Shown one piece after another: positions 1-64,000 of a stretch of 64,000 nucleotides of DNA. The notes under the pieces are model-generated. The model was not told the origin of the DNA. It saw nothing but the letters and a program-made list of their open reading frames with translations, and searched no databases. Position 1 is the stretch's first letter, and each line of letters opens with the position of its first letter. The stretch is from assembly GCA_026636295.1 (NCBI GenBank), contig CP089462.1, positions 434,001 to 498,000 of the forward strand. The letters are read 5' to 3'. The translations under genes were made by a program, and so were the position numbers. Source of the DNA: Medakamo hakoo (taxonomy: Eukaryota; Chlorophyta; Trebouxiophyceae; Coccomyxaceae).

Positions 1-419
1 CTCGCCCCGGCCCGCGTCCAGCCAGGCCGCGTGGGCTGTGTTGTTGTGTTGTGTTGGGAAGGAGGAGGGATGAGGGGTTGAGCCGGAGGGGGAAGGCCGC
101 GCGCTGATGAAATGGAGAGGAGCACCACCAGCCCGGTGCCGGGCAGGCGTCCCCCCTCCGCCCACGACCCTACCCACCCACCTGAGTCCGCACACGCGTC
201 ATCCATCTCTGCCCGGCTGTCCGCAGCGGCCGCGCAGGTCAGGCACGCAAAGCCCGGCTGGTCTGCGTCGTGTTGCTGCTGCAGCCCATCGGCTGGGCCA
301 CCGCCGCCGCCGTCGCGCTTGCCCCAGCCCGCCAGCAGGGCCCGGGCTACGGGAATGAAGGCGGCCTGGCCGCCGCCTCGCTCCGCCTTCCACGCAGCGA
401 GGTGTGGACAAGGCGCCAT
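1..419 (-). CDS. Zinc-finger-UBP protein, likely ubiquitin-specific protease of the UBP22/USP22 type (5' part only)
   Basis: Exons on the minus strand are 419-182 and 35-1; the gene continues off the left edge. The donor after 182 reads CAG|GTGGGT, the acceptor before 35 ends in ACAACACAG, and the phase closes across the junction. The 91 visible residues begin MAPCPHLAAWK, then a Gly/Gln linker, FACLTCAA, and a His followed by WLDAGRGE. This spacing of CPH, CxxC and H..D..GE resembles the zinc-finger UBP domain of SAGA-type deubiquitinases (USP22/UBP22), which binds ubiquitin or adaptor subunits. The catalytic domain lies outside the window, so protease activity is inference; BRAP-like E3s also carry this finger. 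The start faces the plastid L29 gene across 162 bp. Confidence 0.5.
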   Translation of the reverse strand, partial: MAPCPHLAAWKAERGGGQAAFIPVARALLAGWGKRDGGGGGPADGLQQQHDADQPGFACLTCAAAADSRAEMDDACADSGGWVGSWAEGGRLPGTGLVVLLSISSARGLPPPAQPLIPPPSQHNTTTQPTRPGWTRAGA

Positions 420-581
420 GGTGTGTGGCGCGCCTCTCTTTTTTTGGTGTGGTCTTGCTTTTATGGCGACCGCGCAGCAAACGCGCCGCTGCCCTCTCAC
501 TCACCCTTTTCCCGTGCCACAGCGGACCGCCCCCTGACGCGAGTCCGTTCCCTCCAGTCCGTCGCACACTCTACACTAGCC

Positions 582-1534
582 ATGCAGGCCATGCGCCCAG
601 CCACCCGGCCGGCCCCTCGCCTGGCCACGCCCTCCGGCCGGCCCTCGTTGACGCTCGTCGCGGCCAAGCCGACGAAAGCCGCCGACTTCCGTTCTTTAAG
701 CGACGACCAGATTAAGCAGGAGGTGGCCGACGGTAAAAAAGCGCTGTTCAAGCTGCGCATGGCCCAGAAGACGCGCCAGGTGAGTGGTGGGTGGAGAGTG
801 GATGGGCGCGGGTGGGGGCGGAGGGCGAATGCGGGTCCGCCGTCGGAGCGTCGTGTGTGTGTGTGGCTGCCGGCACGGCCGGCCGCAGCGCGGGGCCAGG
901 CGGTGGCTTGGTCGCCATGCCCGCCCTGTCGATGTCACCGGCCAGGATCAGAGACCGCATTGAGGTGGAGACAGAGGCTGGAAGATGCGGGCGCAGGCCG
1001 CCGCACGCCCGCGTGGCAGCCTTGCCGAGCCGCCGTCCGTGGCTAGGTGCGAGCGCAAGGCGAAAAACGACGCGGCTGCGTCTCGCTCACCCCTTTCCAC
1101 CCCCCGTCTTTTCACAACACACAGGAGTTCAAGGGCTCGGACTTTGCGTGGAACCGCAAGAAGGTGCGGTTTGACGAGAGACGGTCGTGGGCGACCGCGC
1201 GACAAAACCAAAACACTCTTGCCACACGGCCCGTCGTCTCACGCTCTCTCGATTCGTTCTCTCTCCTCTCTTTTCCCCAACCACAGATCGCCCAGCTGCT
1301 GACCATCCTGCGCGAGCGGTCGGTGGAGGCTGGCGTCAGCAAGCGGGACGCCCGCAAGGCGGAAGCGTGAGTTTTTGACGCCGTGGAAAGGGGGCGGCCC
1401 GCCGACTAGAGAGCGGGCCGTGAGCTGCTCCGCCCTCTCTCGACCTGCAACCACCACTCACCACCACCACCCCACGCCCTCCCCTCACACACGACAGTAA
1501 GGAGAAAATCGCCGCGGGTTACGGCAACATGTGA
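582..1534 (+). CDS. Plastid 50S ribosomal protein L29 (uL29c)
   Basis: Exons 582-779, 1125-1163, 1287-1366 and 1498-1534 join in frame to a protein of about 116 residues. Residues 1-33 form an Arg/Ala/Pro-rich, acid-free plastid transit peptide. The rest matches uL29: FRSLSDDQIKQEVADGKK and LFKLRMAQKTRQ, then IAQLLTILRERSVEAG, the two antiparallel helices that sit at the tunnel exit of the large ribosomal subunit. The last exon encodes only KEKIAAGYGNM after the split codon. Intron 1 (345 bp) is the longest; all three acceptors end in ACAG. The start ATG is the first in the most credible 5' exon and is followed at once by the presequence. A mitochondrial L29 is less likely because of the transit-type N-terminus. 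Confidence 0.85.
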
Positions 1535-1722
1535 GCCCGGATCGCTGCACTGACAACCCATTCCTTCTTTTGGGGGGAGAGAGAGAGAGCGTGTGTGGGA
1601 AAAAACCAAAACTTGAGACTCGACAAAAGGCAAGGGAAGGCAACGCACTCTCTCCATGCTCTCTCTCTCGCTCCCTCCCTGTCTCTCTCTCTCTGTCCAA
1701 GCCATGCCCCATGCTCGCTCAC

Positions 1723-3354
1723 TCACTCTTCGGCGACGACCTCCTCCTCCGCGACCGGGTGCGACCCGACCCGCACTTTGGGGGCGGGCGCCGCCGCCGT
1801 CGCCGGCGTGGCGCGGGAAGGAGCAGGCGGCGCGGCGGCGGCGCGGCCACCGCCACCACCGCCCTCCAAGACGGCCGGGCGCGGCACGGTCGCCACGCCG
1901 CCCCCGCCGCCCGCGCCGACCCGCCCGCCCGACGACAGCTCCGCCAGCAGGGACGCGCGCTCCGCCTCCGCGGCCTCTAACGCGTCCATGGCCTCCTTCC
2001 ACTGGGCGGCCATGGCTTCCGCCGCGGACCGGGCGTCCGCGGCGGCCGCGTCCAACGCGGCCGCTTCCGCCCGGCCACGGCGGACGAGGGGGTCGGCCAT
2101 CTCCTCGACGGCCAGCGCCGCGGAGAAAGACACGGCCAGGCCGTCGATCTCGTCCCGGGCCGCGATGATCGACCCGCCAGCCACGTCCACAGCCGTCGCC
2201 GCGTCTTCAGCCGCCGCCGCCGCTTCGGCCGCTTCGGCCGCCAGGCCGGCCGCGTGTTCTTCGGCCGCGGCCGCGGCCGCCCGCGCCTTGTCCAGCGTGG
2301 CCAGGCGGGCTTCCAAATCCGCGACGACGGCTTTCTTGGCCAGCGCGTTGCGGGCCGCGACCTTGGCTTCCGTCGCTTTGGCCCGCTTGTCCGCGTCCGC
2401 CGCGGCCGCCGCTTCTTCGGCGGAGCGCAGGCCGCGGACCGCGTCTTCGACACTGGCCCGGGCGTCGGCCAGGCGCTCGCGCAACACCTCCGTCCCTTCG
2501 GCGGGCGGGGTGGGCGGGGACCGGGCCGCCGCCGCCAGGTCGGACGCAGCCTGGGCTTCGGCCAGGGCCGCGTCGGACGCAGCGGCCGTCGCCGCCGCCG
2601 CCGCGGCGGCCGCGCGGGCGCGGGCCGCGACCGCTTCCACCGCCTCCAGCTTGGCGCGCGCAGCCGCGACAAACTCGCGGGCGGACTCGACGCCTTCACC
2701 GCCTCCTTCAGCTTCTTCTTCTTCGATGCCGCCTTCCGGCGACGGAATCTTGCGCCACGCCCCCGGCTTCAGGCCGGGCGGCGGCGGCAGGGCTTCCAGC
2801 TTGGACAGGGCGATGGCCGCGCCGCCGGCGGCGTAGTCGTCCAGGCCGGCCGCGTGCGGCGGGAAGACCAGGTGCTTGGTCGGCGGCGCCACCACCTCCG
2901 TCGCCAGCAGGGACGGGCCGGCTGGGCCCACTGGGCAGGGCGCGATGGCTTCGGCTTCGGGGCCCGACGGGTCGTGGGCCTCAACAGCGGCGGCGTGGGC
3001 GAGGTGCTTTGTGCCGCGGGCGCCGCGGCCACCCAGGGGGGAGGTGGCCTGCTTCGGGGGCGGGGCGGCGCCGGGCGTGAAGGCGGACGGCCAGATGCCT
3101 TCAGGCAAGTGCGACGCCGTGACGCGCGACCGGGCCGCGCTCGCTCTGGCGCCGGCGCGTGCGGCGCGGACGGAGGGCGGGGAAATGGGCGTGGTGGTGG
3201 TGGCGGGTTTTCCGGCCTTGGGCGTGCTCGGCGAAATTTCGTCGCCACCGCCGGGGAAAAACGCAGACGGCTTGATGGCCTCCCACTCGGCCGGGTAGGA
3301 GGAGTACGACGATCGGCGGGTGCGGCGGGCGTGGGTGGTGGTGGCGGCGTGCAT
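1723..3354 (-). CDS. Ala/Glu-rich coiled-coil protein, function unknown
   Basis: A single exon of 543 codons. I do not recognise the family. The N-terminus carries a Ser/Tyr patch followed by AEWEAIKPSAFFPGGGDEISP, which looks like a conserved short motif, then a Pro/Thr linker and a second KPGAWRKIPSPEGG segment. From about residue 220 to 500 the chain is a long Ala/Glu/Asp/Arg-rich heptad-like stretch with no helix breakers, a probable coiled coil. Codon choice follows the local G/C-at-third-position bias, and the strong Ala-Glu-Ala-Arg periodicity is not what the other frames show. It starts 223 bp from the divergent DJ-1-like gene. A structural or motor-adaptor role is possible but unsupported. 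Confidence 0.6.
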   Translation of the reverse strand: MHAATTTHARRTRRSSYSSYPAEWEAIKPSAFFPGGGDEISPSTPKAGKPATTTTPISPPSVRAARAGARASAARSRVTASHLPEGIWPSAFTPGAAPPPKQATSPLGGRGARGTKHLAHAAAVEAHDPSGPEAEAIAPCPVGPAGPSLLATEVVAPPTKHLVFPPHAAGLDDYAAGGAAIALSKLEALPPPPGLKPGAWRKIPSPEGGIEEEEAEGGGEGVESAREFVAAARAKLEAVEAVAARARAAAAAAAATAAASDAALAEAQAASDLAAAARSPPTPPAEGTEVLRERLADARASVEDAVRGLRSAEEAAAAADADKRAKATEAKVAARNALAKKAVVADLEARLATLDKARAAAAAAEEHAAGLAAEAAEAAAAAEDAATAVDVAGGSIIAARDEIDGLAVSFSAALAVEEMADPLVRRGRAEAAALDAAAADARSAAEAMAAQWKEAMDALEAAEAERASLLAELSSGGRVGAGGGGGVATVPRPAVLEGGGGGGRAAAAPPAPSRATPATAAAPAPKVRVGSHPVAEEEVVAEE

Positions 3355-3530
3355 GGTGTGTGTGCAACGGCGGCGTGTTTTTTATTTTCCTGTGGCGGGG
3401 TGGAAGGTGTGGCGTGGGCGCAAACCCACCCACCCGCTCGCGCGCTCCTCATTCTCTCACTCATTTTTTTCCGCCGCGCCCCGGTCCCGCCACGCCCACC
3501 GCGCCCGCAACCAACCCCCACGACCCGCAC

Positions 3531-3566
3531 ACACCCACACCACCCGCGCACACCCACACCACCCGC
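3531..3566. repeat. 17-bp direct repeat, two copies, upstream of the DJ-1-like gene
   Basis: ACACCCACACCACCCGC occurs at 3531-3547 and again at 3550-3566, followed by an ACAC run that ends at the ATG at 3578. It is probably 5' leader of the DJ-1-like gene. C/A-rich leaders of this kind recur in front of other starts in the window. Confidence 0.7.
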
Positions 3567-3577
3567 ACACACACACA

Positions 3578-4390
3578 ATGGTTGCGGCCGGCACCCCCAC
3601 CACCTCCTCGCACCCGTCGTCCGCCCCGTCCCCCATCGCCGCGCTGCCCGGCCGGCGTTCCGCGTCGCTCGCCTCCCGCCGCCCGGGGCCCGTCGCCCTC
3701 GTCGCCACGTCGTGCGCCGCCCTGGGCGACACCGCCCTGCCCACCGGCGCGGCGTTGCCGGACCTGGCCGTCCTGTACACCGCCCTCATCGACGCGGGCG
3801 TCGACTGCGAGATCGTGTCGGTCGCGGGCGGGCCCGTCCCGCTCGACCCCGCCTCCCTGGCCGGCGGGTCCGGCATCAAGGCCGCGGGCCCGGCCTTGCG
3901 CCGCCTGGCGGGCGACGCGGCCGCCCAGCGCGAGCTGGCCGACACCCGGTCGTTTGTTGGCCTGGGCACGGGCGAAGACTTGGCGGGCGTCGTGTTTGTG
4001 GGCGGCCGCGGCGCTGCCTGGGACTTGGCCTACAACACGGAAGCGGCCCGCTTGGCTGAGCGCGTCCACGCGGCCGGCGGTGTCGTGGCCGGCATCGGCC
4101 ACGGCGTCGCCCCGTTGGCGACCCTGGCCCGCGGCCGCGCCATGACCGCCTTTTCCAACGCGGAGGAAGACGCCGACGGCGGCGCCGCCCTCGTCCCCTC
4201 CCTCCTGGAGTCCCACCTGAAGCAGGCCGGCGCCAAAATCACGACGGCGACCGTCCCCGGCGCGTCGCACGCGGTGCGGGACGGGCGGGTGATCACCGGT
4301 CAGAACTGTGCGAGCGCTCCCGCTGTGGCGGCGCTGGTGCTGGAAGCGCTGTCTGGTGGGGTGGCTGGGTTGGGCGTGGGGGCGGCTTAG
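3578..4390 (+). CDS. DJ-1/PfpI (class I glutamine amidotransferase-like) protein lacking the nucleophilic Cys
   Basis: One exon, 270 residues. The fold signatures of the Hsp31/YajL-like DJ-1 subgroup are present in order: a leading strand PVALVATSCAALGDT, LYTALIDAGVDCEIVSVAGG, PVPLDPAS, VVFVGGRGAAWDLAYN, FSNAEEDADG, LLESHLKQAGAKI and VITGQNCASAPAVAAL. In active members the nucleophile elbow reads AVCHGP; here residues 172-176 read GIGHG, so Gly174 replaces Cys, and the GGHGP loop has become GGRGA. The N-terminal 40 residues are Ser/Pro/Arg-rich and could be a plastid transit peptide. The family is tied to glyoxalase, deglycase, chaperone or amidase roles; without the Cys a catalytic role is unlikely and a structural or regulatory one is inferred. 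The ATG was chosen as the first after the C/A-rich leader. Confidence 0.85.
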   Translation: MVAAGTPTTSSHPSSAPSPIAALPGRRSASLASRRPGPVALVATSCAALGDTALPTGAALPDLAVLYTALIDAGVDCEIVSVAGGPVPLDPASLAGGSGIKAAGPALRRLAGDAAAQRELADTRSFVGLGTGEDLAGVVFVGGRGAAWDLAYNTEAARLAERVHAAGGVVAGIGHGVAPLATLARGRAMTAFSNAEEDADGGAALVPSLLESHLKQAGAKITTATVPGASHAVRDGRVITGQNCASAPAVAALVLEALSGGVAGLGVGAA

Positions 4391-4648
4391 AGTGAGTGTG
4401 TTTCTCCTTTGCTTTGCTTTGCTTTTGTGTTGAGGAGAGGGATTGGGATGAGGAGCGCGTTCGAGGGAGGTGCGTCGTTTGTCTGTTTTTTTTTTTTTTG
4501 CGCTGACGGACAGGCGGGGAGAGAGAGAGAGAGAGTGCTGGAAAAAAAAACGAGCGGTGCACCGCTGGCACATTTTTTTTTCTTGGCTAGCTCTACCCCC
4601 GCCACCTCGCCACGCCCACAGCACGACACTCCAACCTCCTCCAGCACC

Positions 4649-5161
4649 ATGACCAGGGTGAGACACGTGCCAAGCTTTCAACGACAAGCGACACGCTGTC
4701 AATGTAGTTCACTGTGCGGCAGGGGCGAGGCAAAACGAAAGACAGCATGCCATCCATCTTCACCCTCCCCACCCAACCCTCACCAAACAAAAAAACACCA
4801 GCGCCACGCCCTCTTCTTCCTCCTCTTCCTCGTCTGTGTCGCCTTGTTAGGCAGCCCAGTTGACGCTCTGTTCGACAAACTCCGCGAACGAGAGCGCGAA
4901 CGCGAGACCAGTACTGATGGCAGCAGCGGCGGTGGCGGCGGCGACACGTCGTCCACTGCGAAAGTGGCCGGCATCACCGCCGGCTCGGTCGGGGGCGCCG
5001 CCCTCCTGGCCTGCCACGTCTTCATGATCCGGCGCCACATCCACAAAAAGCGGGCGCGCAAAGCGGCAAAAGCGGCAGAAGCGGAGGCCAAAGCTGGGGC
5101 GGCTGCTGCTGCGGGTGGCGTGGTGAAGCCTGTGGGCGCGGCGGCGACGGCCGCGGTGTGA
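4649..5161 (+). CDS. Small single-pass membrane protein with signal peptide, unknown
   Basis: Exons 4649-4657 and 4802-5161 give 122 residues. The first exon encodes only Met-Thr-Arg. The donor GTGAGA and acceptor ACACCAG are good, and splicing creates a classic signal peptide: MTR-RHALFFLLFLVCVALLG, then SPVDA. A charged Arg/Glu repeat and a Ser/Gly linker follow, then a transmembrane helix around VAGITAGSVGGAALLACHVFM, a strongly basic stop-transfer segment (RRHIHKKRARK) and an Ala-rich tail. It looks like a type I membrane protein with a very short lumenal part. No family recognised. It lies tandem to the DJ-1-like gene, separated by 258 bp that include a T-run near 4485. Confidence 0.65.
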   Translation: MTRVRHVPSFQRQATRCQCSSLCGRGEAKRKTACHPSSPSPPNPHQTKKHQRHALFFLLFLVCVALLGSPVDALFDKLRERERERETSTDGSSGGGGGDTSSTAKVAGITAGSVGGAALLACHVFMIRRHIHKKRARKAAKAAEAEAKAGAAAAAGGVVKPVGAAATAAV

Positions 5162-5226
5162 ATGGTGGTGATGGGGGTCGTGGTTGGTTTTTTCCATTTT
5201 TTGGGCGCGGCCACAGGGTTTTGGTG

Positions 5227-6093
5227 TTACACGGCAGCGGCGCCGTCGTCCGCCGCCTTGCTCTTTTTCTTTGTCTTCTTTTTGGCTTTGGCCTTGTCGT
5301 CTATCCTGCCCTCCACCGCCGCCGTCGCCGCCCCCAACCCCCGCCCCGCCGCCCCCACCAGCATGCGCCCTTTGCCGCCCCGCCCATCCTCGTCCGAACT
5401 TTCTGCGAGGGGTTTTTCGCCTGCGACGGCGGCGGCAGCTGCCGCCGCTGCCGCCGCTGCGCCGGCTGCAATGCTGTCTGCGTCCACAGCCACCTTCGCA
5501 GCGCGAGCAGCCCGCACGCCCTCCTCGACGGACGAGTCGGACGGGTCGGGGGAGGTCACCCGCCGCCGGCGCGGCGGGCGGCGGGGTGGTTGGTGGTGGG
5601 ACGGAGAGGCGGCGGGCCCTCCGTCCGTCCCAGCCACGACAGGCGGCGGCCGGCTGAATAGGATGATGCCGCCGCTGTCGTCAGAGGCGGCGGGCGGCGC
5701 TGGGCCAGGTGGCGGGACGGGCGCCTCGCCACCTCCAGCCTTGTTTTTCTTCTTCTTCTTTTTCTTGGTCGGCGGCGGACTGGCGTCGCCGTCCCCCTCA
5801 CCCGACTCGGCAGCTTCGAGCTTGCGTGCCAGGACCGCGTACAGCTTGTCCTGGAAAGCCGGTGGGAGTGGGGCGTCTTCACCCGCGCCGGCCGAGCCCA
5901 GCGTTTTCTGGCTAGGTTGGGCGCCGCCGGCGCCGCGCCCGCTGCCGCGCCCGCTGCCGCCGGCCTTGAGGCGTGCCGCCCGCTCCTCGGCTCGCGCGGA
6001 CGCTTCCGTCAGGAGGGCAGCGCCATCCACAGCGCAGGCGGCCAGGGCTGCCGCGTCCTCATCGTCGGACGAGGAAGAGGACGGCGAAGGCAT
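5227..6093 (-). CDS. Lys/Ala-rich acidic protein, unknown, probably nuclear or nucleolar
   Basis: One exon, 288 residues. It opens MPSPSSSSSDDEDAAALAAC, an acidic Ser/Asp block that resembles casein-kinase-2 sites. A Gly/Arg stretch follows, then a helical segment FQDKLYAVLARKLEAAE that may be the only folded part. A run of nine lysines (KKKKKKKNK type), the short hydrophobic motif GGIILFSRP and a basic RRPPRRRRV patch come next, and the chain ends in a Lys-rich KAKAKKKTKKKSK tail. Composition suggests a nucleolar or RNA-associated protein, but I cannot name a family. Its ATG lies within the CATG at 6091-6094, which also holds an ATG on the other strand in frame with TRMT2A. Confidence 0.65.
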   Translation of the reverse strand: MPSPSSSSSDDEDAAALAACAVDGAALLTEASARAEERAARLKAGGSGRGSGRGAGGAQPSQKTLGSAGAGEDAPLPPAFQDKLYAVLARKLEAAESGEGDGDASPPPTKKKKKKKNKAGGGEAPVPPPGPAPPAASDDSGGIILFSRPPPVVAGTDGGPAASPSHHQPPRRPPRRRRVTSPDPSDSSVEEGVRAARAAKVAVDADSIAAGAAAAAAAAAAAVAGEKPLAESSDEDGRGGKGRMLVGAAGRGLGAATAAVEGRIDDKAKAKKKTKKKSKAADDGAAAV

Positions 6094-6148
6094 GTGCAAA
6101 GAAAAAAATGTTGCTGTGTGGAGCGCACAACGAATTTCGTGCGGCAAA

Positions 6149-8236
6149 ATGACGGTGGTCGACGCGCCGCCGCCGGCCAAGCGGCCCTGCCCAGATGGGC
6201 ACGACGAGCTGGCGCCCCCACCAGCCAAGCTGGCCAAGGCAGGAGACGGTGGGCTGGCCCCACCACCGGCCTCCCCGCCCACCCAGCCGTCGCCGACGGC
6301 GGCTACCAACCCGCCCACTCCAGCCCGCCGCCCGTCCCTGGCCGCCTTGCTCATCCCCGTCCCGGCCCGCTGGGACGACCGCGCCCTGCGCCACTGGCTG
6401 GACTCCCAGGCCATCCGCGTCCGGTCCGCCCGCAAGAAAAAGGGCGGGACGCTCGCGTTCCTGTCGTTCGGGTCGGTGGGCGAGCGGGTCAGGGCGGACG
6501 CGGCCGTCGCGGCGGCCAAACCCCCGCCCGGCATGGCCGGCAAGCGAGCGCCGGCGTTGAAGGACGACAGCCGGCGGTCCATCATTCCGGCGTGCGACGT
6601 GGATGTGCGGGACGTCGTCACGCCGCTGTGGAAGGTGCCGTACGCGCACCAGCTCACCACGAAGTGGGCCAAGGTGCGGGACGCGCTGGGCCGGCTGGCC
6701 ACCGCCGCCGGCGGCGCTGGGGGCGACCCCGCGTGGGCGGCCGCCCTCACCCCGGTCGGCATCCTGCGGTCGCCGGCCACGCGCGGCTACCGCAACAAGT
6801 GCGAGTTCTCGGTCGGCCCGGGCGCGGTGCGGGAGGGCGAGCCGCTGCGGCCGGCCGTCGGCTTTTGCCTGGGCTCCTTCAAAGACGGCATCGTCGAGGT
6901 CGGCCCGCCCGGGCCCGCGCCCAATGTGAGCCCGACGGCGGCTGCGGCCGCGGACGCCATGGCCGCCTTCCTCGAGGCGGGCGGCGGCGGCGCGGCCCTG
7001 CCCGCCTGGGACAAGCTGGCGGGGAAAGGCTTTTGGCGGCTGCTGACGGTGCGTGAGGCCCGGGCCGAGACGCCGCTGCCGTCCCCGCCGCCGGGCGCCG
7101 GGCCGGGCGCCCTGCTGGACGAGGGCCTGGCCGACCAGGGCGCGGCCTGCCCGCCCTTTGCGGACCTGGAGTGGGAGCGGTGGCTCGTCCCCGCGGCCGC
7201 GCTCCCGCCGCCTGGTGAAGGGGCCGGCCCCCCGCACCCGTCGTCACCCCACCCGCCGCCACCGCCGCTGCCCCCGCCGGAGGAAGTCATGCTTGTCATC
7301 CAGGTCGACCCCGCCGCCGCGCCGCCCGCGGCCGCGCGGTCCGAACTGGCGGCCGCCGGCGACGCGTTGGAGGCGGCCGTGCGGGCCGTGGCGGCGCAAG
7401 CACGCACGTCCGTCTGGGTGCAACACCACTCCGGCGTCTCCAACGCCGCGTCGGACGACGCCCCGCTCATGCGCCTGGCCGACGCGGTCAGTGGCGTGGA
7501 GCGCGGGCCCGGCGCACCAGCCAACGACGACGGCGGCGGCTGCCTGACCGACACGCTCGCCGGCCTGCGCTTCCGCGTGTCGCCCTCCGCCTTTTTCCAG
7601 GTCAACACGCCGGCGGCGGCCCTGCTGTACCGCGCCGCCGTGGCCTGGGCGGACCCGGGCGACGGCGACGTCCTGCTGGACGTGTGCTGTGGGACGGGGA
7701 CACTGGGCGTGTGTGCGGCGGTCGTGGCCGCCGCGTCGGGCCGCGGCGGCGGCGGTGGCGGGCCCGCCCCGCCGCGCGTCCTGGGCGTGGACACCATCGC
7801 GTCCGCCATCGCGGACGCGGCGCTGAATGCCGCTGCCAACGGGCTGGACCCGGCCACCTGCACGTTTGTGGCGGGGAAGGCGGAAGACGCGCTGGGCGGC
7901 CTGCTGGACGCCGCGGTGGCGGGCGGCGGCGGCGGCGGGCCGGCCGGGCCGGCCCTGGTCGCCATCGTCGACCCGCCGCGGGCGGGCCTGCACCCCAAAG
8001 TCTGCGCGGCGTTGCGGGCGTGCCACGCCCTGAAGCGCATTGTCTACGTGTCGTGCAACGTGGAGAGCCAGGCCGCGGACGCGGGGCGGCTGTGCGGTGG
8101 CGGCAGTGGTGGTGGCGGCGGCGGCGGTGGGGACCCGGCGTCGCAACCCCCGCCGTTCAAGCCCGTGCGCTCGTTGGCCGTCGACCTGTTCCCGCACACC
8201 GCGCACGTGGAGAGCGTGCTGCTGCTGGAGAGGTGA
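6149..8236 (+). CDS. tRNA (uracil-5-)-methyltransferase, TRMT2A/TrmA family
   Basis: One exon, 695 residues. It methylates uridine C5 (U54 in the tRNA T-loop for TRMT2A/Trm2/TrmA) with S-adenosylmethionine. After a Pro/Lys-rich leader there is an RRM-like segment (LLIPVPARWDDRALRHWLDS) as in animal TRMT2A, then the conserved GYRNKCEFSVG, FRVSPSAFFQVN, the SAM-binding LLDVCCGTGTLG (about 508-519), AIVDPPRAGLHPKV and the nucleophile motif YVSCN with Cys636. The general base is Glu688 near the C-terminus (HVES). Several poly-Gly/Ala/Pro loops enlarge it relative to TrmA. The chosen ATG is 55 bp from the divergent gene; an in-frame ATG at 6092 would add 19 residues. TGTAA lies 28 bp past the stop. 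Confidence 0.93.
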   Translation: MTVVDAPPPAKRPCPDGHDELAPPPAKLAKAGDGGLAPPPASPPTQPSPTAATNPPTPARRPSLAALLIPVPARWDDRALRHWLDSQAIRVRSARKKKGGTLAFLSFGSVGERVRADAAVAAAKPPPGMAGKRAPALKDDSRRSIIPACDVDVRDVVTPLWKVPYAHQLTTKWAKVRDALGRLATAAGGAGGDPAWAAALTPVGILRSPATRGYRNKCEFSVGPGAVREGEPLRPAVGFCLGSFKDGIVEVGPPGPAPNVSPTAAAAADAMAAFLEAGGGGAALPAWDKLAGKGFWRLLTVREARAETPLPSPPPGAGPGALLDEGLADQGAACPPFADLEWERWLVPAAALPPPGEGAGPPHPSSPHPPPPPLPPPEEVMLVIQVDPAAAPPAAARSELAAAGDALEAAVRAVAAQARTSVWVQHHSGVSNAASDDAPLMRLADAVSGVERGPGAPANDDGGGCLTDTLAGLRFRVSPSAFFQVNTPAAALLYRAAVAWADPGDGDVLLDVCCGTGTLGVCAAVVAAASGRGGGGGGPAPPRVLGVDTIASAIADAALNAAANGLDPATCTFVAGKAEDALGGLLDAAVAGGGGGGPAGPALVAIVDPPRAGLHPKVCAALRACHALKRIVYVSCNVESQAADAGRLCGGGSGGGGGGGGDPASQPPPFKPVRSLAVDLFPHTAHVESVLLLER

Positions 8237-8263
8237 GTGGCGGAGCGAGGTGTGTAGGGACCG

Positions 8264-8268
8264 TGTAA
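8264..8268 (+). promoter_or_regulatory. TGTAA polyadenylation-type signal
   Basis: TGTAA 28 bp after the TRMT2A stop. TGTAA is the usual poly(A) signal in green algae such as Chlamydomonas. A five-base match alone is weak. Confidence 0.4.
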
Positions 8269-8341
8269 ACAAAGAGAGTCATCAACCCAGCCCCCCAGGA
8301 CCAGCAACACACAAAAAAACTACAGCTCTCCTCCTGCCTCC

Positions 8342-8788
8342 CTACGCCCCACCGCCGCCCTGGCCTTTGCCCTGGATGCGGGCCAACAGAGCCAGCCGAG
8401 CGGCTTCCTTGTCCTCGGCGTCCCGCACCGCCTTGCGTGCGTTCAAGAAGATGCGGGCCCAGAAAATGATGGGCGGCGCCGCGGCGGCCGCGCACGCGAC
8501 GGCGGCGGCGGGGGACAGGCGCGGTTCGAAGGAAGGCGCGTCTGACAGCGGTGGGGCCGTGCGTGGTGCGGCAACCTCCACAGCGATGGAAGGGGCGGGG
8601 ACGACGAGGAGGGGCGGGGCGGGCGTCGTGGTTGAGGTGGCCGCCCAGGCAGCGGCGTGGTCGAACGCCGACGTGTCGGGAGCCGGCAGCGCGCGCGTCC
8701 GCGGGCACGGCCGGCGGAGGACGGCGAGTGGCTGCCCACCCGTCCGGCCTGAGGTGGACAGAAGGACCTGCTGTCCACGGCAGGCCAT
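8342..8788 (-). CDS. Small plastid-targeted membrane protein, unknown
   Basis: One exon, 148 residues. The first 30 residues (MACRGQQVLLSTSGR..., then RRPCPRTR) are rich in Ser/Arg/Thr and nearly free of acids, as in a plastid transit peptide. A low-complexity Ala/Pro/Thr region follows. Near the C-terminus is one hydrophobic segment (AAAVACAAAAAPPIIFWARIF), then an amphipathic basic/acidic helix NARKAVRDAEDKEAARLALLARIQ. This layout, one membrane helix plus a short stromal tail, is common among small thylakoid or envelope proteins, but I recognise no family. It is divergent from EMC8/9 across 161 bp and convergent with TRMT2A. Confidence 0.6.
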   Translation of the reverse strand: MACRGQQVLLSTSGRTGGQPLAVLRRPCPRTRALPAPDTSAFDHAAAWAATSTTTPAPPLLVVPAPSIAVEVAAPRTAPPLSDAPSFEPRLSPAAAVACAAAAAPPIIFWARIFLNARKAVRDAEDKEAARLALLARIQGKGQGGGGA

Positions 8789-8949
8789 GGCTTGAGCGGG
8801 TGAGGGGCGGGTGCTGACCCGGCGTTGGGGGGGGCGTGCGAGTGTTTCGCAGCGCGCGCGCACAGGGATGCGAGTGTGTCGCACGCGCGCTCCCTCACAG
8901 CATCAAAAACAAAGGCGGCACAAAGCGATCTCCCCACCCTCTCTCGCCA

Positions 8950-9694
8950 ATGCCTCCCACCGTCGACGTGGCGGCGTCCGCCCTCCTCAAGGTCGCCTTG
9001 CACGCGGCCAAGTATCCCGCATCCCCGGTGTGCGGCGTGTTGCTGGGCCGGACCGATGGCGGAAGCGATGGCGGCGACGCCTCTGTTCGCGTCGTCGATG
9101 CCGTCCCGCTGCTCCACTCCGGCCTGGGGCTGGCGCCCATGCTGGAGGTGGGGATGAGCCAGGTAAGAGATGGAGCAAAAGGGGTGTGTGGGCGGGCGCG
9201 GGCCCTCTCTCTTTCCATCGTTCTCACCACCCCTCAACCCTCCTCGTCCATCCACTCAGGCTGCTGCCTACGCCACCACCCGCACGTTGCGCCTGGTCGG
9301 CTACTACCAGGTCAACGAACGGCCGGACGATGCCTCGCTGGGCACCTGCGGCGGGCGGGCGGCCGCCGACGCGGCGGCCCGGGCAGGGGGAGGGAGTGAT
9401 AGGGGCGGCGGCGCCGGAGGGCCGTCCCCGCCCGTCGCGCTCGTTATGAGCGGCCACGCGCTGGGGGAGGTCGCGGCCGGCCGGCCCGCGCCCGGCCTGG
9501 TGACGCTGTGGACAAAGGGCGGCAAGGCCGGCTGGTCCGCGGCGCCGGACGCGTCCGTCCGCCTCCCGCCCAGCGCGGGCGACCTCATCCGGTCCGCGCT
9601 CGGGTCGCCGACGTCCGGCCCGGCCGCCCTCGTCGACTTCGACGACCACCTGGCCGACGTCCGCCTGGACTGGCGCAATGAAGGGCTGGTGTGA
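8950..9694 (+). CDS. ER membrane protein complex subunit 8/9 (UPF0172)
   Basis: Exons 8950-9162 and 9260-9694, 215 residues. The EMC inserts and stabilises multipass membrane proteins in the ER; EMC8/9 is its cytosolic, MPN-fold subunit without metalloprotease activity. Family features in order: [23 protein letters not shown] at the N-terminus, [40 protein letters not shown] and a C-terminal [17 protein letters not shown], which matches the typical ending of the family. The JAMM metal ligands are absent, as expected. The intron falls after GMSQ. A Gly-rich insert sits between the YYQVNE motif and the last strands. Confidence 0.92.
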
Positions 9695-9933
9695 GAGGGG
9701 GCGCAGCTGTGTAGTTTTTCCGTCTGTGTTGTTTGGCGTGGTTCCTCCCACTCCCTCTCTCTCACTCCGTTGTTCACACGCACTCCGAAACACACCCCGA
9801 CCACCCCGCGCGCTCCGCTGCCAAAAGGAAAGCACACGCCCACCACTCTCGCCCTCCGGAAAAGGAACATCCACACTCGTGCCCCCCCTCACACAACTGA
9901 GCGGGCCCCCGCCCGCCCGCCCGCCCCGCCGCC

Positions 9934-11350
9934 TCACAGGTACTTCTCCACCGTCTGGACGAGCGAGGACTTGGGGACGGCGCCGATGACGACCTCCACC
10001 TTTTGCCCGCCCTTGAACAGCATGACGGTCGGGATGGACCGGATGCCGTACTCGGTCGCGACGGAGGGCGACTCGTCCGTGTTGAGCTTGTACTGTGTGT
10101 GTGTGCAGGAATAGAGGGGGCGCGGAGGAGGGGGGTGGGCGTGAGGGGTGGGGCGTGCGTCCGCCGCCTTGAATCCCTCGCGCGCGCACCCACCAAAAAA
10201 AAAAAAACGATAAAAAAAAACGCACCGCCTTGATCTTGCCCTTGTACTCGACGGCCAGCTCGTCGATGATGGGCGCGATCATGCGGCAGGGCCCGCACCA
10301 GGGCGCCCAGAAGTCGACGAGGACGGGCAGGTCGGATTTGAGGACGGCCTCATCCCAGGTCGCGTCCGTGACGGGGCCGGCTGTGTCAGGTGTGTGGTGG
10401 GGGTGTGGTGAGGTTTTGGTTGGTGGAGAGCGGGGGGGTGGTGGAAGGCGGGATAATGCGTGCGCGGCAGGGGGGGGGGGCGCCCGCCATCGCGCGGCGT
10501 GGCGCGCATCTCATTCCCAATCGCAGTACGCGCGTGCGTGCGCGTGTCCACGTCCGATCCACCGACACGGGAAAGGGGGTCCGAGTGTGGCAGCGGTCGG
10601 GCGCGGGCGCGGGGCCAAGCGACGCGCGAGAGCCAGCGTGGAAGGCACGCTCCTTTTTTCGTCGAGCTCTCAAGAGGGGAAGACGTGCGGCCAGCGCGTC
10701 GGGCGGTTTCCTGCCCCAGCTCCGGCGCCATGGCGTGGCGGGCACCCGCTCCCGGCTCCAAAGGGGTGCGGTGAGTGGGGCAGGCGCCGTTTGACCGGCC
10801 CCACTTCCCGGCGGGAGAGCGAGAGGGACAGGTCGCCGTGGGCGCCTCACCCTCCCACGCGGCCCGAGCGCGGGTGCAGTCGGACGACCCGCAGCCACGC
10901 CACGCCCTCGTCCAGCGTTCCACGACCCCAGGCCGGAGCTTGAACATTCGAGCTCGCCGTATGAAGAGAACGCACGCCCGTCAGCGATCGGCATGAGGGC
11001 GGCGGCCGCCGTTTTCTTTTCCGCTCGCGGCCCCGCCCCCATTGGCGACGGGGCGTCAAGACCACGGCGACGCTCTCGCGCTTCGATCGGCCTGCTCCCT
11101 AGCCGCGCCCGCCCTCCCCTAAAGCCGCGCCGGGCACACGCCACCATCCCCCTCTCCTGACTCCCATGCACGCACCCGCAGCGGTCTCCGTCTCGCCGGC
11201 GGCCATGCGCACAGCGCGGCGCGGGAGAGGCGCGGCCAGCGCGGCGCGGCGAGGCGCGGCGCGAGCGGCCGGCGCGGCGACGCGCGCGGCAGCGGCGCGA
11301 GGGGCAGCCGCCCGGAAGGGGGCCGCGGAGGCGAAGGCGACGGCGGCCAT
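9934..11350 (-). CDS. Thioredoxin m, plastid
   Basis: Exons on the minus strand: 11350-11176, 10380-10226 and 10092-9934; 162 residues with closed phases. Residues 1-58 are an Ala/Arg-rich transit peptide. The thioredoxin domain then begins [16 protein letters not shown], with the redox site WCGPC at Cys87 and Cys90, [19 protein letters not shown], cis-Pro131 in [11 protein letters not shown] and the end [14 protein letters not shown]. The NTDE and SIPT forms fit type m. It reduces stromal disulfides using ferredoxin-thioredoxin reductase, regulating the Calvin cycle, malate dehydrogenase and photosystem assembly. The first intron, 795 bp, is the longest in the window and separates the targeting exon from the catalytic exon. 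Divergent from the HEATR6-like gene across 133 bp. Confidence 0.95.
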
Positions 11351-11483
11351 TGATGCTGGGGGTGCTGTCCTTTGGCAGGAGGGGGGAAGGAGCTCGCGTT
11401 TCTTGTGTTTTTGGTGTGAGGGTGGGCGGCGTGAGCGGCGGCGAAAAGCCTCGCTCACTCTTGTCTTTCCCTTTGTTTTTTCA

Positions 11484-13781
11484 ATGCCCGGCCCGCTGCC
11501 GGCGCCCGCGCCGGCGACGGCGCACGCCTCCGTGTCGGTCCGAGATGGCACTTGCCCCGGCAAGGCCAAGCCAGGCGCCGAAGACGGCGCATGCACGGCT
11601 TTGCGGGCCTGTGTCGAGGCCGCCGCCGGGCGCAGCAGCGGCGCGGCGCGCGACCACCTGCCGCTTCCCCCGCCCTCCAGCGCCACGGCCGTCGGCGACC
11701 GGGCCGCCGCAGCCCGGGCGGCGGCCGGGCTGGTGAGCGCACATGCGTCAACCCTACCGCCATCCGACCTGGCAGCCGCGGCGGACGCGTGCCTGAGCGC
11801 GGCGGCGGCAGCGGCGGGCGCGTGCCCACCTGCGCCCCGCGCCGCGGCCGTGGCGCTGTGCGCGCTGGAAGCCGTCCTGGCCGCGGGCGGCGCGTCCGCA
11901 GCCGCCGGCCTGGACGCCGTCGGCGCGGTGACCGTCCTGAAACGGGCGTGGGGACTGGGCCTGGGCGGAGGCGCTGATGCGCCGCCGCCCGAACCTGCGC
12001 CGCCGGCGCCTGCTTCCAGCCGCTACCGCCCGCCGCACGCGCGCCGCACGGGCGCCGCCGCCTCGTCCGCGTCCGAGTCGGATTCGGGGGGCGGAAACCC
12101 GGGCGCGGCGTCTGCGCGCGCCCGCGCCGCCGCCGTGCGCTGCATTACCGCGGCCGCCAAGGCGGACGCGCGGGCGCTGGCGCCGGCGTGGACGCTGCTC
12201 CTGCCAGGACGGGGGCCGACGACAGCCAGCACCGGCGCCGGCGGCGGCGGCCACCGCCCAGCCGGCACGCTGAGTGAAGCCGCCCTGCGTGACCCGTGCC
12301 CGCGTGTCCGGGCAGCTGCGCACGCGGCTGTGGCGGCCCTGTTCGAAGGCCCGACCGCCCGCGCTTTTTGGGCGGTGGCGGAGGACGGCGGCGCCGGGTC
12401 CGCCGCCGCGCCCTTCACCTCGCTCTCCCGCGCCCTCGGCCGGGCCGCGGGCGGGGCCCTGGCCCACGCCGCGGTCGGCGCGACCGCTGACCCTGTCCCA
12501 GCAGTCGTTACGGCTGCGCTGCGGTCCTGGGCGGCCGTCGTGTCCGCCGTGCGGTGGGCCCGCATGCCGGGGCTGGCGGGGAGCTTGAGCACGGGCGTGG
12601 CCGCGGCCGCGGGCCGCCTGGACGCAGCGGGCGCGCCGCCGGATGCGGCGCTCGTGTCTGCCGCGGCAGCGGCGTTGACGGCGGCAGCCGCACCGCCTGG
12701 ACTAGATGCAGCGGCCGCGGCCGCGGCCGCGCGCTCCCTGGCCGGGGTGGGCGTGCCGGCCCTGGTGAACGTTGTGGCCGCCGCCCGTGCCAGCCACCCG
12801 CCTGCCGTGCGGTGTGAGGCCTTGGCCGGCTTGCGGGCGGTCTGCGGGGCTGGATGGGGCGACGCCGATGGCGCGGTCATCGCAGCCGCCGCAGGGCCGG
12901 GCGCCCTGGCCGTCGCGGCGGCTGAGCTGCGGTGTGGTGGGGCGGGCAGCAGCAGTGACGGCCGCGCGGCCGCGCTCGCGCTGGGCGCGGCGGCTGCCGC
13001 CGTGGCGGCGGAGCCTGCCCTCGCCGCGTCCGCCTGGGGCGGGCCGCTGCCGGCGGCGCTGGCGCCTGGCCACCAGCCAGCCGTCGCCGCCGCCGCGCTG
13101 GACCTGGCCGCCGCGGCGGCGGCCGCCGACCGGGTCGCCGCCTGGGCAGCCGCGCGCGCCGGCGCGGCGCCGGCCAACCCGCCGCCCGTCCGCGCCGCGG
13201 CCGCGGGCGTGGTGGCCGCTCTGGCCACAGGCGGTGGGGACAGGCCGTCCCACGCCGAGCTCGTGGCCGCCTTGGGCGGCGCGGCGACGGATGAGGCGGC
13301 GTCCGTGCGGACAGCGGCCGCGGCCGCGCTCGCGGCGACGGCCGACGCAGCCGCGGCTCCACGCCTCCCGCCGCCCCTGGCCTCCGCCGTCGCGCAGGCC
13401 GCCCTCCACCTGGCGGTCGGGCCCGCGGCATCAGACCGCACCCTCCCCGCCGCGGCCCGGGCGCTGGGCCATGCCCTCGCCGCGGTCGGTGGGCAGACGG
13501 ACGCGGCCCCCCTCCCCGCCTGGGCGGGCCCCGCCCTCGACGCCCTGACGGCGGCCGTCTCAACCTCTCGGTCCGCCAAAGCCCGGTGGAATGCGGCGGC
13601 GGCGGCGGGGCGGGCGGCGGGCGACGCCCTGGCGCGCGGCCTGCCGGACGCGTGCGGCAGGCTGGGCAGGGCGCTGGAGGCCGGCGCGGCGGGCGATGGC
13701 AACGGCAAGGCGCGGGCCGCGTGCGGTGCGGCGGCCGCGGCGTGGGCCGCAGCAACAGCACAACCTCCTGTTGTAGAATAG
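11484..13781 (+). CDS. HEATR6-like HEAT-repeat protein (DUF4042 type)
   Basis: One exon, 765 residues, about 45 percent Ala. The best family anchor is the central segment: SSRYRPPHARR, an acidic Ser/Asp patch, then a helical block (RARAAAVRCITAAAKADARAL) and LRDPCPRVRAAAHAAVAALFEG. This corresponds to the DUF4042 region of HEATR6, where a KYRPPH motif is followed by HEAT repeats and a DPxxKVRxAA helix. The rest is a chain of HEAT-like helical pairs (AAALDLAAAAAAADRVAAW and similar). HEATR6 function is poorly known. The frame is open upstream as far as 11166 but would run through the Trx m targeting exon on the other strand, so the ATG at 11484 is preferred. Confidence 0.7.
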   Translation: MPGPLPAPAPATAHASVSVRDGTCPGKAKPGAEDGACTALRACVEAAAGRSSGAARDHLPLPPPSSATAVGDRAAAARAAAGLVSAHASTLPPSDLAAAADACLSAAAAAAGACPPAPRAAAVALCALEAVLAAGGASAAAGLDAVGAVTVLKRAWGLGLGGGADAPPPEPAPPAPASSRYRPPHARRTGAAASSASESDSGGGNPGAASARARAAAVRCITAAAKADARALAPAWTLLLPGRGPTTASTGAGGGGHRPAGTLSEAALRDPCPRVRAAAHAAVAALFEGPTARAFWAVAEDGGAGSAAAPFTSLSRALGRAAGGALAHAAVGATADPVPAVVTAALRSWAAVVSAVRWARMPGLAGSLSTGVAAAAGRLDAAGAPPDAALVSAAAAALTAAAAPPGLDAAAAAAAARSLAGVGVPALVNVVAAARASHPPAVRCEALAGLRAVCGAGWGDADGAVIAAAAGPGALAVAAAELRCGGAGSSSDGRAAALALGAAAAAVAAEPALAASAWGGPLPAALAPGHQPAVAAAALDLAAAAAAADRVAAWAAARAGAAPANPPPVRAAAAGVVAALATGGGDRPSHAELVAALGGAATDEAASVRTAAAAALAATADAAAAPRLPPPLASAVAQAALHLAVGPAASDRTLPAAARALGHALAAVGGQTDAAPLPAWAGPALDALTAAVSTSRSAKARWNAAAAAGRAAGDALARGLPDACGRLGRALEAGAAGDGNGKARAACGAAAAAWAAATAQPPVVE

Positions 13782-13806
13782 CATGCGCGCTTGGCTTCCA
13801 CGCGCT

Positions 13807-13850
13807 CTACTCCCCGCCGTCACCACCACCACCACCACCATCACCACCAC

Positions 13851-13889
<39 letters not shown>

Positions 13890-14592
13890 CGTTGTTTTTG
13901 GTTTTAAAGGGCGCAAAGGGCAGGAGCACGGCGTCGACGGCGTAGATCGAGATGGCGGGCCCGGCCCCGTCCCGGCCGTCAGGGCACCTGGCTCCTCCGC
14001 CGTCGCCGTCCAGGCTCACCACCGCGGCCGTGACGCCGCCCGCCGACGTGAGCAGGGGGGAGGGCGTCCCGCGGCCGCCCACCACAATGCCCAGCTTCTC
14101 GTCCGGCTGGCCCACCACCTTCCGCGTGGCGAGCGTCGTCAGCGTGCCTGGCCTGGCCAGGTCCGCGGGCGACAGGGTGCCGCGCACGGTGTGGGCTGCC
14201 ACCAGGACGGGGCCGACGGCAGGCGCGGCGGACAGCAGGGAGGCGACGCTGCCGTTGGCGCCTGGCGCCCACGTGCGGTCGAGCGCGCCCGGCCGGGTCA
14301 GGGCCGCGCCCGTCGGCACGAAGAGGGTCAGCGACCCGCGGAGCGGGGCTTCGCCGCGGAGGAGGGGGCCGGCGCCCGTCGATTCCATGAGGGCGAGCCA
14401 GGCGGGCGACACGCGCTGAAGCGTGGCGTACGCGCACGACGCCGCGCCGGCGGGCGGGCGCGGCGCGGCCGGCGCGGCCGCCGCCGCGGCGAGCAGCAGG
14501 CCCTGGGCGGCGAGGACGGCGGCCGTGAGTGCGACGGCGACCGCCTGGACTGCGGGCTGCAAGGCGCGCGGTGGGCCGCGCGGCGGGTGCAT
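13807..14592 (-). CDS. Fasciclin-like (FAS1) domain protein, secreted or membrane-anchored
   Basis: One exon, 261 residues. A hydrophobic segment near residues 12-40 acts as signal peptide or signal anchor. The single FAS1 domain follows: YATLQRVSPAWLALMES, LTLFVPTGAALTRP, VLVAAHTVRGTLSPADLA, LTTLATRKVVG and the closing ISIYAVDAVLLPF, the H1 and H2 landmarks of the fold. FAS1 proteins mediate adhesion, in algae usually in the cell wall or extracellular matrix. The C-terminal tail is a poly-Gly/Asp run encoded by the trinucleotide tract at 13820-13890, so its length may vary between strains. The stop lies 25 bp from the end of the HEATR6-like gene. Confidence 0.85.
13816..13892. repeat. CCA/CCG trinucleotide tract
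   Basis: (CCACCA..CAT..CCGCCG)n, read on the minus strand as a Gly/Asp tail of the fasciclin protein. Likely length-variable. Confidence 0.8.
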
Positions 14593-14795
14593 GGGCGGCG
14601 CCGCACCGGGCAGGCCCGGGGAACAAAAGAAAAAAAGGGCGGGCCAGGGGGGATGGAGGGAGTGTGCGGGGCGGGCATGGGTTTTATTTGCTTGCTCCAC
14701 ACACACTCTGCAGAATACACCAGCGCGCCGAGACAGCCCAGCGAAATACGCCGCCTTCCCTTTCGCCCTCCACAACACCTCACACAGTCACCACC

Positions 14796-16902
14796 ATGGA
14801 CCCGCGCTCCAAGACCTGGGATCCGGAAGACTCGCTGGCGACGGCGCGGCGGGAGTTTGGCGAGGTGCGCGCGCGCGTCGGGTGGTGCGAGGGCATTGAC
14901 TTTCGCAGCCGATGGCTTCGGGTGCTGCTGTCGCGTCGCTTCCGCAGGGTTGAAACCCAGTCCACGTGGCCGTCAGAGGCTCTGAGACACGCATGCCCAC
15001 CCGCCACGCGTGGCACGGAGCGGGAATGAGGGCGGCTGGAAAACGGGACGCTGCCTTTTCGAGCGCGTCGGTTTTTTTTTGTGCGACGGACAGCCGAGCG
15101 GGGTCCTTCCGACACGCCGCCCGCGCCCAGCATGCGCCCTCACCCCGTCCATCCACCCCCTCACAACACACGCACGTACAGTTTGGAGGCGTCAACGCCA
15201 GCATTGAGGCGTCGACGACTTTCACGGGTAAGTGCGCGGAGCAAAATCTGACGCGCGCTGAGGTGGGCGTGTTTTTTCGACCACCACCGCCCCGCCTCAC
15301 ACCGTAAAAATCCCGCCTTCCCTCCCTGTCCCTGTCCAGTCCTCCGCGCCGACACACTGCCCGGCATCTTCTCCGGCGACATCACGCCCGCCAACTCGGC
15401 TTGCTTCGCGTACGCGCGCAACTTCTCTCCGACCGTGCTGCAACTGTCGCGCCAGCTGGCCGCGATGGAAGGGACGGAGGCCGCGTACGCGACCGCGTCC
15501 GGCATGTCCGCCATCGTCGCGGCGTTGCTCCGCCTGTGCGACGCGGGCGACACGATCATCGCGTCCTCCGCCATGTACGGCGGCACGTACGCCCTGCTGG
15601 CCGACTTCTTCCCCAAAAAGTGCGGCATCAAGACCGTGTTTGTCGATACGGCCGACGTCGGCGCCGTGCAGCGCGCGCTGGCCGACAACCCGGGCGCCAA
15701 AGTTGTGTACGCGGAAACGCTGTCCAACCCCACGCTCAACGTGTGCGACTTGCCCGCCGTCGCGGACGCCGCCCACGCGGCTGGCGCGACCTTCGTCGTC
15801 GACAACACGTTTGCGCCGCTCGCCGTCACGCCCGCGCGCTGGGGCGCGGACGTCGTCATCCACTCCATGACGAAAGGCATTTCCGGCAGCTCGGACGTCC
15901 TGGCGGGCGCCATTTGCGGCACGGCCGACTTTATCAGGTGCGCGCTGTGTGTGGGTGTGGGTGTGGGTGTGGGTGAGGAGGGGGGTGTTTTGCGTTCATC
16001 GACACGGGGACGCACGTCCCGACCCCTCTCGCTCGAGCGGTGAGGTCGGGCTGGGTGCTCCCCCTTCCTCTTCCGCTGTCGCGCCTTCCCTCACGCCCAC
16101 GCCACCCAAAAACCTGCCGCACAGCGGGATGATGGACACCAAAATCGGCCCGATCATGGTGCTCGGCCCCAGCATGGACGCCAAAGTCGCGGCCGAGCTG
16201 AGCTTGCGCCTCCCCCACCTGGGCCTGCGCGTGCGCGAGCAAGCCCGCCGCGCGCAGGCCTTTGCCGAAGCGCTGCAGGCGGGCGGCGCCGCCGTCCGCT
16301 ACCCGGGCCTGCCCTCCCACCCGCACGCCGAGCGCTGGACCCGGCTGGCCAACCCCGGGTACGGCGCGGGCGGCGTCCTGACGCTCGACGCCGGCTCCGC
16401 GGCGTCGGCCAATCGCCTCATGGAGCGGCTGCAGAACAAGGTCGGCTTTGGCCTCATGGCCGTCTCGCTCGGTTACCACGAGACGCTGCTGTCCGTGTCC
16501 GGCGCGTCCACGTCCTCCGAAATGCCCGCGGAGACGCGCGCCGCCGTGGGCCTGTCCGACGGCCTGCTCCGCATCTCGTGCGGCTATACCGGCTCCCTGG
16601 CCGCCCGCACGGCCCAGCTGCGCGGCGCGTGGGCCGCGCACGTCGCGTCCGAGTCCGCGCGCGCGTCCGGCAAAACGCCGCCCTACCGCGCCACCGCGGT
16701 GGTCCGCGACGGCCGCGGCGGCCTGACCCGGCTGGCGTCCTGGGAAAGCTTCGGCTCCGACCTGGAAGGAGAGGGCGGGGCGGACGGCGCGGGCGGCGCC
16801 GACGCCGACGCCGACGCGCCGACGCCGGGGAAAGTCGTGCCGCTGGGCGCGGGCAAGGAGGTCATCTACATGAAGGCTGCCGCCGCGCCGGCGGCGGAGT
16901 GA
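14796..16902 (+). CDS. Methionine gamma-lyase (Cys/Met-metabolism PLP enzyme)
   Basis: Exons 14796-14864, 15182-15227, 15340-15937 and 16125-16902; 496 residues. It cleaves methionine to methanethiol, 2-oxobutyrate and ammonia. It follows plant methionine gamma-lyase along its length: FGGVNASIEASTTFT, GIFSGDITP, FSPTVLQLSRQLAAMEGTE, TASGMSAIVAALLRL, MYGGTYALLADFFP, VDNTFAPLAVTPARWGADV and the PLP-lysine motif VIHSMTKGISG with Lys217. IMVLGPSMDAKVAAELSLRLPHLGLRVRE and MAVSLGYHETLLSVSGAS are typical of the plant enzyme, not of cystathionine gamma-synthase. No transit peptide is obvious, so it is probably cytosolic. The tail has an acidic Asp/Ala insert. Intron 3 carries a GTGTGG repeat. Confidence 0.92.
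15947..15975. repeat. GTGTGG tandem repeat in methionine gamma-lyase intron 3
   Basis: About four and a half copies of GTGTGG directly after the donor. Confidence 0.7.
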
Positions 16903-16912
16903 GAGACGTGGG

Positions 16913-16947
<35 letters not shown>

Positions 16948-17503
16948 GACAGAGAGGCACGAGGGAGGAGACGAGGAAACACTGTGTGTGTGGATGGGAC
17001 GGGTGATGGATGAAAAGGGCACCCCCCCCCCCTCCCCACAGACAAGCAATCGCCTTTTTGCGCGGCGCCCACGCGCTCCGGCCCTCTCCTCCCCTCCCGC
17101 GCCCGGGTCGTGGAGTACACGCCCGTCCACGCCCAGGGCGCGTGCGTGCGAGGCGCCTCGCCGGCCTTGGTCTCGCAGGGTGCGTGGGGTTTTTTTCCTG
17201 CAAGCGCGCGGTTGGTGCGGAGCGACGCGAGCGGCGCGCGCGCGCGGCCGGTGGGTGGTCTCCAGTGACCTCGCCGCCCGCCTGGCTTTCGAGCGGTGAC
17301 CCACCCGCTCCCGCTCAGCCTGGGCGGTCCTTGAGGCCGTGTGCACGCTTCAAGCGGGTCAGACCGCTGTGCCTTCCGTGGCAGTCCGTCCAGGTCGCGC
17401 GTTGCTCCTCCCACCGGCGCGCGAGCGGCCTGCGGCCTCCGTCACGTTCTCTCCCCCCCTGTCCCCGCCCTCACGTCAACGCACACCACAGGCTCGCGCG
17501 GCC
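16903..17503. other. Intergenic region, methionine gamma-lyase to Mei2-like
   Basis: Contains a (GA)n run at 16912-16945, a C-run near 17027 and otherwise unique GC-rich DNA. No convincing coding, tRNA or other RNA signal. An ACCACAG before 17492 could be a 5'-UTR acceptor for the Mei2-like gene. Confidence 0.5.
16912..16945. repeat. (GA)n microsatellite
   Basis: Uninterrupted GA dinucleotide run just after the methionine gamma-lyase stop codon. Confidence 0.9.
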
Positions 17504-20451
17504 ATGGCAGACGGCTGGGCGCAGGAGCCATTTGGCCAGCTGGGGTCAGGCTGGCCGCAGGTGAGAGGCTGGGCATGACAGAGGCAGGGCGGGGGCGCGG
17601 GCAGAGAGTCCGACGGCCATGCCTTCGCCGCCCGAATAAAAAAAAACCTCGGCCCGCCTCCCTCCACCCACCACCCCACACCCACTCACCGCCGCCCTCC
17701 CACGATCCACCCACCAAGCAGGACGGCTCCCACCCGGACCTGACCGCCGCCCTGGCCAACCTGGAAGCGACGACCACCGCCGCCGCCGCGGCGGACGCAG
17801 CCCCGTCCTCCTCCTCGTCCGAGGCCTTGCCCTCCCTCGCAGCCTTCCACCGGCGCGCGGCGGCCCACCCGCCGCACCTGCCGCCCGTCCCCTCGGACGC
17901 ATCCCTGGCCTCGGCCCTAGGCGATGGCGCCGGCTCGACGGCATCCCTGTCCGCGTACACCTCCCGCCTCGTCCCGCGCGCGCCCGGCGGGTCGACCATT
18001 TTTGGCAGCGCCGCGGACGACCTGGCCGGGTTGGCGGGGACGTCTCCGTCCGCGGGTGCGGCCACCAGCCTGGCGAGCGCTCTGGCCGCTGATTTTGAGG
18101 GCCGGCTCGGGTTGGGAGGCGGGGGCAGTGCCGCCGCGCTGCCGCCGTCGTCGTCGGCGGGCGACCTGTCCGCGGCCGCGCTGCTCCTGGAGGGCGGCTC
18201 CACCACCCACCTCCCGCCCGCCCAGCCGTCCACGGGCTCCCTCGCCGCCGCTCTGAACGACGCCTTCTCGGAGCGGGAGCGGGAGTTTCAGGCCCGGGAA
18301 GCCGCAGCGGCGGCGGCGAGTGCCGCTCACCCGTCGGCGTTGGCGGCCGCGGCGACCGCCACGACGGCCGCCGCCGCGTCCGCCGCAGCTGCGCGGTCGA
18401 CCCAGCGCGGCGATTCCGTCGCCTCCCTGCTCGGCGGGGCGCCGGCGGCCTCCCGCCCGGGCACGGCGGACTGCCCCCCTTTGGCCAGCACGTCCGCGGC
18501 CGCGCGCGCCGCCGCGGCCGCGGCCCTGCCACCGCTGCCGCCGTCAGGCCCGCCGCCCTCGCGCACGCTGCTCGTCCGCGGGCTCGACCCAGCCCTCCCG
18601 TCGGCCGCCGTCGCGGCTGCGTTCGAGCCGTACGGCGATTTGCGCGCCTTGCACGTGCCTCCACCCGGCACTCCCGGCGCCGGCATCGTCGTCGTCGCCT
18701 ACCACGACCTCCGGGCGGCGCTGCTGGCCCGGCACTCACTGCACGGCGCGGCCGGGCCGTCACCGCCGCCGCCGCCGGCAGTGGACGGGGCCGACGAACC
18801 GCGTGTTCCCACCTCGCCACCCGCCCCGCTGTCGGTGTCCTTTGCACCCGCGCCCGACACGGGCGGCGACGGCGAGGCCGCGGCCGCCGCCGCCGCCGCG
18901 GAAGGCATCCTCCCGCTCTTCCAGGCCGACCCGTCGCTCCCGCCCGCCGCCCTGGCCGGGCGCATGGCCGCCTACGGCGACGTCCGCTGCGTCCGTCCAC
19001 ACCCGTCGGGCGCGCCGGGTGCGGTGTTGGTCGAGTTTTTCGACGCGCGCGCGGCCGCGGCGGCCGCGGCCGGCTTGGCGGCAGGCGGGGATGGCGGGGG
19101 GCCCACCGCCCTGCCACCCCCGCCCTCCCCGCTCCGCCCGCTGGGCGGCATGCGCCACGCCGCGTCGGTGGGTGCCCTGCCCATCCTGGGCGGCGGCGGT
19201 GGTTTGGGCCGGCGCGGGCTCGCTGCGTCCTCGTCGGACGGCGGAGACCTGTTTTCGGCCGGCGGCCGGTCGCTGGACGCGGCTGGTGGCGGCGGCGGCG
19301 CGGGCCCCTTTGCCGCCGCGCTCCCACCGCCGCCGCCGCCGCCGCCGCCATCCTTGTCCGCCGGCAACCTGTCGGACGTGTACCGGGCGGCGGCGGCGGC
19401 GGCGGCGGCGGCCGCCACCGCGTCCGGGCCGCCGCCGCCGTCCGGCTGGGAGGCGTCGGCTGCCGCTGCTGCGGCCGCGGCGGCCGCCGCGGCGGCTGCC
19501 CACCACCACCACCACCACCACGCCCACAACCCGGCCGCCGCCGCGGCTGTGCTCCAGCTGCTGGCGGCCCAGCAGCAGGCGGTGGCGGCGCACCAGCAGC
19601 ACGCGGCTTTGGCTGCGGCGGCCGCGGCGGCGATGGCGGCTGTGGCGCCGCCCCCCCCGCCGCCGCCGCTGACCCGCCCTGCCGCCCGGTCCGCCTCGGC
19701 CGGCGCCCTCCACGCCCGGCCCGCGACCGCCCGCGAGCCGGCGACGCCGCCCTCCCTGGCTGGCACGACGCCGCCCCCACCGTCCGCCGCCCCTCCACCG
19801 CCGGCCCAACACCAGCAGTCGGGGGGTGGCGGTGGCGGCCGCCTCTCCCGCCGCGCCGCCGACCCGGCCGCGGAAGCGGAGCGCCGCGCCGCCCAAGCCC
19901 GCATGTTCGCCCTGGACGTGTCCCGCGCCCTCTCCGGCGCCGACCCGCGGACGACGCTCATGGTCAAGCACATCCCCAACAAGTACACGCAGAAGATGCT
20001 GCTGGCCGCCATCGACGCGGTGCCGGGCGCGCGCGGGACGTACGACTTTTTCTACCTGCCCATCGACTTCAAGAACCGGTGCGGCGTCGGGTACGCGTTC
20101 ATCAACCTCACCCGGCCCGCGCACATCGCCCGCCTGGTGGACCGCTTCCACGGCAAGCGGTGGGACCGCTTCAACAGCGAGAAGGTGTGCGAGATCGCGT
20201 ACGCGCGCATCCAGGGCAAGGCGGCCCTCGTCCAGCACTTTCAGCACTCGTCCCTGCTGCACGAGGACAAGCGGTGCCGGCCGCTGCTGTTCAAGACGGG
20301 CGAGGACGGGCGGGCGGGCGAGCCGGAGCCGTTCCCGTCGGTCGGCGGCGAAGGTGCGTCGCCCGCCGCGTCCCGCCCGGCCCCACGCACCGGGTCGGCC
20401 GCGTCCTGGCGCACGGACGAGGATGAGGACGACAAGGCCGGCGACGAGTGA
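17504..20451 (+). CDS. Mei2-like RNA-binding protein with three RRMs
   Basis: Exons 17504-17560 and 17722-20451, 928 residues. The C-terminal RRM (about 764-880) is diagnostic for Mei2: TTLMVKHIPNKYTQKMLLA, YDFFYLPIDFKNRCGVGYAF, LVDRFHGKRWDRFNSEKVCE and YARIQGKAALVQHFQHS. Two weaker RRMs precede it: RTLLVRGLDPALPSAAVAAAFEPYGDLR (about 298-375) and GILPLFQADPSL...MAAYGDVRCV (about 414-472). The rest is low complexity with poly-Ala, a run of eight His and poly-Pro. Mei2 proteins bind RNA to control meiosis in fission yeast and growth and meiosis in plants (AML/TE1). Exon 1 encodes MADGWAQEPFGQLGSGWPQ, a short separate module. Expression timing cannot be read from sequence. Confidence 0.9.
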
Positions 20452-20835
20452 GGCGCCGGCTGTGGCGGCCGCCCTGTCGCCCCCGCCTCCATGTTGGCGG
20501 ACGGACGGACACATGATTTTTTTGTTTTCCATTTCCGACCATCCTGTGTTTTCGACCGCACGCACACCCACCACACCCATTCTTTTGTTTTAGTCCGCAA
20601 TCCTTCCCCAATTTCGCTGTTTACGTTTTGTGTGTGTCTATGAGTGTTTTACCCGTCGGCGAGTATTTTTTGTGTGCGCGTCTACGTTTTTTTTACCGAG
20701 TGTCGGAGCGTCTTTTTTTTTCCCAACCTTCATGCAACCAAAGACAGGAACGTTTTTCTTCGCTTTCTTACACGCACACACACACACACGCTCTGCGCAC
20801 TGCTCTCTACACAAAACACACACACACACACGCCA
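20452..20835. other. Convergent 3' intergenic region
   Basis: Lies between the ends of the Mei2-like and STIMATE-like genes. Less GC-rich than its surroundings, with T-runs near 20690 and 20715 and CA/AC runs near 20776 and 20816. No gene seen. Confidence 0.6.
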
Positions 20836-21714
20836 TCACGACCGACCCGCGGCCAGCTTGCCATCCGGCGGGAGTGGCGCCAGCAAGGCTTCCATGTCGC
20901 CCGACGGCCGGGGAGAGGCCGGAAGCGGATGCGCCGGCGACGGGTTGGTGAGGGAGAGCGCCCGCGCCTCACCCGCAGACACAGGCACGGGCTGCCGCCA
21001 CCGCCGCCTTCCCGCCAGCACCGCGTCCTGGACCAAAGCTTGTGCTATGTTCAAAGCCAGCGGGCCCGTCACCATGACCGCCGCCAGCTCCGTGGCGGGC
21101 GCGGCGCCCGCGAAGAGGGCGTCGACAGCGGATGCGGCGGCCGAGAGCGGCGAGCGCAGCAGCCACACCACCACAGCGCACAGCGCGCGAGCGGCCACGA
21201 CGCAGGCCACCCACTCCAGGGCCTGGGGCACGAACGCCGCCAGGCGCGGCGGGGACCCGTAGTCGCCGCACCGGGCGACGGCGTGGACAAAGGATGGCGG
21301 GGCGGTGGCGGAGGTCGGGGTCGGCGGCCCGCCCCTGCCCGTGCGCCGGCCCGCCGCTGCCACCGCCGCCCGGTGCAGCCACACCGCCAACCCCGTGCCG
21401 ATCAAAGTGTCCACGGTAAAAGCCACCGCATACCAGCCGCACTCTGACGCCGGCTTCCACCCCGCCCGGGCGGGCGGCGGTCCGGCAGCGACGAACAGTG
21501 CGACTGCCAGGCCCGCCGCGTGGGCGGCGGCCGCGCCCAGCAGCTGCTTCGAAACGTCCATGCCCCACACGTTCAACGGTCGGACGGGAGGGGTCTCTCG
21601 CAGCCGCTTGTAGAAGAGGGCGAGGAGGGCGGCGAACGCGAGCGTTGCCTGGGCCAGGGCGCCGGACGGACCGGCGAGGAGGCGGCAGGTTTTTTGCGGA
21701 GGGGGTGGAGGCAT
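20836..21714 (-). CDS. STIMATE/TMEM110-like multipass membrane protein
   Basis: One exon, 292 residues with about four to five hydrophobic segments. Landmarks of the STIMATE (vacuolar membrane protein YPL162c) family are visible: RPLNVWGMDVSKQLLGAAAAHAAGL at the first membrane segment, then the conserved ECGWYAVAFTVDTLIGTGLAVWLHR, in which Glu/Cys-x-Trp-Tyr and the Asp-Thr pair are typical, and later hydrophobic helices ALEWVACVVAARALCAVVVWLL and MVTGPLALNIAQALV. Animal STIMATE sits at ER-plasma membrane junctions and supports STIM-dependent calcium entry; the fungal homologue is vacuolar. Role and location here are inferred. It lies head to head with SUMO across 331 bp that contain a striking palindrome. 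Confidence 0.75.
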   Translation of the reverse strand: MPPPPPQKTCRLLAGPSGALAQATLAFAALLALFYKRLRETPPVRPLNVWGMDVSKQLLGAAAAHAAGLAVALFVAAGPPPARAGWKPASECGWYAVAFTVDTLIGTGLAVWLHRAAVAAAGRRTGRGGPPTPTSATAPPSFVHAVARCGDYGSPPRLAAFVPQALEWVACVVAARALCAVVVWLLRSPLSAAASAVDALFAGAAPATELAAVMVTGPLALNIAQALVQDAVLAGRRRWRQPVPVSAGEARALSLTNPSPAHPLPASPRPSGDMEALLAPLPPDGKLAAGRS

Positions 21715-22045
21715 CGCGTCTCTCTCGACGGGCAGCGACTGGCCGCGGACGACGGCTTTTTATCAGGTGCGGCTTGAGGTGCGTGATCACGCGCGCGTGC
21801 CGGCCATGGCGGTGAGTGGCCCGGGGAGCGGGCCGGGCGAGCTGGGCGCGGCGCCCGTGGCGTTTTTTTTCGCGTCGCGAAAAAAAAACGAGTGAGAAAG
21901 AAAACGGGGAGGCGAGGCGCGCGAGCGAATGCTTGCACTCCACCGTTCTCCCGGCCGCCCTCACACGCGTCCCGCAGCCACAAACCACGCACGGGCGACG
22001 CGCTCGTGCATACAGTCCGACCCCCGCACAAAACACTCACCAGCC
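21715..22045. other. Shared promoter region of STIMATE-like and SUMO genes
   Basis: 331 bp between divergent start codons. Holds the 12-bp-arm palindrome at 21863-21887; otherwise unique and GC-rich with no coding signal. Confidence 0.6.
21863..21887. promoter_or_regulatory. Palindrome T8-CGCG-T-CGCG-A8 in a divergent promoter
   Basis: Perfect inverted repeat with 12-bp arms and a one-base centre, between two divergent genes. The arms contain TTTCGCG, close to the E2F/DP core TTTSGCGC. A role as a transcription-factor site or DNA-structure element is inferred only. Confidence 0.4.
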
Positions 22046-23121
22046 ATGGCTGACGAAGGCGGCGTGAAACCAGAGGCGGGAGCGTCGGGCGGCGGCGGTG
22101 GCGAAGACTTCCTGACCATCAAAGTCCAGACCCAGGTGCGGTGGCGCGTGGGTGGCGCGCTGTGCGCCTGCTGCGGAGGGGGGCCCTGGATGCCCAGGGC
22201 GGCGCTGAGGGCGCGGGCGTGGGGGGCCCGCGCGTGTGTTTGCTGTTCGCACCGCGCCCGCCCAACGCTTTCGATGCGGCGGACGGAAACAGAAAAACGT
22301 GCGCGCGCGTGCCCGCGCTTTTCCTAAAGCGCGGCGCGGCGCGGCGCGGCTTGCACGGGGTGCGCGCTAGCCGTGTGGCCTTGCGTGTGCGGGGCCTGGG
22401 AATAGGGACGCTGGTAGACGTGGCGTGTTTGCTACTGCGCGCGCGGGCTCGTCCGCCTTGACCCCCGCGCGCTGCGCACGCTGTCTCCCTGTAGCCTCGT
22501 GCAAACCCCAGCACGCGGGGGTGACCCCTCGTGTCCAACCACCTCACTCACCCTCCCAACCAACACACACACAACAGGACGGCGGCGTCATCCAGTTCAA
22601 GACCAAGAAATCGACGCAGATCAAAAAGCTGATGAAAGCGTACGCGGAGCGGCAGGGCGGTGAGTGGGCGGTGGAGGCGGGTGGGGGGGGGCGGTGGAGG
22701 GCCGCGGCGGGGGAAGCGCGCGCGGCTTGGACGCAGCGCCTCCCCAAAGCGCCGCGGACACGCTGTCGCCTGTGGCCTGGCTGTGGCGGGCGGGGGAGGC
22801 CGGTGGGTCGGGCTGGCGCTATGCTGTCGCTCTCTCATGCGCGCGCCCTCCCACGCACGCACCCACACATCAGTCGACGTCGGCTCCGTCGCCTTCACCT
22901 TTGACGGCAACCGTCTGAACGGGACGGAGACGCCGGAGGAGGTGCGTTTTGAGAGGGGTGCGGCGTTTCTTTATTTCAGCGTGCGGATAGTGAGAGACCT
23001 GACTCACGCCCACCCAACCACCCCACCCCCACCCCCATTCCAAAAAAAACAGCTCGGTATGGAGGACATGGACACACTGGACGTCTTCCTGCACCAGGTC
23101 GGCGGCCGCGGCGGCTTGTGA
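22046..23121 (+). CDS. SUMO (small ubiquitin-like modifier) precursor
   Basis: Exons 22046-22135, 22578-22659, 22874-22941 and 23053-23121; 102 residues. The beta-grasp core is clear: EDFLTIKVQTQDGGVIQFK, KSTQIKKLMKAYAERQG, VGSVAFTFDGNRLNGTETPEELGMEDMD and LDVFLHQVGG. Cleavage after the Gly-Gly of QVGG would remove RGGL, the SENP/ULP-processed tail. SUMO is conjugated to lysines through SAE1/2 and Ubc9. The N-terminal arm has a canonical acceptor site, Val7-Lys8-Pro9-Glu10, suggesting chain formation as in SUMO-2/3. Intron 1 (442 bp) contains a GCGGC pentamer repeat near 22331. The three introns are spaced through the core. Confidence 0.96.
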
Positions 23122-23392
23122 AGAGGGAGACAGAGAGAGAGAAAGAGCAGAGGAGTGTGGGGAGAGAGGGAGGGATGAAGAGGCGTGAGCGCGGCACCAC
23201 CGCCCCACCTTCTTTCCCTCCTTTTTTCCGGTCCGCCCGTGTGCGTGTGTGCGTATGCGTGCAAATGCCCAAAGGCACAGTCAATCTTCGCCAGCGGTTT
23301 CAACACACAACAGGCAGTGTCACGCCGCGCCCCCGCGTGCCCACACCCCACGCGCGTGGTGGGGAGCCTTTTTCGTCCCCCCCTGCCCCCTC

Positions 23393-24475
23393 TCAAATCG
23401 AAAAGTCGGCCCCCGCAGACAGCACCTCCGCTTCCAGCGCCGCCGCCTTGTCCGCCTTCAAGTGCAGCAAGTCCCTCAAGGCCAACAACGCCCCGAAGTC
23501 GGCGGGCAGCTCCGTGTTTTGGAGGTAGAGGCAATACAGGCGGGCCGTCTCGGCCGGGCCCGCGCCGGACGGCAGGGGGACGCCGCCGCGCGCCGCCGCG
23601 TGCGTCCGCAACGCCCGGTCCAGTTCGGCCATCGCGCCCGACGTGTTGCCAAACTCGGCGGCTTGGATGGCGCGCGTGACGGAGACGGACGCGCGCGTCG
23701 CGAGCAGGGCGGCGGAGAAAGCGGGGCGCGGGGAGCCGGACAGGGTGGTCGCACGCCGGGGCGCGCCAGGGCGGGCAGCCGCGGCCGCCACTTCCTTCGC
23801 CAGGGCCGCCCTCTTCGCTTCGTCCGGGTCGGCAGCCAAGACGGCGGCCGACGCGCCAGGGGCGAGCGCGCTGCCCACAATGGCGCGCACGGCTAAGGAG
23901 GCGGCGAGGAGGCCGGCGACGGGCGGGGCGAGGGCGGCCAGGCCGGTGGTGGTGCTGCTGGAAGAGGGAGAATGACAGAGCAGAGGGTTGGGGTTGAGGG
24001 AGGGGACGGACGGGGAAGGGGGAGCACAAAGCACGGTGGAAAGCCGGGCTGGCGGGCGAGGGCGGCGGGGATCGCGGTTCCGCCACCACGCGCGGGCAAG
24101 AGCAGGTCACGACACACCCGCCCGCGAGTGACGGACGTCCCGTCCGGGGCGGCCTTCGCCCTCAAAGCCGCGCGCACAAAGCCTCCGGCTCGTTCCAATC
24201 GGCAGCACGACGCACCTGCTCGCGGTCGTCGTCGGTGTCGGCTGGACGGCCCGCGGCTCGACTGCTGGCGTCTGCGCAGTGGTCACTCCCTCCGTCCCAC
24301 GCCGCCAGCGCGGCAGGCTGATGGCCGTGGCCTGGGAGACGGTGGCCGGGCGTGGGCTGCGCCGGCGTGGCAGGGCAGAACGACCAAGGCGGCACGAACG
24401 GGCAAAGCCGCCGCATGCGGGCAGACTGCGCGACGACGACGCGGCCGCGCCGGAGTCGACACGCGGGCAGGGCAT
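23393..24475 (-). CDS. Plastid-targeted membrane-associated protein, unrecognised
   Basis: Minus-strand exons 24475-24216 and 23957-23393, 274 residues. The split codon AG|C closes the phase; the acceptor is a NAGNAG (CAGCAG), so one Ser may be optional. The first 86 residues are Ser/Arg/Thr/Pro-rich, like a plastid transit peptide. A hydrophobic segment follows (AALAPPVAGLLAASLAVRAIV), then an Ala/Lys/Glu helix and a compact C-terminal region with ARLYCLYLQNTELPADF and LLALRDLLHLKADKAAALEAE. That last block looks like a conserved helical hairpin and resembles the wording of helical repeats in plastid import or assembly proteins, but I cannot assign a family. It shares a 168-bp divergent promoter with plastid SecA. 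Confidence 0.6.
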
Positions 24476-24643
24476 GGCGGAGCGTGTGGACTACCGGTTG
24501 CGATGCGGAGCGGGTGTGAGGGTGGGGCTTGCGACGCCGGCCCGGCGGCTTTTTTTGTAGAGTGCTTACACCTCCAGTCTCTCGCTCTGCTCACTCGTTC
24601 GTCCGCGCTAGCCGACGAAGGTAAAGCTGCACGAGCCTCCATC

Positions 24644-27600
24644 ATGGCGCCGGCCTCCCTCCACGCCACTCACACGCAACAGGCGGGCGGCCACCGGTCG
24701 GCCGCGGCGCCGGTCCAACCGGCCCCGCGCCGCGCCGCCGGCGTGGCTGCGCAGCGTCCGCCGCGCGCCGCGCCGACGCCGACGACGCATCGCTCTGCTT
24801 CCACCACCCTGCGCCGCGGCGACCGCACGACCGCCGCTGTCTTTGGTGGCCTGGGCAAGCTATTCTCTGTCGACCAGACGGACGCGACGCGGAAACGGTA
24901 CCAGGTGTGTGTGTACGGATGTTGGGAGGGCGGCGTGTTTACTTTTCTACTCCCTTTGCTGCTGGCCGACGCGGCGCGGCGTGGCGCGAGCGTGCGAGTG
25001 TGCCGCCGCCCAGGCCCGTAAAACCCTTCCGGCACGCGGGCACGCGCACACGGCTGGGAGGTCGGGTCAACGAGACTCTCAATGCGGGGTGTGAAAAGGT
25101 CGGACACCCTTCCGCACTCCCGCCAGACGGCCACCCGCAAGTGCCGGCCGTCGTCGTTCGCTGTCCGACCCACCACCTCACCCGACCACCCCCTCTCTCC
25201 GCCCCCTCCAGCCGACCGTCGACGCCATCAACGCCCTCGCACCGGCCATGGCCGCCCTCTCCGACGCCGACCTCGCCGCCAAGACGCCGGCCCTGCGCGC
25301 CAAGCTGGCGTCCGGCGCGTCGCTCGACGACGTCCTGCCCGAAGCCTTCGCCGTCGTGCGCGAGGCGGCGACCCGCGTCCTCGGCTTGCGCCCCTTTGAC
25401 GTCCAGCTCATCGGCGGGGCCGTGCTGCACGCCGGCCAGATCGCGGAGATGCGGACGGGCGAGGGCAAAACGCTCGTCGCCGTCCTGCCGGCGTACCTCA
25501 ACGCCCTGACCGGCGACGGCGTCCACGTCGTCACCGTCAACGACTACCTCGCCCGCCGCGACTCCGAGTGGGTCGGCCAGGTCCACCGCTTCCTCGGCCT
25601 GTCCGTCGGCCTCGTCCAACAGGGGCAGAGCGAGGCCGCGCGCCGGGCCGCGTACGCGTGCGACGTCACGTACGTCACCAACTCCGAGCTCGGCTTCGAC
25701 TACTTGCGCGACAACCTGGCGACGGCCGCGGACGACCTGGTCCTGCGGCCCTTCAACTACTGCGTCATCGACGAGGTCGACTCCATCCTCATCGACGAAG
25801 CGCGCACGCCCCTCATCATTTCGGGGCCGTCGGACAAGCCGTCTGAAAAGTACTACCGCGCCGCCAAGCTGGCGGGCGCGCTGGCGCGGGACGTCCACTA
25901 CACCGTCGACGAAAAGCAAAAGTCGGTGCTGCTGACGGAGGACGGGTACGAGGCGGCCGAGGACGTGCTGGCCGTCCAGGACCTGTACGACCCGCGCGAG
26001 CAGTGGGCGTCGTACCTGATCAACGCGCTCAAGGCCAAGGAGCTGTACACCCTGGACACGCACTACATCGTGCGCGGCGACGAAGTCATCATCGTCGACG
26101 AGTTCACGGGCCGGACGATGCCGGGCCGGCGGTGGGGCGACGGCCTGCACCAGGCGGTCGAGGCCAAGGAAAAGCTGCCCATCCAGAACGAGACCGTCAC
26201 GCTCGCCTCCATTTCCTACCAAAACTTCTTCCGCGGCTTCCCGAAGCTGGCGGGCATGACGGGCACGGCGGCGACGGAGGCCCAAGAATTCGCGTCGATC
26301 TACGACCTGGCCGTCACGCCCGTGCCGACCAACCGCGGCCTGGCCCGCGTCGACAACCCGGACGTCGTCTTCCGCACCGAGGGCGGGAAGTGGGGCGCGG
26401 TCGTCACGGAAGTCCAGCGCATGGTGGAGGCCGGGCGGCCGTGCCTGGTGGGGACGACGTCCGTCGAACGGTCGGAAGCGCTGTCGTCGGCGCTGGACGG
26501 CGCGGGCATCAAGCACCAGCTGCTCAACGCCAAGCCCGAAAACGTGGAGCGCGAGGCGGAAGTCGTCGCGCAGGCGGGCCGCAAGGGCGCCGTCACCATT
26601 TCCACCAACATGGCCGGGCGTGGCACGGACATCCTGCTGGGCGGCAACCCGGAGTTCATGGCCCGCCTGCGCCTGCGGGCGGACCTGATGCCGGCCGTCG
26701 TCTCGGCGGTCGCGTCGCTGGAAGCCGCGGCGGGCGGCGGCGGCGGCGGCCGCGTCAAGCCGCGCGAGTCGTGGGCTGTGTCGCCCGACCTCTTCCCCTG
26801 CGCCCTGACGGCAGAGACCGAGCGCCTCATTGCCGACGCCGTCAAGGCCGCCGTCGCCGCCTGGGGCGAGCGGGCGCTGACCGACCTGGACGCGGAAGAC
26901 CGGCTGGCCGTCGCGTGCGAGCGCTCGCCCTCGGACGACCCGACCACCCTGGCCATCCGCGCCGCGTTCCGGGCCGCCGAAGCCGAGTACGAAGCCGTCA
27001 CGTCAGCCGAAAAGGCCGAGGTCGTGTCCCTGGGCGGCCTGCACGTCGTCGGCACGGAGCGCCACGAGTCCCGGCGCATCGACAACCAGCTGCGCGGGCG
27101 CGCGGGCCGCCAGGGCGACCCCGGCTCGACGCGCTTCTTCCTGTCCCTGGAAGACGCCCTCTTCCGCGTCTTTGGCGGCGACAAGGTGAAGGGCCTCATG
27201 ACCGCTTTCGCCATCGAGGACCTGCCCATCGAGTCCCGCATGCTGACGGACGCGCTCAACGAAGCCCAGCGCAAGGTCGAAGCCTACTTTTTCGACGCGC
27301 GCCGCCAGCTGTTTGAGTTTGACCAGGTCCTCAACACCCAGCGCGACCGGGTGTACGGCGAGCGCCGCCGCGCCCTGCTGGCCTCCGACCTGAGCCCGCT
27401 GTACGAGGAGTACGCGGCCCGCACCGTCGACGACATCCTGGAAGCCAACGTGGACCCCGCGTCGCCCGCCAAGGACTGGAACCTCGACGCGCTCGCGGCC
27501 AAGCTCGCGCAGTACTGCCCCGCGATGGGCACGGGCGGGGAGGGCGTCGGCGACCCCGTCACGCCCGCGGCGCTGGCCGCTGCCGCCAAGATTGACCCGT

Positions 27601-28076
27601 CCTCCTCCGCCGCGTCCACGTCGTCTTCCGAGGACGCGCCCGGCGATTACGAGGCGCTCCGGGCCTTCATCCGCGGCCGCGGCCTGGCCGCCTACCGCGC
27701 CAAGGTGGCGGCCGTCGACGCCGTCGAGCCCAACCTGGCCTCCGACGCCGCCCGCTTCTTCGTCCTGGCCCAGACCGACAACCTGTGGAAGGAGCACTTG
27801 CAGGCCATGAAGTTCTTGCAGCAGGCCGTCGGGTTGCGGGGGTACGCCCAGCGCGACCCGCTCGCCGAGTACAAGCTGGAAGGCTACCAGCTCTTTGTGG
27901 AGATGATGGCCCAGCTGCGGCGCAATGCCATCTACTCCTTCTACGTGTTTGAGCCCAAGCCCATCGTGGAGGATGGTGGAGCGGGCAGCCCGGAGGAGCG
28001 CAAAGCCAAGGCCGCGGGTGAAAAGGCGGGGACGGGGATGGGGAGCGCGAAAGCGGCCAAGGCGAAGGCGGTTTGA
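24644..28076 (+). CDS. SECA1: Plastid SecA translocase ATPase (SECA1 type)
   Basis: Exons 24644-24904 and 25212-28076, 1041 residues. It drives ATP-dependent transport of unfolded proteins such as PsbO and plastocyanin through the thylakoid SecYE channel. Exon 1 is the transit peptide plus DATRKRYQ. The motor is complete: MRTGEGKTLVAVLPAYLNAL (Walker A Lys173), VTVNDYLARRD, ELGFDYLRDN, VIDEVDSILIDEARTPLIISG (Asp274), the preprotein cross-linking region, TTSVERSEAL, NMAGRGTDILLGGN and RGRAGRQGDPGSTRFFLSLED. The helical scaffold and wing follow, with TDNLWKEHLQAMKFLQQ near the end. An extra Gly-rich loop precedes RVKPRESWA. It groups with SECA1, not SECA2, by its near-identity to plant SECA1 blocks. 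TGTAA lies at 28261. Confidence 0.97.
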
Positions 28077-28260
28077 AAATGAGAGTGAGGGGGGGAGTGT
28101 GGGGAGGGGATGGAGGGAGAGAGCGAGAGCGAGATGGGTGGGTGTGTTGAGAGCGGTGAGACGACACACACGACCACTGCTGGCCACACTCCCGGCGGTT
28201 GTCGGATGGGGGAGAGAGAGGAGGTGGAGGGTTTGATGGGAGAGAGCGTGAAGCGTTCTT

Positions 28261-28265
28261 TGTAA
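28261..28265 (+). promoter_or_regulatory. TGTAA polyadenylation-type signal
   Basis: TGTAA about 185 bp past the secA stop and just before the next gene. Weak on its own, but it recurs behind several genes in the window. Confidence 0.35.
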
Positions 28266-28322
28266 AGCACAGCGCATCCACACACTTTTGTTTTCCCCGC
28301 CCCCACGCCCTCGTCGCCCGCC

Positions 28323-29189
28323 ATGGCCGACGGTGCACATGCCGGGGACGCAGCGCCAACAACCGTCCAGCACCCGAGCCGGGCGCCGCCGGCCCCACCC
28401 TCCCCGACACGCCACCTCCCCGTCCGCCGCTCGCGCCGCGTCTGGCTGAACATGCTGTTCCCTCAACCACCAGAGGCGCTGCGCCTGGACAGCCTCGTCC
28501 GGACGGCTGAAGCCGTGGTCGTGGTGGCGGCAGCCCTCACACATGCTGCCTTACCCGTCGCCTTGCCCGGCCTTCTGGCAAACGCCGCGTACGCCGGGCG
28601 TGGCGGGAGCGGGAGTGGGTGGTCGTCAAACCCATCCTTCCTCACTTTTCCGTCGCCGTCCCGTCCTGCCGCCCTCCTGCTGCTGCTGAGCTACTTGGCC
28701 GTCGCAGCCGTCGCTCAGCGCGTCATGGCGTCCACGCGCGCGGCTGCCGCTGTCGCGTCCGCGACGGAGCTGACGCACGAGCGGGCGTGGGCGGACCCCG
28801 GGTCGTGGGGAAGTGTGACGGCGCCGGCCGCGCCCAGCAGCAGTGACGCCTGCTGCGCGGGCGGGACGTGCGCCCTGCCGCCGCGTGGAGCCACACCCTC
28901 TGCTTCCGACGCAGCCGCCCGCGCGGCGGCGGCGCGGCTGGTCGCCCAAGCGCGCGCCGTGCTGCTGGGGCCCGGCGGCCGCGGCGCGAGGGGCGAGGCC
29001 GCGTACGCGCGCGCGCCGTCGCTGCCCCGGCCGAGCGGGGACCTGGCGCCCGACGCGTTGGAGGAGGAGCTGCAGCGCCTGTCGGCAGCTGTGGGCGTGG
29101 CGTGGAAGGGTGGCCGTGGGAGGGGGTCGGACCTGCTGGACCAGGCGCGCGCGGTCGTGGCCGCGCTGGGGGGGAGTGGTGGAGGTTGA
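28323..29189 (+). CDS. Two-helix membrane protein, unknown
   Basis: One exon, 288 residues. Hydrophobic segments lie around residues 65-92 (AEAVVVVAAALTHAALPVALPGLL) and 115-135 (PAALLLLLSYLAVAAVAQ). The C-terminal half is soluble and Ala/Arg-rich, with CCAGGTC, a Cys cluster, and two predicted helices (DALEEELQRLSAAVGVAWKG and DLLDQARAVVAAL). The N-terminus is Pro/Ser/Arg-rich and may target the plastid. I recognise no family. The stop is followed by a run of 24 G. Tandem between secA and psbP. Confidence 0.55.
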   Translation: MADGAHAGDAAPTTVQHPSRAPPAPPSPTRHLPVRRSRRVWLNMLFPQPPEALRLDSLVRTAEAVVVVAAALTHAALPVALPGLLANAAYAGRGGSGSGWSSNPSFLTFPSPSRPAALLLLLSYLAVAAVAQRVMASTRAAAAVASATELTHERAWADPGSWGSVTAPAAPSSSDACCAGGTCALPPRGATPSASDAAARAAAARLVAQARAVLLGPGGRGARGEAAYARAPSLPRPSGDLAPDALEEELQRLSAAVGVAWKGGRGRGSDLLDQARAVVAALGGSGGG

Positions 29190-29198
29190 GGAGCGCGC

Positions 29199-29222
29199 GG
29201 GGGGGGGGGGGGGGGGGGGGGG
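29199..29222 (+). repeat. Run of 24 G
   Basis: Uninterrupted poly-G ten bases past the stop of the membrane-protein gene and 95 bp before the psbP start. Length is also prone to sequencing error. Confidence 0.85.
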
Positions 29223-29317
29223 TGCGTGTAGAGCCGCGCCGCGCTCGACCCCCCCACACTGCCATTTTCCTTCCACCCCGTCCCTTCACCCTTTCCTCAA
29301 CCACCCCTCTCCCAAAC

Positions 29318-31536
29318 ATGCTGTCCCTGAACAAGGTCACGCCCGTCCGCCAGGTCCGCGCCTCCCGCGGCGCGGCGCTCGTCGTCCGCGCGTCGGCTGA
29401 CGAGGTGAGGGATTTTTGGAGAGCGCGGCCCGGGCGCGCGGAGGGATGGAAAAAAGAGGGCGGGCACAGCCTGGGTGTGCGCCGCGCTGGAGCCCGCGGC
29501 CAATGCTCTCGCCGTGGACGGCGACCGCAACTGAAGGCAGTGCGGCCGCCCTCCGCGCCCTCGTCCCGGCGCGGCTGACTGCGCCAGCCGCCCGCCGGTC
29601 TGTGCGGCCGTGCCTGGGCCGCTCCGCCGCGAAGACCTGGCCGAGCCGAGGCTGGCGGCGACCGCGCCGCGCGCGGCCTTTCGCTTTGCTGCTTTGCACT
29701 CTCTCGCCGGCGAGAGGGTCGCGCGGCGGCGCGCGGGCCGGTGCCTTGCGCGCCGTTCCCGCCCGTCCCACCGCACCAACCCTCCGCTCCGGCGCTCGCA
29801 TTGTGTTGTCGTAGCTCACAAGGCCCGGTCTGAGGTGGTGGCTCGTCCGAAAACGGCCTTCCTGGCCCACCATTCCGCCTCTCCCTGTGTGCGCCGACGC
29901 CGCGCCTCACCCCTCCCCTTGCTCGCCCGATGCTCTATCTCTCACGCTTTCACGCCCCTCCCACCCACGACGAAAACCGACAGGCCGTCCCGCGCCGCGC
30001 CGCCCTGGGCGGCCTGCTGGCCGGTGTTGCCCTGGTCGCTGGCGCCGGCGAGTCCAAGGCCGCGTACGGCGAGGTGAGTTTGGCTTTGGGCGAGCGAGCG
30101 CTGCCTTGCTGTTTCCGGCGTTCGGCCCAAAGCGATCGACCTTTCTCACGCGCCTCTCCCACCTTTCCTACCCACCCAATCCCTTCCAGGCCGCCAACGT
30201 GTTCGGCAAGGTGTGTTTGGCTGTATGGCGCTGGTGGGCGGAGATTGTGCGAGGGCGGTCCACGCGAGCGGCGCCAGAGAGGCTGCCCCGGCCGCGCGCA
30301 GGCCTCAGCCTTATCCTCGCCCGCGGGCGCGCCGCCGTCCCAGCCCACCATTCCCCCTCCCTGCCTGGGCCCGCGCCGGCCCTTCCCTTCTCGGCCCAGT
30401 GGCCCAGCACACTCTAGACGCGCGCGTCGCAGGCGTCCTTGCACAGGAAGAGAGAGCACGCGTCTGACCACCCCCCACCCCAACCCACGAAACCTGCAGG
30501 CCACCAACACGACCGGCTTCATCCCCTACTCCGGCGACGGCTTCGCCCTGCTCCTGCCGTCCAAGTGGAACCCACGCCGCCAGGAGGTCGCGCCCGGCGT
30601 CGTCCTCACCTACGAGGACAACGGCGACGCCGTCAACCACGTGGACGTCATCGCCCGCAAGTCGACCGCGTCGTCGATCGACGGCTACGGCGCGCCCGAC
30701 AAGTTCCTGAACGAGGTCATCCGCCCGCTGCTGGGCGAGCAGGTCTTCGCGGGCGAGACCCGCTCTGAGGGCGGCTTCGGCGCCAACAAGGCGAGTTGGG
30801 GGGCGCGCCGTCTCTTTCTTTTTGCACGGGGCGGGGGGTCCAGTGGTGGTCAGGAGGTCGAGCGCGCGCAGGAAACAACGCCCGCGCTCACACATCTTTC
30901 CCCCTTCCCCTCTCAAAACAACGCACAGGTCGCCGCCGCGTCCCTGCTGGACGTCCAGGAGGCCAAGGACGCCAAGGGCAAGGTAGGGAGTGTCGGGCGG
31001 TTGGCACAAGGCTGGGGTGGGCGGTCGAGCTTGGCTCCCCATCCCCTGTCCTCTCCCTCTCACACACGTCATTCTCTCTAAAACACACCAAAAAAACCAG
31101 ACGTACTACAAGTACAACATCCTGACGCGCACGGGTGAGTGAAAAAAGAAACAAGCGGGCGTGGTCGGTGGTTTGCGCGTGGACGGGAGGAGAAACGAAG
31201 CAGCGACGGCGCCCACCCCGCACTCACCCCCCGCCCCTCTCCCCTCACCCTCATCACTCCCGCAGCCGACGGCAACGAGGGCGGCCGCCACCACCTGGTC
31301 GCCGCCGCGGTCGGCAACGGCAACCTGTACATCGCCCACGCCACGGTCGGCGACAAGCGGTGCGTTTTTTGAGTTCGATGGCGGTTTTTCGACGATTTCG
31401 AAAAACTGGCCGGTCCGCTCCTTTCACCCTGCACCCTCCTCTCACGCCTTTTTCCGTCGTCTCACTCACTCACAGGTGGTTCAAGGGCGTCGACAAGGAG
31501 GCCACCGGCATGATCGACTCCTTCACGGTCGCGTAA
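29318..31536 (+). CDS. PSBP: PsbP, oxygen-evolving enhancer protein 2 (copy 1)
   Basis: Eight exons: 29318-29404, 29984-30073, 30190-30210, 30500-30790, 30929-30982, 31101-31134, 31266-31359, 31476-31536; 243 residues, all phases closed. PsbP binds the lumenal face of photosystem II and stabilises calcium and chloride at the Mn cluster. Exon 1 is the stromal transit part (RASRGAALVVRASADE); exon 2 holds a twin-Arg lumenal signal (PRRAALGGLLAGVALVAG) ending AYGE. The mature chain has AANVFGK, FIPYSGDGFALLLPSKWNP, VLTYEDNGDAVN, SEGGFGANK, YYKYNILTRT, DGNEGGRHHLV and GDKRWFKG. Exon 3 is only 21 nt. The fourth intron starts with GC (AAG|GCGAGT), the one non-GT donor seen. Confidence 0.95.
31384..31406. 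repeat. Inverted repeat in the last psbP intron
   Basis: Arms GTTTTTCGA and TCGAAAAAC (9 bp) around a 5-base spacer, within the intron between exons 7 and 8. No known function. Confidence 0.6.
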
Positions 31537-32053
31537 GCGGCGCGCGCGGTGTGAGACGTGAGCGTTCTTGGGGAGGCGCAACCCCAAGGAGACCGAACCC
31601 CAAAACCAAAAACAAGAGTCGACCGTGGGCGTGCCTTGTGCCTTTTTTTTCTTCCTTTTACACCCCGAGAGTGGAGCGCGAGGCAGGGAATGGGGGACGA
31701 GTGAGGATGGGGGGCATGCATTCCTTCCCCCGCCCGGCGGTGTGCGTGTGTAAAAAAACGTGGCCGTCGGCGTGGGTGGGGGCGGGTGTGGCGTTTTCGA
31801 GCGAGACGCCCTCCGCTGTCCCCACTCTTCTTCCCGCCTGCTCGGCCCAGCAAAAGAGAAAAACAATGATGGAGGTGGGTGGCTCGCCGCGACGCAAAAA
31901 GCAGCCCCTGTGTGCGGGGCGTGTGCCTGGCGACCAGCGGAGGCGACTGGGGTCGCTGACAGGTTCCCGCACTGGGCCAAGCCCTGCGCGCGACGCAGGG
32001 CTGGCCACACCGTCTTTTACGCCGCGCGCGAGCTTCTCTCTGAGTCGAGAACA
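31537..32053. other. Intergenic region between the two psbP genes
   Basis: Contains TGTAA at 31749-31753, a plausible poly(A) signal of psbP copy 1, a T-run near 31644 and the presumed promoter of copy 2. No gene seen. Confidence 0.6.
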
Positions 32054-33031
32054 ATGCAGCCTGCCCTCCGCGCTCCGCTGGCCCGCCACGCGGCGGGACC
32101 TTGCCGCCGCAACTCAGTTGTCGTCCGCGCGGCGGAAGAGGTGAGGAAGGCGCTGGGTCGTCGCACGCGGCGAGGCAAGCGAATGCGGCTGCGCGCGCGG
32201 CGCGACTCTCACGTCTTGCCTCCCTGCCCTCCTCCCCCACACGACCAGGCCCAGCCCACCCGCCGCGACGCCCTGGCCGCCGCCCTGGCGACCGCCCTGG
32301 TCGCCGCGACGCCGTTGCCCGCGGCCGCCGCGTACGGCGAAGCCGCCCGCGTCTTCGGGTCCGCGCCCACCAACGCGACGGGCTTCACGACCGTCCTGGG
32401 CGACGGCTTTTCCATCCAAGTCCCGTCCAAGTACAACCCCAGCCGCGAGGTGCCGCCCTGCCCGCGTGGCACGGCCGTCCTGCTCAACTACCATGACAAT
32501 GGCGACCTGTCCAACGAGCTGGCGGTGTACGCGACGCCCGCGGGCGGCAAGACCACCATCTCGGCGTTCGGCTCGCCCGAAGCCTTCCTCGACTCGCAGA
32601 AATTCCTGTTTGGCGACTCGTCCTCGTTCAAGGGGGAGACGTTGAGCGAGGGCGGGTTTGCGCCGAACAAGGTGAGGCAGTGCGGCGGGCGTGGGAAGGC
32701 AGGAGGCGGCGGCCGCCGAGAGGTTGGGTGTGCCCCCCTCCCTCACACCACACCACACCCATCCCCCCGCCCACCCACACCCAAACACTAGATCGCGGCC
32801 GCGTCCCTGATCGAGGCCCAGACCAAGACCGTCGACGGCAAGGAGTACTACACGTACGAAGTCCTGACCCGGACCCAGGACGGCGAGGAGGGCGGCAAGC
32901 ACCACCTCATCTCCGCGGTCGTCAACAATGGGACGCTCTACGTCCACCACTCTGTGACGGGCGACAAGCGCTTCTTCAAGGGCATGCGCACCTTTGTGGA
33001 GGGGTCGCGCGCCTCCTTCCGCGTGCTGTAG
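32054..33031 (+). CDS. PSBP: PsbP, oxygen-evolving enhancer protein 2 (copy 2, divergent paralogue)
   Basis: Exons 32054-32140, 32249-32671 and 32792-33031; 249 residues. The domain order matches copy 1: transit exon of exactly 29 codons ending RAAEE, twin-Arg lumenal signal (TRRDALAAALATALVAA), AYGEAARVFGSA, FTTVLGDGFSIQVPSKYNP, SEGGFAPNK, YYTYEVLTRTQDGEEGGKHHL and GDKRFFKGMRTFVEGSRASFRVL. Its C-terminal end resembles typical plant PsbP more than copy 1 does. Only two introns remain, both at positions shared with copy 1 (after the transit exon and after the NK of SEGGF..NK). The PSKYNP loop has a CPRG insert. Both copies keep the signals for lumenal PsbP; which is the main form cannot be told from sequence. 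Confidence 0.92.
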
Positions 33032-33289
33032 GCTGGGGTCGGGGCGTGCAGGCGCATGGCGTGCGCGTGGCTGGGGGAGAGGCGCGGCGCCTCCGTTGTG
33101 CGCGATTCTTCTTCTTCATTCTTTTTTCGGTCCATCCAGGCGTCGGTCCCCCCTCCTCCTCCTGTAAAGAGAGGATGGCCCGTGCGCCCGGTTTTCTTTG
33201 CCCCCCACGCACGCACGCACGCACACGCGCCAGATCCCCACGCCCAGCAGCTGAACGTGACTGCGAAAACGTAAAAAAGGAAAAGACTA

Positions 33290-33320
<31 letters not shown>

Positions 33321-33453
33321 CGCACCCCCACCCTTCCGCCCGCCCTCGCCCACACTACAAAACACGCACACCTGCTCGCCCACCAAACGAAAGCGCGGCG
33401 CACGCGCACGCACGGACGCCTGCGCGCACACACGCACGTGCGCGCGCAGCCCT
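33032..33453. other. Convergent 3' intergenic region
   Basis: Between psbP copy 2 and the EBS/SHL gene. Holds TGTAA at 33163-33167 (132 bp past the psbP stop), ACGC repeats near 33206 and a (CA)13 run. No gene seen. Confidence 0.6.
33291..33316. repeat. (CA)13 microsatellite
   Basis: Uninterrupted CA dinucleotide run in the convergent 3' region. Confidence 0.9.
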
Positions 33454-34404
33454 TCACTGCGACCCACCCGACGACTCCATCGAGTCGCTGCCACGAGTCA
33501 GGCCACGAGTAGCGGCGCTCTTGGTCGCGGCCTTGCTGCAGGCCGGGCACACAAACGTCGGCTCGCCGCCCACGGCGCGGACCGGCGACCCGCTCGCGGC
33601 CGCCGCCTCGTACCGCCGGGCCTGGTCCTCCTCCACGCCGACGCACCCGGGGTGGAACCAGTCCTCGCACCCGCCGCCGCACTGGATCGTGAGCAGGTCC
33701 GGGTTGTACGGCAGGCCGCACACGCAGTGGATGGGCGTGCGGTCGGGCGCGAACTTGCGGGCGCCCGCCAGGTACTTGAACCGCCAGAAGTAGTCGGCCG
33801 GCCCGACGGTGGGCAGGGCCCGGTACGCGTCCAGGGAGTGGACGGTGACGCTGCCCTCGACGGTCGAGGCCGGCACCTTGTCCGCGTGGTCGGACGTGAG
33901 GACCTCGCGCCGGCCGTGGAAGATTTTGCGGCCCATGCCCGGCACGTCCTCCGGGCGGTAGTACCAGTCGATGTGCAGGTCGATCCTGTCCAGGGGCGCG
34001 TCGGCCACGGGCTTGCCCTTCTTGTCGACGGGCGCCTCGATTTTTTTCAGGAGGGCGATCTGGTGCGTGCGTGGGATGGGATGGAATGGAGGTTGGGTCC
34101 CACCTCTCGGGCGCGGCCCGCCCGCAAGGGCGGAAAGAAACAAAGGAAAACGCCATCCCCACCCCCCTGCCCTGAAACGCACCCACGGCTTCTGGTCCGC
34201 CTCCTCCGACCGCAGGAGCAGGCTGTCGCCGGCTGTGTGTTTGTGGATGGGTGTGGGGATGGGTGTGTGTGTGTGTGACCGCGGGCGTGCGTGTCTGCTT
34301 TCGCGCGGGCGAATGCCTGGCACCGAACGAAAACCTGCGCGGCCTCGCGTACGTTTGAAGGTCGTCTTGCCGATGACCAGCTTGTCGAGGACGCCGCGCG
34401 GCAT
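33454..34404 (-). CDS. BAH-PHD histone reader of the EBS/SHL class
   Basis: Minus-strand exons 34404-34353, 34232-34183 and 34059-33454; 235 residues. The BAH domain (about 18-140) reads GDSLLLRSEEADQKPW, IALLKKIEAPVD, IDWYYRPEDVPGMGRKIFHG, REVLTSDHADKVPASTVEG and VHSLDAYRALPTVGPADYFWRF. A C4HC3 PHD finger begins at Cys146: CVCGLPYNPDLLTIQC, CEDWFHPGCVG and TFVCPAC. Plant EBS and SHL share this two-domain plan and read H3K27me3 with BAH and H3K4me3 with PHD to control flowering and gene silencing; in an alga a similar chromatin-reading role is inferred. The last 25 residues are Ser/Thr/Lys-rich. Intron 1 uses a GTACGC donor. Divergent from the RecG fusion gene. Confidence 0.92.
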   Translation of the reverse strand: MPRGVLDKLVIGKTTFKRTRGRAGFRSVPGIRPRESRHARPRSHTHTPIPTPIHKHTAGDSLLLRSEEADQKPWVRFRAGGWGWRFPLFLSALAGGPRPRGGTQPPFHPIPRTHQIALLKKIEAPVDKKGKPVADAPLDRIDLHIDWYYRPEDVPGMGRKIFHGRREVLTSDHADKVPASTVEGSVTVHSLDAYRALPTVGPADYFWRFKYLAGARKFAPDRTPIHCVCGLPYNPDLLTIQCGGGCEDWFHPGCVGVEEDQARRYEAAAASGSPVRAVGGEPTFVCPACSKAATKSAATRGLTRGSDSMESSGGSQ

Positions 34405-34695
34405 GGCGGGGCTGCGATGGGCGTGCGGGCAGCGTCCCCGGACACCGCGGGACGACGCGGAAAAGAAAGAGAGAGTGGAGTGAGAGGCCGGGCGCTCGGC
34501 CGCCCGCTCATGCACATCCTCTCTCACTCATCCTTCCCGTCTGTGGGCGCAGGCGGCCCCCCTGCACGCGGACGCCAGCATTCGAGGCGCGCGCCTGGCC
34601 TCGCCTCCCACAGGCGTGCGCACACGCACCTTTTCCGTCCATAAATGCCCGGCGCCCGCGCGCCGGCCCCCGCCGCCGCTGGCAACCAAAACTCA

Positions 34696-37600
34696 ATGCT
34701 CGGCGCGCTCGCGGCCGCGGCCGCACGCCGGGCGGTGACTGCGCGAGGGCGGGGAGCCGTGGTGATTGGCGCACACGTGGGGCGGCTGCCTGAGCGTCGC
34801 CTGGTACGTGTGGACTGTGGGCCCAGGCTGTCGCCCGCCCCCGCCCCGCACCCCTATCTTTTCGCGCTGCTTTCCCGCTCGAAACAAAAAAAAAACACTT
34901 CGGCAAGATGCGTCTCACAGCTCTCCGCCCACACCACCACAACCCAAACAGCCTGCCCCGCCGTCAGCCGCCCTCATACACACGCGGCGTCCTCCGGCCG
35001 TCGTCGCCAGCGCGGTGCCGGACAATGCGGCCGTGGACGAGGGCGAAGAGACGGCGGCGGGTGTGGCGTCGTCACCCCCCGCCTCCCAACCTGTGCTCCG
35101 CACGGGCGCGGCCGCGGTGCCCATCACCACCGCCCGCCAGCCGCCGCCCACCACCACGCCGCTGTCCGCCCTCCTGGCCTCGGCGGCCGACGGCCGGTCG
35201 TCCTGGGTCGCCCTGGCGGACGCGCGCGCCAACCTGGACGCGGCCGCCGACCGCTTCCTGGAGTGCGTCGCGTGGGAGCGGTCGCACGGGTGCGCCAACG
35301 CGCCCGCCCGGTCCGGGACGTTTGCCGACTACCTGGCCGCCGCCCTGCCCCGGTTGCGGGCGGCCATGGCCGAGGCGGTCGACGCGGGCGCGCCCGCCGC
35401 CGCCATCGCGGCGCTGACGGGGTCCAAGCTGGAAGCCATGGCCGCGACGTACGCCGCGTCCGACCCGGCCCGCCGCGCCCACCTCCTCGGCGTGGCCGCC
35501 CAGGGCGTGGCGGCCGCCTGCGACGCCGCCGCCGACGCGGCGGCGGGCCAGTGGGTCGGCATCGTGTACGACCTGGAGACGACGGGCACCCGGCCGGGGG
35601 CCGATGCGATCACGGAGCTGGCGGCCGCGTGCCTGGAGTCTGGGTCGACCTTTTCCTCACTCGTCTCCCTGGCCGGGACGGGCGTCGAGGCCGTCCCGCC
35701 CGCCGTGGAAGCCCTGACCGGCATCAGCACGGCCATGCTGGCCGACGCGCCGCCGTTCGCCGACGTCGCGGCCGCGTTCGAGGCGTGGGTGGCCGACCGC
35801 GCGGCCGGGGTCGGGCGCGGCGGGCGCGTCCCCCTGCTGATCGCGCACAATGGCCGTCGCTTCGATTCGCGGGCCCTGGCGGCGGCGTACGCCCGGGCCG
35901 GTCGGCCGCCGCCTGCAGGCTGGGCCGCCCTGGACACGTTTGACCTGGCCAAACGCGTGTTTGAGGGGCGGCGGGTGTCGGATGACTGCGGGGATGGCGG
36001 CGGCGGTGGTGGCGGCGGCCTGCCTGGTGGCGGCGGGTGGGTCGGCGCCGGCGGCGGTGGTCCGCCGACCACCACCCGGCCGTCCTCGCTCGCCCAGCCG
36101 TCCCTGCGGGCCTGGTACGGCCTGCCGCCGCCGCCGTCCACGCACCGGGCGGGGCCGGACGTGGCGGTCCTGGTCGACTTGCTGCCCCGGCTGCTGGCCG
36201 AGGCGGGGCTGCGGTCGGCCGGCCACGCGGTGCTGGCGGGCGACGCGGCCGTCCACGACCTGTTCCCGGGCGCGGCCGCCGCCGCCGCCGCGCCGTCGCC
36301 CCCGTCGTCGCCTGCATCGGGAGCGTCGACAGCCACGGCCGTGCCCGGCGCGCCCCCGGCGTCGCCGCCGCCCACGCCCCCTGCCGCCGCCGCGTCGTCG
36401 CCCCCAGACAGCGGCGCGCTCGCCCCCGCCCTGGCGGGGCTGCTGGATCAGCTGGCTGCGTCGGGCGCTGCCCTGGACGCGTCGTTCGAGCTGGTGGGCC
36501 CGGAACCGGAGGCGGCCCTGCTCCCAGGCCTCGTGTCGGCGGGCCTGGCCGCTGACGCGCGGGCGGCGGCCCGGGCCGGGTCGCCCGCGCCGGCCGCGGC
36601 GGCCCTGCCCCTGTCGTCCGTCCCCGACCTCCGCCCGGCCGTGCTGGACCGCCTGCGCCGGGCGGGCTTCGACACGGTCGGCGACCTGCTCGCCGCCCCG
36701 CCCCGCGCGTACGAGACCGCCGGCGGCCGCCTGGCCCCCGGCGCGGCGCGCGTGCGGTTGCTGGGCAGCGTCGCCGACGCGGCGTATTTCCCCGCGCGCA
36801 CCGCGTCGGCCGCGGGCCGCGCCGTCTTCACTCTCGTCCTCGACGACGACGGCTCGTGCGGCGGCGCCGGCTCCGCCGCCCACCTGCCGCGCCCGCGGGC
36901 CGTGGCCACGCTCTTCTTCCGCGGGCGGGGGCAGTTCGCGGGGCGCCGCCTGGTCAGCGAGCTGGGCCGGGGGGCGAGGGTGCTGCTGGTCGGCGACGTC
37001 GCGTCGCCCGCGCCGCCGCCGCCGGGCGGCGCGTGGGAAATGGCGCCCGGCGCGGAGATCCTGGCCGCCGACTCGCCGCGCGCCGCGCGTGCGGCGGGTG
37101 CCGCCGTCCTGGCCAAGTACAGCGCGCGCGCCCCGCTCAAAGCCGACGCCTTCCCGGACCTGGTCGCGGCCGCGCTGCGCGCGCTGCCGGCCGACGCGCC
37201 CGGCGCGCTCCCCGCGCCCGTCGCGGCCGCGCTGGGTCTGGCGCCCTGGCGCCGGGGCGCGGCCGCGCTGCACGAGCCGTCGTCCGAGGCGCACGCTGAA
37301 GCCGGGCGCCGCCGCCTGGCCGTGGAGGAGCTGGTGGTCATGTACACCGCCGTCGAGCTGGCCCGGGCGCGGGCGCTGGTGGGTGGTGGTGGTGGTGGTG
37401 GCGGGAGTGGGGGCGGGGGTGGCGCGGCCGTGGCCGCGGCCGCGCCCGCCGCCGCGCCTCCATCCCCGCCACCCACCACCTGCGTCCCCAGCCTGGACGC
37501 AGTCGACGAGGCCATCGCGTCCCTGCCCTTCACCCTGACGGCCGGCCAGGCGGCGGCGCTGGGCGAGGTCTTGGACGACTTGGGCGCCGTGCGGGCGGGC

Positions 37601-39184
37601 GACGGGGCCCGCCCACCCCCCGCCGGGGCGGCGCCGCCGCCCCCACGCCCGCCCATGGCCCGCCTGCTGCAAGGCGACGTCGGGTCGGGCAAGACCGTCG
37701 TCGCGCTGCTGGCGCTGTTGGCCGTCGCGGGCGGGGGCGCCCAGGGCGCGCTCATGGCGCCGACCGAAGTCCTGGCGGCCCAGCTGCACGCCAACCTGCA
37801 AAAATTGGTCGCGGGCCTGCCAGGGCCTGGCGAGGGCGGCGGCGGCGGCGAGGGTGGTGGTGGTGGTGGAGACGGCGGCGGCGCCGAGTCCGCCTCCCCG
37901 ACGACTCCAGCCCGCCGCCGCCGCCCGACCATTGCCCTGCTCACCGGCTCCACGCGCGCCGCCGAACGCCGCCGCATCCTGGCCGCCCTGGCGGACGGGT
38001 CCGTCGACATCGCGGTCGGCACGCACTCGCTCGTGAGCGAGGGCGTGTCCTTTGCCAACCTGGCCCTGGCCGTCGTGGACGAGCAGCACCGGTTTGGCGT
38101 GGCGCAACGCGCCCGCCTCGCCACCAAGGCCGCCACCATGCCGCACGTCCTGGCCATGACGGCCACGCCCATCCCGCGCACGCTGGCCCTGGCCCTGTCG
38201 AATGAAACCGATTGTTCCACCATCCGCGAGCGCCCGCCCGGGCGCCAGCCCGTCGTCACGCACGTCGTGTCCGACGACGGCGATGACGGGCCCGAACGGG
38301 CCCGCGTCGCGGCCGCCCTGAGGGCCGAGTTGGCCGCGGGCGGGCGCGTGTTCGTCGTGTGCCCGCGGATTGAGGCGGACGGCGACGGGTCGGAAGAGGA
38401 GGGTGCCGGGAGCGGCGGTGGTGGTGGGGATGGCAGCGCCGGCCGCGCCTCTCCCCCCTCCCCGACCTCGTCACTGCGCGCCGCGGAGGACGAACACCGC
38501 CGCCTGGTGCAGTCCGGCGCCCTGGGCCCCGGCGTCTCGGCTGGCCTGCTGCACGGCAAGATGAAGCCCGCGGAAAAGGCGGCCGCGCTCGAAGCCTTCC
38601 GGGCGGGGGAGACGTCGGTTCTCATCGCGACTTCCGTCATCGAAGTCGGCGTCGACGTCCCGGAAGCGACGGCCATCGTGGTGGAGGGCGCCGACCGGTT
38701 CGGCCTGGCCCAGCTGCACCAGCTGCGCGGGCGGGTGGGCCGGGGGGACAAGCCCGCCACCTGCTGGCTGTTTGCGACGAGCGACGGCGGGGCGGCCCGC
38801 CTGCGCCCGCTCGCCGACTCGGACGACGGCTTCGTCATCGCCCAGGCCGACCTGGCGGCGCGCGGGGCGGGCGACATGGTCGGCCGCCGCCAGTCCGGCC
38901 TGGAAGCCTTCGGCGGCCTGCGCGCCGCCCGCATAGAGCGCGACCTCAACCTGGTGGAGCGCGCGCGGCGGGCGGGGGCCGCGCTCGCGGGCGCGCTGGC
39001 GGGCGCGGACCGGGCGTCCTGGCCGCCCGGCCTGGCGGCGGCGGTGGCGGCGTTTGAAGAGGATGAAGCGGCTGCCGCGGGCGCCCTGGAGCTGGGCGGG
39101 GCGGGCGCGCCGGCTGCTGCGGGGCCAGGCGCGGAGGAGGGCGGCGGCGGTCGGGCGCGCGGCGTGAGTGCAAAAAAGACATGA
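34696..39184 (+). CDS. DEDDh exonuclease-RecG helicase fusion, organelle-targeted
   Basis: Exons 34696-34803 and 34952-39184, 1446 residues. The C-terminal half is RecG: OB/wedge region near 590-740, GDVGSGKTVVALL (Lys950), APTEVLAAQLHANL, AVVDEQHRFGVAQR (Asp1079), AMTATPIPRTLALAL, TSVIEVGVDVPEAT and LHQLRGRVGRGD, the motor that reverses stalled forks and Holliday junctions. In front lies a full DnaQ-like exonuclease: VYDLETTG (Asp243, Glu245), HNGRRFD (Asp341) and HRAGPD (His434, Asp439). Exon 1 (MLGALAAAAARRAVTARGRG...) is a plastid or mitochondrial presequence. A TATA-like CATAAA at 34639 favours the ATG at 34696 over an in-frame one at 34645. Several Gly/Ala/Pro loops pad it. Both halves are in one exon, so the fusion is not a splicing guess. 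Confidence 0.92.
34859..34878 (+). promoter_or_regulatory. Two E2F-like motifs in RecG-fusion intron 1
   Basis: TTTTCGCGC at 34859-34867 and TTTCCCGC at 34871-34878. Both fit the E2F/DP consensus TTTSSCGC and lie close to the likely start of transcription of a DNA-repair gene. Control by E2F is inferred. Confidence 0.4.
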
Positions 39185-39230
39185 GTGGACAAGTAGACAC
39201 GCACCACACACACACAATCAATCACAAAAG

Positions 39231-42200
39231 TCACGCCGTAAAGATCTCGGCCCCCTCCCCGTAATCCTTGCTCAGCCAGGGGTGGGCCAGCGCGGCCGCA
39301 GCGGTCGGGCGGGCCGCGGGGTCGACGGCCAGCAGGGCGTCCAGGAAGGCCAGGCACTCGGCGTCGGCCCCCGGGACGCGCGCGGCCAGCGTCGTCTTCT
39401 TCGGCCGCAGCCGAACCATGGCCCCGCTGCGCCGGTCGCGCTCGACGATGGACCCGGACGGCGTGTAGTACCGGTGCGCGTACCGGCCGCGCGCCCGCAT
39501 GCCGGGCGGGACGGGGCCGCGCAGCCCTTCCAGGCGGGCCAACAGGCCCGCGGCCGACGTGGACGGCAGGAGCACGCGCCCGGACACCAGCTCCGCGACG
39601 ACGCAGCCCAGGCTCCACACGTCGATGCCGGGGCCGTACCCGCAGCCCAGGACGACTTCGGGGGCGCGGTACGCCCGGGACTGGATGTACCCGGCGGGCG
39701 GGTCGGTGGCCAGGCAGGACGAGCCCAGGTCGATGAGCTTGACCTCGCACCGCGAGTACGACTTGAGCAGGATGTTCTCCGGCTTGACGTCGCAGTGCAG
39801 GATGCCGAGGCCGTGCAGGAAGGCCAGCGCGCCCAGCACCTGGCGCGCGACGGCCTGCACCCGGGCGAGCGTGAAGTAGGGCGGGCGGGACGCCGCCGCC
39901 GCCCGGCCGCCCGCGCGCGCGACGGCGTGCAGGTCCGCGCGCAGCGCCTCGGTCACGAGGAACAAGTGCTCCCGGTGGTAGAACGCGTCGTGGAGGCGGA
40001 GCACGCCCGCGCTGTCGCCCGGGTCGGCCGCGTTGGCCATGCGCAGCAGGCGGACCTCGTCCAGGGATTGGTCGACGTAGTCCTTGACGGGCTTGACGAC
40101 CTTGAGGCAGACGAGCGAGCGGGTGGCCGTGTCGAGCGCTTGGAGCGCGGTCGAAAACGCGGCGGCGCCGAGGTAGTCGGTGACGACGTAGCGCCCCGCG
40201 ACCACGTCGCCGATGGCGTACGCCAGCTCCCGCCCCGACGACGCCTCCGCGCCCGTCCGGCCTCGGCGGGAGACGATGCGCAGCGGCCACTCGTCGAAGG
40301 CCGCGGCGTAGGCGGCCGGGTCGAACGCGGGCGGCGGGCGGGCGAGCGGGGCCGGCGGCGCTCCGCCCGGCCCGCCCGGCGAGCCCAGCAGGTGGTGGTG
40401 CGGCGGCGCACTCCCGCCGCTCCCACCGCTGCCTGCCCCCGCCGCTCCTGGCGGCAACGGCAACGCCGTCAGCATGGGCGGCCCAGGAGACCCGCGTGGA
40501 GAGGGTAGTTGCAAGGCCGCCCGCGCAGCGGCGGCGGCGACGGCCGCAGGCGCGACGGCGGTCGCCGCGCCCGGCCGCCCGCCGCCACCCGGGCGCCCAG
40601 CCGCGCTCGCAGCGCTGTTGCGCGGCGTGGGCGCGCCCGGGAAGGACCCGCCAGATCTTTCCACGCCAGCGAAAAAGGGCATGGGCGGGCCCGTTCCTAA
40701 ATCGCCGCTGGCCCGGCGGACGGCCGGGCCCGGGCCGGCACCCAAGGCCGCGCGCGCGGCGTCTGCCACGTCGCCCGCGGCCGCGGCGGCGCCGGGTGAG
40801 GGCGGCCGGGGCGGGCCGGCAAACCGCCCAGCATCTAGGGACCACCGCCCGGCCGCGCTTCCAGCGCTCGCGTCCGTGGACCCGCGGCGCCGGCCGTACC
40901 AGAGCAGCGGGTGGCCGCCGGCCAGGGCGCCCGGCGGCGGCGGCGGCGGCGGCGGCGGGTGAGCACCGCCCGCGCCGGGCGGGATGAGGCCCGGCGGCGG
41001 CGGCGGCCCTGCTCCGCCCTCTTCATCCGACCCGTACGCGGACGACCAGGCGGACGTGGTGGACTGGTTGCGGCGGAAGGAGGGCCAAGAGCCGAAGACT
41101 TGGCCGGACGGCGCAACGACGGGCTCAGACGGCGGCGTGACGGGGAATGAAAAACCGGGCCCGCCCGCCGTCGGCGGTGGGGCGGGGGGTGGAGGGGGCG
41201 TGGCCGCGGGCGGAGGAGCGTCGACGGGACCGTCGTCCGGCCGGGCTGCCGCCAGCGCCGCAAAGGGCGACGCGCCGGGCGGGCGGGCGTGCGGCGCGCC
41301 TGCACCCGCACCCGTCGGCCTGGCGGGCGAGCCAGCGGCCGCTTTGGCGGGCGACGTGGACGCGCCGCGGGACGGGCCGGACGGCGGCGAGCCGACGGCT
41401 AGCCCAGCAGACGACGCGGAAGAAGGCAAGACCGGATCCGCCAGGACCACCAGCCTGGCGGGCGTGCCGCAGCCGGACGTCGCGCCGGAACCAGGCCCGG
41501 GCGGCGACGCGGGCGGGTGGTGGGCCGCACCGTGCAGGCGTGGCGCCGAGCCCTGGCGGCGAAACGGTGGCGGCGCCGTCGCCGCGGCTGTCAGGTCGCC
41601 CGCGCTGGCCCGCGCAGCGTGGTACAGCTCCAGCGCGATGTCGGCTTCCGCCGCGTCCGCGGCCGCCAAAGCCAGGGACGAGCCGCGCGAGCCGCCGCCG
41701 CCGCGCGCAGAGCCGAGCGCCCCGCCGCCCGCCGACGGCGTCCGCCTCAGCCCGGCCCACTCGTCGTCCGTGGACGCCAGCTCCTCACGCACGTAGCCCG
41801 GGTCGTCTTCGTCCGAGTACTCGTCCACCACGCCGCCGTCGGCGCCGACGGCCGGGCTGGCGGGCGGGGAGCGCTGCTGCGAGGGCGGCGGCGTCGGCCG
41901 GCCGGGCGTCGTGGCGGTCGACGTCGCTTCGCCCGACCCACCGCCGCGCACGTCGGGCGAGGCCTGGCTGTCGCCCCCGCCCGCCGCAGTGCTGTCACCG
42001 GAGGGCGCGGGGCCCAGGCCGGCCAGCAGCGTCGGTGAAGCTGGCCGCGGCGGCGGCGGGGGCGCGGGGGGCGGGGGAAACGCGCCGCCTGGCCGGGCCG
42101 GGCTGGACGCCAGGGGCGGCCGCGGCAGCGGCGGGCCTCCCATGCCTCCACCACTCACGCGAGCCAGGCTGCCCAGGCTGCCGGACGCGGCGGGGGAGAG

Positions 42201-42458
42201 GTCCAGGGCGGAACCCGACCGCGAGGGCGGGCCACCGCCTCCAGCGCCGCCGCCGCCGCCTTCACTCAACCTGTCGGCGGACGGCGTGCGGGCGAGCGGG
42301 GGGCGGCCCATCCCCGAGGATGAAGCCGCGCCGATGGCCAGGCCGGCGAGTTCCTGGGCCAGCGCATCTGCCGCAGTAGGGAGGCCCTGCGATTTCAGGT
42401 AGGCGACGAGGCCGGCCAGGTCGGCCGGTGGTGGAGGGCGTGGGTCGGATGAAGACAT
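39231..42458 (-). CDS. Plant-type DYRK protein kinase (DYRKP) with N-terminal LisH motif
   Basis: One exon, 1075 residues. Residues 13-40 form a LisH-like helix pair (LAGLVAYLKSQGLPTAADALAQ). About 700 residues of Ser/Pro/Gly/Ala-rich disorder follow. The kinase domain starts near 755 with YVVTDYLGAAAFSTALQAL and VCLKVVKP, then HCDVKPENIL (Asp890), LIDLGSSC (Asp910, with DLG for the usual DFG), and the activation loop AGYIQSRAYRAPEVVLG, whose Tyr matches the autophosphorylated DYRK site. IDVWSLGCVVAELVSG and RPTAAAALAHPWLS close it. A DYRKP-type kinase limits starch and growth responses in Chlamydomonas; a similar signalling role is inferred. An in-frame ATG 22 codons upstream exists, but the A-rich context just before 42458 favours this start. 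Confidence 0.88.
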   Translation of the reverse strand: MSSSDPRPPPPADLAGLVAYLKSQGLPTAADALAQELAGLAIGAASSSGMGRPPLARTPSADRLSEGGGGGAGGGGPPSRSGSALDLSPAASGSLGSLARVSGGGMGGPPLPRPPLASSPARPGGAFPPPPAPPPPPRPASPTLLAGLGPAPSGDSTAAGGGDSQASPDVRGGGSGEATSTATTPGRPTPPPSQQRSPPASPAVGADGGVVDEYSDEDDPGYVREELASTDDEWAGLRRTPSAGGGALGSARGGGGSRGSSLALAAADAAEADIALELYHAARASAGDLTAAATAPPPFRRQGSAPRLHGAAHHPPASPPGPGSGATSGCGTPARLVVLADPVLPSSASSAGLAVGSPPSGPSRGASTSPAKAAAGSPARPTGAGAGAPHARPPGASPFAALAAARPDDGPVDAPPPAATPPPPPAPPPTAGGPGFSFPVTPPSEPVVAPSGQVFGSWPSFRRNQSTTSAWSSAYGSDEEGGAGPPPPPGLIPPGAGGAHPPPPPPPPPGALAGGHPLLWYGRRRGSTDASAGSAAGRWSLDAGRFAGPPRPPSPGAAAAAGDVADAARAALGAGPGPAVRRASGDLGTGPPMPFFAGVERSGGSFPGAPTPRNSAASAAGRPGGGGRPGAATAVAPAAVAAAAARAALQLPSPRGSPGPPMLTALPLPPGAAGAGSGGSGGSAPPHHHLLGSPGGPGGAPPAPLARPPPAFDPAAYAAAFDEWPLRIVSRRGRTGAEASSGRELAYAIGDVVAGRYVVTDYLGAAAFSTALQALDTATRSLVCLKVVKPVKDYVDQSLDEVRLLRMANAADPGDSAGVLRLHDAFYHREHLFLVTEALRADLHAVARAGGRAAAASRPPYFTLARVQAVARQVLGALAFLHGLGILHCDVKPENILLKSYSRCEVKLIDLGSSCLATDPPAGYIQSRAYRAPEVVLGCGYGPGIDVWSLGCVVAELVSGRVLLPSTSAAGLLARLEGLRGPVPPGMRARGRYAHRYYTPSGSIVERDRRSGAMVRLRPKKTTLAARVPGADAECLAFLDALLAVDPAARPTAAAALAHPWLSKDYGEGAEIFTA

Positions 42459-42785
42459 TTTTTTCGCGATAAAGCTTTTTTTTTGTCTGCTCCTTTCCGC
42501 TGCACGCCCGCGCCCACGTCCCACTGGAGGCGCGCAGGCCTCAAGTGGACGGCAGGCTTGGGAGCGGCGGGAGAGGGACGCGGGCGCGACCGTGCACGCG
42601 CGCGCGTGCGGTGTGTGTTGAAGGGACGAGACAAGAAATTTTTTGTTTGAGCTGACCGCAGCCCAATGTGTTGCACTCTGCTCTTTCTAGCGCCGGCGGC
42701 TCTGGGGCGCCACGGTCAATTCAAGGCCTGCGTCCCACGCCCAGCCGTAGTTCACAGCCAGCGTCATCCACGGCAAAAACACAAA
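42459..42785. other. Shared promoter region of DYRKP and LRR genes
   Basis: 327 bp between divergent start codons. Contains T-runs around 42460 and 42477 with a CGCGATAAAGC core between them, and ACGCGCGCGCG near 42597. An ATG at 42666, in frame with the LRR gene, would extend that protein by 40 residues. Confidence 0.5.
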
Positions 42786-44213
42786 ATGGCGTGGGGTGCC
42801 CGCCCCGGCACCGTCCCCATCGACGACCTGGTCGCCAAAGTCGCGGCGTCGGCGGCCGACCTGCCCGCCCTGGCCTTGCTCCCGTCCAGGCGCTTCAACG
42901 CCGACGACGCCGCAGCGCTGGCAGCAGCCCTGTCTAACAACCGCAATCTCACAGCCCTGCACCTAGGTGGGCGGAGGCTGGAAGCCGACGGCGCGGCGGC
43001 GCTGGCGGCGGGCCTGGGCGCGCGGCCGCCTGGAGCGGCGAGGCTGGCCGTCCTGGCCGTGGGCGACGGAGGGTTTGGCTCCGGAGCCTCCCCGGCTTTG
43101 GTCGCCCTGGCTGAAGGCCTGGCGAAGGCGGCCGCATCCAGGCAAGGCGAGGTCATCGAATGCCTGGAGCTGGAAGCCCGCGGCGTCGGCGTGGCGGGCG
43201 CGGCCGCGCTCGCGTCGGCCGCGGGCGCGTTTCGCGCGCTCGCCCTGGCCCGCAACCCGCTGGGCGACGACGGCGCGGCGGCGTTGGCACCTGCCGCACC
43301 TCGCCTGGTCTCGCTGGACGTCAGCGCCTGTGGGCTTGGACCCGGCGGCGCGGCCGCCCTGGCAGCCGCGCTCTCCCCCGCTGGCGCGTTGCGCACCCTG
43401 AGCGCAGGCGGCGGGGACGCGCTCGGCCCAGCCGGCGTGGCCGCCTTGGCGTCCGCGGCAATCACCGCCGGCGTGGAAGACCTGGCCCTGACAAGCACGG
43501 GCGGGGAGGGCGTGGGCGACGCGGCGGCCGTGGCGGTCGCGGACGCACTGAAGAGTGCGACCAGCGGCCGCCTGCGCACGCTCTGCCTGGCCGGGTGCGG
43601 CCTCACAGACGCCGGCGCGGCCGCCTTGGCGGCCGCTCTTTCACAACCAAACACGCCGCTGCGCTCTCTATCCCTGGGCGGCGCGGCGGGCGAGGAGGAA
43701 GGCCGCGGCGGCGCGCTGACGGACGCCGGTGCCGGTGCGCTCGCGGCCGCGCTCGCGGGAGGCGCGCCGCTCGAGCGGCTGGATGTCGCGCGGTGCCCCC
43801 GCCTCACCGGCCGCGCCGCCGCCAGCCTGCTCCCAACCGGCGCCACGACCCTGAAATTGCTGTGCCTGGCCGGCGTGCCCCTGGGCGACGGCGGCGCGGC
43901 CGAGGTGGCGGCCGCGCTGGCGGGCGGTGGCGGTCCGGCCCTCCAGGTCCTCGACCTCGCGGCCTGCGGCATCGGCGCGGCGGGGGCGGCCGCCCTGGCG
44001 GACGCGTTGCTGGGCTCTCCATCCGTCGCGCCGTCTCTGTCGACGCTTGTCCTGGGCGGCAATCCGGCGGCCGCGACGACGGGCGGAGAGGGCGGCGGCG
44101 GCGGCGGACTGAGCGACCTGGCTGCCCGCCTGCGGGCGGCACGCCCGGGCCTGGACGTCGCGTGGACGGCGGGGGACGGCGACGGCGGCGGCGGCGGCGC
44201 GCGCCGGGGGTGA
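42786..44213 (+). CDS. Leucine-rich-repeat protein of the ribonuclease-inhibitor type
   Basis: One exon, 475 residues. At least ten RI-type LRRs of about 28 residues follow one another. Examples are LTALHLGGRRLEADGAAALAAGLG, ALALARNPLGDDGAAALAPA, LVSLDVSACGLGPGGAAALAAAL, TLCLAGCGLTDAGAAALAAAL, LKLLCLAGVPLGDGGAAEVAAAL and VLDLAACGIGAAGAAALADAL; each pairs an LxxLxLxxCxL strand with an Ala-rich helix. No NACHT, F-box or signal peptide is seen, so it is a stand-alone cytosolic scaffold, related in shape to RNI, RanGAP and NLR horseshoes; partner unknown. The ATG with context ACAAAATGG is preferred. The divergent partner is the DYRKP kinase. Confidence 0.8.
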   Translation: MAWGARPGTVPIDDLVAKVAASAADLPALALLPSRRFNADDAAALAAALSNNRNLTALHLGGRRLEADGAAALAAGLGARPPGAARLAVLAVGDGGFGSGASPALVALAEGLAKAAASRQGEVIECLELEARGVGVAGAAALASAAGAFRALALARNPLGDDGAAALAPAAPRLVSLDVSACGLGPGGAAALAAALSPAGALRTLSAGGGDALGPAGVAALASAAITAGVEDLALTSTGGEGVGDAAAVAVADALKSATSGRLRTLCLAGCGLTDAGAAALAAALSQPNTPLRSLSLGGAAGEEEGRGGALTDAGAGALAAALAGGAPLERLDVARCPRLTGRAAASLLPTGATTLKLLCLAGVPLGDGGAAEVAAALAGGGGPALQVLDLAACGIGAAGAAALADALLGSPSVAPSLSTLVLGGNPAAATTGGEGGGGGGLSDLAARLRAARPGLDVAWTAGDGDGGGGGARRG

Positions 44214-44251
44214 GAATGCAGCACGCCTTGTGTGTGAACACGGAAATGGTT

Positions 44252-44256
44252 TTACA
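44252..44256 (-). promoter_or_regulatory. TGTAA polyadenylation-type signal (minus strand)
   Basis: TGTAA on the minus strand about 48 bp past the F-box gene stop. Confidence 0.35.
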
Positions 44257-44303
44257 GCAGGCACGCGCGGGCGTGTGTCCCCCCCCTGACACGTGATAGT
44301 ACA

Positions 44304-46211
44304 TCACCGCACGTGGTCTGGTGGCACGCGCTCAAAGTCGACCAGGACCTCGCCGCCGGGCGTGCCCAGGTACAGCAGGCCCAGCCCGCCGTCTTCGTAC
44401 CGCCACAGCCGGGCCTCGCACCAGCCGCGGCCGTCGCCGGCGGCGGCAGCGGCGTCGCCTCCCCGCCGGCCGTCCGGGTGGTGGCGGGCGGCCTCGCCTG
44501 GCGGGAGCGCGGCCCGGGCCTTGTGCACCGCGGCCACCGGCCGCGGCGGGATGCCGGCGCCCCCGCCGCCGCCGTCCCGCAGGTGGTCGTCCCCGCCGCC
44601 GCCCGCGGCCAGCAGCCAGCGCATGGCAATCAGCGCGGCCTCCTTGGGCGGCAAGGGGTCGGTGAGGGCCGCCGCGGCCGCGCTCCAGGCGACGGCGCCG
44701 GGCGGCACGCCGACGCCGCCCGCCCCGCCGCCGCCGCCGCCGCCGCCCGTGTGGTTGACCTGCGTCGCGACGACCCGGGCGGCAGGGCCCACGAACGAGT
44801 ACGCCAGCGACACGACGTGCGGCGGCGGCGGCGGGGGCTGTGGGTGCGGCGCGGCGGCGGCCCCGCCTCCGCCCTCCCTGAGCGCGACGGCGCGGGCCAC
44901 GTCCGCGGGCGCGTCCCCACGCCACAGGCCGGCGAGGGGGTGCGCGCGCGTGGGGGAGGGCGCCAGCACGCGGCTCAGGTGCGTGCGGCTGGCCCAGAGG
45001 CCGCCCCCGGGACTGCCGCCCAGGGAGCCGTCCAGCGAGCGCGGGCCGGCCCGGGCGGCCGCCCGGCGGGCCCGCGCCCCACCCGCCCCCGGCCCACCGC
45101 CCAGCCGGCCCGCGCCGGCCGAGCCGGCTATCGACACCTCCATGAACCGCAGCATCTCGCGTTCAAACGACCCGCCGCCGCCGCCGCTGTCCAGGCCGCC
45201 GACCGCGACGGCGGCCGCGGCCGCAGCGGCCGCGCCGCCACCACTCCCAGGCGTGCCTTGCTGCGCGCCCGGGCTGGTCCTCCCACCGGCGGCGGTCGGC
45301 GGCGGCGGCGCCAGGGACGACGGCCGGGCGCGGCGGTGGCGGAGCACGCAGCGGGACGCGTCGACGAGGTCGGGCGTCGCGCCGGGGCCGCCGTCCTCCG
45401 CCGCGTCGTCGCCGCCGCCGCCGCCGCCGCCGCTGCCGCGCCCGGGCGGCCGGACGTGCGTCAGCGGGCTGCGGGCCGGCGGACGCCCACCCGCAGACAG
45501 CGGGACGGCGTCCCACGCCAGCCTCTCCCCCGCCACGCGGTCGGGCCGCCACGAAAACACGACCAGGCCGCCGTCGGGTGGGGGCGGCCTGCCCGGCGCG
45601 CCCTCGTCCCGCCACAGCCCGACCAGGCGCCCGGCCCGGGACAGCAGGCGGTACGTCGCCCGGTAATCCCGCGGCTGGCGGCGGGCGGACCGGCGGTGGT
45701 GGTGGTGGTGGTGCGGGAGAGCGCTGGCGGGCGTGGACGGCGCGCTCGTCCCGCCACACCACTCGTCGTCGTCCTCGTCCTCGCTCGAGGTGGACGGCGC
45801 CGACCCGCGCGCCCAGCCACCGCGGTGGCGGGCGTGTCTCCGGGCGCCGCCTCCCACCCCGTCTGACGAGTCTCCGGACGAAGAGGACGCGGCCGTCGAG
45901 CCGGTCGCGCGGGCAGCGCGGGCGGCCGCAGCCAAGCGCACCGACCCGGCCCGCCAGGCGGCCGGGCAAGTGTCCGGAAAATCGACGGCGCACCGCAACG
46001 ACCACAGCGCGTCGGACGCGCAGGCGGCTGCGAGCGCTTTACACGTCGTGGCCGCGGCGGCAATGTCCTTGACGTCCGGGAGGGCGGCCAGGACGAGAGT
46101 CAGGCAGTCGGTCGGCAGGGAGGGCAGGGTCGCAGGTTCTGCGCGGGCCGGCGCGTGTGCGTGTGCGCCATTGCCGGCGGCGGCCCAGGGCGGCGCGTCG
46201 GCGTCGGCCAT
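44304..46211 (-). CDS. F-box protein
   Basis: One exon, 635 residues. The F-box lies at about residues 26-70: LPSLPTDCLTLVLAALPDVKDIAAAATTCKALAAACASDALW, with the usual LPxDxLxxVLxxLPDxxD start and a C-terminal LW. F-box proteins bring substrates to SCF (SKP1-Cullin1) ubiquitin ligases. The rest resembles a plant F-box group with a C-terminal jelly-roll-like region: YRATYRLLSRAGRLVGLWRDEG, VVFSWRPDRVAGERLAWDAVPLSAG, HVVSLAYSFVGPAARVVATQVNH and the terminal CEARLWRYEDGGLGLLYLG. That region probably binds the substrate; the substrate is unknown. It has Asp/Glu/Ser and poly-Ala/Gly insertions. An in-frame upstream ATG at 46250 would add 13 residues. Divergent from FtsHi. Confidence 0.82.
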   Translation of the reverse strand: MADADAPPWAAAGNGAHAHAPARAEPATLPSLPTDCLTLVLAALPDVKDIAAAATTCKALAAACASDALWSLRCAVDFPDTCPAAWRAGSVRLAAAARAARATGSTAASSSSGDSSDGVGGGARRHARHRGGWARGSAPSTSSEDEDDDEWCGGTSAPSTPASALPHHHHHHRRSARRQPRDYRATYRLLSRAGRLVGLWRDEGAPGRPPPPDGGLVVFSWRPDRVAGERLAWDAVPLSAGGRPPARSPLTHVRPPGRGSGGGGGGGDDAAEDGGPGATPDLVDASRCVLRHRRARPSSLAPPPPTAAGGRTSPGAQQGTPGSGGGAAAAAAAAVAVGGLDSGGGGGSFEREMLRFMEVSIAGSAGAGRLGGGPGAGGARARRAAARAGPRSLDGSLGGSPGGGLWASRTHLSRVLAPSPTRAHPLAGLWRGDAPADVARAVALREGGGGAAAAPHPQPPPPPPHVVSLAYSFVGPAARVVATQVNHTGGGGGGGGAGGVGVPPGAVAWSAAAAALTDPLPPKEAALIAMRWLLAAGGGGDDHLRDGGGGGAGIPPRPVAAVHKARAALPPGEAARHHPDGRRGGDAAAAAGDGRGWCEARLWRYEDGGLGLLYLGTPGGEVLVDFERVPPDHVR

Positions 46212-46530
46212 GGGTCGGGCGAAGGATGGGAGGCCTGCAGAAGCTGGCACCCCCTGGTTCGCCTGGGACCGTGGCCCCCACGGCCCCGCTGTGGGCGGGG
46301 ACAGGAGGCACGGCGATGCGATTTATGTCTAGTCGGCCCCGGCTCTCGACGTTTCGACGAGTTCGACGAACCCTCTACACTCTCACCACAAAAAGAAGCA
46401 GGCAGGGCCGCGCCACAAGACCTGTGGCCGGGACATTCCACGCACCCGCACCCACGCCTTAAGACCCCGCTGCTCCTAATCGCCATCGCCTGCTCCCAGG
46501 CGCGGAGCGCCGACAGCTCTGCGAAACAGC
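46212..46530. other. Shared promoter region of F-box and FtsHi genes
   Basis: 319 bp between divergent starts. It carries TTCGACGA twice, at 46353-46360 and 46362-46369, and CTCTACACTCTCACC just after. No gene seen. Confidence 0.55.
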
Positions 46531-49500
46531 ATGCGCCCTTTCTCAGCTGCGACGGCAGCGGCGCAGCCACCTGCCACCGCCCGGCCCGCACTCGGCACGC
46601 CCACCTTACCGCCCCGCCACGCCCGGCGGAGCGTGGGTTGGACTCCTGCGGCTACTCCGAGTGATGGAGCGCAATCAGGCGAGCCCTCCAACCCGCCCCC
46701 CTCGCCGCGCATGGGTCGCGGCCAGCCGTCGCCCACACTCCGCGCCGGCCTCCGCGCCGCCTTGCTCACGGCGGGCGGGCTGATTGCCCTGGCAGCACCT
46801 CGCCCAGCGCTGGCTGCTGCGAGTCAGGTGGCTGAGGCCAATGCGCGTCGCTTCCGGTGAGTGTTGAGCGGCGGCGGAAGTGGGGGACGAAGAAAAAACT
46901 CGCGCGCCGCCTCCCCCCTCCCCTCACCCTCTCCCCCCAACCACGCGCACCACCACTCCCCCCACACAGCCCCAACGTCGCCTTCGACCTGGCTGACGCG
47001 TCCACCATCACCCCGTCCTCCTCCCCGCCGGCCGTCATCCCCACAGACGACCGGTCCGGCGCGGCCGGCATCCGGGCCGACAGGGATGCCGCGTCCCGGG
47101 CGCGCGGGTCCGGCAAAGCGCGGCGCGCGTTCTCCAACGACCTCGCCCGGCGCAAGGTCGCGACCCAGCCCGCCGGCCTGGACGCCCAGCGCCCGGCGCC
47201 CGAGACGCCGGGCGGCGGCCCCACCTCCCACGTCTCCGACCCGGCCCTCATGCCGGACGCCTGGGGCGGCGCGGCCGAAGACGAGTGGGGCACGCCGCCG
47301 CCCGGGTGGCCGGGCAACAAGCGCGCGCCCGTGACCGCGGCGTCGCCGTACGCCGCCCGCCGCCTGACCTACACCCAGCTCTGGCAGCTGGTGGCGGAGG
47401 GCAAGGTCGCGTCGCTGTCCATCGACGCCGATGGCGGTGGATGCACCGTGACGCTGGCTGCCTCTGCTCCCGGCGGGGCGCGGACGGAGAGGGTGGGCCT
47501 GCCGTACGACCCGGCGTTGTTGGACCACCTCGCCGCGCACGGCGTCGTCGTCGAGACCGCGCCGCCCCCGCCCTGGCTGCTCCAAGCCGTGGGCTTTGCG
47601 ACCCAGGCCCTCTTCCCCATGGCCTTTTCCGTCGGGCTGGCCTGGTTGGTCCTGCAATCCCTCAAGATTGGTGGGGCGGGCGCCGCCGTGGGCGGCGACT
47701 CCAACGCCGCGGACATCTTTGCCGGGCCGGAGCTGCGGCGGCTGGACAAGGGCGAGGCCGGCGTCGATTTCAGCGACGTCGCGGGCATCGACGCCGTCAA
47801 GGCCGAGGTCTTTGAGATCGTGGAATTCCTGCGCAACCCGGCCCGGTTCACGCGCGTCGGCGCCCGGTCGCCCGCGGGCATCCTGCTGGCTGGCGTCCCA
47901 GGCACGGGCAAGACGCTCCTCGCGCGCGCGGTCGCGGGCGAGGCGGGCGTCCCGTTCTTCTCCACGGCCGGCTCCGACTTCATGGAAGCCTTCGTCGGCA
48001 TGGGCGCGTCCCGGGTGCGGGACGTCTTCCAGGCCGCACGCGCGGCCGCGCCGTGCGTCCTGTTCATCGACGAGTTTGACGGCATCGGCGCCGCCCGGAC
48101 GACGGCGGCGGGCGTCAGTGAAGGTGAGTTTGGATGGAGAGGGGTGTTTTTTTTTTTTCACTCTTTCTCCTTCGTTTTGTTTGGCGAGGACGACGAAACT
48201 ATCCGCGCTTCTGAGCCTCTGCCCGCTCGCCGGGCAGGGGGCCTGAAGATGAGATAGACACAAATGGTTGAATTTTCTTCACCTGAGCCGCAGAATGAGA
48301 ACAAAAAAGAATGAGAGACCCTCCCGAGCGAGGGTGAATGGATGGATGGATGGACTTTTTTGCGGGGTCACCCCACCAACTCACGCCTCTCCATTCCTCC
48401 CCCCTCCCCCCCTTCAGAATCCGTGCAAACCATCAACCAGCTGCTGACGGAGATGGACGGCTTCGACGACAACACGGGCGTGATCGTGCTGGCGGCCACC
48501 AACCGGCCCGCCGCCCTGGACGCCGCGCTGACCCGGCCCGGCCGGTTTGACCGCATGATTGTCATGCCCCTGCCCTCCGTCCAGGGCCGGGTCGACATCC
48601 TGAAGGTGCACGCCCGGGGCAAGCGCATGGAGCCGGGCCTGGACTACGACAAGGTCGCCCGCGCGACGGCCGGGTTCACGGGCGCCCAGCTGATGGGCGT
48701 GATGAACCGGGCGGCGATCATGGCCGTGCGGCGGGGCGCGCCCGCCATCGCGGAGGAAGACGTCTTCGCGGGCCTGGAGGACGCGTTCTACGGCAACCTG
48801 CTGGTCGAGGGCGAGGAGGAGGCGGAGGGCCGGACCCTGCCCAAGCGCGAGGTCCGGGCGATGTGCGTGTACCAGGCCGCCAAGGCGCTGGTCGGCGGCC
48901 TGACGCCCGGGTTTGACGAGCTGGCCAAGATTGTCGCGTGCCCCGGGCGGACCTCCACGGCCGCGTTCGTCCACTGGATCCCGCGCGAAGAACACCTGGA
49001 GACGGGCATCATGACGCGGTCGTACTTGGAGGCCACGCTGACGGTGGCCCTGGCGGGCCGGGCGGCGGAGCGGCTGGTTTACGGTGAGGCAGGGTTGACG
49101 ACGCTGTCGGGCGGCGACGTCGCGCACGCGGGCATCGTCGCGCGCGAGCTCGTGCTGCGCTCCGGCTTCGGCCGCACGCTGGGTCCGGCCTGCACGACGG
49201 CCGCGACGCGCGTGTACATCGAGGGCGTGGGCGCGGGCGTGACGGCGGCCATCGAGTCGACGGTCGGGCTGGGCAGCACGACGGCCGCGTCCGCGGCGGG
49301 CGAGATCGGTTCCCTCATGGCCGCCGCCGAAGCCAAGGCGCACTTCGTCCTGGCGTCCAACTACCGTGCGCTGACCGCCCTGGCCGACACGCTCATGACG
49401 TGTGGCGGCGTGATGCGCGGGCCCGACGCGCTCGCCCTGCTGGCCGCGCACGGCGCCAAGCCGCTGGCGACCGCGCGCGTGGACGGGTTCGGGTGGGATG

Positions 49501-49823
49501 GGAAAGGCGTGCTGGCGTGGCCCGGCCGGGATGAGGGCCGGGCGCCCGACGGTGCTGACGAAGAGTGGACGGGCGGCCTGCCTGCCACGCGGCCGCCGGG
49601 CACGGAAGTCGCGCCCGTCGGCGCCGAGACGGTCCTGGTCGGCGGCGGCCCGTTTTCGCTGCCAGTCCACCTGCCCAGGGGCGTGGGCCCGGCCGGGTTT
49701 GGGGCGGGCGGGGCTGGCGTGGACCCGCTGCGGGACCTGCCGGAAGCCGTGGCGGCGGCAGAAGCCAAGGCTGGCATTGGCGGGGGTGGCGGCGGGGCGA
49801 GCGGGAGCGGCGGGGCGGAGTGA
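46531..49823 (+). CDS. FtsH-like inactive protease (FtsHi), plastid AAA ATPase
   Basis: Exons 46531-46856, 46970-48123 and 48418-49823; 961 residues with a transit peptide and a hydrophobic segment ([20 protein letters not shown]) in exon 1, and a second one ([15 protein letters not shown]) before the ATPase. The AAA domain is intact: [27 protein letters not shown] (Lys423), CVLFIDEFD (Asp476, Glu477) and [21 protein letters not shown]. In FtsH proteases the zinc site reads HEAGH; here residues 645-649 read YQAAK, so all three key residues are lost. Plant FtsHi proteins of this kind form an envelope motor with Ycf2 that pulls preproteins into the plastid; that role is inferred. Intron 2 holds a GGAT repeat. 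Confidence 0.92.
48337..48352. repeat. (ATGG)n microsatellite in FtsHi intron 2
   Basis: Four tandem ATGG units 65 bp before the acceptor. Confidence 0.75.
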
Positions 49824-50251
49824 AAAAAAAAAAAAACTGATCATGGATTGTGGAGTGAGCGTGTGGGTTGGCGCCTTCACACGGCCAACAGCAGGGTGCG
49901 TTTCTTTCTTCTCCCCCCCCCCCCCCCCCCCCCCCCCCCTTCTTCCCACGGGCTGTCCCCTCGGCCATCCCCTTTCTCCGCTCGTGTGCGGTGAGCGTCC
50001 TCGTGCCCTCGCCCCGCGCATGTCGTGGGGAGCGAGGAGCCGCCCAGGGCAAACGCTGCGGCTATTGCGCGCGCCGATGGCGAGACCATTTCAAGCGCGT
50101 CACCTCACGTCCATTTTCCTCCTGCTCCCTCCCCCCGCATCCCTTCTCCAGACCGCATTTTCTGGCGCGTGAGGACTACTCAGGACGCGAGACGGAAAGT
50201 TTTTTCGTCCATTTACAGCCTAGCCGACCGACAAAAACAAAACAAAAGCCA
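49824..50251. other. Intergenic region FtsHi to RPN10
   Basis: Holds a run of 27 C at 49913-49939, an A-run directly after the FtsHi stop, and the RPN10 promoter and leader (CAAAACAAAAGCCA before the ATG). No gene seen. Confidence 0.6.
49913..49939 (+). repeat. Run of 27 C
   Basis: Uninterrupted poly-C 90 bp past the FtsHi stop. Length prone to sequencing error. Confidence 0.85.
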
Positions 50252-51954
50252 ATGGAGGCGACCGTCGTGTGCGTGGACAACTCCGAGTGGACGCGCAACG
50301 GCGACTACGCGCCCACCCGGTTCCAGGTGAGGAGTGTGGGGACGCAGTCACTGGGCTGGGTACCCCGCTCGTGTGTGCGTGGGACGGCCTGCGCGCGCCT
50401 TCTTGAAGTTTCGTCGCGCCGCGTGCGCTGTGCTGTTCCGTTTCTTTTCCCTCACGTCCCGTCCATCCCCCACTCATCTCAACAGGCCCAGGCCGACGCG
50501 GTGAACCTGCTAGCGGGCGCCAAGACGCAGGCCAACCCGGAAAACGCGGTCGGCGTGCTGACCATGGCAGGCAAGGCGCCGCGCGTCCTGGTCACGCCGA
50601 CGCCCGACCTGGGGCGCGTGCTCAATGCCATGCAGGTGAGCAGGCCTGGGGGTTGTGGGGACGGCTGCAGGCGTCCCGCGGCGGCCGCAGACACCCTTTG
50701 CTCATGCGCAGCGGGTGTATGCGGTCGTCTTGGGCCTTCGTGCGCCTTTGAGGCCGAGCTACTGGATGAGGGATGGCGCGCCCGTTTTTCTTTTTCTCCA
50801 TCCTCTCTCCACCTCCACCTCCGCCCATCCATCCGCACACACAACACAGGACGTGCCTGTCGAAGGCGCCGCCAACCTGTCCTCCTCCGTCCAGGTCGCC
50901 CAGCTCGCCTTGAAGCACCGGGCCAACAAGCACCAGCGCCAGCGGGTTGTGCTCTTTGTCGGCTCGCCTGTGGCGGAAGATGAAGCGGCCCTGGTGAAGA
51001 TTGGCAAAAAATTAAAAAAGAACAACGTGGCCGTCGACGTCGTCGTGTTTGGCACAGAAGCCGAGGTGAGTTGAAAGAGAGGGCTGCGATGTGCGTGTGC
51101 GTGTGCACGGGCTGCCCGGCGTCAGGGGAGGCGCACGTTTGTTTCATTCTCCACATCCCATCCCATTCCCATCCGTCCTCCAGGCCGAAAACCAGGCCAA
51201 GCTGGAAGCCTTCCGCGCGGCCGTCGACTCGGGCGGAAACTCCCACTTGGTCGCCGTGCCACCGGGTGCCATCTTGGCGGACGCCCTGTTCGGCACGCCC
51301 GTCTACGCGACTGGCGACGGCGGCGACTTTGGTGGCGGCGGTGGCGGCGGTGGTGGCGGCGGCGGCGGCGGCGGTGGCTTTGAGTTTGGCGTGGACCCCT
51401 CCTTGGACCCGGAGCTGGCGCTGGCTCTGCGCGTGTCCATGGAGGAAGAACAGGCGCGGCAAGCGGCTGCTGCTGCCGCGGCCGCGGCTGCTGAAGGCGG
51501 TGACGGCGCGGGCGGGTCGGGCGCGGACGCGGCCGCCACGCCCGGCGGCGCCGCCGTCTCCACGCCCGCCGCCGCCACTGCTGGCGGCCCCGAAGCCATG
51601 GACGAGGACGCCCTGCTGCAACAGGCGCTGGCCATGTCTATGGCGGACGCGGCTGGTGGCGGCGGTGGTGGTGCTCCCGCTGCTCCGCCCGCGGCGGTCC
51701 CAGCGCCGATGGACGACGACGAAGACGAGGAACTGAAAGCTGCCCTGGCCCTGTCCCTGGCGGAAGCGCAGCAAGGACAACAGGCTGGCGGTAGCGGCGT
51801 CCCCGGCGATGCCGGCTACGTCGCGTCCGTCTTAGGGTCTCTGCCTGGAGTCGACGCAGCTGACCCGGCGCTGCGGGAAGCTGCGGAACGCGCGGCTGGT
51901 GGGGGTGGTGAGGCTAAAAAGGAGGAGGAGGAGCCCAAGAAGGAGGACACGTGA
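50252..51954 (+). CDS. RPN10: 26S proteasome ubiquitin receptor RPN10 (PSMD4)
   Basis: Exons 50252-50326, 50486-50635, 50850-51065 and 51184-51954; 403 residues. The N-terminal von Willebrand A domain starts [19 protein letters not shown] and continues with [49 protein letters not shown] and [11 protein letters not shown]; it docks the receptor between base and lid. Three ubiquitin-interacting motifs follow: [15 protein letters not shown] (about 222), [15 protein letters not shown] (about 288) and [15 protein letters not shown] (about 327). Three UIMs is the plant-like state; yeast has one and human two. A poly-Gly insert of about 15 residues separates vWA and UIM1. The C-terminus is Lys/Glu-rich. 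Tandem with FtsHi. Confidence 0.96.
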
Positions 51955-52081
51955 GAGAGTGTGTGCATGCGTTGGGGTGTGTGCGGGACGGGTGTGTGTG
52001 CGGGAGGCGGGACGGGACATGGAAAACAAAAACAGTTCTTTCCTTTCCGCTAAAAGCAAAGCAACAAAAACGGGCAACACC

Positions 52082-52813
52082 CTACTGTGCGGGCTTGTCC
52101 TCCCCCCGCGCCGGGGCCGGCGTCCACCCGTCTAAATCTTCCGCCGTGATTTCCAGCGTGGCACCACCCCCGCCTCCAGCCTCCACGGCCCGCGACCGCA
52201 CCGCGTCGCCCTTCTCGGCCAGGAAGGCGTCGATCGAGCCGGGCGCGCCAAACCAGCCCAGGCGGTCGGACAGCAGGTGGCGGTTGGAGCAGCCTGAGCA
52301 GGTGACGATGACGACGCCGCGCTCGTACGCCGCGCGGGAAAAGCCGTGGGCGGATCGGGTGTCTGCGTGCCGAGTGGAATGTGGAGTGGGGCGGATGGGG
52401 TTGAGCACAGGTGTGCTGGACAGCGGGCCAGCAAGAGCGGGCCAGCAAAAAAAAGACCGTGCCGCACCGCGCCTCTCTCCACTCCATTCCCCACTACATC
52501 TGTGCTCCTGCGCTATGCGCCTGAGCATCGAGCTCCACGTACCGCAGACGTTGCATGTGAAGAGCGCGGCCATTTCTGCGACACGGCCCGGTGCAGCCAA
52601 TCCGTCGGCGTTGCTCGCGCTCGTGCTGGCCACGCCTCGCGTCGGTGGTGCAAACACCCCGCCGCCGACAGCGCCCGTGGCGTGGCGCCAGGCTTGGGCC
52701 AGAGCCATAGCGGCGGGTCCACGCAGAGCGTCAGAGGCGGAGGGCGTGGTGCTGGGTTGCATGGTTGCACGGAAGAGCAGGCGGGCAGCAAGTGCGGTCG
52801 CTGCCCGGCTCAT
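52082..52813 (-). CDS. DNL-type zinc-finger protein (Zim17/HEP), organellar Hsp70 helper
   Basis: Minus-strand exons 52813-52543 and 52362-52082, 183 residues. Residues 1-75 look like an organellar presequence (MSRAATALAARLLFRA...). The DNL finger follows: MAALFTCNVC, then TRSAHGFSRAAYERGVVIVTC, CSGCSNRHLLSDRLGWFG; the DRLGWF block is the DNL signature and the two CxxC pairs bind zinc. These proteins keep mitochondrial (or plastid) Hsp70 soluble. Splicing puts Asp after the first CxxC, where relatives usually have Gly, followed by the usual TRS. Which organelle cannot be settled. It faces importin-5 across 108 bp. Confidence 0.88.
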   Translation of the reverse strand: MSRAATALAARLLFRATMQPSTTPSASDALRGPAAMALAQAWRHATGAVGGGVFAPPTRGVASTSASNADGLAAPGRVAEMAALFTCNVCGTWSSMLRRIAQEHRCSGEWSGERRGAARSFFCWPALAGPLSSTPVLNPIRPTPHSTRHADTRSAHGFSRAAYERGVVIVTCSGCSNRHLLSDRLGWFGAPGSIDAFLAEKGDAVRSRAVEAGGGGGATLEITAEDLDGWTPAPARGEDKPAQ

Positions 52814-52864
52814 CTTTGGTCTGGCATCGAGTCAGTGCGCGCACAGAGTTCTTTTTTTTTTTTT

Positions 52865-52881
52865 TTTCGCGCGGCGCGAAA
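52865..52881. promoter_or_regulatory. E2F-like palindrome TTTCGCGC-G-GCGCGAAA
   Basis: Perfect inverted repeat with 8-bp arms, each a full match to the E2F core TTTCGCGC, preceded by a T-run and centred between the Zim17 and importin-5 start codons. Function inferred from motif and position. Confidence 0.5.
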
Positions 52882-52921
52882 GGCAGACACACGACACGCA
52901 CCGCTGTGGGGGACCGCCGCC

Positions 52922-55900
52922 ATGGCCCACCCGCACGCCGAGTTCGAGGCGCTCGTCAGCCAGCTTCTCTCAGCCGACAACACCGCCCGCGCCGCGGCAG
53001 AAGCCCGCTTGGCTGACGCGAAAACGCGGTCGCCCGACCAGCTCGCGGCGGGCGCCCTGGCCGTGCTCCGCTCGTCGACCGCTCTAGACGCCCGCGCCTT
53101 TTGTGCGGTGCTGCTGCGTAAGGTGCGCCCGCTGAGGATTGGTGGATGGGCGTGGGGTGGACTGGCGGGGCGCTGCGGGACGGCGAAAGACCTGCGACGG
53201 CTCTGCTTGGCTTTTTTTTACTGGGCGTCGATCGGTCAAAGCGAGCGAGCCGGCTGCGTGCGCACGCCTGCCAATCTGCCTGGCCTGTCCCATGCCTCAC
53301 ACGGGTGCAGCAGCACTCGCACATGCTTGGCTTCGGTGCGCAACGCATGGCCGGGCCCTGCCCAGGCCCGCACCCGAACCGCAAAGCAACGCGCTCCATT
53401 CCTTTCGCCGCGCACACAGAGTAAGGAAACTCAACCTCTCCCCCCCCCCCCCCCCCCCCCTCCCATCAAAACATCACACAGGTCCTGACCCGCGACGACC
53501 CGCCGCTGTGGCCCACACTCACCCCCGCCACCCAGGCCGCTGTGAAAGCGGGGCTGCTGGACGCGCTGAAAGAAGAGAGGGAACGGACGATCACACGCCG
53601 GGTGAGTTTGGTGGTTGTGCCTCGGCTCTGGCCCCCCCCCCCTGTCTTTTTTTTGCATCAACCCCCCACTCACGCCTCACTCCCATCCACCCAGATCTGC
53701 GACACCGTCTCCGAGCTGGCCGCGTCGACGGCCGAGACCTCGCCCTGGCCTGAACTGTTACCATTCGTCTTCCAGTGCGCGCAGGCCGGGCAACAGCCGG
53801 CGGGCGCCGGCCAGACGCCGGCTGAGGGCGCGCGCCTCGCTGAGGCGGGCCTCCGCATTTTCGCGTCCCTCGCCGACCCGTACGCCGGCACGCTCCGCCA
53901 GTACTTGGGCACGCTCCACGCCACGCTGGGCGCGTGCCTGGCCTCTCCGTCCGCCGACATCGCCGCGGCCGCCGTCCGCGCCGCCACGGCCTTCATCGCC
54001 GCCGTCGACACGCCGGCCGAGCGCGATGGGTTCCAGTCCCTCCTCCCGCCCATGCTCGCCGCGCTCGGCGCCGCCCTCAACGCCGGCGACGAAGCGTCCG
54101 CCCAGGACTCGATCGAAGCCCTGATGGAGGTGGCCGAAGAGCACCCCCGTTTCCTGCGTCGCCAGCTGACGGAGGTCGTGGGCGCCATGCTGCAAATCGC
54201 GGAAGCCCCCGCGCTGGAAGCGCCGACCCGCCAGCTCGCGGCCGAGTTGGTGCTCACCCTGTGCGAAGCCCGCGAAAAGGCGCCGGGGATGATGCGCAAG
54301 CTCCCCGCCTTTGTCGGCCGCCTGTTCGCCTGCCTGCTGACCTTCTTGCTGGACGTGGAGGACGACCCGGCCTGGCACGGCGCGGACAGCGACGCGACCG
54401 CGCACGAGGGCGAGGGCGAACTCTTTGAGTTTGGCCAGGAGGGGTTGGACCGCCTCGCGCTCGCGCTCGGCGGCGGCACGGTGACGCCCCTGGCGTCCGA
54501 GGCGCTGCCCGCCCTCATGGCCGACGGCTCCGACTGGCGCAAGCGCCACGCCGCCCTGGTGTGCCTGGCCCAAATCGCGGAAGGGTGCGCGAAGGTCATG
54601 GCGACGCAGACGGGGCCGCTCGTCGACTTTTGCATCGCGGGCCTGGCGGACCCGCACCCGCGCGTCCGCTGGGCGGCCTGCCAGGCCCTGGGCCAGATGT
54701 GCACCGACTTGGGGCCCGGCCTCCAGCGCGAGCAGGGCGGCCGGGCGCTGCCGGCGCTGCTGGCTGCGATGCAGGGGGCGGCCGCGCCGCGCGTCCAGGC
54801 CCACGCCGCGGCCGCGCTCGTCAACTTCACCGAAGCGTGCGACACGGCCACGCTCGCGCCGCACCTGGACGGCCTGGTCTCCACGCTGCTCACCCTGCTC
54901 CAGGGCGGCGGCGCCGGCGGCGCCGCGTCCGTCCCGCGCCTGGTCCAGGAAGGCGCCCTCACCGCCCTCGCCTCCGTCGCGGACGCCGCCAAGGCCGGGT
55001 TTGGCCGGTACTACGGCCAGGTCATGCCGCCCCTGCGCGCGGCGCTGGCGACGCCCGCGCCGCCGCCGGGGGCGCCGCGCCTGCCCGGCTCGGCCAACCC
55101 GCTCCTCCTCCGCGCCAAGGCGCTGGAGTGCGCCTCCCTCGTGGGCATGGCGGTGGGGGCGGACACCTTCCGGTCCGACGCGCACGCGATCATGCAGCTG
55201 CTCGGCCAGTGGGCGGCGGCCGGGCCGGCGACCGCCGACGACCCGACGCCCTCGTACGCGCTGCAGGCCGGCGCCCGCATCTGCAAGTGCCTGGGCCAGG
55301 AGTTTTTGCCGTACCTGGACGCGGTCATGCCGCCGCTGCTGGCCGCGGCCGCCGCCGCGCCGGACGTGTCCATCACAGACGCGGACGGCGAAGACGGCGG
55401 CGGCGGCGGCGGCGGGCAGGGTGCCGGACCGGCGGGGCTGCAGGAAGACGACGATGACGTGGAGACCATCTACGTCGGCGACCGCAAGATTTGCATCCGG
55501 ACGTCCGCCCTGGAAGACAAGGCCACGGCCTGCCACATGATCTGCTGCTACGCCGACGAGCTCAAGGCGGGCTTCTTCCCGTACGTGGAACGGGTGACGG
55601 GCGTGATGGTGCCGCTCCTCAAATTCTATTTCCACGAGGGCGTGCGCCAGGCCGCGGCCGCCGCCATGCCGGAACTGCTGCGGTCGGCTGTGCTGGCCGC
55701 GGAGGCGGGCGCCCCCGGCGCGGACGCGGCGTACGTGGCGCGCATGGTCCAGTTCATCTGGCCGCCGCTGCTGGAAGCCGTGGGCAAGGAGCCGGAGCTG
55801 GAGGTGCTCGCGTCCGCGCTGGAAGCCGTGCAAGAGGTCGTGGAGCTGGCGTCTGGCGTCCCCGGCGCCCTGTCGCCCGCCGACGGGCTGGCCGCCCTGG

Positions 55901-56895
55901 CCCGCGTCCAGACGGTGCTGGCGGGCTCAGAAGAGCGGCGCACGGAGCGCGCCGCCCGCCGGGCGTCGGAAGACTTCGACGCCGAGGAGGCGGAGGCCCT
56001 GGAGGTGGAGAATGAGGAGGAGGAAGAACTGTTGGACGCGGCGTCGGGCGTCGTGGGCGCGGTGCTGAAAGCCCACGGCGACGCCGCCGCGCCCGGCGTC
56101 GACGCCCTGATGCCCGGCCTGGCGCCGCTGCTCGCCCCCGGCACCGGCGCGCCCGGGTCCGGCGCGTCGCCGGGCGAGCGGCGCGTGGGCGTGTGCATCA
56201 TCGACGACGTGGTGGAGCACTGCCCGGCCGCGGCCGCAAAGTACGCCGCCCAGGCCGCGCCCGTCCTCATTTCCGCGACGGCCGACCCGGCGGGCGGGTC
56301 GTCGGCCCTGCGCCAGTGCGCGGCGTACGGGCTGGGCGTCCTGGCCGAAGCCCGCCCGGCGCTGGCGGCCCCCTTCCTCGCCCCGGCCGTCGACGCGCTG
56401 CTGAAAGCGGTCGCGGCCGGCGGCGGCGGCGCGGCGGCGGACGACGAGGGCGACGACGACGACGCGCCCGCCGCCCGAGACAACGCCATTTCGGCCCTGG
56501 GCAAAGTCCTGGAGAGCGCGGGCGCGTCGTCGCTGCCGCCGGCGTCCGTCGACGCCGCCGCCGCCGCGTTCGTGGCCGGCCTGCCCCTGCGCGCCGACCT
56601 CGCCGAAGCGCGCGCGTCGGCCGCGCGCCTGGTCCGGCTCGTCGACGCGTCCGACGCCCGCATCCTGGGGGCGGGCAACGCCCGCCTGCCCGCTGTGGTG
56701 GCTGCGCTGGCCGGCATCGCCGCCCGCGGCGTGGCCGGCGGCGCGGACGCCGCCACGCTCGCCCGGGCGACGGCCCTGCTGGCCCAGATGCAGGCGGCCC
56801 TGCCGCCCGGCGTCATGGCGGCCGCGACGGCGGGCCTGGGCCCGGCCGAGGTCAGCGCCCTCCAAGCCGCGCTGGCGGGCGCTGGGGCGCCCTGA
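52922..56895 (+). CDS. Importin-5 (karyopherin beta-3) nuclear import receptor
   Basis: Exons 52922-53122, 53482-53601 and 53695-56895; 1173 residues. It opens EFEALVSQLLSADNTARAAAEARL, the first HEAT repeat of IPO5/KPNB3, continues with AFCAVLLRK, LWPTLTPATQAAVKAGLLDALKEE and ICDTVSELAASTAETSPWPELLPFVFQCAQAG, and runs as about 20 HEAT repeats including HAALVCLAQIAEGCAKVM, VRWAACQALGQMCTDLGPGLQ and DDVDVETIYVGDRKICIRTSALEDKATACHM-type blocks. An acidic stretch (DAEEAEALEVENEEEEELLDA) precedes the last repeats, as in animals and plants. It carries ribosomal proteins and histones into the nucleus with Ran-GTP. Intron 1 ends with 21 C just before its acceptor region. Confidence 0.95.
53440..53460 (+). 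repeat. Run of 21 C in importin-5 intron 1
   Basis: Uninterrupted poly-C 21 bp upstream of the acceptor, so it may serve as the polypyrimidine tract. Confidence 0.85.
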
Positions 56896-57106
56896 TCTGT
56901 TTTTACGTGTACGTGTCGCTGTCTGTGGGGCATGGTGTGCGTGCGTGCGTGGGTGTGTGCTTTGCGTGCGGGTTGGGGCGTGTGAAAAAAATGGAGCCTG
57001 AGAGAGAGCGGGGTGGTGGTATGGCCCCGTGTGATGTGTTGCTGTTCCAGCTGTCGGCAGGCAAACAAAAACAGTCTCTCTACATGCCTCTCTCTCTCTC
57101 TCTCTC

Positions 57107-57826
57107 TCACACCCGCCATTCCTTGGGATTGCGGCCCGCACGTCCGCGACCGCGCGGCGCAAGGTAATAAAGCTTCGCCCGGCGGGCTTTCACCCGCGCG
57201 CGCTCCAGCACGCGAACTTCCTGTAAAGACGGCGAGTGCAGCGGCACGGACCGCACCACGCTCCCGCCTCCCGCAATGTGGGACAGCAGCGTCACAGACG
57301 ACCTCCAACCGGCAGACTTGCGCGCAATGCACACGCCGCGCAGCGTGGCAGGCCGGCCCCGGTTTTCGGCGATGGCCAGGCGCAGCTCCAACGCGTCCCC
57401 GGGCCGAAAGTCGGGCAAAGGGCGGGCGGCCAGGGACGCGGCTTCTCGCTCGGCTTCTAGCTTTTGCATGAGGTGGGCCATGCGGCGGGGCAGGAATTTA
57501 CGTTTAGCCAGGGATGCGGTCGGCGTCCAGGGCGGGAGGGAGGGTTTGGCGGTGGAGCGGGTGGGTGCAGCGGCCGCAGCGGCCGTCGCCGTCGTCGCGA
57601 GTTCGCGGGCGGCGGGCGTCTTTCCTGCCGCTGCTGCCGCCGCAGCAGACATACCTTCTCCGCCTGTCCCGCCCACGTGCAGCCAGCGGGACAGGAAGGG
57701 AGAGGTGGACGAAGACGTGGAGGCGGTGGCCGCCGATGCGAGGCGCGCAGCAGCACCGATCGGCGCGGCGCTTGTGAGGTGTGCCGCCGCGACCAGGCCT
57801 GCGCGGCGGGCTAGGGCGGCGAGCAT
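57107..57826 (-). CDS. Organellar ribosomal protein L19 (bL19), probably mitochondrial
   Basis: One exon, 239 residues. The C-terminal 115 residues are bL19: LPDFRPGDALELRLAIAENRGRPATLRGVCIARKSAGW, then SSVTLLSHIAGGGSVVRSVPLHSPSLQEVRVLERARVKARRAKLYYL. The SPSLQEVRV and RRAKLYYL blocks are near-universal; the protein bridges the two ribosomal subunits. The N-terminus (MLAALARRAGLVAAAHL..., later SRWLHVGG) reads more like a mitochondrial presequence than a plastid one, and KRKFLPRRMAHLMQKLEAE resembles the mitochondrial L19 linker. Plastid location remains possible. The ATG at 57826 starts the presequence. Tandem with ABC1K, stop-to-start spacing 150 bp. Confidence 0.85.
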   Translation of the reverse strand: MLAALARRAGLVAAAHLTSAAPIGAAARLASAATASTSSSTSPFLSRWLHVGGTGGEGMSAAAAAAAGKTPAARELATTATAAAAAAPTRSTAKPSLPPWTPTASLAKRKFLPRRMAHLMQKLEAEREAASLAARPLPDFRPGDALELRLAIAENRGRPATLRGVCIARKSAGWRSSVTLLSHIAGGGSVVRSVPLHSPSLQEVRVLERARVKARRAKLYYLAPRGRGRAGRNPKEWRV

Positions 57827-57976
57827 GACTGGTTTGTTGTGCCGTGAGCAGGCTCGCAGCCAGGGCGTCGCTCGTGCGAGGGCGCGGTGCGTGTAAAAAG
57901 AAGCAAAGAATGAGACTTGCACCACTAGCCGACAAAGGAACACTGCTCCCCCACTCCCTCCTCTCACCCCCCGTCG

Positions 57977-60900
57977 TCACTCGGGCGGCGCCTGCAGGTC
58001 GACCATGACCACCTCCCGCCCATCGCTGGCTTTACCCGCCGACACCGCTGCATTCACCAGCGCGGACCCTTTGGGCGCGGGCGTCGCCCCGTTGACGCGG
58101 GCGGATCCGTTGACGGTCGGGCGGGGCGGTGGCGGGCGGGTCGCCGCGCCGTTGACGCGAGCCGACCCGTTGACGGGCCGGGGCGTCACAACAGGCGGCG
58201 GAGTCGGGGCCGGTGCAGGCCTACGGGCGGGTTGGGGCGCCGGCACGGGCGGCCGCTTGCGCGCGGCGGGCGTCGCCGCCGTGGTTGGCGCTGGAGCAGC
58301 CGTCGTCGTCGCACCACCCGCCGCCGCGCCGCCCTCATCCAGGGCCGCCGCTGCCCGCAGCGCACGCGCCGCGCCCACGGACGCGGCGGCCGCCAGGATT
58401 TCGGCAGGTAAAGCCGCAGCCGTCGCGGCCGCAGTGGGCGGTAAAGAAGCCAGCTCGCCGGCCAGCCAGGCGAGGGCGGCCGTTGCGGCGGGCGCGCCTG
58501 GCGGGACGAGCACGGACGGCGCAGCGGCAGTTAAAGACGCCAGGGCCGTCGCGGGCGCTTGCAACAGCAGCGCTGGTAAGGCAGCTAAACCACCGGATGC
58601 CAAAGCATTCGCGGCTTTAGACAAGGTGGTGGCTGGGGACGGCGGGCCGGCTGCGGCACCACCACCCGGGGCCGCTGTCGCGGCCGCCGCAGCACTCAGC
58701 TCCCTCAACGCCCGCGCCAGGCGGGCGACGCCGTCCACCTGATCCCGGTCCGCCTGGCGAGAAGAGCGGGGCAGGGCGCCCAGGACGGCGGACGTGGCCC
58801 GGGCCGGGAACAGGGCGGGTGCGGCGAGCGGGGCGGCGGGGCCGGCCAGGCGCTCGCCGACCGCGGCCGCGCTGCTCGCCGCGCTCGCGCCCGCGTCCAG
58901 GGCCGCGTCCGCGCCCAGCCGCACCGCGCCGTCCAGGCCCTTTGCCAGCTCTTCAATGAGGATCTCCCGGATGAAGCCGCCGTCCGGGCCCAGGAGGAGG
59001 GCCAGCGGCGAGGAGGCGGCCCCCCCTGCCGCGGCGGTGGAGCCCGTGCCCGCCCCGCCCTCCGACGCTGCGGCGCGGTCCCCGCCGCCCGGCGCGGCCG
59101 GCCGCGGCCGCGGCGGCGACCGGGCCGCCTGCAACAACAGGCTCTCCAACCGGTCAAACCGGAAGGCGCCGCCCTTGTACAGGACGGCGCGCAGCGACTG
59201 CCGCAGCTCGGGCGACGGCCCCGCCAGCAGGCGGCGCGCGATCCAGGGGTAGGCCGCGCCCAGGACCTTGTACTCCGGGTCCGCGGCGAGCGCGATGCCT
59301 TCCAGCACGGACAGGGAGCGGACCAGGAGCGTGTAGTACGGCGGGATGCGGAACTGGTACTGATACATGGTGACGCCCAGGTCGGCGGACAGGTTGGAGA
59401 AGGAGACTTGGGAGACGCCGCGGGACAGGGCGCCGCTGAACACGGCCGTCAGGGCGGGGACGATGTCCGAGCGGGCGGACCCCGGTGGGAGCAGGCCCAG
59501 CGCGACGAAGTCGTCGGCCAGCGCCGCGAATTCCCGGTTGACCAGGTGGAGGCAGGCGGTGATGAGGGAGGAACGCACGGCCGCGTCGACGGTGCCCATC
59601 ATGCCAAAGTCGATGTACGCCAGCTTGCCGTCCTTTGTCTTGAGCAGGTTGCCCGGGTGTGGGTCCGAGTGGTAAAACCCTTCTTCCAGCATTTGTTCGA
59701 GCCTGGGCATGGTGGGGGAAGGTGGGGTGTGGGGGAGGGTGTGAGACCCAACCAGAGGATTTTGTGTGGAAAGGGCGCGAGGCTCCTCTTTTCCGCCCGT
59801 GCCAACCCCATCCCCCCCTCCCTCCACATCCAAAACGCACGAGCACCGCACGCCAATGTCGACCAAGCGTAAATCCTCAGCAGCCGCAGCGGCGTCGGCC
59901 GCGCCAGCAGGTCCAGCCCGGCGCGAGGCCGGGCCGCCGCCAAAGCCGCTCGCCGACCGCAGGCGCGTGCCCTCCACCCACTCCATGACCAGGACGCGCC
60001 GGGTCGTCAGGTCGACGCGCATGTCGGGCACGAAGACGCCCTCCAGGCCGCCGTACAAGCGCTTGAACCGCACGCCGTTGGCCGCTTCGGCCGAGTAGTC
60101 GAGCTCCCGGAACAGCGACGCCGCCCACTCGTCGACGAGCGCGGGGAGGTCCGTGTTGACGGAGCGTGCGGACCTCAGCGCTGCCGCGGCCTTGCGCAGG
60201 ATGTGGACGTCCAGGCCGATGGCGGCGCGGACGCCCGGGCGCTGGACTTTGACGGCCACCTCGCCGCCGCCGTACTCCGGCCGCAGCGTGCCCCGGTAGA
60301 CCTGGCCCAGCGACGCGGCCGCGACGGGCGTCGGCGACAGCGACGCGAAAATGGCCGACGGCGGCGCGCCCAGCTCCTCCTCGATGACGGCCCGGGCGTC
60401 CGCGTCGGAAAAGGGTGGGATGCGGTCCTGCAGCATCTCCAGCGCGGCGACGTACGACGGCGGCATGAGGTCCGGCCGGGAGGACAGGGCCTGGCCGACC
60501 TTGATGAACGCGGGGCCGAGGCGGGTCAGCACGTCCCTCATCCGCTCCGCGTCCGTGGGCGGCCGGGACGGCTGGGCGCCAGCCGCGAAGGAGGAGGCGG
60601 GTGGGGGCGCGGCCATGGCGGAGGGCGGGGACGTCGGCGCGACCCGGGAGGCGAGCCACCACCGCGAGAACTCGGCGCCTGGGCGTATTTGTGTGTGTGT
60701 GTGTTGGTGGTCGGTGGTCGGTGAGCGAACACGTCGATGCGCTGCCTTTGTGTGTGTGTCCCGCCGCACACGCCACCCACCCGCAACTCACCAATTTCAA
60801 TGCCCCGCTTCAGGACGGCCACGGGGCGGCGCTCCCAGTACGCGTCATTGCGGGCGGCGGTGTAGTCGGTGATCTGTTGAGGGTCGGCGTGTTTTTTTTT

Positions 60901-61201
60901 GTGAGCGCGGCCACGTCGCGTTTTTTGCGTCACGACGAGAAAAAAAAGCACCCGCCCCAAACACCCTCACCGTGTACTCGGGCACGCCCTCGCCCTCGTC
61001 CGCGCTAGCGGGTATGGCTTGGGCTGCTTGCACACCGCGTGGCGTGGGCGGGGTGCGCGTACCCGCGCCGGCGTGGGAGTGGGCGCGGGAGGTGGTGTGC
61101 GACGGCAGTGGTGCTGGGTGGGGGCGACCGGGCCGGCTGGGCGTGCGCGGCACCGGTGGCGCGGCACCAGCCGCCTGTCGGCTCAGACACTGCCAACTCA
61201 T
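57977..61201 (-). CDS. ABC1/ADCK-type atypical kinase, plastid
   Basis: Minus-strand exons 61201-60971, 60873-60792, 60678-59847 and 59702-57977; 956 residues, phases closed. Signatures: YTAARNDAYWERRPVAVLKRG, the KxGQ motif FIKVGQALSSRPDLMP (Lys164), the Ala-rich loop VAAASLGQVYRG, VAVKVQRPG, VLVMEWVEGTRL, YHSDPHPGNLL and IDFGMMG (Asp413). KxGQ and the Ala-rich loop mark the UbiB/ADCK fold that handles isoprenoid quinones; plant plastid members (ABC1Ks) act in plastoglobules on plastoquinone and tocopherol. The leader (MSWQCLSRQAAG...) is transit-like. The long C-terminal tail is Ala/Pro-rich and ends in repeats of VNGSARVNGA. It is divergent from a basic putative plastid protein. Confidence 0.9.
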
Positions 61202-61326
61202 TGGTGGGTGCGTGCCGCAACACGCAACTGCTGTTGCGTGGTGGCGTCCCCGCACGGAAAACGAAAGAATGAAGGGCGTCGGACGCGCTGGCCACTCGCT
61301 CGCTCACTCCGTGCTTTTTCGCTCCA

Positions 61327-62602
61327 ATGCTTGCACCGTGGAGTCGGGGCCCGGGCGTGGCCAGGCGGCCCGTCCTGCCGCGGCTGCCGCGTTCACTGGG
61401 ACTGCATGTCCTTTTTCCACCCCTGACGAGGCGTGCTGGTGCAGTGGCGGCCAGCGGCAACGGCGGCGGTGGTTCTGCAGACGGCGCCCAACCTGAGCGC
61501 AGGACACGACGCACCACGCAGCCGGCGCAGGAGCCGCCACCGCCGCAGCAGCAGCAGCAACAGCAGCAACAGCCGCCTGACGCGGCCAAGGCCAAAACCC
61601 GTCAGCGCTGGCGGCGCAAGCCTAAATCCGCGGCGTCGACGGAGGCCGGCGCGCTGGCCGAACCTGCGACCAGCGCACCGTCCACCAAGCGGCGGTGGTG
61701 GCCGAACAAAAAGAAGAAAAAGGAAAAAGCAGAGGAGGGAGGTGGCGAGGCCGCGTCCGAGCCCAAGCCCAAGAAGAAGCCGCAGGGCCAGAGGAGGCGG
61801 CGCCCCGCTGCAGCTGCGGCCGCGCCGGCCGTCGAGGTCGAAGCACCACCGCCGCCCGCGCCCACCCCACTCCCACCACCTCCACCGCCGGCCGAGCCCG
61901 GTGTCAGGCGTGGGCGGGGCCGGCCTCCGGGCACACCCATGTCTGACGCCACGCGCCGAGCCATGAGTGAGGCGCGGGCGGGGCGGGCGCAGCCTCTAGG
62001 TATGAGATATGGAGGGGGGGGGGGGCGAGACCGTTTTTTTGTTTTCACTCCATCAATCCGACCTCACACCCTCTCCATCCCCTCACCCCCAAAAAACAGA
62101 CGTCCGCTTCCGCATCTCCCGGTCCATGGCGGGCCGGAAGATGCCCGCAGCGCAGAAAGAGGCTTTATCAGCATCACTGAAAGCGGCGTGGGCGGCGAGG
62201 AAAGCCGAAGCGGCGCGGCGCGGTGAGACACCAACGGCGGCCACCGCCACCTCTTTTTCCTCCGCGTCACTCGGCTCGCTGTCGTCGCTGGAAGCCGTGG
62301 CGTCGTACATCCCACTCCAGGAACGGGCGGCTGCAGCGGCAGCCGCTGCCCTCGGCGCACCAACTGTGCTGGACACAGCGGACGAGCAACCGGACGCGGC
62401 CGTCGCGGAGTCGGTGGAAGCCGCGGTCGCGGAGCTGTCGACGCTGCGCAGGGCGGTCGGCGCGTGGGTGACGGCCTTCCAAGCTGAGAAGGGGCGGCCG
62501 CCCACGCGTGAGGATGCGAGAGCAGCTGCGCCTGACACGTATGCAGCTTTCACACGGTGGCTGGCGCTGCGCGATTACGTGCGGTCCGCGGGCGCGGTGT
62601 GA
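61327..62602 (+). CDS. Basic protein with AT-hook-like and NUMOD3-like motifs, possibly plastid DNA-binding
   Basis: Exons 61327-61999 and 62100-62602, 391 residues. The N-terminal 40 residues (MLAPWSRGPGVARRPVLPRL...) suggest an organellar transit peptide. A poly-Gln run, Lys-rich blocks (NKKKKKEK) and poly-Pro follow. The conserved-looking core is RRGRGRPPGTPMSDATRRAMSEARAGR, an AT-hook (RGRGRPPG) joined to a motif like NUMOD3 of homing endonucleases (GxxxSxETxxxxSxxxxGR), repeated after the intron as GRKMPAAQKEALSASLKAAW. The tail has a helix-rich segment with VGAWVTAFQAEKGRPPTREDA and YAAFTRWLALRDYV. I do not recognise a named family; nucleic-acid binding is inferred from motif and charge. 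Confidence 0.6.
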
Positions 62603-62667
62603 GAGCGTCAAGATTCTTTTGTTGTTGTTGTAGCGTAGACTTGCATTTTTTTTTTCATTGGTGCTGT

Positions 62668-63283
62668 TCAACCCCCACCCGCCCGCTCCGCTGCCTTCCC
62701 CGCCTCGCCCACCAACCGCGCCTTGAGCGTCGGCAATTCCTTTGTAAACGACCCCGCACAGCCTTGGACGCAGGACGCCATCGCAGCCTGCGCCGCCTGG
62801 ACAGCTGAGGGCGACGGGTCGGGGCCAAGGCGACCCTGCGCCGCGTCGGAACAGCCCTGCGCGCACCTGCCGAGGCGCTGTTGAAAGGAAGCCAGCTGGG
62901 CCTGGAACGCTGCGGACGCGGCGGCGACGGGCGCTTCACACTTGGCGGAACTGTGGGGAGGGGGTCATTGGCGGCGGGGTGGGGGGTGGGTGTGAGGGGG
63001 CGGCACCTGCGGGCGCTGCCTGCCCAGGCGCGCGGTCCTCTCCCAACCACCGAAACCAGAGGCGTCCTCACCAGGCGTGCAGCTCCGCAGGGCTCTTGCA
63101 GGCGTCAAAGCAGCGCAGTGTGCACTGCAGGCTCGCCTTCTGGACGGGGAAGATGGCCGCGACTTGAGCCGCGTCGACGGCCGAGGTCAGGCCGGCTTGG
63201 AGGTCGTCGGCCGCGGCTTCGGCGGAAGACCGGGAGGCGTCGGCCGCGCCTGCGCCGCTTTCTGTGGATTGGCTGGCACCCAT
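62668..63283 (-). CDS. FAM136A-like (DUF842) mitochondrial protein
   Basis: Minus-strand exons 63283-63072 and 62950-62668, 164 residues. The Cys pattern of the family is complete: CTLRCFDAC, then LHACSAKCEAP built across the splice junction (TG|T), CAQGC and MASCVQGCAGSFTKELPTLKARL at the end. The twin CxxxC pairs suggest oxidative folding in the mitochondrial intermembrane space, where animal FAM136A has been placed. The first exon supplies a Ser/Ala-rich leader and FPVQKASLQ, the usual run-up to the first Cys. Its exact role is little known. It faces ITPK across 171 bp. Confidence 0.85.
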
Positions 63284-63454
63284 GCGGGTGGGTCGGGCGT
63301 GTGGGATGGGTGTCTGGAGCCTGGGAATGAGGCGGCCGGCGTCGGAAATGAAGTCTGACGCCCGGTCGCCGTTGTTCGCTCTCACACCGAACATCTTTTT
63401 AGAACCCGGGAGTTGCTGGCCCTTTTGGACGGGCCGCCTCCCGCACACTTCACC

Positions 63455-64000
63455 ATGTCGTCCGACAGGGCGGCCCCGCCCGCCTCCACGTCCAAGCGGT
63501 GGCGCGTGGGCGTGGCCATGATGGAAAGCAAGGTGTGTTATCGGCGCAACCACGCATGCGTTTGGCCAGGCATCTTTTTACTAGGCCCGCCCCGGCGGGG
63601 AGGCACGCCCTGCCACCGCCCTCACCTTAACGGCGTGGTCCGCCATCCGTGCTCACCACGCCGCCCATGCTCATTGTCCAACCACGCCCCCCATTCTCCC
63701 AAAATCCCAGGCTAAAAAACACTTGCGTCCAGCCCTGCTCGCAGCGACGGCGGCCGCGGGCTTTGATGTAGTTGCCGTCGACCCAGGCCGCCCTCTCGCC
63801 GACCAGGGCCCCTTTGACGTCCTGCTCCACAAGATCCGGACGCCAGGTGAGTTGGGCGTGGATGGGTCGATGGAAGGGGGGCGCGTGTGCGGGTGCGTGT
63901 TTTTTTTTTTTTCCTGGACCGATGTCTCTCACGCGGCCCGCAACCCCCCACCCCCCCATCCCACCCAGACTTCACGGCCCAGCTGGCCGCGTACGCCGCC
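63455..64000 (+). CDS. Inositol-trisphosphate 5/6-kinase (ITPK), 5' part only
   Basis: Exons 63455-63532, 63711-63846 and 63969 to the right edge give 82 residues. RWRVGVAMMESK, AKKHLRPALLAATAAAGFDVVAVDPGRPLADQGPFDVLLHKIRTPD and FTAQLAAYAA match the N-terminal domain of plant ITPK (VGYALxxKK, GIDFVPIDPSKPLxEQGPFDVILHK, then W/F..QL..Y). The enzyme phosphorylates inositol tris- and tetrakisphosphates on the way to phytate and inositol pyrophosphates. The ATP-grasp kinase domain lies beyond the window. An N-terminal leader of about 14 residues precedes the domain; no targeting signal is seen. Confidence 0.9.

Follow-up and report, generated by a model that had tools for sequence, protein, structure and literature searches.

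The gene and its product

The window, that is the whole 64-kb stretch of contig CP089462.1 from Medakamo hakoo analysed here, carries on its forward strand an open frame of 1472 codons (positions 34766 to 39184). A scan of splice models gave a predicted product of 1446 residues, with an ATG at 34696, a donor GTACGT at 34804 and a CAG acceptor ending at 34951 (Table 1). This pair was picked by splice-site sequence among many in-frame GT-AG pairs, and the start codon and exon 1 are prediction only, the homologues P0001 and P0003 carrying other predicted starts. The first 60 residues of the predicted product include 9 Arg, 1 Asp and 1 Glu. Residues are numbered below along the 1410-residue product of exon 2; the numbers of an earlier sequence-only reading are the same plus 36.

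Pfam recognised RNase_T at residues 204-341 (E 4.2e-12), DEAD (1.1e-15), Helicase_C (6.9e-19) and RecG_dom3_C (3.3e-7), and the ORF scan found no stop codon in the linker between the exonuclease and RecG. The sequence-only reading had claimed that the coding exon is continuous, that it holds all DEDDh residues and that it includes a RecG part. All three claims stood: the exon 2 frame is open throughout with every recognised domain inside it, the five catalytic residues that it had numbered 243, 245, 341, 434 and 439 correspond exactly to D207, E209, D305, H398 and D403, and the best NCBIfam match of the protein is a RecG model (514 bits, as against 292 for Mfd), alongside Pfam DEAD, Helicase_C and RecG_dom3_C. 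We consider it confirmed, on sequence and modelling grounds, that the forward strand from 34696 to 39184 encodes a single predicted chain in which a complete DEDDh 3'-5' exonuclease domain is followed by RecG. Converging on the RecG gene from the minus strand is a protein-kinase gene (39231-42524; Pkinase E 2.7e-41), and the two stop codons lie within about 50 bases (39184-39231).

Table 1. Features of the fused gene, in window positions, with the evidence for each.
Feature	Position	Strand	Basis
Predicted exon 1; leader rich in Arg and Ala, possibly for organelle targeting	34696..34803	+	splice-model scan
Predicted intron, GTACGT...CAG	34804..34951	+	splice-model scan
Exon 2, all recognised domains, 1410 codons and stop	34952..39184	+	ORF, Pfam, alignments
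N-terminal domain common to cyanobacterial and land-plant RecG, residues about 95-190	35234..35521	+	profile search, weak match
DEDDh exonuclease domain, residues 198-430	35543..36241	+	Pfam RNase_T, alignments, structure model, fold search
Motif I, D207 and E209	35570..35578	+	alignments
Motif II, D305	35864..35866	+	alignments
Motif III, H398 and D403	36143..36160	+	alignments
Pro/Ala-rich linker, exonuclease to RecG	36242..36628	+	sequence; low confidence in the matching part of the P0004 model
RecG wedge region (approximate)	36629..37171	+	inference by way of P0004 (sequence alignment; P0004 model aligned with RecG 1gm5)
RecG helicase motor	37673..38743	+	Pfam, NCBIfam, motifs
Walker A	37673-37696	+	helicase motor motif
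DEQH	38078-38089	+	helicase motor motif
TATPIPRT	38159-38182	+	helicase motor motif
QLRGRVGR	38720-38743	+	helicase motor motif
RecG domain 3, C-terminal part, residues 1291-1341	38822..38974	+	Pfam PF19833

The same fusion in distant green algae

Since stops are rare at high GC, frame length is weak evidence for a gene, and we took homology as the proof instead. Length as proof was rejected on the example of a 1465 aa antisense frame (36448-40845) that overlaps the gene. Third-position GC, which lay between 0.88 and 0.96 in all of the frame's ten blocks except the last (0.78), was calculated without a control and was not counted as proof either.

The homologue search retrieved P0001, about 74% identical to the fused protein over 91% of the query and matching both halves (158/223 aligned in the exonuclease, 389/469 in the helicase part). 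Fifteen database proteins carry the exonuclease and the RecG helicase in a single chain; RNase_T and helicase domains occur together in 12 proteins among the best 120 of 1746 homologues, P0022 is fused by motif, and P0241 and P0242, also fused, came from a further search. The named sources among the 12 are Chlamydomonas sp. UWO 241, Elliptochloris bilobata and three Trebouxia. The exonuclease of P0012 is partial, its gene model beginning downstream of motif I. The five residues Asp, Glu, Asp, His and Asp were invariant in 15/15 fused-lineage rows of the alignment (A4, which includes the window protein and P0003, whose model ends before the helicase, and omits P0011 and P0012) and in 20/20 standalone rows. 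Land-plant RecGs differ: RNase_T was absent from all three of those named among the best 120 homologues.

Because the same order recurs in one chain across distant green algae, the fusion is no chance frame. It is thus extremely improbable that two adjacent genes have been read as one where stops are rare at 73% GC: long spurious frames do occur in the window, the antisense frame being one, but against such an artefact stand the conserved order, the stop-free linker and the independent appearance of the fusion in print. In P0023, the fused RecG of Chlamydomonas sp. UWO 241, we observed a stretch between the exonuclease and the wedge, which we take to resemble an AP2 DNA-binding domain; Pfam gave no AP2 match there at E 0.001 or better.

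Fold and relationships of the exonuclease

In an AlphaFold2 model the exonuclease motifs assembled into the DEDDh fold, and a fold search matched this model to TREX1, TREX2 and DnaQ. The outcome that the sequence-only reading had named as its refutation, a model in which the motifs do not assemble, did not arise. The TREX, ERI and DnaQ folds tie, and therefore the substrate is not predicted. When a sequence profile of the domain was run against the PDB, the PolC exonuclease and TREX2 ranked first. This ranking argues against the view that the domain acts on RNA ends, such as those in R-loops unwound by RecG, or serves mainly as a nucleic-acid clamp, and the catalytic residues kept in every aligned row speak further against a mere clamp; we regard this alternative as quite unlikely.

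The first Foldseek match of the model was 8zef, a bacterial exonuclease-DinG protein. In this family (8zef; P0268-P0272) a DEDDh exonuclease likewise lies ahead of a helicase, but the helicase is DinG rather than RecG, its five rows form a group of their own in the exonuclease tree, and Pfam, at E up to 1, gave the window protein no match to the DinG helicase domain PF13307.

The exonuclease tree was built from 36 of 120 standalone sequences (84 were dropped by motif or length), 14 fused and 5 DinG rows. In the free tree the fused label required three changes, of which the starred branches force at least two; P0121 fell inside the fused rows, and P0015 and P0021 fell away from them. A tree holding the 14 fused rows together scored better than the free tree (AU p 0.797). 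As far as these sequences go, a single origin of the fused exonuclease is allowed but not proved, and the domain may have been either gained in chlorophytes or lost in land plants. The label DPD1-like is taken over from PMC12292046, DPD1 sequences lying outside our comparison, and no named DPD1 occurred among the best 120 of 325 exonuclease matches.

A divergent RecG with an internal exonuclease

Against the NCBIfam recG equivalog the window protein scored 479.2 bits, below the cut-off of 659.4, which is a naming threshold and not a structural definition. The same cut-off was missed by all four fused proteins tested besides this one, at 488.9 to 614.1 bits, and passed by the land-plant proteins P0018 and P0035 and the cyanobacterial P0037. 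Because of this score we call the fused protein a divergent RecG.

The wedge model PF17191 was unmatched in the window protein and, at E up to 0.001, in seven relatives, the moss protein P0035 among them. In the structure model of the homologue P0004, which shows a RecG-like fold, residues 414-1108 align with RecG 1gm5 (604 residues onto 1gm5 113-755). This would leave little room for a missing wedge, but the rmsd is 9.2 and the model is that of the homologue and not of the window protein. VIA placed two-domain Mfd matches above RecG for this model. The stretches of P0004 equivalent to the linker (302-345 and 363-379) are below pLDDT 50, and with a pTM of 0.56 the mutual placing of exonuclease and helicase is not fixed by the model.

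We then considered the N-terminal domain. A profile made from cyanobacterial and plant sequences, P0018 and P0035 being in its training set, reached E 0.0013 or better with 11 of the 15 fused proteins, always upstream of the exonuclease, and missed P0004, P0006, P0022 and P0023. The window protein was the weakest of the 11, at E 0.0013 and over residues 95-144 only; the best of 620 shuffles reached E 0.13. One of 13 other proteins, P0016, was also matched. With a cyanobacteria-only profile the window protein was unmatched, and P0008, P0015 and P0021, of the 15 fused rows, scored better than any of 620 shuffles. Since this domain lies upstream of the exonuclease, the profile matches and the homologue's model show the predicted domain order to be one in which the exonuclease has the N-terminal domain of RecG before it and the wedge region after it.

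In a tree of RecG cores (44 rows), 18 algal rows (the window protein and 17 others, including the fragments P0002, P0005 and P0007) lay on one side of a branch with an SH-aLRT of only 82, so that the grouping of the algal cores has modest support. This tree demonstrated no cyanobacterial origin of the core and did not fix the place of the land plants.

Genome setting

The genome of M. hakoo (Trebouxiophyceae) comprises 15.6 Mb in 16 contigs; passages of PMC9871001 give 16 chromosomes, 72.7% GC, 7629 predicted nuclear genes and 89.5% complete BUSCOs. Because of this completeness, and because genes were searched exon by exon, absences from the genome are provisional. RecG was found at one place (478.9 bits, the next match reaching 26.4), and a search with the exonuclease domain gave no second copy below E 0.01. 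Given one RecG, no second exonuclease of the same type below that threshold and a small gene set, a single gene can be interrogated.

RNase_T matched six places in the genome: the fused gene, a frame with UCH_1, three RNase_T-only frames and a CCA-adding enzyme. From sequence features, we take the frames other than the fused gene and the CCA-adding enzyme to be PAN2, REXO4, REXO1/SDN and oligoribonuclease. MutS domain I was found at three places, none over the mutS1 cut-off and none with RNase_T beside it; these are presumably MSH6, MSH3 and plant MSH1. MutS_V gave nine matches. Elsewhere in the window, frames have matches to SecA, PsbP, importin, protein kinase and BAH-PHD domains, consistent with a photosynthetic eukaryote's nuclear chromosome. 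The best explanation of the locus is a nuclear gene for the M. hakoo RecG, a divergent RecG with a DPD1-like DEDDh exonuclease in its N-terminal part.

Published fusions and known relatives

The sequence-only reading had stated that no exonuclease-RecG fusion was described. This was wrong, as passages of PMC12292046 and PMC12079397 describe such fusions. The former names Micromonas, Ostreococcus, Volvox and Cymbomonas as carriers of a RecG-fused DPD1-like exonuclease and, in its section 8 (Sloan 2024), reports such fusions from many green algae; the latter repeats the green-algal DPD1-RecG fusion and says that its function is still to be explored. DPD1 and RecG also occur together in PMC6981420. 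The M. hakoo protein likewise joins a DEDDh exonuclease and RecG in one protein, and no MutS1-exonuclease fusion was found in the genome. The alga is not among the examples given in these passages, with which it is compared here by their description. The architecture is therefore known and M. hakoo is a further member: the observation is confirmed, its novelty refuted, and the mechanism set out below plausible by analogy. According to the description in PMC12292046, angiosperm DPD1 is standalone and plant DPD1-MutS1 is joined to MutS1, in contrast with the RecG partner in M. hakoo. The value of the present analysis is mainly corrective, the architecture being on record and its function, in the passages cited, uncharacterised. 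What the analysis adds is the setting of the fusion in a very small algal genome where RecG was found once, the placement of the exonuclease within the RecG polypeptide, and a connection with E. coli genetics that offers a rationale for joining the two.

A possible role in organelle DNA maintenance

Recombination is heavy in the organelle DNA of plants and algae, which a few nucleus-encoded proteins keep in order. The RECG of the moss Physcomitrella, likewise nucleus-encoded and with the N-terminal domain common to land-plant RecGs, is located in plastid and mitochondrial nucleoids and suppresses short-repeat recombination in both, as passages of PMC4358946 report. By homology to it, an organellar role of the fused protein, as the sequence-only reading had proposed, is plausible. 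For E. coli, parts of PMC6393302 describe 3' flaps from meeting forks that are degraded by 3' exonucleases or turned by RecG into 5' flaps, and a dependence on RecG of cells lacking ExoI, ExoVII and SbcCD.

On these analogies, we think it rather probable that the protein is an organellar RecG-exonuclease unwinding and trimming 3' flaps and D-loop ends. It would go to the plastid and/or the mitochondrion, where the RecG part would remodel branched DNA (stalled forks, 3' flaps at meeting forks, D-loops formed between short repeats). The exonuclease tethered to it would remove the 3' end so exposed, before unwanted replication or recombination could be primed from it. A RecG with its own 3' exonuclease would thus combine in one molecule activities that in E. 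coli serve as backups for one another. A point against this reading, made in the same parts of PMC6393302, is that RecG and the 3' exonucleases of E. coli do not act on wholly identical intermediates.

Another view is that the protein mainly degrades organelle DNA, filling in algae the place of angiosperm DPD1: RecG would open or travel along the DNA so that the exonuclease can destroy the genomes of plastids or mitochondria, such as those contributed by one parent or those of nutrient-stressed cells. The exonuclease is called DPD1-like, and DPD1 degrades organelle DNA according to passages of PMC12292046 and PMC12079397; the latter also states that the nucleases behind cytoplasmic inheritance in Chlamydomonas are not identified, and M. 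hakoo offers no other exonuclease of this type at the threshold given above. However, the characterised relative, moss RECG, guards organelle DNA (PMC4358946), an exonuclease requires DNA ends (a point made for DPD1 in PMC12292046), and DPD1-like is a label from the literature. We therefore hold a degradative role to be unlikely. More speculative still, and in our estimate highly unlikely, is a DPD1-type exonuclease merged into RecG such that one protein guards the plastid and mitochondrial genomes and, when switched, destroys them. If true, such a guard-and-destroy fusion would be the long-sought nuclease by which zygotes of Chlamydomonas-type algae selectively lose the organelle DNA of one parent.

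Other genes

A second type of exonuclease fusion was observed in the CCA-adding enzyme on contig C5 (L020:3628-6294, minus strand), in which a DEDDh RNase_T domain at residues 480-692 stands between a PolyA_pol head (187-307) with an RNA-binding part (361-395) and tRNA_NucTran2_2 (729-865). This exonuclease is perhaps for tRNA 3' ends; a literature search for a CCA-adding enzyme-exonuclease fusion returned nothing evidently on it. In the window, scans for tRNA and Rfam families found nothing. An AAA ATPase and Peptidase_M41 lie in two adjacent frames at 46857-49820 on the plus strand, which probably belong to a single FtsH-like gene with an intron between them, and a Mei2-like frame (RRM_2, E 1e-42) occupies 17341-20451 on the same strand.
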